Assembly: GCA_902790215.1 (NCBI GenBank)
Contig: CADAQX010000014.1
Coordinates: 1-49,574, forward strand
Direction of reading: 5' to 3'
DNA length: 49,574 nucleotides
Source: an uncultured Bacteroidota bacterium
GTDB taxonomy: Bacteria; Bacteroidota; Bacteroidia; Bacteroidales; P3
Part shown: positions 1-49,574 of the stretch, in pieces
Layout of the letters: every line of letters begins with the position of its first letter
Position numbering within the stretch: position 1 is the stretch's first letter
The notes under the pieces: generated by a model
What the model saw: the letters and a program-made list of their open reading frames with translations, nothing else
Told to the model about the DNA's origin: nothing
Database searches by the model: none
Program-made: the position numbers and the translations under genes

Positions 1-1025
1 AGGCGGCACACCAGCAGGCTGTGGTCGCGCAAGGCCACAAGGCAATGCTCCATACCCTGCACGACGGCTTCATAGCCGGGCTCGATGTTGACGACGCTGC
101 AACGGGTATCCTCCAGCACAGCGTGTCCGCTGACGGCATTCTGGGCGGCGTCGTGGGCGGCGTGCTCATAGAGGGAACCCCAGGTGCCGATGTCGCTCCA
201 GCCAAAGTCGGCAGGAATGGTGAAGCGGTTGGGAGATCGCTCCATCACGCCGTAGTCGATGCTGATGTTCTCGCATTGCGCAAACATGCCGTCGATGAAG
301 GCCTGCTCCTTCTCGGTGCCGAAGAGGCTGCGCCCTTGGTCGAAGAGCTGCTCCATAGCGGGCAGGTAATCGTGGTAGGCATTGCGGATTCCCTGCAGCG
401 ACCACACGAAGATGCCGGCGTTCCACAAGTAGCGGCCGGCGGCGAGGTATTGCTTGGCAGTCTCCAGATCGGGCTTCTCCCTAAAGTTGACCACAGGCAG
501 CACCTCCGCTTTGGCTGTTGCCGCCGAGGGGTCGCTCACCTCGATGTAGCCGTAGCCCGTCTCGGGACGTGAGGGCTTGATGCCGATGGTGAGGAGGGCG
601 TCGCAGTGGGCGGGGTCTTCCACGAAGTCCATACCCAAGCGGATGATGCGCTGAAACTCCACCTCGTTGGTGACGAGATGGTCGGCGGGTGTCACCACGA
701 TAGAGGCTTCGGGGGTGCGCGAAAGGATGCGGTAGTTGGCGTAGGCGATGCAGGGCGCGGTGTTGCGGCGCATGGGCTCGCACAGCACCTGATCGGGCTT
801 CAATTCGGGCAGGTGCTCCAGCACCAAAGCCTTGTAGGCGGCGTTGGTCACCACCAGGAAGTTCTCGGCGGGGACGACGGGCAGGAACCGCTCGAAGGTG
901 GAGCGGATAAAGCTCTTGCCTGTCCCCAGGATGTCGAGGAACTGCTTGGGATAGTTATTCTTGCTTAAAGGCCAGAAACGGCTGCCTATGCCGCCGGCCA
1001 TGATGATGCAGTAACGGTTGTTCAT
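1..1025 (-). CDS. manC: Mannose-1-phosphate guanylyltransferase (3' end cut off by window edge)
   Basis: Makes GDP-mannose from mannose-1-phosphate and GTP, a cytoplasmic precursor for surface glycans. The reverse strand from the ATG at 1025 reads MNNRYCIIMAGGIGSRFWPL followed by PKQFL, the nucleotidyltransferase pyrophosphorylase signature. Later comes CEPMRRNTAPCIAYA, then VVTPADHLV with the metal-binding Asp, a GYGYIE substrate loop, FREKPD, and NAGIFVW, all in the order expected for the family. About 341 codons are visible and the frame is still open at base 1, so only the C-terminal end is missing. It starts 48 bp after the trpS stop with no promoter seen in between, so it is probably transcribed with trpS. 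A bifunctional form with a C-terminal isomerase domain cannot be excluded. Confidence 0.93.
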   Translation of the reverse strand, partial: MNNRYCIIMAGGIGSRFWPLSKNNYPKQFLDILGTGKSFIRSTFERFLPVVPAENFLVVTNAAYKALVLEHLPELKPDQVLCEPMRRNTAPCIAYANYRILSRTPEASIVVTPADHLVTNEVEFQRIIRLGMDFVEDPAHCDALLTIGIKPSRPETGYGYIEVSDPSAATAKAEVLPVVNFREKPDLETAKQYLAAGRYLWNAGIFVWSLQGIRNAYHDYLPAMEQLFDQGRSLFGTEKEQAFIDGMFAQCENISIDYGVMERSPNRFTIPADFGWSDIGTWGSLYEHAAHDAAQNAVSGHAVLEDTRCSVVNIEPGYEAVVQGMEHCLVALRDHSLLVCR

Positions 1026-1073
1026 GGTTATTTGTTATAGAGATTATAGATGCAATAGAGGGTATAGGGGTAA

Positions 1074-2084
1074 TTAGTTTCTGTAGCCGATTACGTGACG
1101 GACCTCGTGGATGGTCTTGCGGGCGCTCTCGCGGGCTTTCTCGGCTCCTTGGTTCATCACCTTGCGCAGGTAGTCCTCGTTGGCCGACAGCTCCTCTATG
1201 CGGGCGCGGAATGGCTCGGTGAAGGCCACCATATCCTCGGCCAGCTGCTTCTTCATGTCGCCGTAGCGTATCTGGCAGCGGTTGTAGAGGTCGTCGAAGT
1301 ACTCGACGGTGTCGGGTGTGGACACCACACGCATAAGGGTGAAAAGGTTCTCAATCTCGACCGGCTTGGTCTGGTTCATTTCCGTGGGGCCGCTGTCGGT
1401 CTTGGCACGCATAATCTTCTTGCGGATAGACTTGGGGTCCTCGTTCAGGAAGATGGCATTGCCCTCGCCCTCGCTCTTGCCCATCTTGCCGCTGCCGTCG
1501 AGACCGGGAATTTTTACCAGCTGGCTGCCGAAGTTGAAAGCCTGGGGCAGCGGGAACACTTCGCTCTTGTACATATTGTTGAACCGCTGGGCAAAGGTGC
1601 GCGTCATTTCGAGATGCTGCTCCTGGTCTTTGCCCACGGGCACCTTGGTGGCTTTGTGTATCAGGATGTCGGCGGCCATGAGCGTGGGGTAGGTCAGCAG
1701 GCCGGCATTGACGTTGTTGGGGTTCTGGCGCACCTTGTCCTTGAACGAGGTGACGCGCTCCAGCTCGCCCAGGTAGGCGTTCATGTTGAAGAAGAGATAG
1801 AGCTCGATGGTTTCGGGCAGGTCGCTCTGCAGGTAGATGGTGGCCTTTTCGGGGTCGAGGCCGCAAGCCAGATACTGCACAAGGATCTGCCGGGCGTTGC
1901 CGTAGAGGTCGTCGGGTGTGGGGTGCGTGGTGAGCGAATGGTAATCGGCTATGAAGAAATAGCAGTCGTGCTCGTCCTGCATCTTGACAAAGTTGCGCAA
2001 AGCGCCGAAATAATTGCCCAGATGCAGGTTGCCCGTCGGGCGGATGCCGCTGCATACAATCTCGCGTTTGATGGTATCAGACAT
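1074..2084 (-). CDS. trpS: Tryptophan--tRNA ligase
   Basis: Class I aminoacyl-tRNA synthetase that charges tRNA-Trp. The 336-residue length is normal for bacterial TrpRS. The N-terminus has GIRPTGNLHLGNYFGAL, holding the HIGH-type motif (HLGN), and the KMSKS loop appears as GSGKMGKSEG near residue 200. The fold-specific stretch YPTLMAADIL lies between them. The start at 2084 follows the only nearby Bacteroidota -7 element. manC follows 48 bp downstream on the same strand. Confidence 0.97.
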   Translation of the reverse strand: MSDTIKREIVCSGIRPTGNLHLGNYFGALRNFVKMQDEHDCYFFIADYHSLTTHPTPDDLYGNARQILVQYLACGLDPEKATIYLQSDLPETIELYLFFNMNAYLGELERVTSFKDKVRQNPNNVNAGLLTYPTLMAADILIHKATKVPVGKDQEQHLEMTRTFAQRFNNMYKSEVFPLPQAFNFGSQLVKIPGLDGSGKMGKSEGEGNAIFLNEDPKSIRKKIMRAKTDSGPTEMNQTKPVEIENLFTLMRVVSTPDTVEYFDDLYNRCQIRYGDMKKQLAEDMVAFTEPFRARIEELSANEDYLRKVMNQGAEKARESARKTIHEVRHVIGYRN

Positions 2085-2151
2085 AGATTAGAACAAATAA
2101 TTATATCAATACTAAATAAATATCCGCAGGATGCCTCCTGACGGAGAAATG

Positions 2152-2159
2152 CAAAGATA
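2152..2159 (-). promoter_or_regulatory. Bacteroidota -7 promoter element for trpS
   Basis: The minus strand reads TATCTTTG, matching TAnnTTTG, about 68 bp upstream of the trpS start. A clean -33 TTTG was not identified. Assignment is by motif and position only. Confidence 0.6.
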
Positions 2160-2204
2160 CGAAAAAAACTCGACCTAAGAAGAAAAACAGCAAGGACCAT
2201 ATAC

Positions 2205-2240
2205 AAAAAAAATAGAGTCGACTATTGTCGACCCTACTCT
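2205..2240 (-). terminator. Rho-independent terminator of the small lipoprotein gene
   Basis: On the minus strand a hairpin with arms GTCGAC and GTCGAC around AATA, extended by AGAG/TCT pairing with a small bulge, is followed by a run of eight T. It lies 20 bp after the stop of the gene at 2261-2446 and before the trpS promoter. Confidence 0.8.
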
Positions 2241-2260
2241 TTTTCGGTTGTGTGTCCTGA

Positions 2261-2446
2261 TTATTCAGCAACTTCAGCAGCAACCTCTTCAACAACGGCC
2301 TCAACGGCGTTGGTGTCAACGACGGGCTCTTCAACCATCTCCTCAACAGCGGGAGTATCGATGGTCTCTTCAGTAGCGGGGGTGTTGTTGCAAGCTGCGA
2401 AGGCGAACATACCGGCGACAGCCATAAGGAACATTACTTTTTTCAT
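2261..2446 (-). CDS. Small acidic lipoprotein (61 aa), function unknown
   Basis: Begins MKKVMFLMAVAGMFAFAAC, a lipoprotein signal peptide with the lipobox ending at Cys19. The 42-residue mature part is nearly all Ala, Val, Glu, Pro and Thr, with repeated EE-V-A patterns such as VEEMVEEPVVD and VEEVAAEVAE, strongly acidic and without Cys or aromatic residues. It is therefore probably a disordered, periplasm-facing or surface-tethered peptide. It has its own promoter and terminator, so it is a real monocistronic gene despite its size. Similar tiny Ala/Glu-rich lipoproteins occur in Bacteroidales genomes, but no function is known to me. Confidence 0.8.
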   Translation of the reverse strand: MKKVMFLMAVAGMFAFAACNNTPATEETIDTPAVEEMVEEPVVDTNAVEAVVEEVAAEVAE

Positions 2447-2528
2447 CTTTTTGATTTTTTTAAAGTTATCTTTACTAGTTAATTAATTTGCTTGTTTTTG
2501 ACGAAACTTTTGTGTTTCAAATCGGGTG

Positions 2529-2536
2529 CAAAAGTA
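2529..2536 (-). promoter_or_regulatory. -7 promoter element for the small lipoprotein gene
   Basis: The minus strand reads TACTTTTG, a match to TAnnTTTG, about 83 bp upstream of the start codon at 2446. The rest of 2447-2712 is AT-rich with no other feature seen. Confidence 0.55.
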
Positions 2537-2712
2537 ATACATTTTCCAAGACTAAGAAGAAAAAAAATGTCAAAAAATCTTAACGCCTGTCCAAAATGTT
2601 AAAATTCACATTGTTAAAATTTGGCTCATACCCCTCTTTGACCTCTTTTTTTCTTGAAATTCAGTCAATTTTAAATGCTAAAAACTGTGAAAATAACTCT
2701 TTTATTCTCCAT

Positions 2713-3300
2713 TTACGGAAGCGGAACAAGGCCGTTGAAACCCATAAAAGCCATAGCCAGGATTCCGGCGGTGACCAGTGCGATGGGCACACCCTTCATG
2801 CCCTTGGGCACACCCGTCAGCTCCATCTGCTCGCGGATGCCGGCAAAGATGACCAATGCCAGCGTGAAGCCCACGGCAATGCTGGCGGCATACACCACGC
2901 TCTCCAGCAGGTTCATATTCTTTTGGATTACCAGAATGGCAACGCCAAGCACAGCGCAGTTGGTGGTAATCAGCGGCAGGAAGACACCCAGTGTTTGATA
3001 CAAGGCAGGGGCAATCTTCTTGAGGATAATCTCCACCATCTGGACCAAACCGGCTATGACAAGGATATAAGCAATGGTTTGCAGGTATCCGAGATTGAGC
3101 GGCACAAGAATATAGTAATAGATAAGGTAAGTGACCAGCGTGGCCAGCAGCATGACGAAAAGCACTGCACCACCCATGCCGATGGAACTCTTGACATCTT
3201 TGGATACACCCAGGAAAGGACAGATGCCGAGGAACTGTGCCAACACTACGTTGTTAACGAAGATGGCACCGATAATCAAAGCAAAGATATTGATACCCAT
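2713..3300 (-). CDS. rnfA: Electron transport complex subunit RnfA
   Basis: Integral membrane subunit of the Rnf complex, which couples ferredoxin:NAD+ oxidoreduction to ion translocation. The 195 residues give six hydrophobic segments and the diagnostic stretches FVNNVVLAQFLGICPFLGVS near the N-terminus and LGVFLPLITTNCAVLGVA in the middle, both with the conserved Cys that hold an Fe-S centre in RnfA/NqrE proteins. FMGFNGLVPLP at the C-terminus matches RnfA better than NqrE. It stands alone: the genes on both sides are unrelated, it has its own promoter, and no rnfBCDGE genes are in the window, although rnfA usually ends the rnf operon. Confidence 0.93.
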   Translation of the reverse strand: MGINIFALIIGAIFVNNVVLAQFLGICPFLGVSKDVKSSIGMGGAVLFVMLLATLVTYLIYYYILVPLNLGYLQTIAYILVIAGLVQMVEIILKKIAPALYQTLGVFLPLITTNCAVLGVAILVIQKNMNLLESVVYAASIAVGFTLALVIFAGIREQMELTGVPKGMKGVPIALVTAGILAMAFMGFNGLVPLP

Positions 3301-3347
3301 AGTATTATTAGATATTAATTTACAATTTTATTAATATTTTCAAATTG

Positions 3348-3355
3348 CAAATATA
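3348..3355 (-). promoter_or_regulatory. -7 promoter element for rnfA
   Basis: TATATTTG on the minus strand, 48 bp upstream of the rnfA start, within an AT-rich stretch. Supports separate transcription of rnfA. Confidence 0.6.
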
Positions 3356-3459
3356 CACTTTTTTTTTAAAATGAATGGCTTTTCGCCCCAAAAGTGGTTT
3401 ATTTTTTTACTTTTTCACCTTATCGGCAGCCGACCCTCGACCCCAGCCCTTGGAGCGTT

Positions 3460-3518
3460 CGCTGTAGCTCCAGTGTGCCTTCGCTCTGCCTTCGCTCTAC
3501 CTTCGCTCCCGGAGGCGG
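3460..3518. repeat. Dispersed intergenic repeat B, copy 1
   Basis: About 59 bp nearly identical, in the same orientation, to 37976-38033. Both read CGCTGTAG, then TCCAGTGTGCCTTCGCTC, then repeated CCTTCGCTCT-like heptamers and a GAGGCG end. No gene is visible here; 3301-3713 holds only this repeat, the rnfA promoter and the 30-bp repeat at 3592. Confidence 0.75.
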
Positions 3519-3591
3519 ACAAAAAGCGACCCCAAAAGGGCTCCACAGCGAAGCAACCCCGACCCCCAAACCCGCTTGTCAGTCGAAGACC

Positions 3592-3621
3592 GACCGTTAC
3601 GCGTTACAGTGTAACAGTTCG
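3592..3621 (+). repeat. 30-bp intergenic repeat A, T-type unit
   Basis: Reads GACCGTTACGCGTTACAGTG then TAACAGTTCG. It contains the dyad GTTACA-G-TGTAAC. Same unit at 5197, 15028 and, as a variant, at 5292, 14916 and 18259. Short open frames over it are not genes. Confidence 0.85.
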
Positions 3622-3713
3622 AAAAACATTCCCTCTATTGCCAAAGAATCCCATGCGTTTGAGGGTGTCATGGCCTTTCAGGTTGGGCAGTTGCTGCAGG
3701 TATTGTTTGCGGA

Positions 3714-4964
3714 CTATAAGAGCCCGCTGTTAAGCCAAGGCTGCAAAAGCCAATCGACCACGTTCAGTTTTCTAATTCCATCATAGACGGGGTTAAAGTC
3801 GTTGTCTGTTGTCAACAGGTATTTGGGATTGGAGTCTTTGATAGCTCTAAGCGAGGCAAGTTCCCTCTCCAATGTCTCAGGACTCTCCGTTGTCCAAGCC
3901 ACTTGATAATAGGATGTATAACCGTCGTTATCAGTGACGACAAAGTCAACTTCAAGATTGTTGCGCTTGCCGATGAACACATCTTTGTTACGTCGGACAA
4001 GCTCAAGGTAAACCATATTTTCAAGCCAATGTGAACGGTCTTTTAGAACCTTTTTCTTAAGCCGTACTTTAGCAAAACAGGGATCGACCACATAATATTT
4101 GTTCAATGTTTGGAGCAGTCCTTTCCCTTGTATCTCATAACGTGGCACTTTGTAAATGAGGTAGGCATCGCACATTGCATCTAAATACTTGGCAACGGTT
4201 TGCTTGTCAATCACAGTGCCGTTGGAACGCATTGTGTCGGATATAGAACGTGGCGAAACGTATGAGCCCACCGAGTCGAAGATGAAATCAAGTATTTTGT
4301 TGAAGTCGTGTTTGTTGGTTATATTCAGTCGTTGGAAAATGTCTTTCTCTACAATGGTTTTCAGAATGCTGTCAGCAAACATGTCAGCCTGTTTCTCCCC
4401 AATCTGTAGTTGCTTAACATACTCAGGTACACCTCCGTAATGTATAAAATTCGCCAAAGTTTCATTATTTGATAAGTTTGGCGATTTTAAATGTACAAAA
4501 TCGTTGTATTCAATAAATTGAAGCGGAAGAAGATTGATTTCCACATAACGTCCGGTCAACAATGTGGCCAACTCACCGGAGAGCATGTAGGCATTTGAAC
4601 CTGTTATGTAGATGTCAACATTGGGCTTGATATAGAGACTATCGACAAGCCGTTGGAACTCTTTGATATTCTGAATCTCATCCAAAAAGATATAGTTTGC
4701 TTTGTCTTCGACCAGCAGATTCTTGATATGGGCGTGAATCTGGTAGATGTCGCCAAGAGCCAACGTGTCAAGATCCTCAAAGTTGTAGAATTGTATCTGT
4801 TCTTTTTGTACCCCATTACGAATCAGTTCATCGGCAAACATCATCAGTAATGTTGACTTCCCACAACGTCGCACCCCTGAAATCACCTTGATAATATTCT
4901 GGTCTTTCAGATTGCGAAGCTGTTGCATGTATTGTTTGCGGTTTATGAGGTTTTGTTGTTGCAT
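3714..4964 (-). CDS. AAA-type ATPase with DUF4143 C-terminal domain
   Basis: 416 residues. Walker A is GVRRCGKSTLL near residue 30, Walker B is YIFLDEIQN near residue 95, and sensor-type SNAYMLSGELATLLTGR follows. The C-terminal half fits DUF4143, including a PD-(D/E)XK-like stretch LEVDFVV near residue 340. Members are widespread in Bacteroidales, often variable between strains, and their physiological role is not established. Some sit beside toxin-antitoxin or defence genes, as here. Monocistronic: the nearest -7 element is at 5145 and repeats lie on both sides. Confident on family, not on function. Confidence 0.9.
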   Translation of the reverse strand: MQQQNLINRKQYMQQLRNLKDQNIIKVISGVRRCGKSTLLMMFADELIRNGVQKEQIQFYNFEDLDTLALGDIYQIHAHIKNLLVEDKANYIFLDEIQNIKEFQRLVDSLYIKPNVDIYITGSNAYMLSGELATLLTGRYVEINLLPLQFIEYNDFVHLKSPNLSNNETLANFIHYGGVPEYVKQLQIGEKQADMFADSILKTIVEKDIFQRLNITNKHDFNKILDFIFDSVGSYVSPRSISDTMRSNGTVIDKQTVAKYLDAMCDAYLIYKVPRYEIQGKGLLQTLNKYYVVDPCFAKVRLKKKVLKDRSHWLENMVYLELVRRNKDVFIGKRNNLEVDFVVTDNDGYTSYYQVAWTTESPETLERELASLRAIKDSNPKYLLTTDNDFNPVYDGIRKLNVVDWLLQPWLNSGLL

Positions 4965-5144
4965 TATGTATTTTGCAGAGTTTTTGTATTGGGTTATTTG
5001 TAGTCATGTCACGTCTCTTGGCGTTCTAACATTTTAGATTACGCAGTTGCAATATTTATTACCTGCGTTTTATGAGAAATCATGTGTCTATTTTAATCTC
5101 CATGTATTCGATTTTTGTGTCATTAGTGACAGTTTTATCGAATG

Positions 5145-5152
5145 CAAAAGTA
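5145..5152 (-). promoter_or_regulatory. -7 promoter element for the DUF4143 ATPase gene
   Basis: TACTTTTG on the minus strand, about 180 bp upstream of the start at 4964. The long AT-rich leader (4965-5144) shows no gene. Confidence 0.5.
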
Positions 5153-5196
5153 CAAAAAGAATTTTAAACGTAAACACTTTTTTTGAAAAAAATCAC

Positions 5197-5321
5197 GACC
5201 GTTACGCGTTACAGTGTAACAGTTCGGATTTGACGACAACCGCATCAGGAAAAAGCATAAAAACTGTCAACCAAATCAGGAAAAGACAACCAACCGCTAC
5301 ACGCTACAGTGCTACAGTTCG
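5197..5321 (+). repeat. Two-unit repeat A block at the downstream edge of the restriction operon
   Basis: A T-type unit at 5197-5226 and a C-type unit at 5292-5321 (core GCTACAGTGCTACAGTTCG) flank a spacer of about 65 bp containing CGACAACCGCATCAGGAAAA and ACTGTCAACCAA. The same spacer and both unit types recur in the same orientation at 14916-15057, with the unit order swapped. The two blocks enclose the operon at 5383-14506. Confidence 0.85.
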
Positions 5322-5382
5322 ATATTCATAACATCATGTAACGTGTGACTATGCATTATTACAACCTTTGGCAGCAGGCCGC

Positions 5383-8300
5383 CTATGCTAATATTTTATT
5401 GAAAAGGACATCGATATAGCTGCTGTCAGTTTGGAAGATAATATGGTTGTCATAGAATTTCTCTTTTGTACCCCACCAGGTTAATTGGTTGTATGGAGTG
5501 TTGGAAATGATGTAACTGTCTAGGTTAATATCCTTATCTCCTAACAAGGGCTGCACTTCGGTCTTCAGCTGATTGTAGAGCTGTATCTTAGGGTCTTGCA
5601 GCCCTTTAAGGTTACGTATGCCCTTGGGGTCAATGAAGATTACGTGTTGCTTTTCTCCCTCGTTCACCCAAAGGATAAAGTCGGGATAGAATCCGCTGGA
5701 TTCAAAGAAACCTATTCCCTTGCGGCTCTCATTGCGTAGCAGATATAGTTCCTTGCCTTGCAAGGTGTCACCTTTATGCTCTTCGTAGTATTTACGAATG
5801 TCATTCACAAAAGTTATTTCTCCCACATTCAATGCCACAGGCGATATCTTCACCAAAGGCTCGTTGGTGTTTTCGTCGAGAAACAGTTTCTTGCCATTTG
5901 CATCTTTATCTTTCAGGCAAAGTATGGGGTAGAACAGATGACGGTCGAAGCGCATGGCATACATCCATTTGCCGTTGATTTGGAAATCGCTTTCCAGTTT
6001 TTCAGATTTGATGGCTTCTCTTAACTCATTCAGTTTCTCTATCCACTCTTTTTGGTCGTTGCGTACCTCTACGGTGTATTCTTCGAAGAAATTGGGGTCG
6101 TTGGGCGTCAGCCAAACAGTTTCTAAGTATTCTGACTCCCAACGGCTTTTGCTACGCTTGTAGGCTCTATCGATATAGGCTCGCAACAAGGCGATGGTGA
6201 TCTCTTCCCATCTTGTTACGTCGCGGCCATAATCGTGGAATTCCAGATCTGCTTTTTCAATGGATAGCTCGTACCATGTGGGCGACATCATCAACCTTTT
6301 CAGCAAATCCACATCGATTTCCATATTGTACCAGCTCCGCTCATTCTTCATCTGCTCTATGGCAAAGAAGATTCGGTTCCAGTCAAGCAGGCTGAGATGA
6401 GCAGGACTAAGTGTATACGTGCTGCTCTCTGCAGCGGTACTTGATTCACGCTGTCCTGTACTCCACATGGCTTCCACCTTGGGCAGCCAATCCACCTTCA
6501 CCATAATGTTGTCCTTCATCTCGTCCAAACGTACCGTTACTGCCTTCTTGAAGTCATACCCATCTTTCAACCTCACCACCTTCAGTTTCTTGTCGCCAAG
6601 CAGATTGACCGTCGGTATCTTTACCGTTGTGTAGCTCTCTTCGTTGGCCGGCAGCCCTTCATCTTCCAGATATTGGCGGAAGGTTTCCATATAGTCGGCT
6701 CTTACGCCGAAAATGTTCAGTGTCTCTATTTCCCGAAGGCCTTTGGGTATTGGGCCGGGATTGTAACTCCCGTCGAGAGCCGAACTGCGTTTCAGCGAGT
6801 AATTGAAACCCTTCAGTCGCACTCCGCGACCGAACAATTGGATGATTTCCGAGCCCTCGCTACGTCCCACGTTCATCAGGCCCATTGCCGACACGCGCCA
6901 GCTGCTCCAGCCCTCGCTGAATTTCTTGGAACCTATCAAAATGTTGATTGGCGAATCTTCTTCGTTGATGCGGCTGAACAACGATGATGTGCCGAATTCC
7001 TTTGTCTCACAATCCAATCCGTTGGCCTCGCACAACTTCACCAACGAGTCACTGTCACCCACATTGATCACCCCGAAATAGTCGGCATTGCCTATCCGAA
7101 GGCCAATCTCTTTGTCGCCTCCCTTCTGCTTGTCAATATGAAGCATTGCCCCCGCATTGCTGTGAAACAACTTCTCTATTACGTTGACGTATGCCTTTTG
7201 GGCAACGGCCTCCTCTTCTCCAATCTTCATACCCTCCTTTATCTTCATAAAACTGTTGGCAAACAGCGAGTATCCACGTGGATTCTTGATGCCGTCTTCC
7301 GGATTCAACAAGCGCCTAATGTATCCCGTGAACTCCTGCTGTCTATCGACAAAGGCTTGAAGGAATAGCAGTATCTGCACAACATCGCTCACCTCCAATC
7401 CCCTGACTTTTCTCACCGCATTCACCGAGCCGCCCACAAAGATGCCCAGCGGTCGCGCTATCAGGAAACGGTTCTTCACCAATGGCGAGGACTCATACAC
7501 CAGCGTCTGCTCGTATAGACTGAGCAGGTAGGCGGTCAGGTACATGTTCAGCAGTTCTTCGTCGTCCCACGTGGCCATATTCATGATACGGTAGTCCTTG
7601 CCGTAGCCATCATTGTAGAAATAACGGTAGCTGTAGTCAAACAGCGTGGCCTTTCCATATTCTCGCAGCAAGGAGTCTCTATTGGCACCTGTCTGTGCGG
7701 CAATGGCCTGCCCAAAGGTGGCAGAGTATTCAAACGAGAAGCCTTCCTGCGTCAGTGTGTTGCGATAGCTTTTCCACACCTCGCCTCCGCTGCCTTTGTG
7801 GCCCTCGTCCACCAGCACCAGGTTGTTGCCTTCGAAACTCTCTACAGCCACCGTTTTGTCGCCGTCTGCATCAGCCAGCTTGTTGATGTCTATCACTTCG
7901 ATGTTGGTGCCAGTCATAAACCCCCCACGTCCATACTTGTTGAACAGCATGGCACTGAAATTAGACTCATTCAGCTCTTTCAAGTGCTGCGCTGAGAGGC
8001 CTTCATTGGGAGTCAGTATTAGTATGCGGTTCAGCTTCTTCGCGTGGTGTTTCTCCGCGTAGTATTGGTACTGCTTGATGTTGATGTGCATCATCAGCGT
8101 CTTTCCTGAGCCTGTGGCGCACCAAAAGGCCAGCTTGTTCAGGTCGTCGTCAGTGAAATCCGGCATCCCGTTCCAAGTCTCAGTGCGCATATTGAAGTCG
8201 TTGTGCAGGAAGATGTTGATGTCCTCCAACAGCGCTTTGCGGTCGCTGAAGTATCGGTCGAGGTATATCTCCGTGAACAGCAGCGCCAGATACTGGTAGT

Positions 8301-8601
8301 ACTTCCATTGTATCTTCTCTGCACGCCGCTCGTTGATCTCGCGAGTGTGGCGCACGATGTTTTGGTCATAGTCATAGAGTTCCTTCTCTGTGACGTAATA
8401 ACCCACATACAGATGCCCCTTCAGCGCATAGTAGATGTTCGAGGTACCCTCGTCGTCCACCCCTTCCAATGCGGGGTCTTTCAGGTCGCGGCTCAACGCC
8501 TCAAGGTCATTGCACCCCAAGAGACGCAGGATGTATTTGTGCAGCACCAGCGCCTCTTGCAGGCGCGCAGGCCGTCTGGTCGTAGTTCTTCCTCTTGGCA
8601 T
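5383..8601 (-). CDS. Res-like DEAD/DEAH helicase with C-terminal PD-(D/E)XK nuclease (type III-like restriction subunit)
   Basis: 1072 residues, third gene of the operon. Walker A CATGSGKTLM lies at residues 161-170, motif II is DEGH at 265-268, motif III is SATFG at 293-297 and motif VI is QLFGRGVRLKG near 605-615, the superfamily 2 pattern of type III Res subunits. Near the C-terminus, PDF at 973-975 followed by IDPKG at 990-994 gives a PD...DxK nuclease site typical of type III restriction enzymes. Predicted role: ATP-dependent translocation and cleavage of unmodified DNA together with the methyltransferase encoded just upstream. Only 3 bp separate its ATG (8601) from the methyltransferase stop, so translation is probably coupled. 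The frame is intact. Whether cleavage needs the SNF2 partner is unknown. Confidence 0.9.
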   Translation of the reverse strand: MPRGRTTTRRPARLQEALVLHKYILRLLGCNDLEALSRDLKDPALEGVDDEGTSNIYYALKGHLYVGYYVTEKELYDYDQNIVRHTREINERRAEKIQWKYYQYLALLFTEIYLDRYFSDRKALLEDINIFLHNDFNMRTETWNGMPDFTDDDLNKLAFWCATGSGKTLMMHINIKQYQYYAEKHHAKKLNRILILTPNEGLSAQHLKELNESNFSAMLFNKYGRGGFMTGTNIEVIDINKLADADGDKTVAVESFEGNNLVLVDEGHKGSGGEVWKSYRNTLTQEGFSFEYSATFGQAIAAQTGANRDSLLREYGKATLFDYSYRYFYNDGYGKDYRIMNMATWDDEELLNMYLTAYLLSLYEQTLVYESSPLVKNRFLIARPLGIFVGGSVNAVRKVRGLEVSDVVQILLFLQAFVDRQQEFTGYIRRLLNPEDGIKNPRGYSLFANSFMKIKEGMKIGEEEAVAQKAYVNVIEKLFHSNAGAMLHIDKQKGGDKEIGLRIGNADYFGVINVGDSDSLVKLCEANGLDCETKEFGTSSLFSRINEEDSPINILIGSKKFSEGWSSWRVSAMGLMNVGRSEGSEIIQLFGRGVRLKGFNYSLKRSSALDGSYNPGPIPKGLREIETLNIFGVRADYMETFRQYLEDEGLPANEESYTTVKIPTVNLLGDKKLKVVRLKDGYDFKKAVTVRLDEMKDNIMVKVDWLPKVEAMWSTGQRESSTAAESSTYTLSPAHLSLLDWNRIFFAIEQMKNERSWYNMEIDVDLLKRLMMSPTWYELSIEKADLEFHDYGRDVTRWEEITIALLRAYIDRAYKRSKSRWESEYLETVWLTPNDPNFFEEYTVEVRNDQKEWIEKLNELREAIKSEKLESDFQINGKWMYAMRFDRHLFYPILCLKDKDANGKKLFLDENTNEPLVKISPVALNVGEITFVNDIRKYYEEHKGDTLQGKELYLLRNESRKGIGFFESSGFYPDFILWVNEGEKQHVIFIDPKGIRNLKGLQDPKIQLYNQLKTEVQPLLGDKDINLDSYIISNTPYNQLTWWGTKEKFYDNHIIFQTDSSYIDVLFNKILA

Positions 8602-8604
8602 GGC

Positions 8605-11600
8605 TTACTCCTCCTCAAACATACGTTTCGCAAACTCTTCTTCCGTCAGCACCACCTTCCAATGCTCCTCGTCGCGGCGCATATTGGGCAGCGTGTTGTC
8701 ACCGTTCACGTAGATGACGTCAAATTCCGTATCGCGGGTGCGGATATCCATCTTGTCGAAGAACGCGCAGAGCTTTTCGTTGTCAACCTCCTTGCAGTTG
8801 CGCCAGATGACCAGCGTCTTCAATCCATCGCGATGGGTCTTGCCCTGCACCACGCAGATGTTGTCGTCCAGATGCCAATCTTCCGTCTCCACATTCAGGC
8901 CTATCAGGTAGTTGAAGGTCTCCACCATATCCACCTTTGTTTCTACCAATTCGTTGTCCTTGGTGGTCTTCAGCGTCATCGCAAAGGGATTCTCAAACCA
9001 TTTCAGATTCAGCAACGAGTCGCGTGTCTCTGTGTCGAGCAGATAGCTGAGCATATAGCTCTCCTGGAATTCCTTCGACTGGAACTCCAACTGTTGCTTC
9101 TTGATTTCAAGGTTATTCAGCGTATCCTCGTATTGCTCTAAGCGGATGTATTTTAAGCATTGGGAAATGCCGTTGCGGGAAACAGGTTTGCCATTTTTCC
9201 ATTCAGAAGAATAAATAGCCTTTACTACACGAGTTTTTGTTGCAACATCAAAGTAGTTATTTACTTCTACAAGACAAAATTTTCTGTTTTTTTTATCGGC
9301 TCTATTCATCTCAATTACCGCATGCCCTGTTGTACCTGAACCTGCGAAATAATCAATAACCATTGCATTTTCACCAATATTTAATACTTTCAAACTATCT
9401 ATTACGGCATATAAGGACTTGGGATAAGAAAACACATTTTCAGTACCAAATAACCCCTTAATTAGATTTGCCCCATTAGAAGTTGAAGAATACTCACTTT
9501 TATCCCAAATAGTAAGTGGAAGTATTCCTTTATCATTTAATCTGGATTTAATATACACAGCCAACTTCCCCGTTCTGTCGTAACGAATTTTCATATTAGA
9601 TATCTCAGATAGTGCCCTTTCTAATCCCCACTTCCATCTTCTTGGAGTCCCTTCTTCATCAATTGGATATAGTACAGTTTCGTCAGCATTACAAGGTTCC
9701 AAAATCTCATATTCGCCAATTTCACTATTCCAATTCATCTTAGGAATTCTAACTGTTGATTCTGTAATATAGAGTGGATAATACATTGTTGGAGCATCTT
9801 CTTTCCAGCCGCCATGCTTTCTGAAATTGACCCATTCAAATTGACCATCTTCATCTTGCTCACCATATCTATCATTTTGTTCTTGTGTCCTTTCCAATCT
9901 ACCAATTTTAGTGTCTTCGTCTTTAGAACAAAATATTGCATATTCATGGGCAATAGAGAAACCAGATTCTGTAGAACGTCCAGATGGGTTATTTTTAATC
10001 GCAACAGTTCCTCTTATATTATATTCTCCATATAATTGCTGAATAATGTAATATAATTCATGCAATTGAAAATCATCAATAGTTACACATGAAAGACCGT
10101 CAATTGCAAGGAGTTTTTTCCCTGCAGAAACCCTATCGGCAATCATTGATGACCAAGAACTCTTTTTATAACTATTCTTGTATACGATTTCACTTGCCGA
10201 AGTGTTATATGGCGGGTCAATGTATATTCCATTCACTTTATTTCTATATTTTTCCAGCAGCAATTCTAACGCCTGGAAATTTTCGCTATTAATCAGCAAT
10301 CCATTCGTCTGCTCATCTACATTTTCCATACTCTTTACCAATTGGTGCTTGAACTTAGTCCCAAAGAAAGCGGTATCAAGAACAAGGAACGGATTCTGCT
10401 TCAAGAATTCTATGGTCAGAGGCTCACTATAGGATTCTGTCACAATATCGCCTTTAATCTCATCGATGGCAAACAGGCGTACCCATTCCTTGCGCTGGTC
10501 GTCATTGGCAATAATCTCTGGGTAGAGTTTCTCGGGCACACGGTCGAGGGTGATGCAATAGTCGCTCTGCACCACAAATTTCTTCTTCAGCCACAGTTTC
10601 TTCTGGAAGTTCTCCAGCTGCGCCAGCATCTGGATAATCTTCTGCCCTACCTGCTTGATGGCTTTCACTATGGCCAGCTGACTATTGATGTGCTGCGGGT
10701 CGAGGTCGTCGATATGCAGCACTTCGTTCTTGATATAGAAGTCTAACTCGCGGCTGAGGAATCCACCCAGGTCTTTATGTATGAAGTAGTCGAACGAGTT
10801 CTTGGCTGTATAATCCGTCAGGTGTTTCTCCAGCAGGGTGCGGTCGGCATTGTCCTTGGTGGGCATCTTTACCGTGAGCAGTTCTCCGAAGTCGGCAGAA
10901 ACCTGTGGCACAATGGCCTCCATCGCCTTGCTCATCAGGTCTTTCTGCTTGGTGGCCTTTGGCATCAGTTCGTAGGTGAAATAGATATTCAAATCACCCT
11001 CAGTAGTTACTTCAACCACGTGTTCGCCCTCATTCTCGGGTTCCCAAAGTGCAAACCGACGTTCCATATTGTTTGCTGCCTTGTTGTTGTTTTGCTCCGT
11101 AGTGGCATCCTTCAGCACGAAATGCACCTTTCGCCTTGAGGTGGGCAGCACAAAGGTATAGTCGCGGAAATATTCCGAGGTCTTGATGTAATATTGGTCG
11201 CTGTTGGCCCAATGCAGCTTCACCTCCTCGCCGTTGTAGGGGATGGCGTAGGTGTTGTCCTTGTAGCGTCGCTTGGATATAAAATCGCCACCATCGTAAT
11301 AGCGGCTGAAGAACGTCACCAGATGCGAGAATACCTCCCCCTCCATATCTTCTGCGCTGCCACCTTGCGCCACCAGCGCTTTCAGCTTTTTGTATTCAGC
11401 CACGTTAGGATTTGAGTCTGGCAACGTATCTATATCCATACCTGCAAACATCTGCTCAATCTCTGCCATACGCTGTTTGGCTTGCTGTGCATTACCACCA
11501 TCGCCCTGCAGGGCAATCTTTACCTGTGGCAGTAAATCAACTTGTAGAAAGCGATTAATCTCGTCGCGTTTCTGGTTCATGATGCGGTAGATGCCGAAGT

Positions 11601-11673
11601 CAAGCTCAGCATGATCCATCATAAAGATTTCTTGCAGCTTCTCTATGAATTTTCTGTAGTAATCGGTTGCCAT
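8605..11673 (-). CDS. Site-specific DNA methyltransferase (beta-class, DPPY; type III Mod-like)
   Basis: Second gene of the operon. Motif IV IDPPYNTSASEIVY lies near residue 485, and motif I DYFAGSGTTGHAV comes much later, the order of beta-class amino-methyltransferases such as type III Mod (N6-adenine or N4-cytosine). About 450 residues precede motif IV, far longer than usual Mod N-termini. I chose ATG 11673 (MATDYYRKF, 1022 aa), 13 bp after the helicase stop. A TTG at 11694 would add seven residues and overlap the helicase by 8 bp. Bases about 9170-10440, covering the catalytic and presumed target-recognition region, are visibly more AT-rich than the flanks, which suggests domain exchange. 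It likely protects self DNA and gives the system its sequence specificity. Confidence 0.9.
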   Translation of the reverse strand: MATDYYRKFIEKLQEIFMMDHAELDFGIYRIMNQKRDEINRFLQVDLLPQVKIALQGDGGNAQQAKQRMAEIEQMFAGMDIDTLPDSNPNVAEYKKLKALVAQGGSAEDMEGEVFSHLVTFFSRYYDGGDFISKRRYKDNTYAIPYNGEEVKLHWANSDQYYIKTSEYFRDYTFVLPTSRRKVHFVLKDATTEQNNNKAANNMERRFALWEPENEGEHVVEVTTEGDLNIYFTYELMPKATKQKDLMSKAMEAIVPQVSADFGELLTVKMPTKDNADRTLLEKHLTDYTAKNSFDYFIHKDLGGFLSRELDFYIKNEVLHIDDLDPQHINSQLAIVKAIKQVGQKIIQMLAQLENFQKKLWLKKKFVVQSDYCITLDRVPEKLYPEIIANDDQRKEWVRLFAIDEIKGDIVTESYSEPLTIEFLKQNPFLVLDTAFFGTKFKHQLVKSMENVDEQTNGLLINSENFQALELLLEKYRNKVNGIYIDPPYNTSASEIVYKNSYKKSSWSSMIADRVSAGKKLLAIDGLSCVTIDDFQLHELYYIIQQLYGEYNIRGTVAIKNNPSGRSTESGFSIAHEYAIFCSKDEDTKIGRLERTQEQNDRYGEQDEDGQFEWVNFRKHGGWKEDAPTMYYPLYITESTVRIPKMNWNSEIGEYEILEPCNADETVLYPIDEEGTPRRWKWGLERALSEISNMKIRYDRTGKLAVYIKSRLNDKGILPLTIWDKSEYSSTSNGANLIKGLFGTENVFSYPKSLYAVIDSLKVLNIGENAMVIDYFAGSGTTGHAVIEMNRADKKNRKFCLVEVNNYFDVATKTRVVKAIYSSEWKNGKPVSRNGISQCLKYIRLEQYEDTLNNLEIKKQQLEFQSKEFQESYMLSYLLDTETRDSLLNLKWFENPFAMTLKTTKDNELVETKVDMVETFNYLIGLNVETEDWHLDDNICVVQGKTHRDGLKTLVIWRNCKEVDNEKLCAFFDKMDIRTRDTEFDVIYVNGDNTLPNMRRDEEHWKVVLTEEEFAKRMFEEE

Positions 11674-11686
11674 ATTTTTTTGTGTT

Positions 11687-14506
11687 TTAATCAATAGTGA
11701 ATCGTATGGTGAACAGATCCTGGCTTTTGGTGTTCTGTATCATACGTTTTTCCAAATCCCTTATCATCGTCTTTCGCTGTTCGCTGACTTCATCCTCACG
11801 CTCCTCCAATTCGTTGCGCAAACGGCGACGCTTGCGCTTCAGCTCCTCCACCTTCTTTTCGAGAGTCAGCTTCTCGGCTACGGTTTGGGCATTCCGCGCA
11901 TCACGCTCCGCTCGGAGTATTTCGTTGCGAATCGACTTTATCTCTACCTCAAGGCTGTCAACCATATCATGTTCCCAGGCGAAGATACGGTCCTCTTCCT
12001 GCTTGAAGTAGGTGGTGTTGCGGCTGTCAATCTCGCGCAGGGTGGCGGTGGCGTGCTGCTGCTGGTTGGATTGCAGTTTCTGCTGAACCTCCGATGTGAG
12101 ATTTTGGGGTGACTCCATCGTTGCCATCAGGAGCATCAATCGTTCGCATTGCTCCTGTGTAAGAAATCGACCATCATCGGTGAAGGCTGTGAAGAGAAGA
12201 TGCTGCTCTTCGTCGAGGGAATCGACTTGCAGACACGAAAGCAACATCCAGCCGGAACGATAGCGCAGGTCGTCGGGCAGCTGGACATTCAGGCGAGTGG
12301 TTGAGGGAGAGAACCGGAGTGTGCCTGTGGAATCAAAAGGGATTGTGAGGGCTTCGTTCAACACATGTTGAGCCAGCGGGTGCGACAACCGATAGGCTAT
12401 GCCATCGCCCTGCTGAGAGAAGAGACGATAGAGACCCGACGGAGAGCCTGCCATAGGCTTCTTCAGCATGAAAGTATGCTGCTCGTCGTTAAAGGTGGCA
12501 TCAGCATGCAGTACATATTTTGTCAGTTCCCAGAAGATATACTCATAGCGATTGAGGAAAAGGCCTGTGGTGTCGTGCGTCATACGCAGATGCTCCTGCA
12601 CATCGATGTCGAAGTTCTCCAACACTTCGTGGCGGACGCTGTCCATACGCTCGTCGATTTCTGCTTGCATATCGGCTTGCAGACGGCTGAAGGCGACCTT
12701 AATCTCGGCTTCCGTTCGGCATTGCTGATAAATGTCGTAGATGCGGCTCTCTATGTCGAGCGAGTCAACACGACCCAGCACCTCGTCGCTGGCTCCAAAC
12801 ACGTCGTCGAAGAGATGGAACTTGTCGGAGAGTAGGTTGAATACTCGCACATCGGCAAAGTTGCGGGTATTGATGAAGTTGACCACCACCACATCGTGTT
12901 TCTGTCCGTAACGGTGGCAGCGACCTATACGCTGCTCTATGCGCTGCGGATTCCAAGGCAGGTCGTAATTCACCACGAGTGAGCAGAACTGCAGGTTGAG
13001 GCCTTCTGCAGCAGCCTCAGTGGCAATCATTATGTCGGCTTGGTGTTCGAAATAATCCACCACAGCGGCTCTTCTATCGGCCGTCTTCACACCGCTAACT
13101 CGATCGGGATGAAGTCGGCACCAGCGGTTGTATATCTCAGTCGTCTGTGGGTCGGTTGCACGGCCGTTGAAGATGACAAGACGGCCGGCATAGCCATGCG
13201 CTTCGAGGAAATGTACCAGATAAGCTTGTGTCCGGGTGCTCTCAGTAAAAATAATTGCTTTGCGAGGTGCACCCTCTACGGCTTGCTGCTTAAAGGCTTT
13301 GGTTAGTGCTTTGAGCAAAGCATCGCTTTTGCTGTCGTGGTCGATGCCACGCGCCATCTCGATGAAACGTTCTATCTGTGTAATCTCCGCTTTGAGTTTG
13401 ACAGGATTCACCTCCTCGTTATCGTCCACAACATCTTCGTCCAACAACTCTTCGGGTTCATACAGTTCTGTCTCTTCGGCAGCGATGTCAACCAATTCTT
13501 CGGGGTTGAGACGTTCCACCTGCAATGTTTTGAGCATCCGCTGCAAGCGCTGGCGAATATGGGTGAGGGTGAAGATGAGTGCGTAAGTTGATGAGGCCAG
13601 AATCTTGCGGATAATCATGGTCGTCAGCTTTCGCTGCTGGGATGGAATAGAATAGATGTCGTCGCGACGTAGGAATTCCGACAACTCGCTATAGAGCTGC
13701 TGTTCAATATCGGTGGCTTGGAATTTCTGCGTCAGCGCATGACGATTGGTATAGTTGATGTATTCCCGCACATCGCGCCGCAGGGTGCGCGTGAATAGTG
13801 GCGCTATGCGGCGACGCAATTCTGGCAGTTCATCCCCTTTGCCATAGGTGGCACGGAACGATTTCTCGCTGCCGAAAAGCTGCGGGTTGATGATGCTGAC
13901 AAGACCATAAAGCTCCATCAGCGAGTTCTGAAACGGTGTGGCGGTAAGCAGTAATTTTTTCGAGCCGCTAAGTGCATCGCTCACAGCAATGGCGGTCTTC
14001 GCGCTGCTGCGGTAAACATTGCGTAGTTTGTGTGCCTCATCGACCACCGCCAGTTCGAAACCCTGACGGAGTATGTCCACTTTGTAGCGGGCTACGAAAT
14101 TGTAGGAGCAAATGACAATACACCGTTTGCCAAAGCCTACCTGACGATAGTTACGGCTGTCAACGATGATGTTGGGCAAGCCGAATTTGTCAGTCAGCTC
14201 GGCACTCCACTGCTTTCGGAGTGCAGCAGGGCAGACTATAATGATATTGCGTTTGCCCGCTGCCCAATACTGACCTATAACTAAACCAGCCTCGATGGTC
14301 TTTCCCAAGCCCACCTCGTCGGCAAGGACAACGCCTTTCGACAATGGGGAACGGAAGGCAAAAAGAGCCGCCTCTACCTGATGGGGATTGATGTCAACAG
14401 CAGCACTGAGCAAAGATTGAGAAAGACTTTCCAATCTGTCGCCCACTGAACGCGAAGTGAGCAGCTGAGCGTAGTATTTGGCTTGTTGTGGAGTAATTAT
14501 GGGCAT
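11687..14506 (-). CDS. SNF2/HepA-like helicase of the restriction operon
   Basis: 939 residues, first gene of the operon. LADEVGLGKTIEAGL (61-75) is the SNF2/RapA-type Walker A, AVVDEAHKLRN (153-163) motif II, LLTATPFQNS (186-195) motif III, and NYDLPWNPQRIEQRIGRCHR the SNF2 motifs V-VI. The C-terminal 130 residues are a charged coiled coil with runs such as KKVEELKRKRRRLRNELEER. Related helicases occur as DrmD in class 1 DISARM and in helicase-methylase-ATPase style defence operons; neither the DrmA/B/C proteins nor BREX proteins are present here. Probable role: a translocase acting with the Mod and Res proteins. The start MPIITPQQAKYYAQLL at 14506 is preceded by a long structured leader. 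Confidence 0.88.
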   Translation of the reverse strand: MPIITPQQAKYYAQLLTSRSVGDRLESLSQSLLSAAVDINPHQVEAALFAFRSPLSKGVVLADEVGLGKTIEAGLVIGQYWAAGKRNIIIVCPAALRKQWSAELTDKFGLPNIIVDSRNYRQVGFGKRCIVICSYNFVARYKVDILRQGFELAVVDEAHKLRNVYRSSAKTAIAVSDALSGSKKLLLTATPFQNSLMELYGLVSIINPQLFGSEKSFRATYGKGDELPELRRRIAPLFTRTLRRDVREYINYTNRHALTQKFQATDIEQQLYSELSEFLRRDDIYSIPSQQRKLTTMIIRKILASSTYALIFTLTHIRQRLQRMLKTLQVERLNPEELVDIAAEETELYEPEELLDEDVVDDNEEVNPVKLKAEITQIERFIEMARGIDHDSKSDALLKALTKAFKQQAVEGAPRKAIIFTESTRTQAYLVHFLEAHGYAGRLVIFNGRATDPQTTEIYNRWCRLHPDRVSGVKTADRRAAVVDYFEHQADIMIATEAAAEGLNLQFCSLVVNYDLPWNPQRIEQRIGRCHRYGQKHDVVVVNFINTRNFADVRVFNLLSDKFHLFDDVFGASDEVLGRVDSLDIESRIYDIYQQCRTEAEIKVAFSRLQADMQAEIDERMDSVRHEVLENFDIDVQEHLRMTHDTTGLFLNRYEYIFWELTKYVLHADATFNDEQHTFMLKKPMAGSPSGLYRLFSQQGDGIAYRLSHPLAQHVLNEALTIPFDSTGTLRFSPSTTRLNVQLPDDLRYRSGWMLLSCLQVDSLDEEQHLLFTAFTDDGRFLTQEQCERLMLLMATMESPQNLTSEVQQKLQSNQQQHATATLREIDSRNTTYFKQEEDRIFAWEHDMVDSLEVEIKSIRNEILRAERDARNAQTVAEKLTLEKKVEELKRKRRRLRNELEEREDEVSEQRKTMIRDLEKRMIQNTKSQDLFTIRFTID

Positions 14507-14531
14507 AAAGAATCGCGGAACTTTGCTTACG

Positions 14532-14640
14532 ACCTTTTAGGTGTTCCACGACCCATACATCAGATAAGTAAAGCCCGCGATTTCTCGCAGGCGTTTACTG
14601 CTTTACTCTGATGTATTTGAATTGTGGAACTTCAAAAGGT
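14532..14640 (-). promoter_or_regulatory. Large structured leader (candidate regulatory RNA) of the restriction operon
   Basis: A nested inverted repeat of about 109 bp between the operon promoter (14754) and start codon (14506). Pairs on the plus strand: ACCTTTT 14532-14538 with AAAAGGT 14634-14640; GTTCCAC 14543-14549 with GTGGAAC 14624-14630; ATACATCAGA 14555-14564 with TCTGATGTAT 14607-14616; then an inner hairpin from GTAAAGCC with GCGA-TTTC-TCGC at its tip and GGC-TTTAC. CCGCGATT in the tip (14575-14582) is exactly complementary to AATCGCGG at 14511-14518, five bases upstream of the ATG. This arrangement suggests translational or transcriptional control. A palindromic mobile element remnant is an alternative. 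Confidence 0.7.
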
Positions 14641-14753
14641 ACAGTTAGAGCGTAAACGCTATGTGTATTTTAAACTATTTTAATACTATATATCTGTTTT
14701 TTAATTACTTGTTTTATTGTGTTATTATTCTTCTTTCCTATCAAAATCAAGTG

Positions 14754-14761
14754 CAAATATA
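14754..14761 (-). promoter_or_regulatory. -7 promoter element of the helicase-Mod-Res operon
   Basis: TATATTTG on the minus strand, 248 bp upstream of the helicase start, giving a leader of about 240 nt that includes the hairpin at 14532-14640. No better TAnnTTTG match lies closer to the gene. Confidence 0.6.
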
Positions 14762-14915
14762 CGTTTTTTTTCTATTCTAACACCTTTCAAGATGGCAATT
14801 TAATTGCAAGTACGCATATTTCAACTGATTACATAATACCATTTAACAAAAATGGGGAGAAAAACAATCCTATTAATTTAGGCAATCTCTGGTGACAGAA
14901 GTATATTTCATGGGG

Positions 14916-15057
14916 TCGTGCTACACGCTACAGTGCTACAGTTCGGGTTTGGCGACAACCGCATCAGGAAAAAGCAAAAAAACTGTCAACCAAAAACAGG
15001 AAAAGACACTATCGTCAGTCGGATGCTGACCGTTACGCGTTACAGTGTAACAGTTCG
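14916..15057 (+). repeat. Two-unit repeat A block at the upstream edge of the restriction operon
   Basis: C-type unit at about 14916-14945 and T-type unit at 15028-15057, separated by a spacer that matches that of 5227-5291 for about 63 bp (CGACAACCGCATCAGG, AACTGTCAACCAAA, AGGAAAAGACA). Direct orientation relative to the block at 5197. The downstream end GGGTTTGGGCTTTGCGG is shared with the copy at 18259. The rest of 14762-15143 shows no gene. Confidence 0.85.
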
Positions 15058-15143
15058 GGTTTGGGCTTTGCGGAGCAGCGGGGGAACGGGGGCAGCTTGG
15101 TACTCTTGCCGATGGTAATCATGTCCTCATTGGTAGGCTGGCA

Positions 15144-15365
15144 CTACTTTATTGCCCCTGTCTTCAATTCGCTGTCGAGGAAGGAAAAGACATAGCGGGG
15201 ACTTTGGTAGTAAAGACGTGTACGGTCGTCAAGCAGACGCTGGTAGGTGTCAGAATTAATCACGATAGAAAGAGCCTGCTCCATCGAGAGACTTGGCTCT
15301 CTTTCCATTAATAGCAAGGCAAGATTCTTTACCATGTCGATGGTCATTTGGTCACGTTCGCTCAT
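15144..15365 (-). CDS. Hypothetical 73-aa protein, third gene of the DUF3791-DUF3990 cassette
   Basis: Starts MSERDQMTIDMVKNLALLLM and overlaps the DUF3990 stop by 4 bp (ATGA), so it belongs to the same operon. Predicted mostly helical, with a central MEQALSIVINSDTYQRLLDD stretch that resembles the short helical DUF3791-type partner proteins. No catalytic motif. It could be an antitoxin-like or accessory partner of the DUF3990 protein; this is inferred from position only. Confidence 0.75.
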   Translation of the reverse strand: MSERDQMTIDMVKNLALLLMEREPSLSMEQALSIVINSDTYQRLLDDRTRLYYQSPRYVFSFLDSELKTGAIK

Positions 15366-15835
15366 ATTCGTCTCAATAGTTTTATGGCACGTTCTGTGCC
15401 GAAAAAATACTGGATGGTAATGCCTTTCATATAGCGCAAATTATGGACTAGCGTCGGGAGGTCGATAATCTGTGTCTCGTAACGCCATAGTTGTACGCCT
15501 ACGCGGTCATTAGCGATGGGACCAATGACGATGTCGTAGTCGTGGGCAGGTGCCAAAGCAGGGTTATTACGATTGAGGATAATGAATTTTGCCCACTCCT
15601 CGCTGTATGAATCAAAACGAAGCACTCTCATTTCTCCCATGTGCGTTTCATCCACTTCGTATTCTATCACAGTAGGTTTGCCAGTTCCTAATTGGTCAAC
15701 TTTAGTAGATGCCATTTCCATGGCTTGGTTGTAATCGGCTGAGAGGTAGAACCCTCTTCCAAAATCCTTGTTGGGTTTCGAACGAGATAGGTCAATCTCA
15801 CTAAATGCCATATTTGTGCCGTGATATAGAATCAT
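15362..15835 (-). CDS. DUF3990 family protein, ADP-ribosyltransferase-like fold
   Basis: 157 residues. The N-terminus has LYHGTN and then DFGRGFYLSADYNQAMEMA, the H...Y arrangement seen in ART-fold proteins and diagnostic of DUF3990. An acidic residue from the third ART position is not certain by eye. DUF3990 genes commonly follow DUF3791 genes in gut Firmicutes and Bacteroidota, in compact cassettes that look like toxin-antitoxin pairs, but the activity is not established to my knowledge. It overlaps both neighbours by 4 bp: the DUF3791 stop upstream and the 73-aa gene start downstream. Inference: possible nucleic acid or protein ADP-ribosylating toxin or effector. Confidence 0.82.
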   Translation of the reverse strand: MILYHGTNMAFSEIDLSRSKPNKDFGRGFYLSADYNQAMEMASTKVDQLGTGKPTVIEYEVDETHMGEMRVLRFDSYSEEWAKFIILNRNNPALAPAHDYDIVIGPIANDRVGVQLWRYETQIIDLPTLVHNLRYMKGITIQYFFGTERAIKLLRRI

Positions 15836-16056
15836 ACAAGTTCCCCTCCTTTCCGATGGCAGTACTCGCTAATGTCATCTATCATCGACTGGAACGATTG
15901 AGTGTGCACATAGCCATAATGTCTGTCGATAAAGTCAATGCCTTGATAACGGCTCAAATAATTGAATGCCTGCTTCAAGGTAAGCCCAAACTGCTGACCA
16001 AAGGCACTGACAAATATTAGCGTCCACTCTATTTTGTCTTGATTGCTATATCCCAT
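15832..16056 (-). CDS. DUF3791 family protein (candidate antitoxin-like partner)
   Basis: 74 residues, MGYSNQDKIEWTLIFVSAFG onward, with LTLKQAFNYLSRYQGIDFI and HYGYVHTQS in the middle. The layout fits DUF3791: a helical protein with a conserved aromatic pair, always near DUF3990. First gene of the three-gene cassette, only about 15-20 nt downstream of the predicted transcription start. The role as antitoxin is inferred from gene order (upstream, small, overlapping by ATGA). Confidence 0.8.
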   Translation of the reverse strand: MGYSNQDKIEWTLIFVSAFGQQFGLTLKQAFNYLSRYQGIDFIDRHYGYVHTQSFQSMIDDISEYCHRKGGELV

Positions 16057-16077
16057 GTCTAATCAATTTTCACGTTG

Positions 16078-16085
16078 CAAAAATA
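16078..16085 (-). promoter_or_regulatory. -7 promoter element of the DUF3791-DUF3990 cassette
   Basis: TATTTTTG on the minus strand, 21 bp upstream of the start codon, leaving a very short leader. Confidence 0.6.
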
Positions 16086-16194
16086 CGCATTTTTTCTGGA
16101 TTGGCAAAATATAAATGAATGTGTATATGAGGGAATGTGTAAATACGTTAATGTGTTATGATGTTTCGGGCTGAGTGTGTGAGGGGTGAGGCGG

Positions 16195-17274
16195 TTATTG
16201 TTTGACGGCGGTCTTTACCTCGTCAATTATCTGGAGGCAGCGGGGACGGGACATCTTGGTGTTGGTGCCGACGGCGATGAGGTCTTCATCGGTGGGGAGG
16301 CCACGGAAGTTGACGGTGGTGGCGTGTTCGCTGAGGCTCCGGTCGTTGGTGAGGTCGTAGGCGGGTGCGAGTTCCCAGTGACCGTCACGGAAAAGGAAAC
16401 TGAAGTTGCGTGCGTGGTCGTCGTAATTGTGGGCATAGTGGTTGAAGACCATGCGCCGGAACTGCTGTTCTACTGCCTCGGGCGACTGGGTAAGGTAACC
16501 TGTCAGCTGCAACAGGCTATGGTAGTCCATCTTAGGCGGTGTTATGGGCTCGTTGAGCAGTCCGCTGGCGGTGACCATGTGGAGGCGGTTGCCTTGCCCG
16601 TCGATGTCGAAACGTCGCGTGGCGAAATATTTGCCTTCCATCAACCGGAACTCCGGCACGACAATCCCCGCTTGCTGTGCCAATTCGTTGTAGTGGTATT
16701 CCTGCTGTCCGATATCCATAGGATCAAAGGTGTGGCGGAACTTGACAAGCCAATGTCCATCGGCATCATTGTAGAGGCATTTGGGACGTACACCCCCGGA
16801 GTTCCCGCTACTAGCGAGCAACATTTCCGCACCGCTGTCGGTACGCTCTGAAAGCACTTCGATGGCAACAGCCTGCATCTCGTCGAGCGTCAAATTAGAA
16901 GGATTGCCGCCGACTTTGCTTTCCGGCACATAGCACAATGCTCCCATGCCGGAACTGCCAACGAGACTCAGCCGCTGCACGGGCGTTAGACTTTCATAGT
17001 CAACGCCCTCACGCCGCATTACCTTGCGGAGCAAGTACTCTCCATATCCTCCAGGAAGACTATCCTCAAAGATGCCGAAATTGCCGTTGAAAGGTTGCCA
17101 CTTGGCAGAGAACAGACCCGCTTTCAAGGGCAGATGTAAGGGCGAGATGGAGAATCCGTCGCGTAGCCAGTATGAGTCATATTCGAACTGGCAGCACGAG
17201 TGGTTTCCCATAGTCAAGGTACCCACCCTTTGGCCGTGATACATCACACTGACACACATTATATTCTTAATCAT
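16195..17274 (-). CDS. hipA: HipA family Ser/Thr kinase toxin
   Basis: 359 residues. The N-terminal subdomain contains SPLHLPL and LPGGYGEYLL, and residues 105-115 read VGSSGMGALCY, as in HipA_N. The kinase part has a Gly-rich loop SSGNSGGVRPK (155-165), a Lys in WLVKFRH, the catalytic loop HNYDDHARNFSF (282-293) and the metal-binding AYDLT (305-309), so it looks catalytically intact. Known HipA toxins phosphorylate aminoacyl-tRNA synthetases such as GltX and induce dormancy. Shorter than E. coli HipA (440 aa) but fused in one chain, unlike split HipST. Its start overlaps the hipB stop by 4 bp, giving the usual antitoxin-first order. Confidence 0.9.
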   Translation of the reverse strand: MIKNIMCVSVMYHGQRVGTLTMGNHSCCQFEYDSYWLRDGFSISPLHLPLKAGLFSAKWQPFNGNFGIFEDSLPGGYGEYLLRKVMRREGVDYESLTPVQRLSLVGSSGMGALCYVPESKVGGNPSNLTLDEMQAVAIEVLSERTDSGAEMLLASSGNSGGVRPKCLYNDADGHWLVKFRHTFDPMDIGQQEYHYNELAQQAGIVVPEFRLMEGKYFATRRFDIDGQGNRLHMVTASGLLNEPITPPKMDYHSLLQLTGYLTQSPEAVEQQFRRMVFNHYAHNYDDHARNFSFLFRDGHWELAPAYDLTNDRSLSEHATTVNFRGLPTDEDLIAVGTNTKMSRPRCLQIIDEVKTAVKQ

Positions 17275-17582
17275 ACGCCTCGCTTTCTGTTTTTGTTTTT
17301 GTTAATCTCCAACAGTTCTTCCATCGTGTCGTATTTGGGTTCGGCAAGCAACTGCATCAGCTCTTCGGAATAGCCGAGGGCTTTTGCCAACTTGACATAC
17401 GACTCAAGCGAGATAGAGTGCTTCAACTCGAACCGCTGTATGGTGGCTGCCGGCACACCACTCAAGGCCGACAGACTCTTAGTGGAGAGCTTTTTTTCCA
17501 GCCTTCGAGCCTTTAGATTCTCGGCCATCCGTTGCATTGTGACAGGCAAAGGATATGGGTCAAATATATATCCGTTGTGCAT
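17271..17582 (-). CDS. hipB: HipB-like XRE family antitoxin
   Basis: 103 residues. The helix-turn-helix spans about residues 20-65, with LSTKSLSALSGVPAATIQRF and SLESYVKLAKALGY, the Cro/C1-type pattern. The basic tail NKNKNRKRGV may insert in the toxin or bind DNA. Expected to neutralise HipA and repress its own promoter; palindromic sites around the start codon and promoter support autoregulation. Overlaps hipA by 4 bp. Confidence 0.88.
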   Translation of the reverse strand: MHNGYIFDPYPLPVTMQRMAENLKARRLEKKLSTKSLSALSGVPAATIQRFELKHSISLESYVKLAKALGYSEELMQLLAEPKYDTMEELLEINKNKNRKRGV

Positions 17583-17649
17583 AATGTATTATGTATATCT
17601 CTAAATATTTACGTCTTAGGCATAAAATAATATGCATTAAATATTATGC
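17580..17649. promoter_or_regulatory. Cluster of palindromes, likely HipB operators
   Basis: Three dyads lie between the hipB start and its -7 box: CATAATGTATTATG at 17580-17593 covering the start codon, GCATAAAATAATATGC at 17620-17635, and GCATTAAATATTATGC at 17634-17649 sharing two bases with the previous one and touching the -7 element. The shared GCAT(A/T)...ATGC half-sites fit binding by an XRE dimer. Assignment to HipB is inferred. Confidence 0.65.
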
Positions 17650-17656
17650 AAAAATA
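17649..17656 (-). promoter_or_regulatory. -7 promoter element of hipBA
   Basis: TATTTTTG on the minus strand, 66 bp upstream of the hipB start, directly adjoining the palindrome at 17634-17649. Confidence 0.6.
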
Positions 17657-17725
17657 CAAATATTTTCTAATTCGGCAAATAATTATTTGCATTTAGTGGG
17701 TTCTATAGATACTGTATATATGTCG

Positions 17726-17985
17726 CGTCCCTTCGGGACGCAGGCACCTGGTGCCTGAGAATCACGGCACTGCGCCTTCGGCTTGTACCGTGTTTCTACG
17801 AGACTTTGCTACATCTCGGCATAGCTCGAACAAGTTCGGCTCTGCTCTCGACTTCCGCAACGTTATTCATATTGCACCCCGTTGGGATTCTTTTTTTCTA
17901 CCATTCGTACAGGGGTTCACACCCCTGCCTGTGGTCTGTCGTCCCCTTTGGGGACTCTTGAGACACCCTTGTCAAGACCCTGTAC
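17726..17985. repeat. Non-coding cluster of consecutive hairpins
   Basis: Within 260 bp: CGTCCCTTCGGGACG (17726-17740), CAGGCACCTGGTGCCTG (17741-17757), CACGG...CCGTG around GCCTTCGGC (17764-17792), CGAGA...TCTCG (17799-17818), CGAACAAGTTCG (17827-17838), CAGGGG-TTCACA-CCCCTG (17910-17927) and GTCCCCTTTGGGGAC (17941-17955), the last two enclosed by GTACAGGG (17907) and CCCTGTAC (17978). No gene fits. It may be a multi-hairpin RNA, a REP-like repeat cluster or a degenerate mobile element. Confidence 0.75.
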
Positions 17986-18089
17986 AATAGCAAACTAGAC
18001 TGGAAAGAACTTGTCAAACTTTAAAATGGCAACCTCTAAAAATTCATGATAATTCCGATTTATAAACACAAATTATCATTAATTGACCA

Positions 18090-18123
18090 TAAATTAATGA
18101 ATAATTAACGGAAATTCATGTTT
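18090..18123 (+). repeat. Diverged copy of the AT-rich repeat found at 38.1-38.3 kb
   Basis: TAAATTAATGAATAATTAAC followed by GGAAATTCATGTTT resembles the end of the tandem units at 38076-38276. The surrounding 17990-18240 stretch is AT-rich, with no gene seen. Confidence 0.5.
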
Positions 18124-18258
18124 CTACATATTATCATATAATGAGCATTACCTTGGTAATGATTAATTCCGAATAATTGGAGGTTGCCAAATGTATTATT
18201 TTTCCAAGCGAATATGTCAGCCCAAAAAAGGGAAAGTCACCATTGTCAGTTGGACACC

Positions 18259-18288
18259 GACCGCTACGCGCTACAGTGCTACAGTTCG
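18259..18288 (+). repeat. 30-bp intergenic repeat A, C-type unit
   Basis: GACCGCTACGCGCTACAGTG then CTACAGTTCG, followed by GGTTTGGGCTTTGCGG exactly as after the unit at 15028. Preceded by TTGTCAGTTGGACACC, similar to the TCGTCAGTCGGATGCT before the 15028 unit, so the conserved element is longer than 30 bp here (about 18226-18305). Confidence 0.85.
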
Positions 18289-18356
18289 GGTTTGGGCTTT
18301 GCGGTGCTGGGTGAGGGACTGGGGCTGGTGGGAATACCTGCCGGAAAAGCCTGAAG

Positions 18357-19124
18357 CTACAGGCGGAAGAGGGATTGGGCGGAGGCGGTGGTGACGGCAG
18401 CGACTTCTTCCACACTGGTGCCGCGCACTTCGGCTATCTTGGCGGCAATAATGGGGATGTAGGCGCTCTCGTTGCGCTTGCCTCTATAAGGCACAGGGGC
18501 GAGGTAGGGGGCATCGGTCTCGAGTAAGATGCGCTCCAGAGGCACCGCAGCGGCCACCGCAGCCAGCGTGGCGTTCTTGAAGGTCACCACACCGCCTATG
18601 CCGATATGGAAACCCATCTCAACAGCGCGGTGCGCCTCCTGCACACTGCCGCCGAAGCAGTGCATCACCCCGCTGAAGGTGCCGAAATTCAAGTCGCGCA
18701 GCAGGCCGAAGAGCTCGTTATACGCCTTGCGCACATGCAGACACACAGGCAGTCCCAAGTCCCGCGCCCAAAGCATCTGCCTCTTCAGCACTTCGCGCTG
18801 CTGCTCGTAGTAGGTCTTGTCCCAATACAAATCAAGTCCTATCTCCCCCACCCCGACATAACCGGCCGCAGGGCTGAACAACTTCTCCTGCACAATGGCC
18901 AGTTCGGGTTCGAAGTCATCCGTCACCGAGGTGGGGTGCAGCCCCATCATCTGACGGAAATACTGTGGGTATTCGGCGGCCAAAGCCTCCTGACGGCTAT
19001 GGGAGGCGCTGTCGATGCCGGGCAGCAGCATGGTGTCCACCCCTGCGGCAACAGCCCGCTGCACCGCCTCGCGGCGGTCAACGTCGAAAGCTTCGTCATA
19101 GAGATGGCAATGCGTGTCAACCAT
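18357..19124 (-). CDS. TatD family metal-dependent hydrolase/DNase
   Basis: 255 residues, standard for TatD/YcfH. MVDTHCHLYDEAF holds the first metal-binding His pair, GEIGLDLYW the conserved Glu, HVRKAY and MHCFGGS the next ligands, and ETDAPYLAPVPYRGKRNES the C-terminal Asp signature. The family includes 3'-5' exonucleases involved in DNA repair and turnover; the exact substrate here is unknown. Overlaps the DUF2520 gene by 8 bp and is the last gene of a three-gene operon. Confidence 0.93.
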   Translation of the reverse strand: MVDTHCHLYDEAFDVDRREAVQRAVAAGVDTMLLPGIDSASHSRQEALAAEYPQYFRQMMGLHPTSVTDDFEPELAIVQEKLFSPAAGYVGVGEIGLDLYWDKTYYEQQREVLKRQMLWARDLGLPVCLHVRKAYNELFGLLRDLNFGTFSGVMHCFGGSVQEAHRAVEMGFHIGIGGVVTFKNATLAAVAAAVPLERILLETDAPYLAPVPYRGKRNESAYIPIIAAKIAEVRGTSVEEVAAVTTASAQSLFRL

Positions 19125-19884
19125 GCTTAATCTTTTGTACCAATTCCGTCATCAGGTCATAGACTTCAAGCATCTGCTTGTCGTGAGCCAGCAGACGGCG
19201 GTGGGCATCAATGGTCTTGCGGTCGTTGCGGACGGCGGGACCCGTGAGCTGGTAGCGCACATCGCCCCACTGCGCCTTGCGTGCCGTAGTCTGGATAATG
19301 GGATAGAGGATTTCAAACGGCACATCCTGCTCACGGCACACCTGCTGCGCGACGGCATAGAGCCCATTGGTGAAGTTGTTTACAAACACGGCGGCAAGAT
19401 GCAGGTACTGCCTTTGCCCGAGGGAGGTGCGGTAAATATGGGAGGATACCGTACCGGCCAGCGCGGCTATCTCCTCCTCTGCCTTGGGGTCGGAGCCCTC
19501 GATGCAGAAAGGCAGCTCGCTGTAGTCCATCGCTGCATCGCGCACAAACGACTGAGGAGCCCACAGCACCCCGTAGCGTGTGCTGCAGTGCTTCAGCACC
19601 TCGATGGGTGTGGCGCCCGAGGTGTGGAGCAACAGGGCGTTGCCCAGACGGAGGTCGCCGGCCAGTTCAAACAATGCGTCGTCGGGGATTGCCAGGATAT
19701 AGGCATCGGCGTTGCCCAGCAGTTTGCCCAGGTCGCTGACGGGCTGGGCTTCGACGCGGGCGGCGAGGAGGTTTGCATGGTCGATGTTGCGCGACCACAC
19801 CTGCTCCACCACATGGCCGCAGCCATAGAAGGCAAGGGCCAGATGGGTTGCCACATTGCCGGATCCTATAAAGGAAATCCTCAT
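19117..19884 (-). CDS. Rossmann-like and DUF2520 domain protein
   Basis: 255 residues. N-terminal Rossmann fold with MRISFIGSGNVATHLA (GxGxxA dinucleotide loop), then AYILAIPDDAL and LLLHTSGATPIEVL, and a C-terminal DUF2520 all-helical domain beginning around LHLAAVFVNNFTNGLYAVA, as in 6-phosphogluconate dehydrogenase-like or ProC-like proteins. Widely conserved in Bacteroidota; the substrate is unknown. It lies 6 bp after the DUF2795 gene and overlaps tatD by 8 bp. Confidence 0.9.
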   Translation of the reverse strand: MRISFIGSGNVATHLALAFYGCGHVVEQVWSRNIDHANLLAARVEAQPVSDLGKLLGNADAYILAIPDDALFELAGDLRLGNALLLHTSGATPIEVLKHCSTRYGVLWAPQSFVRDAAMDYSELPFCIEGSDPKAEEEIAALAGTVSSHIYRTSLGQRQYLHLAAVFVNNFTNGLYAVAQQVCREQDVPFEILYPIIQTTARKAQWGDVRYQLTGPAVRNDRKTIDAHRRLLAHDKQMLEVYDLMTELVQKIKHG

Positions 19885-19890
19885 GCTTGA

Positions 19891-20112
19891 CTAATATTCG
19901 TCTTCCTGGAAAAAGAAGTCCTCTTTGGTGGGATAATCGGGCCAGAGGTCCTCGATGCTGTCATAGGGGTCGCCCTCGTCTTCTATCTCCATCAGGTTCT
20001 CGATAACCTCCATAGGAGCGCCGGTGCGCTGGGCATAGTCAATCAGTTCATCTTTCGTGGCAGGCCACGGAGCATCTTCCAACTTTGTTGCCAATTCGAG
20101 TGTCCAATACAT
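19891..20112 (-). CDS. DUF2795 family protein (73 aa)
   Basis: MYWTLELATKLEDAPWPATK and DELIDYAQRTGAP followed by an acidic tail (DLWPDYPTKEDFFFQEDEY) is the very conserved Bacteroidota form of DUF2795. Function unknown. It leads the operon with DUF2520 and tatD, its own promoter lying about 100 bp upstream. Confidence 0.92.
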   Translation of the reverse strand: MYWTLELATKLEDAPWPATKDELIDYAQRTGAPMEVIENLMEIEDEGDPYDSIEDLWPDYPTKEDFFFQEDEY

Positions 20113-20212
20113 AATTCCTTGTTTTTTTACTCTCTTCTATTAATAACACAACTAACTGAACCAGTTTCTGTTGATGAATTGTATGAAGCGTGAAATGCGT
20201 TCAAATTTTTTG

Positions 20213-20220
20213 CAAAAGTA
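20213..20220 (-). promoter_or_regulatory. -7 promoter element of the DUF2795-DUF2520-tatD operon
   Basis: TACTTTTG on the minus strand, 101 bp upstream of the start at 20112. Confidence 0.6.
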
Positions 20221-20375
20221 CATATTTTTTCCATTCCTGCAAATAAAAAAAACATTAATATATGTTTAACGCAGAAAAAGAAGTTTTTACATACCTATTT
20301 ACAGTGAGTTACGTGCCAGCAACACACCCACCGTCCCCTGTGTCCGCTGCAAGCCCGATTACACCCAGCCGAAAG

Positions 20376-20392
20376 GCCGTTCAGAGAACGGC
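20376..20392 (-). terminator. Terminator hairpin after the cysS-to-pduO operon
   Basis: GCCGTTC-AGA-GAACGGC, a perfect 7-bp stem with a 3-base loop; on the minus strand it is followed by CTTTC. It lies 38 bp after the pduO stop. The T-run is short, so termination strength is uncertain. Confidence 0.65.
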
Positions 20393-20429
20393 TTTTCGAC
20401 GGCGTAACCCGGAGAGAAAGGACAATCTA

Positions 20430-20969
20430 CTACCGGAATACGGACTCTTCAGCTCCCTGCGAGAGCACGAGGTGGCGCGAGAGGACGAAGAGGTAGTCGG
20501 ACAGGCGGTTGATGTAGCACGCCAGCAGGCTGTCCACCTCGGCCTCCTGGGCCAGTTGCACGATGCGGCGCTCGGCGCGGCGGCAGACGGTGCGTGCCAC
20601 ATGGCACTGGGCCGAAGCCGTGTTGCCGCCGGGAATGACGAAACTGCGGAACGGGGGCAGCGATGCCTGCAGGGTGTCGATGCTGTGCTCCATATCGGCC
20701 ACAGCGGTGTCGGGCAGCTGGGGCAGCGGGAACGGCACCTCCTTCTCGGTGGCGAGAAGGGTCTGCACGATAAAGAGGTTGCGCTGCACCTCCTTGAGCA
20801 GGCCGTACTGGGTGCCGTCGGTGTCCTTAATCATTTCGGCCAGCAGGCCGATGTGCGCGTTGAGCTCATCCACGGTGCCATAGGCCTCCACACGGGGGTG
20901 GAACTTGGGCACACGGGTGCCTCCCACCAACGAGGTGGTGCCTTTGTCGCCGGTCTTGGTGTATATCAT
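20430..20969 (-). CDS. pduO: Cob(I)alamin adenosyltransferase, PduO type
   Basis: Transfers the adenosyl group of ATP to cob(I)alamin to form coenzyme B12. 179 residues; starts MIYTKTGDKGTTSLVGGTRV, with the ATP-binding TKTGDKG, then RVEAYGTVDELNAHIG and the C-terminal RTVCRRAERRIV and INRLSDYLFVLSR, all PduO-family signatures. Last gene of the operon, 22 bp after the nfu-like gene, followed by a hairpin terminator. It probably serves methylmalonyl-CoA mutase or other B12 enzymes encoded elsewhere. Confidence 0.94.
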   Translation of the reverse strand: MIYTKTGDKGTTSLVGGTRVPKFHPRVEAYGTVDELNAHIGLLAEMIKDTDGTQYGLLKEVQRNLFIVQTLLATEKEVPFPLPQLPDTAVADMEHSIDTLQASLPPFRSFVIPGGNTASAQCHVARTVCRRAERRIVQLAQEAEVDSLLACYINRLSDYLFVLSRHLVLSQGAEESVFR

Positions 20970-20991
20970 AGTCGTTTCCTTTAGGTGGACA

Positions 20992-21237
20992 TTACACCCT
21001 TTCGACGGACTTCACCTCGGGGATGACGCGCTTGATGGCGCTCTCGATGCCCTGCTTGAGGGTCTGCATGGCGTGGGGGCAGGAGCCGCAGTGGCCCTGC
21101 AGGCGCACCATGACGACGCCTTCGTTGGTGATATCGACATATTCCACATCGCCGCCGTCCTGCTGGAGGTAGGGGCGTATCTGTTCGAGGGCGTTCTTGA
21201 CGCGGGCTTCGACGAGGGGTCTTTCTTGATCTGTCAT
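20992..21237 (-). CDS. NifU C-terminal (Nfu-type) Fe-S scaffold/carrier protein
   Basis: 81 residues, only the NifU C-terminal domain. QQDGGDVEYVDI and the HCGSCPHAMQTL stretch give the CxxC that binds a [4Fe-4S] cluster at a dimer interface. Sits 55 bp downstream of mrp, another Fe-S carrier, which supports a shared role in cluster delivery. Confidence 0.93.
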   Translation of the reverse strand: MTDQERPLVEARVKNALEQIRPYLQQDGGDVEYVDITNEGVVMVRLQGHCGSCPHAMQTLKQGIESAIKRVIPEVKSVERV

Positions 21238-21292
21238 TGTTTTGATGTTTTTAGGGGTTGGGTGACTGGGATGGCTGAGGGGGCCGGTGGCG

Positions 21293-22354
21293 TTACTTCA
21301 GCTTGCAGATTTCGCGGATGGTGTTCTCGGCCACCTGCATGAAGGCTTTGCTCTCGGGGGTCTCGGCATCGGACCACAGGGCGACGGGTTTGCCGTTGTC
21401 GCCACTCTCGGCAATGCTCTGCACCAGGGGTATCTCGCCCAGCAGGGGGATGTTCATCTCCTGCGCCAGTTTTTTGCAGCCTTCCTTGCCGAAGATGTAG
21501 TACTTGTTGTTGGGGAGCTCGGCGGGAGTGAAGTAGGCCATATTCTCCACAAAGCCCAGCACGGGGATGTCGATGCCTGGGTTGCGGAAGAGTTCCACAC
21601 CACGCACCACGTCGGCCAGAGCCACCTGCTGGGGAGTGCTGACGATGATGGCGCCGGTGACGGGGAGGGTCTGCGCAAGGGTGAGCTGCACGTCGCCTGT
21701 TCCCGGAGGCATATCGACAACAAGATAGTCAATCTCGCCCCACCAGGTCTCGGTGGCGAGCTGCTTGAGGGCGCCGGAGGCCATGGGGCCGCGCCAGGCA
21801 AGCGCTTTGTCGGGATCGACGAGGAAGCCGATAGACATGAGCTTGATGCCGTAGCGTTCGATGGGCAGCATGTAGGTCTTGCCGTCGTGCTGCTCGCCTA
21901 CCACATCCTCCTGTCCGAGGTTGAACATAATGGGGATGGAGGGGCCGTAGATGTCGGCGTCAATCAGTCCCACCGAGGCGCCGGTCTTGGCCAGCGAGAT
22001 GGCGAGGTTGACGGCCACAGTGCTCTTACCCACACCGCCTTTGCCGGAGGCCACAACGATGACATTCTTCACGCCGGGCACCAGGTCGTGGGGGTCGGGC
22101 TGCTTCACCTCGCGGGAGGTGAGGTTGATATTCACTTCGGCTTCGCGGTCCACATATTCATGTATGGCGTTGATGCAGTCGTCGCTCATGCGTTTCTTCA
22201 TGGGGCAGGCGGGAGTGGTGAGCACAAGGTCGAAAGAGACTTTCTTGCCGTCGATGGCGATGTTCTCAATCATGCCCAGCTCGATGAGGTTGCGCCCCAG
22301 GTCGGGGTCATCCACATGGCTCAAGGCCATTTCTATCATTGTTTTGGTTATCAT
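21293..22354 (-). CDS. mrp: Mrp/ApbC family Fe-S cluster carrier ATPase
   Basis: 353 residues. An N-terminal MIP18/DUF59-like domain (about 1-90, with TTPACPMKKRM) precedes a ParA/MinD-type P-loop VVASGKGGVGKSTVAVNLA near residue 105, with GLIDADIYGPSIP (switch I) and YLVVDMPPGTGDVQL (Walker B) after it. ENMAYFTPAELPN lacks the C-terminal CxxC of many Mrp proteins, as in other Bacteroidota members. Next to nfu and in the cysS operon. Confidence 0.94.
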   Translation of the reverse strand: MITKTMIEMALSHVDDPDLGRNLIELGMIENIAIDGKKVSFDLVLTTPACPMKKRMSDDCINAIHEYVDREAEVNINLTSREVKQPDPHDLVPGVKNVIVVASGKGGVGKSTVAVNLAISLAKTGASVGLIDADIYGPSIPIMFNLGQEDVVGEQHDGKTYMLPIERYGIKLMSIGFLVDPDKALAWRGPMASGALKQLATETWWGEIDYLVVDMPPGTGDVQLTLAQTLPVTGAIIVSTPQQVALADVVRGVELFRNPGIDIPVLGFVENMAYFTPAELPNNKYYIFGKEGCKKLAQEMNIPLLGEIPLVQSIAESGDNGKPVALWSDAETPESKAFMQVAENTIREICKLK

Positions 22355-22388
22355 AGATGGGGAATATAGATTTTATAGGGTCTATAGA

Positions 22389-23423
22389 TTATTGTTCAAG
22401 GAGTTGTTCGAGTTTGCGCTCGAGGTCGGAGCCGCGCAGGTTACGGGCCACCACTTTGCCCTCGCGGTCCACCAGCACGGTGGAGGGTACTGAACGGATG
22501 CCATAGGTCTTGCCACCCGACGAGGTCCAGCCGTTGAGGTCGCTCACGTGGTTGGGCCAGCTGAGCCGGTCGTCGCGGATGGCTTTGAGCCACGCCTCAC
22601 GGTCTTTGTCGAGGGATACGCTGTAAATCTCAAAACCCTGGTCGTGGAATCTCTCGTACAGACGCACCACATTGGGGTTCTCGCGGCGGCAAGGACCACA
22701 CCACGATGCCCAGAAATCGACAAGCACTATCTGTCCGCGCAGGTCGGAGAGCTTGCGCTCAACGCCCTCGGGGTCGGTCATGACAATGTCGGGAGCATCC
22801 ATACCGGGCAGCACCACACCGCTGAGACGCTCGTTGAGGTGTTTGATAAAGGGGTGTTCGGGATAGTCCTTGACCAAAGCGTCGCGCACCTCCATGTAGA
22901 GCGGCACATAGCTGTCGAAATTGCTTTCAAAGAAAGTGACGAGGAAGGCACTCATAAGGATGTGCTTGTTGGCCATAAGCAGATGCTCGATGCGGTCGGG
23001 CAACTGAGCCTGCAGCTCCTGGCTATTGGCTGCCAGCAGGTAGTCGTTGAACTGGCGGTACAGCTCCACATTGCGGGAGCCTTTGCAAGAGACGATGCAG
23101 AACGCACGGCGTTCGGGGATATAGGCGATGTTGACGGTCACCTTGTCCTTGGGCTCCAGCAGCAGGTGGCACATGGCACCGTCGCGGCCGGTAGTCTGCA
23201 GCACATAGAGTGTGGGCTCTTTGTGCTTGAGGGTGACCTTGAACGAGTTCTTGCCATCGAGGCGCACGGTATCAACGGGCTTCAGCTTGTTGTCGGATGC
23301 TTCACTGAGGACAAGACGGGCGCCCTGCGGAAGCCCGGTGAAGGTGCCGCTGAGGGTGGTCTTCTGGGCGAAGAGGCCGCCGGCAATCCCTGTCATAAGA
23401 ATGATGATGAAAAGACGTTTCAT
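22389..23423 (-). CDS. TlpA-like thioredoxin-fold protein with N-terminal DUF4369-like domain
   Basis: 344 residues. Signal peptide MKRLFIIILMTGIAGGLFAQ places it in the periplasm. Residues about 20-130 form a beta-rich DUF4369-like domain, then a helical linker. The TlpA/AhpC thioredoxin fold has LVDFWASWCGPCRRENP (redox CxxC) and the cis-Pro loop RSVPSTVLVD. Predicted disulfide reductase of the periplasm, a family with many paralogues in Bacteroidales. 34 bp before mrp and 24 bp after ctp. Confidence 0.92.
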   Translation of the reverse strand: MKRLFIIILMTGIAGGLFAQKTTLSGTFTGLPQGARLVLSEASDNKLKPVDTVRLDGKNSFKVTLKHKEPTLYVLQTTGRDGAMCHLLLEPKDKVTVNIAYIPERRAFCIVSCKGSRNVELYRQFNDYLLAANSQELQAQLPDRIEHLLMANKHILMSAFLVTFFESNFDSYVPLYMEVRDALVKDYPEHPFIKHLNERLSGVVLPGMDAPDIVMTDPEGVERKLSDLRGQIVLVDFWASWCGPCRRENPNVVRLYERFHDQGFEIYSVSLDKDREAWLKAIRDDRLSWPNHVSDLNGWTSSGGKTYGIRSVPSTVLVDREGKVVARNLRGSDLERKLEQLLEQ

Positions 23424-23447
23424 AAGGTGTGTTGTTTTATGGGATGG

Positions 23448-25082
23448 TTATTTCTTTTTCGTGGTATTGTGTCTAAGGGCACGCTGCAGCTCGGTGTCGT
23501 AGGGAAGAGCCACCTGATAGAAGGCGTCGTCGTTGTAGAGTGTCATAGCCATCAGTGCCTTGTAGCGGTTGCGGATATTGGCGCCGTACTTCTTGATACA
23601 GCTTGGGTGACGGCGTATGCCCTTGCTCTCGGCGCACTGGATGATGCGCTCGAAGGTGGCGTCATCGACTTGGTAGTTTTTGACAAACGCCTCAGCGGTG
23701 GGGTATTTCTGAACTATCTGGTCGTAGTGGACAAAGAGCTCGTTGAAGATTACCTGCTCGAGCACCTGCTTGTCGGCAAGGCGGTTGTAATACACCCAGT
23801 TGGTGTCGATAAGGTAAGGCAGGATGATGTCGGGCTGGATACCGCCACCGCCATACACCTTGCGGCCTTTCTTGGTGAGGAAAGACTGGGTTGTATCGAC
23901 AGTGGCGTTGTAGAGCGAGTCGGCAGAGCGGTAGTCGCTAAAGATGCGGGTCAGGTAATCCATGTAGTAGGCATCGCTGCCTTTGTCGTAAGGACGCTGG
24001 ATGCAGCGGCCCGAAGGGGTGTAGTAGCGGGCAATGGTGAGATGTATGGCATCGCCGTCGGGCAGGTCGAAGGGGCGCTGCACAAGGCCTTTGCCGAAAC
24101 TGCGACGACCCGCAATGGTTCCGCGGTCGTTGTCCTGAATGGCTCCCGACACCACTTCGCTGGCGCTGGCAGAGAACTCGTTGATAAGTATAGTGAGCTT
24201 GCCTTCCTCAAAGAGGCCTCCCCTGGTGGCATAGTGATTGTTGCGGGGGCTATGGGCACCTTCGGTATAGACAATCAGGTCGCCTTTGGGAAGCAGTTCG
24301 TCGGCAACGGCGATGGCGGTCTCCAACGAGCCGCCCCGGTTGCCGCGAAGGTCAAGAACCAAGTGGGTCATGCCCTCCTTGGTCAGCTGCAGCAAGGCAG
24401 CATGAAACTCGGAAGCAGTGGTCTCGGAGAACCGGGAGATGTTGACATAGCCCGTGTGCTTATCTATCATGATGGCGGCCACAACTGTGGGGTGGAGTAT
24501 CACGTCGCGCTTCACCTTAATCTCCCTGATTTTGTCCGACCCCTGACGCTGGATGCCCAAAGTGACGGTGCTGTAACGCGGACCCCGGATGAGATTTACA
24601 ACAGATGAGAGTTCTTCACTCATACCTGTACCGGTAACCACAGTGGTATCGACCTTGATGATACGGTCGCCAGCACGGATGCCGGCACGATGGGCGGGAC
24701 TGCCGGCACGAACGGTTGAGGCAAAGACCGAGTCGTTCATGCTGTGCAGCGTCACACCTATGCCTTCAAAACGGCTTTGCATCATCTCGTTTTCCTTGCT
24801 GTTGGCAATGGGGGTAAGGTAGGAGCTGTGGGGGTCGAGGGATTCGAGCATCGCCGTCATTGCGCTGGTGGTGAGGGAATCGTAATCCACCTCATCGACG
24901 TAGTAATTGGCAATGATGTATTCCAGTGCCACGAGATGCGAGCCCAGCTTGCTTATGCCCGTAACGTTGGGTACGGCTTGCGGCTTGACCTTTGGGGCAG
25001 TCATAAAACCTGCAGCCAACCCTATGGCAAGGGCAAGGAGTACGATGCCAAGAGAATATGTAGTTTTCTTCTTTTCGCTCAT
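23448..25082 (-). CDS. ctp: Carboxy-terminal processing protease (S41), PDZ domain
   Basis: 544 residues. One N-terminal membrane anchor (LGIVLLALAIGLAAGFMTA, residues about 11-30), a PDZ domain around SPAHRAGIRAGDRIIKVD, then the S41 protease with GGSLETAIAVADELL, the Ser in NEFSASASEVVSGAIQD and the Lys in GRRSFGKGLVQ as catalytic dyad. It acts in the periplasm on C-termini of envelope proteins. Together with the TlpA-like gene it forms the envelope part of this operon. Confidence 0.95.
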   Translation of the reverse strand: MSEKKKTTYSLGIVLLALAIGLAAGFMTAPKVKPQAVPNVTGISKLGSHLVALEYIIANYYVDEVDYDSLTTSAMTAMLESLDPHSSYLTPIANSKENEMMQSRFEGIGVTLHSMNDSVFASTVRAGSPAHRAGIRAGDRIIKVDTTVVTGTGMSEELSSVVNLIRGPRYSTVTLGIQRQGSDKIREIKVKRDVILHPTVVAAIMIDKHTGYVNISRFSETTASEFHAALLQLTKEGMTHLVLDLRGNRGGSLETAIAVADELLPKGDLIVYTEGAHSPRNNHYATRGGLFEEGKLTILINEFSASASEVVSGAIQDNDRGTIAGRRSFGKGLVQRPFDLPDGDAIHLTIARYYTPSGRCIQRPYDKGSDAYYMDYLTRIFSDYRSADSLYNATVDTTQSFLTKKGRKVYGGGGIQPDIILPYLIDTNWVYYNRLADKQVLEQVIFNELFVHYDQIVQKYPTAEAFVKNYQVDDATFERIIQCAESKGIRRHPSCIKKYGANIRNRYKALMAMTLYNDDAFYQVALPYDTELQRALRHNTTKKK

Positions 25083-25111
25083 AATGGATGGATAACGGCA
25101 GAAAACCTGTT

Positions 25112-25549
25112 TTATTGTGAGAGCCCCATGCGGTCGATTGCCCGCTGCATAATCTCCTCGTGGTCAAAAGCCAACGGCGGCAGGGCGTTGAGCGGGAACC
25201 ACTGCGCGTCGGCAGCGTCGTCGCCCCCTCGTGCTTCGGCCATAGGTATCACGGCGAGAAACGCCACTGTGACGGTACGTCCCCGCGGGTCGCGGTCCAC
25301 AGTGCTGAAACTCCCCAACTCCTCAAAGCGGACCGGCGCATCAACGCCGGTCTCCTCTTTCAGCTCACGGCGGGCACACTGCTCAAGGGTCTCGTCCATG
25401 TCCATAAAACCGCCCGGCAGCGCCCACATCCCTTTGAACGGGTCATTCCCCCGCCGGACAAGCAACACCCGGTACTCCCCTTCGGCATCGGGGGCAAGGA
25501 TGACACTGTCGGCAGTGAGGGCTGGACGAGGATACTGATAGCTGTACAT
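25112..25549 (-). CDS. NUDIX hydrolase
   Basis: 145 residues with a full Nudix box (G-x5-E-x7-REL-x-EE-x-G) from GGFMDMDETLE to ARRELKEETGV around residues 42-65. ADP-ribose or nucleotide-sugar type substrates are typical of such short members; the substrate cannot be read from sequence. It starts 10 bp after the cysS stop. Confidence 0.93.
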   Translation of the reverse strand: MYSYQYPRPALTADSVILAPDAEGEYRVLLVRRGNDPFKGMWALPGGFMDMDETLEQCARRELKEETGVDAPVRFEELGSFSTVDRDPRGRTVTVAFLAVIPMAEARGGDDAADAQWFPLNALPPLAFDHEEIMQRAIDRMGLSQ

Positions 25550-25559
25550 CCTGCAAAAA

Positions 25560-27044
25560 TCAGATTTCCCATGTGGCTCCGTCCTTGCCGTCCTTCACCG
25601 TTACGCCAAGGGCATTGAGGTTGTCGCGAATCTTGTCGCTGGTGGCCCAGTCCTTGTTGGCTTTGGCGGTGGCGCGAACATCAAGAATCATCTGCATCAA
25701 GCCATCCACAAGGGCGGTGTTGTCGCCTGCGGCCTCATCACGGAGACCCATCACGGAGAAGACAAAGGTGTCCATAACGCTCTTCAACTCGTCGATGTCG
25801 GCCTGGGTGAGGGTGGCCTTGCGGTCGTTGACGGTGTTGATGACCTTGGCCATATCAAACAGGTGGCTGATGACAATGGGGGTGTTGAGGTCGTCGTTCA
25901 TGGCATCATAGCACAGCTGGCGGTAACCCTTCACATCCACACTGCTGCTCTTTGAGGGCTGCAGACGGCCGAGGGTCTTGTAGGCCTGCATCAGGCGGTT
26001 GTAGCCTTTCTCGGCGGCCACCAAGGCCTCGTTGCTGAAATCCACCGTGCTGCGGTAGTGAGCCTGCAGGATGAAGAAACGGATGGTCATGGGCGAGTAG
26101 GGTTGGTCAAGCATCTCTTCACCTGTTTGCGGGTTCTTGTGGCTGCCGGTGAAGAATTCGTCCAGCGTGATGAAATTGCCCAACGACTTGCCCATCTTCT
26201 GACCGTTGATGGTAATCATGTTGTTGTGCATCCAGTAGCGGCAGGGGCCGTGGCCGCAGACCGAGGTCTGCTGCGCTATCTCGCTCTCGTGGTGGGGGAA
26301 CATCAAGTCCATTCCGCCGCCGTGGATGTCGAAAGTCTCGCCCAGATATTTGGTGCCCATGGCCGTGCACTCGGTGTGCCAGCCGGGGAAACCCACGCTC
26401 CAGGGGGAGTTCCAGCGCATGATGTGTTCGGGCTGCGCCTTCTTCCAAAGGGCGAAGTCGCCGCTGAAGCGCTTCTCCTCCTGGCCGTCGAGGTCGCGGG
26501 TGGTGGAGAGCATCTCCTCAATCACGCGGCCGCTCAGGCGGCCGTAGCTCTTGAAATCCTCGTGGTATTTGCGCACATCGAAATAGACGCTGCCGTTGCT
26601 CACGTATGCATAACCGGCATCAAGGATTTTCTGCACCAGCTCAATCTGCTCCATCACATGGCCGGAAGCCAGCGGCTCGATGCTGGGGCGCAGCACGTTC
26701 AGCTTGTCCATGGCCTCGTGGTAGCGGTTGGTGTAGTACTGCGCCACCTCCATGGGCTCCAGCTGCTCCAGGCGGGCCTTCTTGGCAATCTTGTCCTCGC
26801 CTTCGTCGGCATCGTGTTCCAGGTGACCCACATCGGTGATGTTGCGCACATAGCGCACCTTATAGCCCAAATGCATCAGGTAGCGGTACAGCACATCGAA
26901 AGTGATGGCAGGCCGGGCGTGGCCCAAATGACCGTCGCCATAGACGGTGGGACCGCAGACATACATGCCCACGTGGTCGGGCGTGAGGGGTTTGAAAAGC
27001 TCTTTCTGGTGCGAAAGAGTATTGTAAATCAACAATGGTTGCAT
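25560..27044 (-). CDS. cysS: Cysteine--tRNA ligase
   Basis: 494 residues. Zn ligand Cys in [19 protein letters not shown] (HIGH motif GHLGH), [10 protein letters not shown], and KMSKS as [14 protein letters not shown]. Charges tRNA-Cys. First gene of the run cysS-nudix-ctp-tlpA-mrp-nfu-pduO: all minus strand, spacings of 10-55 bp and no internal promoter or terminator seen, hence probably one operon. Confidence 0.97.
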
Positions 27045-27068
27045 AATTTATAAATATAAAACAAAATG

Positions 27069-27076
27069 CAAAGGTA
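27069..27076 (-). promoter_or_regulatory. -7 promoter element of the cysS operon
   Basis: TACCTTTG on the minus strand, 24 bp upstream of the cysS start. Confidence 0.65.
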
Positions 27077-27173
27077 CGACTTTTTTTTGAATTACTAAAC
27101 TTTGTCATTCCACCGCCATGCGGCCTGTGAAGCTTCGCTTGTTCTATGGTTGTTCTCCGCTTGTTCTTCGGTT

Positions 27174-27198
27174 GTTCTTCGCTTTAAAAGCGAAGAAC
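27174..27198. repeat. Perfect 25-bp palindrome in a TTGTTCT-rich stretch
   Basis: Arms GTTCTTCGCTTT and AAAGCGAAGAAC of 12 bp around a single A. It is preceded by short repeats of the type GGTTGTTCT/CGCTTGTTCT (27137-27180). No gene is visible in 27077-27279. It may be an operator or an extra transcription terminator. Confidence 0.7.
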
Positions 27199-27279
27199 GA
27201 GCGAAGAAAAGTCGAGGAATCAACGTTTTTCATTTTTGCCAGATTTGTGTGTTCATCCTCTTGCTACACGTAAACAAAA

Positions 27280-27311
27280 GAAGCGGGCTGCCCGATGGGG
27301 CAGCCCGCTTC
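27280..27311 (-). terminator. Strong terminator of the 332-aa lipoprotein gene
   Basis: Perfect 14-bp stem GAAGCGGGCTGCCC / GGGCAGCCCGCTTC with a 4-base loop. On the minus strand it is followed by TTTTGTTT. 28 bp after the stop at 27340. Confidence 0.92.
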
Positions 27312-27339
27312 TGTAGGGTTCGGGTGTTCAACCCGTCTG

Positions 27340-28338
27340 TTACTTGTATTCAAAGTAGGTGACGACTTCCGTCTCGCTGGAGTAGCGTTCATCCTCTTCG
27401 TCTGTGTAAACGCTCTTCATCGTGCGGGTGATAGGCCAGTTGCCGTCGTAGGTGTAGCTGTAATTCGCCTCTTGGGTCTCGGTGAAGGTCTGACCCATGA
27501 AGGACATCTGCGTTTTCATAACCGCCTTGGTGACGTTATTCTTGTTGAAAACAATCATAGAGCCGTCTTCCATCATGCCGATTATGCTGAAGAGGAAGTT
27601 CTGGTAGGGGTTGTTCTTGTTGTCGAAAACATACGTACCACTCATGGTCATGCCCATCTGGTTCATGGAGATGCCGGTGACGTTGTCGCCCGTCCAGGTG
27701 AGTTCCACAGGAATTGTTCTCTGGGCTTTGGCTCCGTTGCTCTTCACGACCTTGTCCATAGCTGCCACAACACGGTCGGCCTGGTCGATGGTGGGCAGGA
27801 TGCCGCGGAACAGCACTTTCTGCAGGTTCATTGCCGAAGGGCTCTTTACCAAGTCTTCATCATTGATAGTAACATTGATTTTGGTGATTTTCTTACCGTC
27901 GTGGACAAATTCCAAGGTGCCATCAAGATCGTTGTCTTCTTTATCAAAAATCTGCACCTGTTTCAGTTTGCTTCCGTCGTAGGATATCGTCATGTACTGA
28001 TCGTAGCCTTCGATGCGCGTAACCTGCTTGCCATCGTAGGTAAAGGTGAACATGTCCGACACCTCACCTTTCGAAACCACACTACCTGTCTCATAGAAAG
28101 TGATTTTCGAAAGCTTGCTGCCGTCCCATGTCCAATCCTCAGCGAGGGTCTTGGGCGACGAGTTGGTGTCGTAGAACCATTCACCGGACACTTCTTCATG
28201 AAATCCGTAGATGTTGGTGGAAGCCTGATAGACTTTGGCGATTTTCTTTTTCGGGCTATAGACACCCTCTTTTTCCGAGCAGGCAGACATCAGGCACAGA
28301 ATAGCCAGAGTTGCAGCACAAAATGCTAATTTCTTCAT
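27340..28338 (-). CDS. Lipoprotein of unknown function (332 aa) with YDG-type repeats
   Basis: Signal peptide with lipobox: MKKLAFCAATLAILCLMSAC, Cys20. The rest is beta-rich, with recurring short strands of the type FTYDGKQVTRIEGYD, ISYDGSKLKQVQIFD, FVHDGKKITKINV and YTYDGNWPITRTM, resembling the extracellular repeat proteins of Bacteroidales. Likely surface or periplasmic. Monocistronic with a strong terminator. No clear TAnnTTTG promoter was found upstream (28339-28575). Confidence 0.85.
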   Translation of the reverse strand: MKKLAFCAATLAILCLMSACSEKEGVYSPKKKIAKVYQASTNIYGFHEEVSGEWFYDTNSSPKTLAEDWTWDGSKLSKITFYETGSVVSKGEVSDMFTFTYDGKQVTRIEGYDQYMTISYDGSKLKQVQIFDKEDNDLDGTLEFVHDGKKITKINVTINDEDLVKSPSAMNLQKVLFRGILPTIDQADRVVAAMDKVVKSNGAKAQRTIPVELTWTGDNVTGISMNQMGMTMSGTYVFDNKNNPYQNFLFSIIGMMEDGSMIVFNKNNVTKAVMKTQMSFMGQTFTETQEANYSYTYDGNWPITRTMKSVYTDEEDERYSSETEVVTYFEYK

Positions 28339-28575
28339 TGTTTATGATATTAATGCGGGTCCGTTTGTTTGTAAATCCGTACTCCCCGGCAGGACCTTTC
28401 ACCGAGGAGGCGACGTAAATCTTTTGCTTTTATAAACGCACAAATGGGGTTTTTCTTACAGGTTGTAGGGTTAAAAATTCATAAAACGTCCTGCACACCT
28501 ATGTAGCCCCGCTGTAACTGCGATATGCAACTGAATAGATGACAATGTATTGCAGAAGAAGTTCAAGATTTAACA

Positions 28576-28605
28576 TTGCGTATTGGAGATTTCTTTGTAT
28601 CTTTG
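28576..28605 (+). promoter_or_regulatory. Promoter of ackA (-33 TTG and -7 TATCTTTG)
   Basis: -7 element TATCTTTG at 28598-28605 with TTG at 28576-28578, spaced 19 bp, a good Bacteroidota promoter 65 bp upstream of ackA. The rest of the divergent region 28339-28669 shows no gene or clear structure. Confidence 0.7.
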
Positions 28606-28669
28606 AAAACTCGAAATAAAGTGACTTATTTGTGAAATATAATAACAATCAAACAATTAAATAACTTCT

Positions 28670-29878
28670 ATGAAAATATTAGTTCTCAATTGTGGCAGTT
28701 CGTCAATCAAGTATCAGTTGGTGGACATGGCCAACAACGCCGAGGTGATGGCCAAGGGCCTGTTGGAGCGCATCGGTTTGGAAATGGGTGAATTCACCCA
28801 CAAGTATCATGGTGAAAAGCACTACGAGCAACTTCCCATCCCCGACCACACGGCGGGCATCAAGATTGTGCTGAAGGCTTTGATTGACCCCAAGATGGGT
28901 GTCATCAAGAGCTATGACGAGATCGGAGCTGTAGGCAACCGCATCGCCCACGGCGGCGAGGCCTTTGACCGCAGCGTCGTCATCACCGACGAGGTGATAG
29001 AGACTATCAAGTCCCTCACCCATCTGGCACCCCTCCACACCCCCGGCAACCTGGCTGGTATCTATGCCATGCGCGAGGTGCTGCCCGGCGTGCCCCAGGT
29101 GGCTGTGTTCGACACCGCTTTCCACAGCACCCTGCCCCCCAAGAGCTATCTCTACGGCCTCCCCTACGAGTATTATGAGAAATACGGCGTGCGCCGCTAC
29201 GGTTTCCACGGCACGAGCCACAAGTTTGTGGCCGAGAAGGCTGCCAAGATGATTGGCCGCGACTGGAAAGAGCTCAACATCATCAGCTGCCACCTTGGCA
29301 GCGGTGCCTCTATCTGCGCCATCAAGCAGGGCAAGAGCTTCGACACCACTATGGGTATGACCCCGCTGGAAGGCCTCATCATGGGTTCCCGTCCCGGCGA
29401 TGTTGACCCCGGCGTCATCGAGTTCATCATCAAGAAAGAGATTACCGAGAACGGCAAGGATTGGAAGGACATCACCAAGATTCTCAACAAGCAGAGCGGC
29501 CTCGTGGGCATCAGCGGCGGCAAGCAGGATATGCGCGATATCCGCGCCGGACGCGATGCAGGCGACGAGCGCTGCACTTACGCCTTCGACATGTTTGCCC
29601 AGCGCGTGAAACGCTACATCGGCGGCTACATGGCCGAGATGGGCGGCTGCGACCTGCTGCTCTTCACCGGTGGCATCGGCGAGAACGCCTGGTTCATGCG
29701 CCGTCCTATCCTGGAGAACATGGAGTGCCTCGGCATCAAGGTTGACCTCTCCAAGAACGACAACGTCATGGGCGAGGACATCATCCTCAGCACCCCCGAC
29801 TCGAAGATGGCCGTCGTAGTGGTGACCACCGACGAGGAGTTCGTCATTGCCAGCGACACCTTCAATCTGGTAAAATAA
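28670..29878 (+). CDS. ackA: Acetate kinase
   Basis: Converts acetyl phosphate plus ADP to acetate plus ATP. 402 residues, normal length. LVLNCGSSSIKYQL at the N-terminus, RYGFHGTSHKFVAEKA, SCHLGSGASICAI, MGSRPGDVDPGV and LLFTGGIGENAW are the ASKHA-family signatures of AckA. No pta gene is adjacent, although pta-ackA pairs are common. GC-rich codon use like the genes that follow. Confidence 0.97.
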   Translation: MKILVLNCGSSSIKYQLVDMANNAEVMAKGLLERIGLEMGEFTHKYHGEKHYEQLPIPDHTAGIKIVLKALIDPKMGVIKSYDEIGAVGNRIAHGGEAFDRSVVITDEVIETIKSLTHLAPLHTPGNLAGIYAMREVLPGVPQVAVFDTAFHSTLPPKSYLYGLPYEYYEKYGVRRYGFHGTSHKFVAEKAAKMIGRDWKELNIISCHLGSGASICAIKQGKSFDTTMGMTPLEGLIMGSRPGDVDPGVIEFIIKKEITENGKDWKDITKILNKQSGLVGISGGKQDMRDIRAGRDAGDERCTYAFDMFAQRVKRYIGGYMAEMGGCDLLLFTGGIGENAWFMRRPILENMECLGIKVDLSKNDNVMGEDIILSTPDSKMAVVVVTTDEEFVIASDTFNLVK

Positions 29879-29895
29879 CATCATTCTCCATCCGT

Positions 29896-29931
29896 CAAAG
29901 GGTTTCCGCTTGCAGAGCAGGAAACCCTTTG
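29896..29931 (+). terminator. Terminator hairpin of ackA
   Basis: 12-bp perfect stem CAAAGGGTTTCC / GGAAACCCTTTG around a 12-base loop, 17 bp after the ackA stop. No clear T-run follows on the plus strand. The sequence before it (CCATCCGTCAAA) also precedes the terminator at 33132. Confidence 0.75.
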
Positions 29932-30008
29932 CATTAGTGGTTATCGCTGCCTGTTGAATCTATACATGCAACACAATAAACCGACATGTTTTTCGTTATA
30001 TTCATGTC

Positions 30009-31580
30009 ATGAATATAAAACGTATCATACTCCTCGCTGTGCTGTCGATGCTGGCACCTGTGGTGCTGGCCCAGTACACTGTTGACAACAAGAAGGCCGT
30101 CGCCGAGTTCGAGAAAGGCCAGATGCTGCTTTCCGACAACGCCAAGAAAGCTTTCGAGCACTTTGAGAAAGCGCTGAAGGCCGCACCCACCTTTGCCGAG
30201 GTGCACCTGACTATGGCGGCGTGGTATCTCGACCACGACAGCCTCGACCAGGCAGAGGCCCACCTGCAGACTTTCCTGCGCACAGACAAGGGCAAGCACA
30301 AACGCTGGGGTGCCGGTGCCGAGCACGACCTGAAGTGCATCGCCTTCCGCCGCACGGCCTTGGCCAACCCCGTTCCCTTCACTCCTGAGAATATGGGGCC
30401 TGCCGTGAACAGTCCCGACGACGAGTACCTGCCCACGCTCACCGCCAACGGCAAGATGCTCCTCTTCACCCGCTACAACCGCCCCTCGATGGCCGAGGAC
30501 TTCTTCTACAGCCGTCTCACCCCCGAGGGCAAATGGAGCAAAGCCATACGCATGGCCGAACCCCTCAACAGCGACGACAATGAGGGCGCCGGCTGCATCT
30601 CGCAGGACGGCCGCATACTCTACTTCACCGCCTGCGGGCGCAAAGACGGTGCCGGACGCTGCGACCTGTATATTTCCTACCGCAAGGGCAACGGCTGGAG
30701 CCAGCCGCAGAATCTCGGCCCCGCCGTCAACACCAGCGGCTGGGAGTCGCAGCCCTGCCTCTCTATCGACGGGCAAACTCTCTACTTCGTCAGCGACCGC
30801 AAGGACGGCTACGGCGGCATGGACATCTGGCGCAGCACGCTGGTGGAAGGCCGCTGGAGCCAACCCGTCAACATGGGTCCCGGCATTAACACCCCGGGCG
30901 ACGAGAAAAGCCCCTTTATCTCTTTCGATAACCAGACGCTCTACTTTTCCAGCAACGGCCTTGTAGGCATGGGAGGTATGGACCTCTTCCTATGCCGCCG
31001 CACAGGCGACACCACCTGGAGCGAGCCGCAAAACCTGGGCTATCCTATCAACACCCGCGGCGACGAGAGCTCGCTTATCGTCAGCCCCGACGGCACCACG
31101 GCCATCTTCTCGAGCGACAAGTTCGGCGGTCAGGGGCAGCTCGACCTCTACTCCTTTGCCCTGCCCGAGACGGTGCGTCCCGAGCCCGTCGTCTATAAGG
31201 AAGAGATTACCGAGGTGGCACCGGAACTGAAGGTGGGCGAAAGCATCACGCTGAAGAATGTCTTCTTCCAGACAGGCAAATACACCCTGCTGGACATCTC
31301 CATCGTAGAGCTTGACAAAGTGGTGGAAATGATGCAGCAGCACCCCACCATGCGCATTGAGCTGGGCGGCCACACCGACAACGTGGGCAGCGATGCCATG
31401 AACCAGAAACTCTCCGAGCAGCGCGCCAAGGCGGTCTATGACTATCTGGTGCAGCACGGGGTGGCAGCGGAACGCCTCGGCTACAAAGGCTACGGCCCGT
31501 CGCAACCCGTGGCCGACAACAGCACACCCGAAGGCCGCCGCCAGAACCGCCGCACAGTATTCACCATAATAGAGAAATAA
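30009..31580 (+). CDS. OmpA-family protein with TPR and PD40 beta-propeller repeats (PorE-like)
   Basis: 523 residues. Signal peptide MNIKRIILLAVLSMLAPVVLA. TPR-like helices at about 25-110, then four to five PD40/WD40-like blades, each with a repeat of the type ...LSIDGQTLYFVSDR..GYGGMDIW, and a C-terminal OmpA peptidoglycan-binding domain (MRIELGGHTDNVGSDAMNQKLSEQRA...). TPR-propeller-OmpA order matches PorE of the T9SS, but PorE has about 670 residues with a carboxypeptidase-like domain between propeller and OmpA, which is missing here. Other OmpA-PD40 paralogues exist in Bacteroidales. A T9SS cargo gene lies 850 bp downstream. Confidence 0.85.
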   Translation: MNIKRIILLAVLSMLAPVVLAQYTVDNKKAVAEFEKGQMLLSDNAKKAFEHFEKALKAAPTFAEVHLTMAAWYLDHDSLDQAEAHLQTFLRTDKGKHKRWGAGAEHDLKCIAFRRTALANPVPFTPENMGPAVNSPDDEYLPTLTANGKMLLFTRYNRPSMAEDFFYSRLTPEGKWSKAIRMAEPLNSDDNEGAGCISQDGRILYFTACGRKDGAGRCDLYISYRKGNGWSQPQNLGPAVNTSGWESQPCLSIDGQTLYFVSDRKDGYGGMDIWRSTLVEGRWSQPVNMGPGINTPGDEKSPFISFDNQTLYFSSNGLVGMGGMDLFLCRRTGDTTWSEPQNLGYPINTRGDESSLIVSPDGTTAIFSSDKFGGQGQLDLYSFALPETVRPEPVVYKEEITEVAPELKVGESITLKNVFFQTGKYTLLDISIVELDKVVEMMQQHPTMRIELGGHTDNVGSDAMNQKLSEQRAKAVYDYLVQHGVAAERLGYKGYGPSQPVADNSTPEGRRQNRRTVFTIIEK

Positions 31581-31628
31581 ACCTAAAAAACCTTAGGTCC
31601 TCCTAAAAACACACAAAACCAAAACACC

Positions 31629-32318
31629 ATGAACAAGAAGAAAGTAGTAGTCCTCACCGGAGCCGGCATCAGCGCCGAGAGCGGCATCAGCACCTTCCGC
31701 GACAGCGACGGTCTCTGGGAGCAATACCGCGTGGAAGACGTGGCCACCTACGACGCCTACCTGCGCAATCCCGAACTGGTGCTGAACTTCTACAACGAGC
31801 GCCGCCGCCAGCTCTTCGCCGTCAAGCCCAACGACGGACACCGCCAGCTGGTACGCCTGGAAGAGAAATACGACGTACACATCATCACCCAGAACATCGA
31901 CAACCTGCACGAACAGGCAGGCAGCACCAATGTCCTCCATTTGCATGGCCTCCTTACCCAAGCCCGCAGCGACCGCGACGACAACCTGATTATCGACATC
32001 GGCGACCGCGACATCCACCTGGGAGACAAAGCCCCCGACGGAGCCCAGCTGCGCCCCCACATCGTATGGTTCGGCGAAGCGGTGCCCAACATCGAACCCG
32101 CCGCCGAGCTGTGCGAAAAGGCCGACTACTTCGTGGTGGTAGGCACCTCGATGAATGTCTATCCCGCCGCCGGACTGATACATTATGTGCCGCGCACCAG
32201 CCCTTGCTACCTGGTTGACCCCAAGGCCGTCCCCATCTCGCGCCCCATCACCATCTTCCAGGAGAAAGCCGGCACCGGAGTGAAAAAGGTGGTGGACGAA
32301 CTGCTCGCTTTGGCATAA
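31629..32318 (+). CDS. cobB: Sir2 family NAD-dependent protein deacylase
   Basis: 229 residues. LTGAGISAESGISTFRD and GLWEQY for NAD binding, FYNERRRQL (the Tyr/Arg pair of class III deacylases), ITQNIDNLHEQAG, the catalytic His in LHLHGLL, IVWFGEAVPN and VVGTSMNVYPAAGLI. The four zinc-binding Cys between HLHG and IVWFGE are absent: that stretch reads ARSDRDDNLIIDIGDRD with no Cys, as in other Bacteroidota sirtuins. Likely removes acyl groups from lysines. 48 bp after the PorE-like gene. Confidence 0.93.
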   Translation: MNKKKVVVLTGAGISAESGISTFRDSDGLWEQYRVEDVATYDAYLRNPELVLNFYNERRRQLFAVKPNDGHRQLVRLEEKYDVHIITQNIDNLHEQAGSTNVLHLHGLLTQARSDRDDNLIIDIGDRDIHLGDKAPDGAQLRPHIVWFGEAVPNIEPAAELCEKADYFVVVGTSMNVYPAAGLIHYVPRTSPCYLVDPKAVPISRPITIFQEKAGTGVKKVVDELLALA

Positions 32319-32429
32319 GCATACCGCCTCCCGCTCCACACCCGCCGATACCGACGGCACGGGAGCGAATCCGCGACAACCTTTCAACTAATCCAACAAG
32401 AAATATAAACAGATTAAAAATAGTAAAAC

Positions 32430-33113
32430 ATGAAAAAGTTTTTATCCTTGACCCTGCTGCTCAGCAGCCTGTTCCTGGCCAATGTGCAAGGCCAGATTGG
32501 TTTCATCTACAACGGCCAGACCTACAACGACGGCGCTTCCTTCACCGTGAAGTTGGCACCGGGATCCGTTGCCTGCTCCGACGTACAGCTGAAGAACACC
32601 GGCAACACCGCCCTGATGAATCTGGTGGCCACCGTAACCCCCGTTGAAGAAAACGGCATCAACGTTTGGGCTCTCTGCGTCGGCGGCGCATGCCTCCCCC
32701 GCCTCAACAGCGACCCATTTAACCTGGAAGCTGGAGCCGTTGACAACACTTTCGCTCTCGACCTTGACGTCGATGCTTCCGTTGCACAGCCTTATGGCGT
32801 TTACTCTGTCAATGTGACAAATGGCACTGTCACCAGCACGGTAACTATCCGCCTGGAGATTAATACTGTCGGCATCGACAACGTGGCCGAAGAGCTCCGC
32901 ACTGTGGCCTACCCCAATCCCGCACAGGGTGCTTTCGCCATCCGCTACGCGGTTGAGCAACCCGCCACCCTCGCCATCGTGGACATGCAGGGACGCACCG
33001 TGCGCAGCATGCCTGTTGAGGGCAACGGCACCGTGAACGTCAGCGACCTGCCCGCCGGTCTGTATGCCTACGGCATCGCAGGCGGCAAGATGCAAAAGCT
33101 CATCGTGAAGTAA
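32430..33113 (+). CDS. Secreted protein with T9SS C-terminal sorting domain
   Basis: 227 residues. Signal peptide MKKFLSLTLLLSSLFLANVQG; a beta-sandwich domain (residues about 22-145) with one pair of nearby Cys (WALCVGGACLP). The C-terminal 75 residues starting VAYPNPAQGAFAIRY, then DMQGRTVRSM and DLPAGLYAYGIAGGKMQKLI form a type A T9SS sorting domain. It is exported through the type IX system, probably cleaved and attached to the surface. The function of the passenger domain is unknown. Confidence 0.92.
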   Translation: MKKFLSLTLLLSSLFLANVQGQIGFIYNGQTYNDGASFTVKLAPGSVACSDVQLKNTGNTALMNLVATVTPVEENGINVWALCVGGACLPRLNSDPFNLEAGAVDNTFALDLDVDASVAQPYGVYSVNVTNGTVTSTVTIRLEINTVGIDNVAEELRTVAYPNPAQGAFAIRYAVEQPATLAIVDMQGRTVRSMPVEGNGTVNVSDLPAGLYAYGIAGGKMQKLIVK

Positions 33114-33131
33114 CCTATTGTCCCCATCCGT

Positions 33132-33172
33132 CAAATCCCTGTGGAGGACGCTCCCCCGCAGGGATTTGCTTT
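33132..33172 (+). terminator. Terminator of the T9SS cargo gene
   Basis: CAAATCCCTG (33132-33141) pairs perfectly with CAGGGATTTG (33159-33168), followed by CTTT. It lies 18 bp after the stop. An ATG at 33141 falls inside it, which argues against the long start of the next gene. Confidence 0.85.
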
Positions 33173-33185
33173 AACCGACCGCACC

Positions 33186-34022
33186 ATGCGACTATACACT
33201 CTTTGCAACTGTGGGAAACGCATCTACCTGAAAGGCCGCTATGCCACCGCCGAGGACCTGCGAAACCAAAAGGGCGAGATAATCCCATACAAGTGTCCCC
33301 GCTGCGGCAGGAGAGGCCACCATCCCTACACCTACGTGTGGACGCGCACGTGGGGTCCGTGGGTCACCGTCGCCCTGCTTTCCGCTTTTGTGCTGGGCGG
33401 CACAGCCATTGTGGCCCTGCTGCAGCTGCTCTACGTTGACATCATCACGGTGGTCTGGATACCCATTGCCGCCTTGACCCTCTTCGCCTTGCTGGCCAAA
33501 CGCGAGTCGGATGCCGTTGAACTCTTCAAACAATCTTTGGAAAAGGCGCCTCATCCGCGCCTCTCCGCCGAAGCGGCTGCAGACTTCAGCGACCTCGACC
33601 TCGTCGAATGGTTCGATGTGGGAGAGCCCAATGACATCACCAATGAATACACGCAGGTGGTCTATTACGCCTCCGTGTTGAACTATCTCGAGGCTCCGCG
33701 CTATTTCGAGTGGTTCTATTACTACGAGGCCAACGAGCACGACACCCCCGACGACGGCACCCTGCTCTACAACAGTCTCGTCGCCATCGGGGCAACAAGC
33801 CATGCAGCCATTGTGCAGGAAGCCCGCGAGGTGTATCTGCGGCACCGGGACGAGATAGACCAGTGTGTGCAGAGCGAGACCGACGATGATTACCAGAAAC
33901 TGCTTGACCTGAACCTCTTCGACAAGCAGGACAACGCCACGCATGAGGCCTTCTATTCCGAACCCCTTGTACCCCTGCTGGCACAATACATCCGCAACAA
34001 CCTGGACAATCTCCAATCATAA
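33186..34022 (+). CDS. Membrane protein with N-terminal zinc ribbon and DUF4375/DMP19-like region
   Basis: I place the start at ATG 33186 (MRLYTLCNCGKRIYLKG, 278 aa), because the in-frame ATG at 33141 lies inside the terminator of the preceding gene. CNCGK and CPRCGRRG form a zinc ribbon (residues about 7-40). Two adjacent hydrophobic segments (VTVALLSAFVLGGTAIVALL and IITVVWIPIAALTLFALLA) anchor it in the membrane. The C-terminal part, with LNYLEAPRYFEWFYYYEANE and LVAIGATSHAAIVQEA, resembles DUF4375 proteins. Function unknown. The radical SAM gene starts 4 bp after the stop. Confidence 0.78.
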   Translation: MRLYTLCNCGKRIYLKGRYATAEDLRNQKGEIIPYKCPRCGRRGHHPYTYVWTRTWGPWVTVALLSAFVLGGTAIVALLQLLYVDIITVVWIPIAALTLFALLAKRESDAVELFKQSLEKAPHPRLSAEAAADFSDLDLVEWFDVGEPNDITNEYTQVVYYASVLNYLEAPRYFEWFYYYEANEHDTPDDGTLLYNSLVAIGATSHAAIVQEAREVYLRHRDEIDQCVQSETDDDYQKLLDLNLFDKQDNATHEAFYSEPLVPLLAQYIRNNLDNLQS

Positions 34023-34026
34023 ATCG

Positions 34027-34944
34027 ATGCCTTACCTCACCTACGCTGACTACTGCCGCCGCCTGTTCGGCACTACGGTGCAGAAGATTGCCGTCGATGG
34101 CGGCTTCTCCTGCCCCAACCGCGACGGCACCCTCGGCACCACAGGCTGCACCTTCTGCAACGGCGAGGCCTTCGCCCCCTCCTATTGCCGCACGGCGGGC
34201 AGCATCGCGCAGCAGATTGACGAGGGCATCCGTTTCCACACCCGCCGCCATCGGAAAGCCTCGCGCTATGTGGCCTACTTCCAGGCTTACAGCAATACCT
34301 ACGCCCCGTTGGAGGTGCTGCGCTCGCGCTATGAGGAAGCCCTCTCCCACCCCATGATTTCCGGTCTTGTGGTCAGCACCCGACCCGACTGCGTAGATGA
34401 CGAGAAGTTGGACTACCTGGCCTCTTTGGCGCAACAGCATTATGTGGCGGTGGAGTACGGCATCGAGAGCTGCTACGACGACACCCTGCGCCGCATCCAT
34501 CGGGGGCACGACTTCGCCTGCACCGAGCGCGCCATCCGCAATACCGCCGCTCGCGGCATCCACGTGGGCGGACACCTCATCCTGGGGCTCCCGGGCGAGA
34601 GCCGGGAGCAGATGCTGGCCGAGGCCGACATCCTCTCCGCCTTGCCGCTCGAAACCCTCAAGCTGCACCAGCTGCAGCTGCTGCGAGGCTCCGAGCTTGA
34701 ACGCCTGTGGCGTAAAGACCCCGCTGCTATCCCGCCACACTTCACGGTGGATGAATATGTAGCCCTTGTGGCCGACTTCCTGCGCCGTCTGCGACCAGAT
34801 ATAGCCATCGAGCGGCTGGCCGCCGAAGTGCCGCCTCGCTATATGGCCGACCCCTCCCGCTGCTGGCGCCGCGACGACGGCTCCCACCTCCGGCCCGACG
34901 ACATAGCCCGCCTTGTGACGCAACGGCTCTCCAATCGGGTTTAG
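34027..34944 (+). CDS. TIGR01212 family radical SAM protein (YhcC-like)
   Basis: 305 residues from ATG 34027 (MPYLTYADYCRRLFG); a longer frame from 33943 would overlap the previous gene and shows no homology-like sequence. The Fe-S site is in DGGFSCPNRDGT and GCTFCNGEAF, the wide C-x9-C-x2-C spacing of the YhcC/Elp3-like group. Then STRPDCVDDEKLDYL, VEYGIESCYDDTLRRIHRGH and HLILGLPGES follow in family order. The biochemical role of YhcC is not settled. Coupled to the upstream membrane protein gene (4-bp gap). Confidence 0.92.
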   Translation: MPYLTYADYCRRLFGTTVQKIAVDGGFSCPNRDGTLGTTGCTFCNGEAFAPSYCRTAGSIAQQIDEGIRFHTRRHRKASRYVAYFQAYSNTYAPLEVLRSRYEEALSHPMISGLVVSTRPDCVDDEKLDYLASLAQQHYVAVEYGIESCYDDTLRRIHRGHDFACTERAIRNTAARGIHVGGHLILGLPGESREQMLAEADILSALPLETLKLHQLQLLRGSELERLWRKDPAAIPPHFTVDEYVALVADFLRRLRPDIAIERLAAEVPPRYMADPSRCWRRDDGSHLRPDDIARLVTQRLSNRV

Positions 34945-34988
34945 ACCCCGATGAATAAACTTTTTTTCACCATATCAATAATTATTCG

Positions 34989-34996
34989 TATTTTTG
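34989..34996 (+). promoter_or_regulatory. -7 promoter element of the MNT-HEPN pair
   Basis: TATTTTTG only 12 bp before the preferred ATG at 35008, implying an extremely short leader. It also shows that the longer MNT reading frame starting at 34951 is not used. Confidence 0.65.
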
Positions 34997-35007
34997 CAAT
35001 GCGATTT

Positions 35008-35322
35008 ATGGAACAGTCCGAAGTCATAAAACGGATTAAAGAAGTGGCCGCAGAAATCCTGCCCGAGGGTAGTTCGCTGTGGCTCTATGGCTCTCGTGCC
35101 CGCGGTGACGCCAACCCCGACAGCGACTACGACCTGCTTATCTTGCTGAACAAAGATGTTCTTACGCTTGACGACTATCGTCAATCCATCCCTCTTCGCC
35201 AACTGGGTTGGAGTATCAACGAGACAATCAGCCCTCAGGTATATTCAAAGGCTGAATGGGAGAAATACCATTACACCCTTTTTTATGACAATGTTGAACA
35301 CGACAAAAGAATACTACTATGA
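35008..35322 (+). CDS. MNT-type nucleotidyltransferase (antitoxin of an MNT-HEPN pair)
   Basis: 104 residues from ATG 35008 (MEQSEVIKRIKE). LWLYGSRARGDANPDSDYDL carries the GSxxRG...SDxDL nucleotidyltransferase core. In characterised MNT-HEPN systems (MntA-HepT) the MNT protein AMPylates or otherwise inactivates the HEPN ribonuclease. The adjacent HEPN gene overlaps by 4 bp (ATGA). An alternative ATG at 34999 lies so close to the promoter that it is unlikely. Confidence 0.88.
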   Translation: MEQSEVIKRIKEVAAEILPEGSSLWLYGSRARGDANPDSDYDLLILLNKDVLTLDDYRQSIPLRQLGWSINETISPQVYSKAEWEKYHYTLFYDNVEHDKRILL

Positions 35323-35714
35323 GTTTAGACGATGAAAGCAGAGCCATAATGGTGGCAAGAGAGATGGAAAAAGCGCAGAGCACCTATAACCAGGCATGCC
35401 TGATGAGAGAGAATGGCTACTGGGATGCTGCCGCCAATCGTCTATATTATGCAGTTTTCCATGCAACCAGCGCACTACTGATAAAAGACGGATACCCTGT
35501 GAAAACGCATCATGGCGCAGGGATGATGTTCCGTCAATATTATGTAAAGACAAACATCCTGCCCGAATCATTCTCCGACACCTTCTCCCTGCTCCAAGCC
35601 TTGCGCGAAAAAAGTGACTACAACTGTTCTTTTGATGCCACACAAGGATTAATCAACCCCCTGTTTGAGCCAACACACCAGCTCATCGACACCATCGCCA
35701 AGATGGTCTCATAG
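35319..35714 (+). CDS. HEPN domain protein (putative ribonuclease toxin)
   Basis: 131 residues, all helical. The HEPN motif R-x6-H is present as RLYYAVFHA (Arg41, His48), so it may be an active RNase, and GYWDAAANRLYYAVFHA is the standard HEPN core. Paired with the MNT protein by a 4-bp overlap, forming a toxin-antitoxin or defence module. The toxic role is inferred from known HepT proteins. Confidence 0.9.
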   Translation: MSLDDESRAIMVAREMEKAQSTYNQACLMRENGYWDAAANRLYYAVFHATSALLIKDGYPVKTHHGAGMMFRQYYVKTNILPESFSDTFSLLQALREKSDYNCSFDATQGLINPLFEPTHQLIDTIAKMVS

Positions 35715-35757
35715 CAGAAGCAAATCAAAAACAATAAACACATAAAACATCGTAATT

Positions 35758-36939
35758 ATGTACACAAAGTTTCAAGAACACCTCCAGAAAGAACTGGCTG
35801 ACATCGAAGCTGCCGGCCTGTACAAACACGAACGCATCATCGAGAGCCCCCAGGGCGCCGAAATCATGGTGAAAGGCAAGAAGTGCCTCAACTTCTGCGC
35901 CAACAACTACCTCGGCCTCGCCGACAATCCCGAGCTCATCGAAGCCGCCAAGAAGGGTATGGACGCCCGCGGCTACGGTATGGCCTCCGTCCGCTTCATC
36001 TGCGGCTGCCAAGACCTGCACAAGAAACTGGAGCAGAAAATCGCCGAGTTCTTCGGCACCGAGGACACCATCCTCTATGCTGCCTGCTTCGACGCCAACG
36101 GCGGTGTCTTCGAACCCCTCCTGACCGATGAGGACGCCATCATCTCCGATGCCCTCAACCACGCCTCCATCATCGACGGTGTCCGCCTCTGCAAAGCCCA
36201 GCGCTACCGCTACGCCAACGCCGATATGGCCGACCTCGAGGAGCAACTCAAGGCTGCCCAGAAAAACCGCTTCCGCATCATCGTCACCGACGGTGTCTTC
36301 TCTATGGACGGCAACGTCTGCCCGCTCGACAAAATCTACGAGCTGGCCAACAAATACGACGCTATGGTCATGGTCGATGAGAGCCACTCCGCCGGCGTAG
36401 TCGGCAAGACCGGCCGCGGTGTCACCGAGCGCTACAACCTGCGCGGCAAAATCGAAATCCTCACCGGCACCCTCGGCAAAGCCTTCGGCGGCGCAATGGG
36501 TGGCTTTACCACCGGTAAGAAAGAGATTATCGACATGCTCCGTCAGCGCAGCCGTCCCTACCTCTTCTCCAACAGCATGGCCCCCGGCCTCGTGGCTGCC
36601 GGCATCCGCATGTTCGAGATGATGAGCGAGACCAACACCCTGCAGGACAAACTGCACGAGAACACCGACTACTTCCTCCGCCGCATGAAGGAAGAGGGCT
36701 TCGACTGCAAACCCAGCGAGAGCGCCATCTGCGCCGTCATGATCTACGACGCCGCCAAGAGCCAGCAGTATGCCGCCAAGATGCAGGAAGAAGGCATCTT
36801 CGTCACCGGCTTCTACTATCCCGTCGTCCCGAAGGGTCAGGCCCGTATCCGCGTACAGATCAGCGCAGCCCACGAACACGAACACCTCGACAAATGCATC
36901 GAGGCCTTCAAGAAAGTCCGCAAGGAAATCGAGGGCTAA
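35758..36939 (+). CDS. kbl: Glycine C-acetyltransferase (2-amino-3-ketobutyrate CoA ligase)
   Basis: 393 residues, PLP-dependent alpha-oxoamine synthase. CANNYLGLADNPEL and YGMASVRFICGCQDLHKKLE near the N-terminus, VTDGVFSMDGNVCPLDK, VDESHSAGVVG and the PLP Lys in LTGTLGKAFGGAMGG. Converts 2-amino-3-ketobutyrate plus CoA to glycine and acetyl-CoA in threonine breakdown. The usual partner tdh is not adjacent. Followed by inverted repeats and a terminator. Confidence 0.95.
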   Translation: MYTKFQEHLQKELADIEAAGLYKHERIIESPQGAEIMVKGKKCLNFCANNYLGLADNPELIEAAKKGMDARGYGMASVRFICGCQDLHKKLEQKIAEFFGTEDTILYAACFDANGGVFEPLLTDEDAIISDALNHASIIDGVRLCKAQRYRYANADMADLEEQLKAAQKNRFRIIVTDGVFSMDGNVCPLDKIYELANKYDAMVMVDESHSAGVVGKTGRGVTERYNLRGKIEILTGTLGKAFGGAMGGFTTGKKEIIDMLRQRSRPYLFSNSMAPGLVAAGIRMFEMMSETNTLQDKLHENTDYFLRRMKEEGFDCKPSESAICAVMIYDAAKSQQYAAKMQEEGIFVTGFYYPVVPKGQARIRVQISAAHEHEHLDKCIEAFKKVRKEIEG

Positions 36940-36944
36940 CCATT

Positions 36945-37066
36945 GAGTGAATGTGTTAATGCTTGAATGATTGCATGAATGCTTGAATGTGTTAATGCTT
37001 GAATGTGTAATTGTTTGAGTGAAAATACTCAAACAATCAAGCAATCAAAATTAGCACATTCACAAA
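36945..37066. repeat. Tandem and inverted repeats after kbl
   Basis: Several near copies of GAATGTGTTAATGCTTGAAT in tandem, then ATTGTTTGAGT (37010-37020) and ACTCAAACAAT (37027-37037) as a perfect 11-bp hairpin, followed by the reverse complement of the tandem part. The whole 120 bp could fold into one long stem. Confidence 0.75.
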
Positions 37067-37087
37067 GTAACGAAATCAACTAATCAC

Positions 37088-37121
37088 AAAGGGTGCAGGG
37101 TCACGACCCTCACCCTTTATT
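37088..37121 (+). terminator. Terminator after kbl
   Basis: AAAGGGTG-CA-GGGTC-AC-GACCC-T-CACCCTTT with nearly perfect pairing of both arms, followed by ATTT. About 150 bp after the kbl stop. Confidence 0.8.
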
Positions 37122-37130
37122 TGGATTAAA

Positions 37131-37258
37131 AGTTTAAAGGACTGAAGGTTTGAAGGTTTAAAGGTTTGAAGGTTTAAAAGTCCGAAGCAACCCTAAAACC
37201 CTATATCCTTAAAACCCTAAATCCCTGAAAACCCTAAAACCCTGAAACCCTAAATCCA
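37131..37258 (+). repeat. Low-complexity GAAGGTTT and CCCTAAA-like tandem repeats
   Basis: 37131-37183 repeats GAAGGTTTGAAGGTTTAAA variants; 37190-37258 repeats AAACCCTAAA/AAACCCTGAA variants about nine times. Resembles telomere repeats only superficially. No gene. Confidence 0.7.
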
Positions 37259-37279
37259 CCATCTCAACACATTATTCCT

Positions 37280-37882
37280 ATGAAACGAATCAACATCTAC
37301 CTCATCGTCACCGCCGTGCTGCTGATAGCCCTCGGCATCGTCTGCATCTTCAATCCCGGCGCCGGCTTCGTCTCCGCCGCCTGGCTCATGGGCTTGTTCA
37401 TCCTCGCGTCCGGCATCTCCTCCCTCATCTTCGGACTCCGCGCACAGGCCTTCCTGCCCAATGCCGGCTCCACCACCCTGCTGGCCGTGTTCCAAATCAT
37501 CATCGGCCTCATGCTGGCCGCCAACCTTCTGGCCTCCGAGATTGCCCTCATCGCCGTCTTCGCCATGTGGGTGATGTTCGAAGGCGTCTCGCTTTCCGTC
37601 CTCTCCATCGACTACAAAAAAGGCGGCTACGACCGCTGGTGGCTCATGCTGCTGCTGGGCGTCTGCAGCATCATCCTGGGTTTCCTGGCGCTACGCGAGC
37701 CGGAATACACAGGCACATTCCTCGGCATCCTCCTCGGACTCGGCATCCTGGCCAACGGCATCGTGCGCATCGTCGCCTTCTTCGGCCTCAAGCGCATCGA
37801 GAAACGCCTCCGCGACATCCATGAGAGCGCCACCGCCAAACCCATCGACGAGTTCAACCAAGCGAAAATAGAAGAGCCCTAA
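37280..37882 (+). CDS. HdeD family (DUF308) membrane protein
   Basis: 200 residues with six hydrophobic segments in three pairs. The N-terminal NIYLIVTAVLLIALGIVCIF, the central YDRWWLMLLLGVCSIILGFL and the recurring LGI...NP and LGIL..G patterns fit DUF308. The C-terminal tail is charged. The E. coli member affects acid resistance; here the role is unknown. Monocistronic, with a terminator 28 bp after the stop. Confidence 0.88.
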   Translation: MKRINIYLIVTAVLLIALGIVCIFNPGAGFVSAAWLMGLFILASGISSLIFGLRAQAFLPNAGSTTLLAVFQIIIGLMLAANLLASEIALIAVFAMWVMFEGVSLSVLSIDYKKGGYDRWWLMLLLGVCSIILGFLALREPEYTGTFLGILLGLGILANGIVRIVAFFGLKRIEKRLRDIHESATAKPIDEFNQAKIEEP

Positions 37883-37909
37883 GAGCCCATTCGCAAATTC
37901 ATAACGCTG

Positions 37910-37952
37910 AAAAGGTGCCCGCCTGTCCCCAAAAACAGCGGGCACCTTCTTT
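37910..37952 (+). terminator. Terminator of the HdeD-like gene
   Basis: AAGGTGCCCGC (37912-37922) and GCGGGCACCTT (37938-37948), a perfect 11-bp stem, then CTTT. Confidence 0.9.
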
Positions 37953-37975
37953 CGTATCATCGCCAACGGAAGCCC

Positions 37976-38033
37976 CGCTGTAGGTCCAGTGTGCCTTCGC
38001 TCTGCCTTCGCTCTACCTTCGCTCCCCGAGGCG
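37976..38033. repeat. Dispersed intergenic repeat B, copy 2
   Basis: Almost identical to 3460-3518 (see there), same orientation, 34.5 kb away. Marks the change from GC-rich DNA to the lower-GC defence island. Confidence 0.75.
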
Positions 38034-38075
38034 AAGCAAAACCGACCCCAGAAGGTCGGTACAACACCCTTAAAC

Positions 38076-38276
38076 CCAAATCGGTCATTTGGGGTTAGCG
38101 GCTCGCATCATACCTATAACATGAATTATCATGTAATCATCACAAATTAATGACAATTAACGGTAATTCGTGTTTAACCACAATCGGTCATTATGGTTTA
38201 GCATCTCGCATCATATCTATAACATGAAATATCATGTAATCATCACAAATTAACGACAATTAACGGTAATTCGTGT
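38076..38276 (+). repeat. Two tandem copies of a ~100-bp AT-rich unit
   Basis: Units at about 38076-38175 and 38176-38276 share AATCGGTCATT, CTCGCATCATA, CTATAACATGAA, ATCATGTAATCATCACAAAT and GACAATTAACGGTAATTCGT. The end of the unit resembles 18090-18123. Just after it, 38286-38370 has short GTTACAG/CTGTAAC elements reminiscent of repeat A. No gene in 38034-38390. Confidence 0.8.
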
Positions 38277-38390
38277 TAATACAAAAATCAACAGCGTTAC
38301 AGTTGTTACAGCGTTACAGTTCCATTTCCCCTATTCCCACACCCGGAAACGTCATTACCAACTGTAACAACTGTAATACTGAAACGCCAC

Positions 38391-38694
38391 GTGTGAGTGT
38401 GCTAATCGATTTACGAGTTAACGCATTAACAAGCAAACACATTCAGATAACAAATTGCATCCCTCTTAGGTCTCCCTCCCTCTATCCTTCACCGCTCTCC
38501 TTTTGTGGAGAATTCTCCAATCCATGTTACAATTTCACCTGCCCAATAGTTTTATTCTGACTCCTGCAATAAAAACGACCTTTTCGCGTTAATCATCTTA
38601 CGATGATTAAACCACTTGATACAGTCTCAAATAATGAACGACAGGCTACCGTCACCGAACCATCCAGTTCGTGGGGCGGAGCATGGACGGAAGA
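38391..38694 (+). repeat. Duplicated leader and 5' end of tcmP, copy 1
   Basis: Matches 41401-41707 over about 300 bp with scattered substitutions: a 61-bp core (38391-38451) ending AACACATTCAGATAAC, then the leader and the first 31 codons of tcmP. The core alone is also present at 39978-40038. A likely template for recombination. Confidence 0.88.
38589..38610 (+). promoter_or_regulatory. Perfect palindrome over the start codon of the tcmP remnant
   Basis: TTAATCATC-TTAC-GATGATTAA; the ATG at 38603 lies in the second arm. Conserved at 41599-41620 with one change in the loop only, hence probably an operator or a translation-blocking hairpin. Confidence 0.65.
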
Positions 38695-38872
38695 GATAGT
38701 CGGTGGCGAAAGTGGTCCACAAGCCCGCCCGATGAAAGAAGGATGGGTGCTCTCCATCCAAGAACAGACCAAACGGCAAGGCTCCGCTTTCTTCTTCAAG
38801 CAATGGAGCACTTGGGGATCCGAAGGGGTGAAACGCAACAAACACAAAAGCGAAAAATTAATAAATGAATAA
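38603..38872 (+). pseudogene. Deletion fusion of the 5' end of tcmP with the 3' part of a gp37/gp68 gene
   Basis: The 89-aa open frame begins like TcmP (IKPLDTVSNNERQATVTEPS, then SWGGAWTEE) and after residue 31 continues as the C-terminal part of the Gp37/Gp68 protein (VGGESGPQARPMKE, QGSAFFFKQW). The intact parts are at 41610-41707 and 43086-43250. At the junction, GAAGAGA of tcmP meets GATAGTCGG of gp68 with a shared GA. It has lost the catalytic cores of both proteins and has a changed last 10 residues. It overlaps the rhuM start by 8 bp. Non-functional remnant most likely, though still an open frame and possibly translated. Confidence 0.85.
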
Positions 38873-39869
38873 CGAAATACAATTCATATTATACCAGCTG
38901 CCCGACGATGAAGGCAAGGTGCAAGTGGTTATCAAGAACGAAACCATCTGGGCTACGCAGAAGGCCATGGCCCAACTGTTTGATATTGACAAATCGGGCA
39001 TTAGCCGCCATGTATCCAATATTTTTAAAGAAGGAGAACTACGGCAAGAGACGACTGTTGCAAAAATTGCAACCGTCGTAAATAGAGGTATAAGAGGTGA
39101 GGTGGAAGAGCCGATAGATTTTTATAATCTTGACATGATTATCGCCGTCGGTTATCGCGTATCATCGGCTCGTGCAACCAAGTTTAGACAGTGGGCAACC
39201 AAAGTACTGAACGAGTTTATCAAGAAAGGCTTTGTCCTGGATGAGGAACGTTTGAAGCAAGGCAACGCGGTGTTTGGCAAAGACTATTTCCGCGAACTAC
39301 TAGAGAAGGTGCGCAGCATCCGTGCCAGCGAACGACGTATCTGGCAACAGATTACCGACATCTATGCGGAGTGCTCGTTCGACTACGACCGCAACTCGCC
39401 CACTACACGCGAGTTCTATCAAATGGTGCAGAATCGCTTCCATTATGCCATTACTGGTCAGACGGCCCCTGAAATCATCTACACCCGTGCCGACCACACA
39501 AAAGACCATATGGGGCTCCAGACATGGAAGAATGCGCCCGATGGCCGTGTGCTGCTCAGCGACACGAAGGTTGCCAAGAACTACCTACCTGAGGTGGAGA
39601 TACGTCGATTGGAACGTGCGGTGTCGGGTTATTTCGACTACATAGAGGACCTGATAGAGCGCGAAAATGCTTTTAGCATGGAGCAGTTTGCCGCTTCTGT
39701 CAATGAATTCTTGTCTTTCAGACGTTACGCCCTTTTACCAGACAAAGGGAAAATTAGTCGTGCGATGGCAGATAAAAAAGCAACCGATGAGTACAAACTC
39801 TTTAATCCCACCCAGAAGATTGACTCAGACTTCGATAAAGAGATAAGAGGATTACTTGACAAGCAATAA
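38865..39869 (+). CDS. RhuM family protein (virulence RhuM-like)
   Basis: 334 residues. MNNEIQFILYQLPDDEGKVQ, ETIWATQKAMAQLFDIDKSG (a HTH-like region at about 28-50), then YNLDMIIAVGYRVSSARATKFRQWA, the hallmark of the RhuM/Fic-associated family. The C-terminal half is helical (LERAVSGYFDYIEDLIEREN). RhuM was named in Salmonella SPI-3; homologues are frequent in restriction and defence loci of Bacteroidota, but their biochemical role is unknown. Starts inside the end of the tcmP/gp68 remnant and is followed by the 138-bp repeat. Confidence 0.9.
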   Translation: MNNEIQFILYQLPDDEGKVQVVIKNETIWATQKAMAQLFDIDKSGISRHVSNIFKEGELRQETTVAKIATVVNRGIRGEVEEPIDFYNLDMIIAVGYRVSSARATKFRQWATKVLNEFIKKGFVLDEERLKQGNAVFGKDYFRELLEKVRSIRASERRIWQQITDIYAECSFDYDRNSPTTREFYQMVQNRFHYAITGQTAPEIIYTRADHTKDHMGLQTWKNAPDGRVLLSDTKVAKNYLPEVEIRRLERAVSGYFDYIEDLIERENAFSMEQFAASVNEFLSFRRYALLPDKGKISRAMADKKATDEYKLFNPTQKIDSDFDKEIRGLLDKQ

Positions 39870-39900
39870 GAACCAGGACAAAAAAACATAGAAAATGACC

Positions 39901-40038
39901 CTAAGGCACATAGTAGGCATATCTGGTGAAACGGACACTGCAGAATCAATGCATTAATAATGTGTAAATGCGATAACGTGTTAATGTGCTAATCAATTTA
40001 CGAATTAACGCATTAACAAGCAAACACATTCAGATAAC
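39901..40038 (+). repeat. 138-bp direct repeat after rhuM
   Basis: Same length and nearly the same sequence as 41324-41461 (CTGGTGAAACGGACAC, AGAATCAATGCATTAATAAT, GTGTAAATGCGATAACGTGT shared). Its last 61 bp recur at 38391-38451. Begins 32 bp after the rhuM stop. The remainder of 40039-40150 shows only short AT-rich repeats. Confidence 0.9.
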
Positions 40039-40150
40039 GAATCCCCAAACCAAAAGACTAACGCATTTACACATTCCCACATTAACACATTCTTTTACAT
40101 CTGTCACGTTAAAAAACTGCAAGAACCCCCTATAATTGAAAAAAAAGTCG

Positions 40151-40158
40151 TATTTTTG
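40151..40158 (+). promoter_or_regulatory. -7 promoter element of the DUF1016 gene
   Basis: TATTTTTG, 23 bp before the start codon at 40182. No good -33 element seen. Confidence 0.6.
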
Positions 40159-40181
40159 CAGACTAAAACAAGAAGATTCTT

Positions 40182-41321
40182 ATGGCCGACAAACCCCATT
40201 TCGTATTTCGCGACGGCATGACTGCCGACAGGGATTATGTGCAGTGGATAGCTGACATCAAAAGCCGTTACCGCAACAGTCAAATTAAAGCAGCTATAAA
40301 GGTGAATAGTGCGCTGCTGGAATTCTATTGGAGCGTGGGACGTGACCTTGCAGTTCTTAAGGCAGAAGAGCATTGGGGTAGCGGAATTGTGAAACAGTTC
40401 GCCTTGGATATGCGAAACGCATTCCCCGACGCAAAAGGCTTTTCTTATTCCAATGTAAAGGACATGAAGCGCTGGTATTTGTTCTATTATGAACAAGTTA
40501 TAAAAGGCCAGCAAGTTGTTGACCCAAATGACATGACGGAAAAAGGCCACCAACCTGGTGGCTTAATTGCGGCAACAGAAAAAAGCCACCAAGTTGGTGG
40601 CCTTTTAGAGATGCCTGAAATCTTCGGCCAAGTACCATGGAAACACCATGTTTACATTGTATCCAAAAGCAAATCCCTTGACGAGGCTCTCTTCTATATT
40701 GACAAGGTAGTGGTAGAGGGCTGGAGCCGCAGCTGGCTCGAAGACCAGATTGCCCACAATCTATATAGAAACCAGGGCTCCGCCATTACAAACTTCGACA
40801 ACACACTGCCCGCTCCACAAAGCCAGTTGGCCAAAGAATTGTTGAAAAACGAGTATAATTTAAGCTTTATCACTTCTGAGAACATAAAACGTGAAAAAGA
40901 CCTGGAAGAAGCCCTCGTTACCAATGTCACACGCTTCCTTTTGGAACTTGGAAAAGGTTTTGCTTATGTAGGCCGACAAATGGAATTGCGGATGGATGAC
41001 GAAACAACATTCTTCCCCGACTTGGTATTCTATCATATACCGCAGAAACGTTACGTCATCATCGAACTGAAAGCTGTCAAGTTTGAGCCAGAGTATGCTG
41101 GAAAACTGAACTTCTATGTAACTGCTGCTGACAAACTTCTCAAGGGCGATGATGACAATGAGTCTGTCGGTTTGATTATCTGCAAGACAGCGAAAAGAAC
41201 AATCGTGGAATGGTCATTGCAAGACATAGCCAAACCGTTAGGTGTAGCCACTTACCAGCTGGAAGAGGTGGTGGCCCGCACCGTAGCTGAATTAGAACAG
41301 AGACAGGAGACCATTAAATGA
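40182..41321 (+). CDS. DUF1016 (YhcG-like) PD-(D/E)XK nuclease
   Basis: 379 residues. N-terminal DUF1016_N with VNSALLEFYWSVGRDLAVLK and FSYSNVKDMKRWYLFY, a linker, then VPWKHHVYIVSKSKSLDEAL and the nuclease core FFPDLVFYHIPQKRYVIIEL followed by KA (PD...ExK). Members are widespread near restriction-modification and retron or TA loci; a DNA-cleaving role is likely but not fully characterised. The linker contains three 13-residue repeats (residues 108-146). Own promoter; followed 3 bp later by the 138-bp repeat. Visibly more AT-rich than the 28-37 kb genes, as is the whole island. Confidence 0.9.
   Translation: MADKPHFVFRDGMTADRDYVQWIADIKSRYRNSQIKAAIKVNSALLEFYWSVGRDLAVLKAEEHWGSGIVKQFALDMRNAFPDAKGFSYSNVKDMKRWYLFYYEQVIKGQQVVDPNDMTEKGHQPGGLIAATEKSHQVGGLLEMPEIFGQVPWKHHVYIVSKSKSLDEALFYIDKVVVEGWSRSWLEDQIAHNLYRNQGSAITNFDNTLPAPQSQLAKELLKNEYNLSFITSENIKREKDLEEALVTNVTRFLLELGKGFAYVGRQMELRMDDETTFFPDLVFYHIPQKRYVIIELKAVKFEPEYAGKLNFYVTAADKLLKGDDDNESVGLIICKTAKRTIVEWSLQDIAKPLGVATYQLEEVVARTVAELEQRQETIK
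40503..40619 (+). repeat. Three 39-bp repeats with palindromes inside the DUF1016 gene
   Basis: Units at 40503-40541, 40542-40580 and 40581-40619 encode KGQQVVDPNDMTE, KGHQPGGLIAATE and KSHQVGGLLEMPE. The second and third contain GCCACCA-ACC-TGGTGGC (40546-40562) and GCCACCAA-G-TTGGTGGC (40585-40601). The first is degenerate. Confidence 0.85.
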
Positions 41322-41323
41322 AG

Positions 41324-41461
41324 CTAAAACACATTTTAGGCTTATCTGGTGAAACGGACACAGCAGAATCAATGCATTAATAATGTGTAAATGCGATAAC
41401 GTGTGAATGTGCTAATCGATTTACGAGTTAACGCATTAACAAGCAAACACATTCAGATAAC
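41324..41461 (+). repeat. 138-bp direct repeat after the DUF1016 gene; start of the intact tcmP leader
   Basis: Begins 3 bp after the stop. Contains nested inverted repeats AATGTGT 41382-41388 / ACACATT 41447-41453 and AATGCGATAAC 41390-41400 / GTTAACGCATT 41427-41437. The 61-bp end (41401-41461) is shared with 38391 and 39978. From 41401 on, the sequence matches the copy at 38391-38694. Confidence 0.9.
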
Positions 41462-41598
41462 AAATTGCATCCCTCTTAGGTCTCCCTCCCGATATCCTTC
41501 ACCGATCTCCCTTTGTGGAGTATTCTCCTATTCATGATACAAACTCATCTGTCTAATAGTTTTATTCAGGCTCCTGCAATAAAAACGACCTTTTCGCG

Positions 41599-41620
41599 TT
41601 AATCATCTTATGATGATTAA
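41599..41620 (+). promoter_or_regulatory. Perfect palindrome over the tcmP start codon
   Basis: TTAATCATC-TTAT-GATGATTAA, with both candidate ATG codons (41610, 41613) in the loop and second arm. Conserved with the remnant copy at 38589. Confidence 0.65.
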
Positions 41621-42557
41621 ACCTCTCGATACAGGCTCAAATAATGAACGACAGGCTACCGTCACCGAACCATCCAGTTCGTGGGGAGGAGCATGGACGG
41701 AAGAGAAACTCAATGCTTTTGAGAAGTATGTTAATGCATACCTTACCATTATGAATAGATATCGCGACCAAAATGATTGGAAACTGATATATTTCGATGG
41801 ATTTGCTGGCAGCGGTTCCCGACAAGAGTCTGCACCAGAGGAGGGCAATCAGCTGATGCTAGACTTAATAAACGAGCACCATGTTACAACAGATGAATTA
41901 TCACCATATAAAGGAGCTGCTGAACGTGTACTAAACATCTCTAAAAAAGGTTTCGACTACTACTATTTCATTGATAAGGACGAAATTTCAAGCAAGCAAC
42001 TTAAGGAAAAACTAACCCCTATCTGCAAGGGTAGAAAACTGGAGTTTCGACATTCAGATGCCAACACAGAAGTGAAAAAGTTGGCCACTGCACTGCACAA
42101 CAACAGCAAACTAAAGGCTCTTGTATTGCTTGATCCCTTTGGAATGCAGGTGGATTGGGAATCAATTGAGAGACTAAAAGGAACTGGCACTGATTTATGG
42201 ATACTTATCCCTACAGGTGTTATTGTCAACCGATTGCTTGATAGAAAATGCAAACTGACACATATTGAGAAACTCACCACATTCTTTGGAAAAGACGAGT
42301 CTTTCTTGAAGGAATACTTTTACAATACCAGACAGGACAGCACCCTATTCGGCGAAGTCGAAGTCGTGGAAAAAATGGGTGAGCCTATCAAAAGGATCAC
42401 TGAGCTATACATTCAGCAGATGAAAACTATTTTCAAGTACGCCACTGAACAGCCCTTAGTATTGCGTAATACAAGAAACACCCCGATATTCCATTTCGCA
42501 TGTGCATCAAATAATCAAAGTGCAGTAAAGATTGCACATGAAATAATCAACAAGTGA
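41610..42557 (+). CDS. tcmP: Three-Cys-motif partner protein TcmP
   Basis: 315 residues. The family start SSWGGAWTEEKLNAFEKYVN is followed by LIYFDGFAGSGSR (a Rossmann methyltransferase-like G-x-G-x loop), YYYFIDKDEISSKQL, LKALVLLDPFGMQVDW and IPTGVIVNRLL. TcmP is defined by its pairing with three-Cys-motif Gp37/Gp68 proteins, as here (the stop overlaps the next ATG by 1 bp). Its reaction is unknown. The long leader 41462-41598 is duplicated upstream of the remnant at 38603. Start ATG 41610 or 41613 cannot be decided. Confidence 0.9.
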   Translation: MMIKPLDTGSNNERQATVTEPSSSWGGAWTEEKLNAFEKYVNAYLTIMNRYRDQNDWKLIYFDGFAGSGSRQESAPEEGNQLMLDLINEHHVTTDELSPYKGAAERVLNISKKGFDYYYFIDKDEISSKQLKEKLTPICKGRKLEFRHSDANTEVKKLATALHNNSKLKALVLLDPFGMQVDWESIERLKGTGTDLWILIPTGVIVNRLLDRKCKLTHIEKLTTFFGKDESFLKEYFYNTRQDSTLFGEVEVVEKMGEPIKRITELYIQQMKTIFKYATEQPLVLRNTRNTPIFHFACASNNQSAVKIAHEIINK

Positions 42558-43300
42558 TGGCTACGAAGACGACCAAAATAGAATGGACAGACAAGACTTG
42601 GAATCCTATCACAGGATGTGATAAGATTTCAGCGGGCTGTGCGCATTGCTATGCCGAGGTGATGTCGCGTCGCTTGAAGGCTATGGGGCTGGCGAAATAT
42701 GCCAACGGTTTTCGGGTCACACTTCATGAAGATTGCCTTGAGGAGCCACTCGCTTGGCGGCAACCACATACCATCTTTGTCTGCTCCATGAGCGACCTCT
42801 TCCACAAGGATGTGCCTTTCGATTTCATCGACCGTGTGATGGAGACCATCCGACGCACCCCGCAGCATCGCTACCAGCTGCTTACCAAACGTGCCGAGCG
42901 TATGGCCGAATATTTCCATTCGCACGAAGTCCCTGCCAATGCGTGGCTGGGTGCGACCGTTGAGGCACAATCTTCCAAACCACGTATTGACTGCCTGCGT
43001 GATCTTCCCGCTCCGATACGATTTCTCTCCTGTGAGCCGTTGATTGAGGACTTGGGAGAATTGAACCTCGAGAATATCGACTGGGTGATAGTCGGTGGCG
43101 AAAGTGGTCCCCAAGCCCGCCCGATGAAAGAAGAGTGGGTGCTCTCCATCCAAGAACAGACAGAACGGCAAGGCTCAGCTTTCTTCTTCAAGCAATGGGG
43201 AACGTGGGGCAGCGATGGCATCAGGCGCAATAAACACGATAATGGCAAACTCCTGATGGGCAAAATTATTCAGCAGATGCCAGAAAAGATGGCAGTCTGA
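42557..43300 (+). CDS. Phage Gp37/Gp68 family protein with three-Cys motif (DUF5131, radical SAM-like)
   Basis: 247 residues from ATG 42557 (MATKTTKIEWTDKTWNPITG); the GTG three bases earlier is unlikely. The Cys cluster is in GCDKISAGCAHCYAE (C-x6-C-x2-C), then IFVCSMSDLFHKDVPFDFID, LTKRAERM, WLGATVEAQ, RFLSCEPLIEDLG and WVIVGGESGPQARP, the conserved family order. Related to radical SAM enzymes such as spore photoproduct lyase by its Cys triad. Substrate unknown. Works presumably with TcmP (TGATG overlap). Confidence 0.92.
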   Translation: MATKTTKIEWTDKTWNPITGCDKISAGCAHCYAEVMSRRLKAMGLAKYANGFRVTLHEDCLEEPLAWRQPHTIFVCSMSDLFHKDVPFDFIDRVMETIRRTPQHRYQLLTKRAERMAEYFHSHEVPANAWLGATVEAQSSKPRIDCLRDLPAPIRFLSCEPLIEDLGELNLENIDWVIVGGESGPQARPMKEEWVLSIQEQTERQGSAFFFKQWGTWGSDGIRRNKHDNGKLLMGKIIQQMPEKMAV

Positions 43301-43347
43301 GAATATCTAAATATCATTTTGTTCTATTTTAATCAAAACAGACAGAT

Positions 43348-45417
43348 ATGGCAAAAAAGACCAGCAGCATAGAAGAATCTGTTGAGCAATGGGCAAAAGA
43401 GCAATTGAAAGGAGTGAAGCTCTACCCCAAAACAGACTTTATCAATCCACAAATTGAAAAAGCCCTTAAGAGCAGTCCATCAAAGTCAGGAAAAGAAGGT
43501 GGCAACTATCCCGACATTAAATGCATACTTTCGACACCCAATGGTGAGATTCCTGTGATGATTGAAGTCAAAGGGACAAAAGAAGCGCTTATCAAACGTG
43601 ATAACGACAGTGGACTTCCTGACAATCTGACTAAGAAAGGTGAACCCAATTATACTAATATTGCCAAGTATGCTGTCAATGGGGCAGTACATTATGCAAA
43701 TGCAATATTGCGTAACACTACCTACAAGGAAGTGATTGCCATTGGGGTTAATGGTTATGAAGAGTCTGTGTTTGGAACGGTATATGAGGTCAGCGTATGG
43801 TATATATCACGACAAAACTTATTTATACCCAAAGAGGTGGCTCTATATAGCGACCTCTCATTTCTGCTGCCGAAACACCAAAAGAATCTATTAGATAAAA
43901 TTGCCAATATCGGACTGTCTGACGAAGAGATAGAACAACAGAAGTCGAAACTCGAGGATGATATCGAGCGCAAGCTGAAAGACTTGAACCAAAAGATGCA
44001 AGACGAGTTACAGATAGTGGTCAATCAGCGAGTGCAACTTGTCACGGGTCTTATTATGGCTGGTCTTGGAGTGAAAGAGAGAGACAACTACAAGGTATTG
44101 CCTTTACAAGAGGAAGACCTTCACGGTGACACTGACGAGGACAACAACGACGGTGCTGTCATCATGCGAAAAATCAAGTCCTACCTCAAAAACAAAAAAC
44201 TTCCCACAGAGAAGATTGACATGATAGTAAAAATACTCTCTGTGGTGTTTCAGCACTCACATCTTGAAGAAGCAAAGAACGGAGAGAGCAACCTACGCAC
44301 ACTCTACCGCGACATCAAGGCCGACATCATTCCTTTCCTGACAGGCGAATTACATAACCTCGACTTTACGGGACGGCTATTCAATGTTCTCAATGCTTGG
44401 GTTGATGTGCCTGATGGAGCCGAAAACGATGTGGTGCTCACTCCACGCTTTGTTACTGAACTGATGGCAAGATTATGTCAAGTAAACAAAGATTCATATG
44501 TATGGGACTTCGCCACAGGTTCCGCTGGTTTTCTTATCTCTGCCATGCATTTGATGATTGCCGATGCTCAAGAGAAAATAGCTAACCCCAAGGCAAAAAC
44601 AGAGAAAATACTTCATATCAAAACAGAACAATTATTGGGCATAGAGAAGTTGGCCGATATCTATCTACTGGCAGTGCTCAACATGATTTTGATGAAGGAT
44701 GGCTCTGCCAATATCATTCATGCTGATTCGCTCACCCAGTTTAATGGAGAATATGAGCAAGGAGAAATGAAAGGGAAGGACTTCCCTGCAACAGTATTTC
44801 TGCTTAATCCGCCATATTCTGCAGAAGGAAAAGGCTTTGTATTTGTGAAGAAAGCCTTATCGATGATGACCCACGGAGGAATGGCAGCTATTCTGATACA
44901 AGAAAACGCAGGCAGTGGCAACGGCCTTCCCTACACGAAAGAAATTCTGGAAAACAACACGCTTATCGCCTCAATCAAGATGCCAATCGACCTGTTCATT
45001 GGTAAATCTTCGGTACAAACAGCTATTTATGTATTTGAAGTGAATAAGCCACATGCTCCAGAGTCTATAGTCAAGTTTATCGACTTTTCCGAGGACGGCT
45101 ATTCTCGTATGAACCGCCGTCATTCCAGCCAAAGCGTCAACCTGCGTGACACCAACAATGCCCGTGAACGATATGCCGAAGTAGTGAAGTTGGTACGATA
45201 TGGGAAGGGATTGAACGGCGAGAATCTCAACTATCTTAATGGCTCATATATTGAAGATCATATTACACTTGACGGAAACGATTGGACATACGGACAACAC
45301 AGAAAGATTGAGACCATACCCACTGAAGAAGACTTCCGCAAAGTTGTTAAAGATTATTTGGCCTGGCGAGTATCAGAGGTTATCAAGCAAGAAGGAGGAA
45401 GTGGCCTGGGAAAATAG
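43348..45417 (+). CDS. N-6 DNA methylase with N-terminal PD-(D/E)XK nuclease (BcgI-like RM subunit)
   Basis: 689 residues. The N-terminal 160 residues contain YPDIKCIL (54-61) and VMIEVKGTK (70-78), a PD...ExK nuclease site. A helical region follows, then the HsdM-like methylase with VWDFATGSAGFL (motif I, Asp387) and LLNPPYSAEG (motif IV, Asn487). Nuclease plus methylase in one chain with a separate specificity subunit is the type IIB/IIG architecture of BcgI, not a classical type I system; no hsdR is in the window. The TAG stop at 45415 lies within the beginning of the S gene. It modifies adenine and, if active, cuts DNA on both sides of its site. Confidence 0.87.
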   Translation: MAKKTSSIEESVEQWAKEQLKGVKLYPKTDFINPQIEKALKSSPSKSGKEGGNYPDIKCILSTPNGEIPVMIEVKGTKEALIKRDNDSGLPDNLTKKGEPNYTNIAKYAVNGAVHYANAILRNTTYKEVIAIGVNGYEESVFGTVYEVSVWYISRQNLFIPKEVALYSDLSFLLPKHQKNLLDKIANIGLSDEEIEQQKSKLEDDIERKLKDLNQKMQDELQIVVNQRVQLVTGLIMAGLGVKERDNYKVLPLQEEDLHGDTDEDNNDGAVIMRKIKSYLKNKKLPTEKIDMIVKILSVVFQHSHLEEAKNGESNLRTLYRDIKADIIPFLTGELHNLDFTGRLFNVLNAWVDVPDGAENDVVLTPRFVTELMARLCQVNKDSYVWDFATGSAGFLISAMHLMIADAQEKIANPKAKTEKILHIKTEQLLGIEKLADIYLLAVLNMILMKDGSANIIHADSLTQFNGEYEQGEMKGKDFPATVFLLNPPYSAEGKGFVFVKKALSMMTHGGMAAILIQENAGSGNGLPYTKEILENNTLIASIKMPIDLFIGKSSVQTAIYVFEVNKPHAPESIVKFIDFSEDGYSRMNRRHSSQSVNLRDTNNARERYAEVVKLVRYGKGLNGENLNYLNGSYIEDHITLDGNDWTYGQHRKIETIPTEEDFRKVVKDYLAWRVSEVIKQEGGSGLGK

Positions 45418-47069
45418 CCAGTCCTCGGGAAAAATGGAAAGAACCCGAGGGCGGATTTAAGAGTTTCAAAATAGGCAGTCTGTTCGAAGCACAGACAGGT
45501 GATGTGGATTTACAACAATCAGATGTAAATGACAAGGGTACATTCTTCGTTAATTCTGGTGTACAGAATTTTGGAATAAAAGGTCGAACTGATAGACTAG
45601 CAAAGATATTCTCTGCCAATACTCTAACCGTTGATTTTTTAGGAAATGTCTATTATCGGCCTTTTGATTACAAGATGGCAACACATAACCATGTATTCTC
45701 TTTGAGTGGAGAGATAGTAAAGAATGAACGAGTTGGTCTTTATTTGGCCGCCCAAATGACTTACTTAAACAAGATATTTTCATTCAACAATATGGGAACA
45801 TGGCCACGAATAAAAGAGTTAACAATTCAACTTCCCATTGACGATAAAGAGAATATTGATTTTCCATTTATCGAGGAGCGCGTGCGCGAACTCGAAGAGG
45901 AGCGCGTGCGCGAACTCGAAGCCTATCTCCAAGAAGCAGGCTTTGAGGATTGCAATTTGACAAAAGAAGAGGAAAATGCCTTGAGAAATATTAAAAGAGG
46001 CATGATAAGTAGCAAATTAGTTCAAATTGATGAATTGTTTGATATCGCAACAGGAAGAGATATTATTATAGGAAGAACCCTAAAAGGTGCCATCCCTCTA
46101 ATAAGTCATCAACATGATAACAATGGTATATCAAAACGTATTGAGAGGATAACAAATAGACGTTTGTTCAATCATGAAACAACTCTACCATTAGCAGATA
46201 GCGGCGTTTTTCTTGCCACTACTCAGTCCGAAGACTTCCATATAGGTACACGGGTGAAGGCTTTAACATTCAAGAATGGGAAACAGAACGAAAATGTTCG
46301 TTTGTTCTTTGTGGCATCTATTAATAAACTTCAAGTATTGTTTCTAGATTATTTAACAAATGCCACCGACAATCTACCTAACTTAACAATATCAGTACCA
46401 ATAAAAGAAAATGGAACCGTCGACTACTCATTCATGGAGACTTACATAAGTGCCATCAAGAAACAGTGTATCGCCCGTTTGAAGCAAGAAATTGACATAG
46501 AACGAAAAGCATACAATAAAGTCTTAGACACACAGCATCAAGAATCAATCGGCACAAAACCGCCAATGATTGATTATGCTATCGATGACGACCCCCAAAT
46601 ATTAAAGGCAGCAGAAGATTTCGAATATTATCAATGGAATCATGCAGACCAATATATTATAGACTTCTTTGGTGATAATAAGACTATCCTATTGGGGTGT
46701 TACAAGGACAAGAAACATATGAAGTGGATTCAGGAACAAGGCATCTACAACATCCGATTAGGAAAAAGAAAAGGGTCGATATCTGGCAAATCTGCATTGT
46801 TTGAAAGGACATCGCATCTCGTGCTATATAATGTAGACCACCCTAACCAACAGATGGTTTATGATATAGTTTCGTGCTGTGAGATGTCGGGACAACAGCT
46901 AAAGGAATTAGGATACCCAACACAAAAGCCAGGCAAGACATATATGACATTTAAACTCTCTTCTTCAACACTGGATACAACCCAATTGAATAAACTTCGA
47001 TTGATTGAAAGAATAACAGAAGAACATACTGAACACGAAAAAGGTACACCTGTGTTCTTGGAACCGTAG
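45401..47069 (+). CDS. Specificity (S) subunit, apparently frameshifted near its start
   Basis: The long frame is open from 45351 to 47069, but the only start codon in it is an internal GTG (45504), which would cut off FKSFKIGSLFEAQTGD, the usual beginning of target-recognition domain 1. Another frame has GTG 45401, reading AWENSQSSGK up to a five-A tract (45430-45434); one A fewer joins it to WKEPEGGFKSFKIG. Two recognition domains are separated by the spacer helix VRELEEERVRELEAYLQEAG near the middle, with a second TRD (KLVQIDELFDIATGRD). The last about 180 residues (from the AEDFEYYQWN region on) are an extra domain I cannot name. Overlaps the methylase end by 17 bp. Confidence 0.78.
45873..45920 (+). 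repeat. Perfect 2 x 24-bp tandem repeat in the S subunit spacer
   Basis: Two identical units, 45873-45896 and 45897-45920, each encoding EERVRELE. They sit in the helical spacer between the two recognition domains, are GC-rich within AT-rich DNA, and keep the frame whatever their number. Confidence 0.92.
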
Positions 47070-47084
47070 ATAAATACAAATATT

Positions 47085-47714
47085 ATGGAATACGGCATTG
47101 TTTATTTACTTACAAATCCTGTGATGCCAGGTCTAGTCAAGATAGGCATGACTACACAAGAGGATATAGACAAACGCATGAAGGAACTATATACAACAGG
47201 AGTTCCTGTCCCGTTTGAATGCAAATTCGCATGCAAGGTCAAGAAAAGCGACTGCCTCAAAATAGAGAAAGCATTGCATAAAGCCTTCGACCCTCAGCGC
47301 ATCAATCAGAACCGTGAATTTTTCCGCATCAATGTTGAGCAGGCACAGGCAATTTTAGAGCTATTTCATCATGAAGATGTTACCGAGGATGTGAGCGAGG
47401 AGATTCAAAACGATCTTACCGATGAAGATAAGGCTGCAAGTTCAAAGGCACAAACCAAAAGACCTCCTCTAAACTTCTTTGAGATGGGTTTACAAAAGGG
47501 TGATAAACTCATATGGAAAGATGACCCTTCGGTTTCAGTAACCATCATATCAGAACGAAAAGTTCTGTATGAGGGTGAGGAAACATCTATTAGTTCTTTA
47601 TCAGCCAAGTTAAAAGGGTATAACGTCAAACATATCGCCCCTGGTGCTCATTGGACATACAACGATATACTCCTCAGCGATATCTATGACGAAACATATC
47701 CATTTGAGGAATAG
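47085..47714 (+). CDS. GIY-YIG (T5orf172-type) nuclease-domain protein with C-terminal RAMA-like domain
   Basis: 209 residues. IVYLLTNPVMPGLVKIGMT is the GIY-YIG-type start; RMKELYTTGVPVPFECKFAC, EKALHKAFDPQR and REFFRINVEQA follow as in T5orf172/MUG113 proteins. After an acidic linker, FFEMGLQKGDKLIWKDDPSV then YEGEETSISSLSAKL resembles the RAMA (restriction enzyme adenine methylase associated) domain, which reads modified DNA. 15 bp after the S gene, so likely part of the restriction operon. Function inferred. Confidence 0.8.
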   Translation: MEYGIVYLLTNPVMPGLVKIGMTTQEDIDKRMKELYTTGVPVPFECKFACKVKKSDCLKIEKALHKAFDPQRINQNREFFRINVEQAQAILELFHHEDVTEDVSEEIQNDLTDEDKAASSKAQTKRPPLNFFEMGLQKGDKLIWKDDPSVSVTIISERKVLYEGEETSISSLSAKLKGYNVKHIAPGAHWTYNDILLSDIYDETYPFEE

Positions 47715-47772
47715 CCAGTATGCATTAAAAAAGTATATATGACATCCCTGATGAACATGTAATTATTGTACA

Positions 47773-48861
47773 ATGAATAGACTCGTTCTCATAGGCAACG
47801 GCTTCGATTTGGCACACGGACTTAAGACCAGTTATGCGGATTTCATCAACTGGTATTGGAACGAATGGGGAATGCGCTTATTGAGAGCTTCCACTTATGA
47901 AGAATCAGATGAGTTTTGTTCTTTTGAATCTAATCTAAAAGTAGAGGGACACCGTTTAACATGGTTTCAATTGCAGCAATGTCATTATATTGAGAAAGAA
48001 GATTTTTTTCGGCCGGGGGATGGGAACAAAATAGTTAAACAAATCAGAAGTAAAGAGTATTGTCAATTCAAATATAAAAGCCCTTTTTTCAAGCAAATCA
48101 ATAATAGTATCGAAACTAAGGGATGGGTGGATATCGAGAATGAATATTACTCAATACTTGTCGAAGAGAAAGCATTTGGGAACCACTATTTTACATTGAA
48201 TAAACAATTAGATTTTTTGCGTGAAAAGTTGATTGAATATCTGACTCAAGAGAGCCAGATGAAAACCTCAATAATCGAAGGAATTAAAGAGAAGCTATAT
48301 TGCCCTATCCAACTAAAGGAGATAGAAATTGCCCGACAAAAGGAGTTTGTCCCATCAGATTGTTCCACATCGAGTATCATGCTACTCAACTTTAACTATA
48401 CCAATACCCTCTTGCGATATATAGAAGACTCTTCAAATGTTGTTCTTAATTACATTCACGGACATATTGAAAAACCACAAAGTGTTATATTCGGCTATGG
48501 GGATGAATTAGATGGAAACTACAACAGACTGAAAGAACAGAATAACAATGAATGCTTGCGACATATGAAATCCATCAACTATTTGGAGTCCGATAACTAT
48601 AGGAAAATGTTGGAGTTCATCGAGTCTGCTCCATTCCAAGTATGCATTATGGGTCATTCCTGTGGGAGATCTGACCGCACTTTGCTCAATACCCTATTCG
48701 AACATCGAAACTGTGTATCCATAAAACCCTATTACCACCAGAAATCGGATGGGACTGACAACTATATCGAACTGGTGCAAAATATCAGCCGTAACTTCAC
48801 CGATATGAAACTAATGCGCGACAGGGTTGTTAACAAAACTTACACAGAACCTCTTACATGA
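47773..48861 (+). CDS. AbiH family abortive infection protein
   Basis: 362 residues. MNRLVLIGNGFDLAHGLKTS and YADFINWYWNEW match the AbiH N-terminus. LNFNYTNTL and YIHGHIEKPQSVIFGYGDE follow in the middle, and VCIMGHSCGRSDRTLLNTLF near the end. AbiH proteins give phage resistance in lactococci by an undefined mechanism, and the family is scattered in defence islands. The next gene follows after 16 bp. Confidence 0.92.
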   Translation: MNRLVLIGNGFDLAHGLKTSYADFINWYWNEWGMRLLRASTYEESDEFCSFESNLKVEGHRLTWFQLQQCHYIEKEDFFRPGDGNKIVKQIRSKEYCQFKYKSPFFKQINNSIETKGWVDIENEYYSILVEEKAFGNHYFTLNKQLDFLREKLIEYLTQESQMKTSIIEGIKEKLYCPIQLKEIEIARQKEFVPSDCSTSSIMLLNFNYTNTLLRYIEDSSNVVLNYIHGHIEKPQSVIFGYGDELDGNYNRLKEQNNNECLRHMKSINYLESDNYRKMLEFIESAPFQVCIMGHSCGRSDRTLLNTLFEHRNCVSIKPYYHQKSDGTDNYIELVQNISRNFTDMKLMRDRVVNKTYTEPLT

Positions 48862-48877
48862 CCAACTGAACAATAAT

Positions 48878-49558
48878 ATGGACGACGAACTTTACAACAA
48901 TATTAAGCGGATACTCCAACTGGAACACGAAAATGCTGAACACGCATCACGTATGTTGCAGGAGGCCATGAATCGTGGCGAGAAGAATATTGACATGCTT
49001 GATAGGATTGCCGACCGACTGCTGGACTCTATGAATGGCTTTTCTGGGGAGGGAGAGGATATGTACCGCACTTATTTGGACTATATTGAGACCTTTAATC
49101 CTACAGAGGCGAGGGAAAGGAAGAATAACTTGGAGTATGAATTGGGATATAAAACGCATGTACTATATGCCGCAGCAATGCTCTGCCAGAAGGAAGTCGA
49201 GGACTTTACGGCAGCCAATGGAAAATCAGCTTTCGATGTAATTTTGCATGAATACATCCCAAAAGTATATGATATTACCAAGAAGACTGCCTCTTTCCTG
49301 TTTTTTGCATATTTTGCGCACCACCATTCCTTGGTGGAACTAATGAATATGCTGAAAGCCATTACGGAAGAAACAGACTATGTACTTGACCACATCGAAG
49401 AATACGATGACTTGATGCACTACCCCAGAGAATCATACCATCCACTACGGGAGGACGAATGGCAACTAATCCAGACGATAGCAGAGCACAACATTGACTT
49501 ATACAATGCCCACCCAGAATTAAACAAGGACTTACTCCACAATGTATTTGGCTCATGA
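48878..49558 (+). CDS. Hypothetical protein (226 aa) next to AbiH
   Basis: Start placed at ATG 48878 (MDDELYNNIKRILQLEHENA); a TTG at 48827 would overlap AbiH by 35 bp. Entirely helical, with a coiled-coil-like first third and HVLYAAAMLCQKEVEDFTAA then FFAYFAHHHSLVELMN further on; rich in Glu, His and Tyr, with no catalytic motif recognised. The short gap after AbiH suggests co-expression. I do not recognise the family. Confidence 0.75.
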   Translation: MDDELYNNIKRILQLEHENAEHASRMLQEAMNRGEKNIDMLDRIADRLLDSMNGFSGEGEDMYRTYLDYIETFNPTEARERKNNLEYELGYKTHVLYAAAMLCQKEVEDFTAANGKSAFDVILHEYIPKVYDITKKTASFLFFAYFAHHHSLVELMNMLKAITEETDYVLDHIEEYDDLMHYPRESYHPLREDEWQLIQTIAEHNIDLYNAHPELNKDLLHNVFGS

Positions 49559-49574
49559 AATAGAGATTGTTTGA

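Follow-up and report, generated by a model that had tools for sequence, protein, structure and literature searches.

A candidate family of cis-acting leader RNAs in Bacteroidota predicted to form two exclusive folds

The restriction operon of an uncultured Bacteroidota bacterium (Bacteroidales; P3) is preceded by a structured RNA that probably belongs to a Bacteroidota-wide family of cis-acting leaders. On balance we favor a reading in which these leaders adopt one of two exclusive folds and act through attenuation, occlusion of the start site, or both, and are not specific to restriction systems. The operon lies in the window, the whole stretch of DNA analyzed (49,574 nucleotides of contig CADAQX010000014.1, assembly GCA_902790215.1).

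The leader of the restriction operon

The operon is encoded on the minus strand. Its first gene (11687..14506) encodes an SNF2 helicase with a best match to the DrmD model, and the genes downstream have profile matches to a type III methyltransferase (Mod; 8605..11694) and a type III restriction subunit (Res; 5383..8601). The leader RNA (14507..14747, minus strand) lies between the ATG and a Bacteroidetes-type -7 promoter box, TATATTTG (14754..14761, minus strand), which was identified by its sequence and by enrichment of the motif in the family. We take TAnnTTTG to be the consensus of this box. The 5′ end of the leader is placed from the box, giving an expected length of ~240 nt.

The first-pass annotation had proposed a structured leader here, and the computed stability agrees. 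Positions 14507-14660 (minus strand) fold at -57.2 kcal/mol, compared with -33.5 +/- 3.7 for 200 dinucleotide shuffles (z = -6.4; 0/200 as stable). The leader scores 133.5 bits (E 4.7e-23) at 14502-14660 against the family covariance model, in whose alignment the window sequence itself is included.

All parts of the leader are on the minus strand. A mini-hairpin, P1 (AGCGUUUACGCU; AGCG-TAAA-CGCT), occurs at 14649..14660, one base away from where it was first annotated; it is a family feature predicted from the fold and from moderate covariation over distinct combinations. In the window fold, the P2 5′ strand ACCUUUU (14634..14640) pairs with the 3′ strand AAAAGGU (14532..14538), which is also supported by family covariation, and the P3 5′ strand GUUCCAC (14624..14630) pairs with 14543-14549. 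The latter positions are part of the P3 3′ strand and its flank, GGGUCGUGGAAC (14543..14554). P4 is a variable stem (5′ strand 14608..14615, 3′ strand 14556..14563) identified by the window fold and family covariation. Two of the pairs proposed at first, 14532/14640 and 14543/14630, are the ends of two ~7-bp helices; a third, 14555/14616, is only close to the inner helix.

The hairpin ends in a tip, CUGCGA-GAAA-UCGCGG, whose 5′ strand (segment 1, GUAAACGCCUGCGA, 14585..14598) was predicted from the window fold and family covariation, and whose 3′ strand (segment 2, UCGCGGGCUUUAC, 14568..14580) can pair, based on covariation, with segment 1 or with a pre-start segment (segment 3, GUUCCGCGAUU, 14511..14521). 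Segment 3, identified by sequence and covariation, is followed by a T-rich tract that reaches into the ATG (CUUUAUG, 14504..14510) and corresponds to the T-tract of the family. In the window leader this tract is interrupted (CUUUAU). The P1 sequence GCGUU is able to pair with AACGC of the tip 5′ strand (segment 0), and the P3 5′ strand resembles part of the pre-start segment.

There are two candidate partners for the pre-start segment. The 8-mer at 14575-14582 (RNA AAUCGCGG) is, as had been noticed, an exact reverse complement of 14511-14518 (RNA CCGCGAUU), and it is partly buried, being made up of the tip hairpin 3′ strand and two loop bases. We rejected a loop-only reading of this 8-mer, which is mainly tip-stem 3′ strand. 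A lone exact 8-mer match is weak evidence (~5% by chance for a leader of this size), and it is its conservation that counts. A stronger partner, missed at first, is 14543-14554 (RNA GGGUCGUGGAAC), which can form 12 bp with 14510-14521, including three G-U pairs.

The two folds that result, A (tip hairpin closed) and B (pre-start segment captured), have nearly equal computed energies in the window (-63.6 and -62.4 kcal/mol). In fold B, the 12-bp stem 14543-14554/14510-14521 ends at the T-rich tract and the ATG. A nested pairing of the tip 3′ strand with segment 3, when forced, gives -52.1 rather than -63.6 kcal/mol, a cost of ~11 kcal/mol, so that in the window fold B plausibly uses the P3 3′ strand instead. 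Fold B was absent from a terminator scan of the window region that permits loops of 3-8 nt only; the scan reported only the tip hairpin.

Other features occur near the leader. Adjoining it, at 15144-16056 (minus strand), are an unknown 73 amino acid ORF and genes for a DUF3990 protein, whose weak match to ADP-ribosyltransferase falls below the cut-off, and a DUF3791 protein; the two DUF neighbors look toxin-antitoxin-like. A HipA-like protein beside a short HTH protein, a HipBA-type pair, is encoded at 16195-17582 (minus strand). There is a 31-nt direct repeat (87% identity) at 14922-15064 (plus strand), and in the region of ~18190-18400 a similar repeat can be read at the peptide level (near 18191-18394); this may be a dispersed repeat.

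Distribution of the RNA family

The genome contains further copies. BLAST found a second copy with 77% identity, placed immediately 5′ of the ATG of a different operon. The genes of that operon have matches to MmeI/Eco57I-type methyltransferases and to a ResIII helicase. A pre-start base that differs in this copy is compensated in the tip. This is the one strong further copy found by BLAST, and the remaining copies were detected by covariance model only. We built two such models, R1 from 28 members and the broader R2 from 100 aligned matches; their E-values are rough. R2 has 17 matches in the window's genome, 16 at E < 0.006 and one (E 0.58) on the opposite strand of one copy; up to 16 places in the genome are therefore candidate copies, the weaker ones by model score.

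BLAST matches were found in 48 of 190 family genomes. R1 matches 140 of 189 family genomes, in 12/12 genera, and in the wider phylum 5 of 395 genomes, the window's own included. R2 extends this range to 58 of 392 phylum genomes (28 of 183 genera).

The exact tip pattern is present in at least 120 stretches of GTDB contigs; 109 of those listed match the model at E <= 0.1, some weakly. Titles among the matches listed include Prevotellaceae, Paludibacteraceae, Alistipes, Rikenella, Odoribacter, Tannerella, Flavobacteriales, Chitinophagales, and other Bacteroidota; six titles belong to different phyla, and one reads "uncultured bacterium". We did not accept as members the non-Bacteroidota stretches (L141, L145, L147, L176, L188, and L195) or five others (L101, L124, L161, L203, and L205), none of which matches the model at E <= 0.1. 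The pattern occurs in four stretches of viral contigs, with a model match in one, IMGVR_UViG_3300001686_000010 (L214). This is a 42.9-bit family member before an ORF for a small secreted protein, and it may be a bacterial stretch.

Two groups have features of their own. In genus g7 and its relatives (L074, L075, L156, and L163) the highest number of copies per genome is at least 15, and the copies have similar flanks and different stems; in L074 and L075 the T-tract is followed by ATGCC and an immediate stop codon. In the distant genus g21 (L219-L239, 13 loci aligned) there are further conserved stretches after the T-tract, and many copies occur before SusC-like genes.

Covariation of the common structure

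A covariance check on relatives had been suggested with the first annotation, and it found both covarying pairs and a conserved pre-start complementarity. Over 100 sequences, the common structure of 45 pairs has 92.8% of cells paired (66.5% in shuffled alignments), 1160 double changes (357 shuffled), and a covariation of 0.690 (0.203 shuffled, at most 0.082 when slid; 0/500 shuffles reach it). This alignment was fitted to the 45-pair structure, and the counts lean towards it. Both sides change at all six modelled pairs of P2 across the family, and 98.4% of cells are paired in P3 (helix 3). The RNA thus appears to have the conserved structure with covariation that is characteristic of cis-regulatory leaders.

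There is moderate support in the sequences for a pairing of P1 with the tip. The 5′ GCGUU and the tip AACGC form 3.48 Watson-Crick pairs of 5, compared with 3.20 in permutations (z 2.5; 113/10000 as high), based on 27 distinct combinations with 27 of 199 elements unparsable. By inspection, we noticed that the flanks of P3 (GAAA/UUUC and AGGU/ACCU) suggest a kissing-loop geometry.

Competition for the tip 3′ strand

The helix between segments 2 and 3, which lies outside the model, is 87.1% paired (81.0% shuffled) with a covariation of 0.279 (0.179 shuffled; 0/500 for both measures). Two of five measures are not above shuffles, these being double changes (141/500) and further pair types (124/500). 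We read the key base pair of this helix directly in 148 members, the set that remains of 164 after removal of 6 with no recognizable tip and 10 of the other 158 with no segment-3 motif. In this set, which was not dereplicated and in which some loci with G handles are contigs of named records, the key pair is Watson-Crick in 120 and G-U in 11, and it is not paired in 17. All four types are well represented (U-A 39, C-G 32, G-C 33, A-U 16). After dereplication at 80% identity, there are 60 Watson-Crick and 8 G-U pairs among 75 members, where base composition predicts 19.6 Watson-Crick pairs. Among 35 validation loci, 26 were parsed, with 23 Watson-Crick and 2 G-U pairs; nearly all are G-C and add little covariation.

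The same tip 3′ base covaries with the tip 5′ strand. It covaries, therefore, with two partners, and pairings 1:2 and 2:3 would compete.

Directly after segment 3, a T-tract with at least 6 T in 10 nt is found in 144 of the 148 members (not dereplicated). When scored as the best of four 8-nt windows with at least 6 T, it is again found in 144 of 148, compared with 3.8% of random windows from the same loci. The helices are predicted to be exclusive and one of them is followed by a U-tract, which is the arrangement of a terminator-type attenuator. Outside the R-M subset, fold B has by inspection a loop of ~70 nt, which is unusual for an intrinsic terminator.

Segment 3 may also pair downstream. 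With its own downstream 85 nt it gives -7.4 kcal/mol, compared with -6.1 when these are swapped (z -6.4; 0/10000; dereplicated n=75). Only some members show this pairing, 3:4, clearly: the native sequence ranks among the best 10% of swaps for 18 of 75 members, with 7.5 expected.

The R-M subset and the start codon

An aligned set of 31 members (L002, L009-L038), assigned by reading, includes four before DrmD-type operons, 21 at the start of MTase operons (some with a decayed gene), and six others. In the R-M subset the P3 3′ strand is a further possible partner of the pre-start segment, and the RNAalifold consensus for 31 sequences contains this pairing. At the start of MTase operons, the P4 3′ strand pairs with the ATG and the next codons, in sequences that differ between genomes, and this strand covaries with the start codon region. 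The start region gives -13.7 kcal/mol with its own leader and -9.5 with swapped ones in 18 distinct cases (z -6.6; 0/10000), a set from which six members with no start motif and repeats were dropped. The pairing is weaker in L011, L014, L016, L026, L027, and L033 (-0.9 to -10.6), and in the DrmD subset, to which the window belongs, pairing of the start codon is weak (-1.5, -3.0, and -4.5 kcal/mol). In L011, L016, L018, and L030, the MTase gene is truncated or frame-broken, yet the leader and ATG remain.

Proposed mechanism

In fold A, the tip hairpin would be closed (segment 1 with segment 2) and the P2-P3-P4 hairpin complete, with segment 3 free or, in some members, paired further downstream with a loop (segment 4). 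Fold B would have segment 3 captured by an upstream strand. Family-wide the capturing strand would be that at the 3′ side of the tip; members of the R-M subset, including the window, would have the P3 3′ strand as an additional one. Fold B would form a GC-rich stem followed by the U-tract, after which R-M members have the ATG, and expression would then be stopped by premature termination, by hiding of the start region, or by both. The pairings and their covariation, the T-tract, the promoter-like box, and the position in cis are seen in the sequences themselves. From these we infer that fold B lowers expression, that termination may be the controlled step, and that a signal or binding partner in the cell would select fold A or fold B.

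It is rather unlikely, in our view, that the RNA is mainly a translational switch or a static start element in which fold B merely hides the start region and there is no regulated termination. Initiation regions in Bacteroidota are A/U-rich and lack Shine-Dalgarno sequences, and under this explanation the T-tract is such a region. In its favor, the P4 3′ strand of the MTase subset covaries with the start codon and the codons next to it, and the window ATG comes right after the T-rich tract. Outside the R-M subset the gene starts are a median of 50 nt further on, yet the T-tract is kept in 144 of 148 members, where translational control alone does not require it.

Position relative to genes

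Among loci that fall outside the R-M subset and have sufficient sequence, 113 of 116 have the closest ORF downstream (at least 90 amino acids) on the same strand. It begins within 150 nt in 90 of these, and the median distance for the 113 is 50 nt. A predicted ORF overlaps the element in 12 of 117 cases. A TAnnTTTG box is present 15-130 nt upstream of 144 of 195 family elements, compared with 196 of 3532 control windows (5.5%). Neither the 113 of 116 nor the 144 of 195 was dereplicated. The same-strand gene and the promoter-like box, both features of the sequences, argue for a leader that acts in cis.

These features also bear on two further explanations. In one, the element encodes a small RNA that ends at its own terminator and acts in trans, and the gene downstream has separate transcription. 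An RNA of ~150-240 nt would indeed result from the promoter-like box and the T-tract. We regard this as improbable; it is opposed by the constant presence of a same-strand gene at short distance, the pairing of a segment beyond the T-tract with segment 3, and the covariation of the coding start with the leader in MTase operons. Least probable of all is that mobile or repetitive DNA (a MITE, REP, or integron-attC-like hairpin) lies near genes by chance, with repeat divergence accounting for its variable stems: the first-pass annotation would have taken occurrence at unrelated places as a sign of a mobile element, and there are indeed many such places and short shared flanks in the g7 copies, but orientation is locked to the downstream gene (113/116), a promoter-like box lies upstream, the stems diverge with compensation in all pair types, only one strong BLAST copy (77%) occurs in the window's own genome, and plasmid and phage collections have no blastn match to the window copy at E <= 0.01.

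Genes downstream of the leader

The window leader is not intrinsic to its operon family. A search with the first 302 residues of the helicase (E <= 1e-60, 189 family genomes) found 11 places in 8 genomes. The RNA is present at 4/4 helicase homologues with at least 91% identity (the window included; one is degenerate, 66 bits) and is missing (E <= 1) at 7/7 homologues with 49-70% identity, apart from an 18-bit match (E 0.29) in L257. With the RNA at four close DrmD homologues and missing at seven distant ones, the leader is therefore modular.

Nor is it specific to restriction operons, a possibility ruled out by the wide search, in which it heads unrelated genes. We scanned 105 of 123 candidate downstream genes, leaving out members of MTase operons and short or doubtful ORFs. 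The scan found seven BspA-type LRR proteins (Pfam), four PLD-like proteins, three tail-collar domains, two DNA methylases (type III by PADLOC), two T5orf172 proteins, and many singletons. Lipoproteins and proteins with signal peptides are frequent downstream, and SusC/TonB-like proteins occur in one distant genus (on a reading of the sequence alone). Defense genes are a minority in this wide sample, from which MTase-operon members had been left out. As a group, the genes are heterogeneous.

The first annotation had suggested a switch that restrains a potentially self-harming restriction system. The structural part is supported, as exclusive folds are predicted, one of which would capture a covarying segment before the ATG. 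The purpose is not supported; the same RNA heads genes for BspA-type LRR proteins, lipoproteins, and SusC/TonB-like proteins, and first-gene homologues with 49-70% identity occur with no RNA. We have dropped the idea of an operon-specific safety device, though the leader may still serve that end here.

Comparison with known systems

The family is apparently uncatalogued within Rfam 15 and the open-access literature. At the gathering threshold, Rfam 15 (4227 models) has no match in the window and finds only one unrelated tRNA at 15 member loci. With relaxed thresholds, there are four sub-threshold matches in the window stretch, the best of which (E 0.038) is to RybB on the other strand; on the leader strand a rimP leader scores 22.1 bits, where its gathering score is 47. 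The relaxed search of seven loci (six of them new) gave one L20 leader match, off the element. No description of the RNA was found in the open-access papers searched.

Mutually exclusive leader helices are known from transcription attenuators, including trp-type leaders, the T-box, and other riboswitch expression platforms. The family resembles these in having alternative pairings chained in a 5′ leader and a U-tract after one of them. It differs in that no leader peptide, tRNA, or metabolite link is visible, the downstream genes are functionally unrelated, and the captured strand belongs to the tip of a hairpin that is long and variable. Restriction-modification systems are known to be controlled by antisense RNA or by a C-protein. 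The leader would likewise control expression of an R-M operon, but as a generic RNA common to unrelated genes.

Weinberg et al. 2010 (PMC2864571) list Bacteroidetes motifs, including Bacteroidales-1, Flavo-1, GUCCY-hairpin, and others, which are, like the leader, candidate structured RNAs of this phylum. Of these motifs, the ones that have an Rfam model do not match the leader; GUCCY-hairpin is listed with no Rfam entry.

Implications for Bacteroidota

More tentatively, the family may represent an orphan regulatory RNA that spans the phylum. It could be a new class of riboswitch or protein-responsive antitermination element, in which the two strands of one tip hairpin are bound by the two ends of the RNA. 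One common signal could then gate accessory genes such as restriction systems, surface adhesins, and nutrient receptors. We put this broader proposal forward as a possibility that we do not yet favor.

If our reading is right, Rfam 15 lacks a large family of structured RNAs that heads accessory genes across Bacteroidota. A layer of control after initiation would be common to restriction systems, adhesins, and outer-membrane receptors, and it would offer an explanation, open to testing, of how these genes are quieted or switched. The RNA would be an orphan switch with a ligand or partner to seek.
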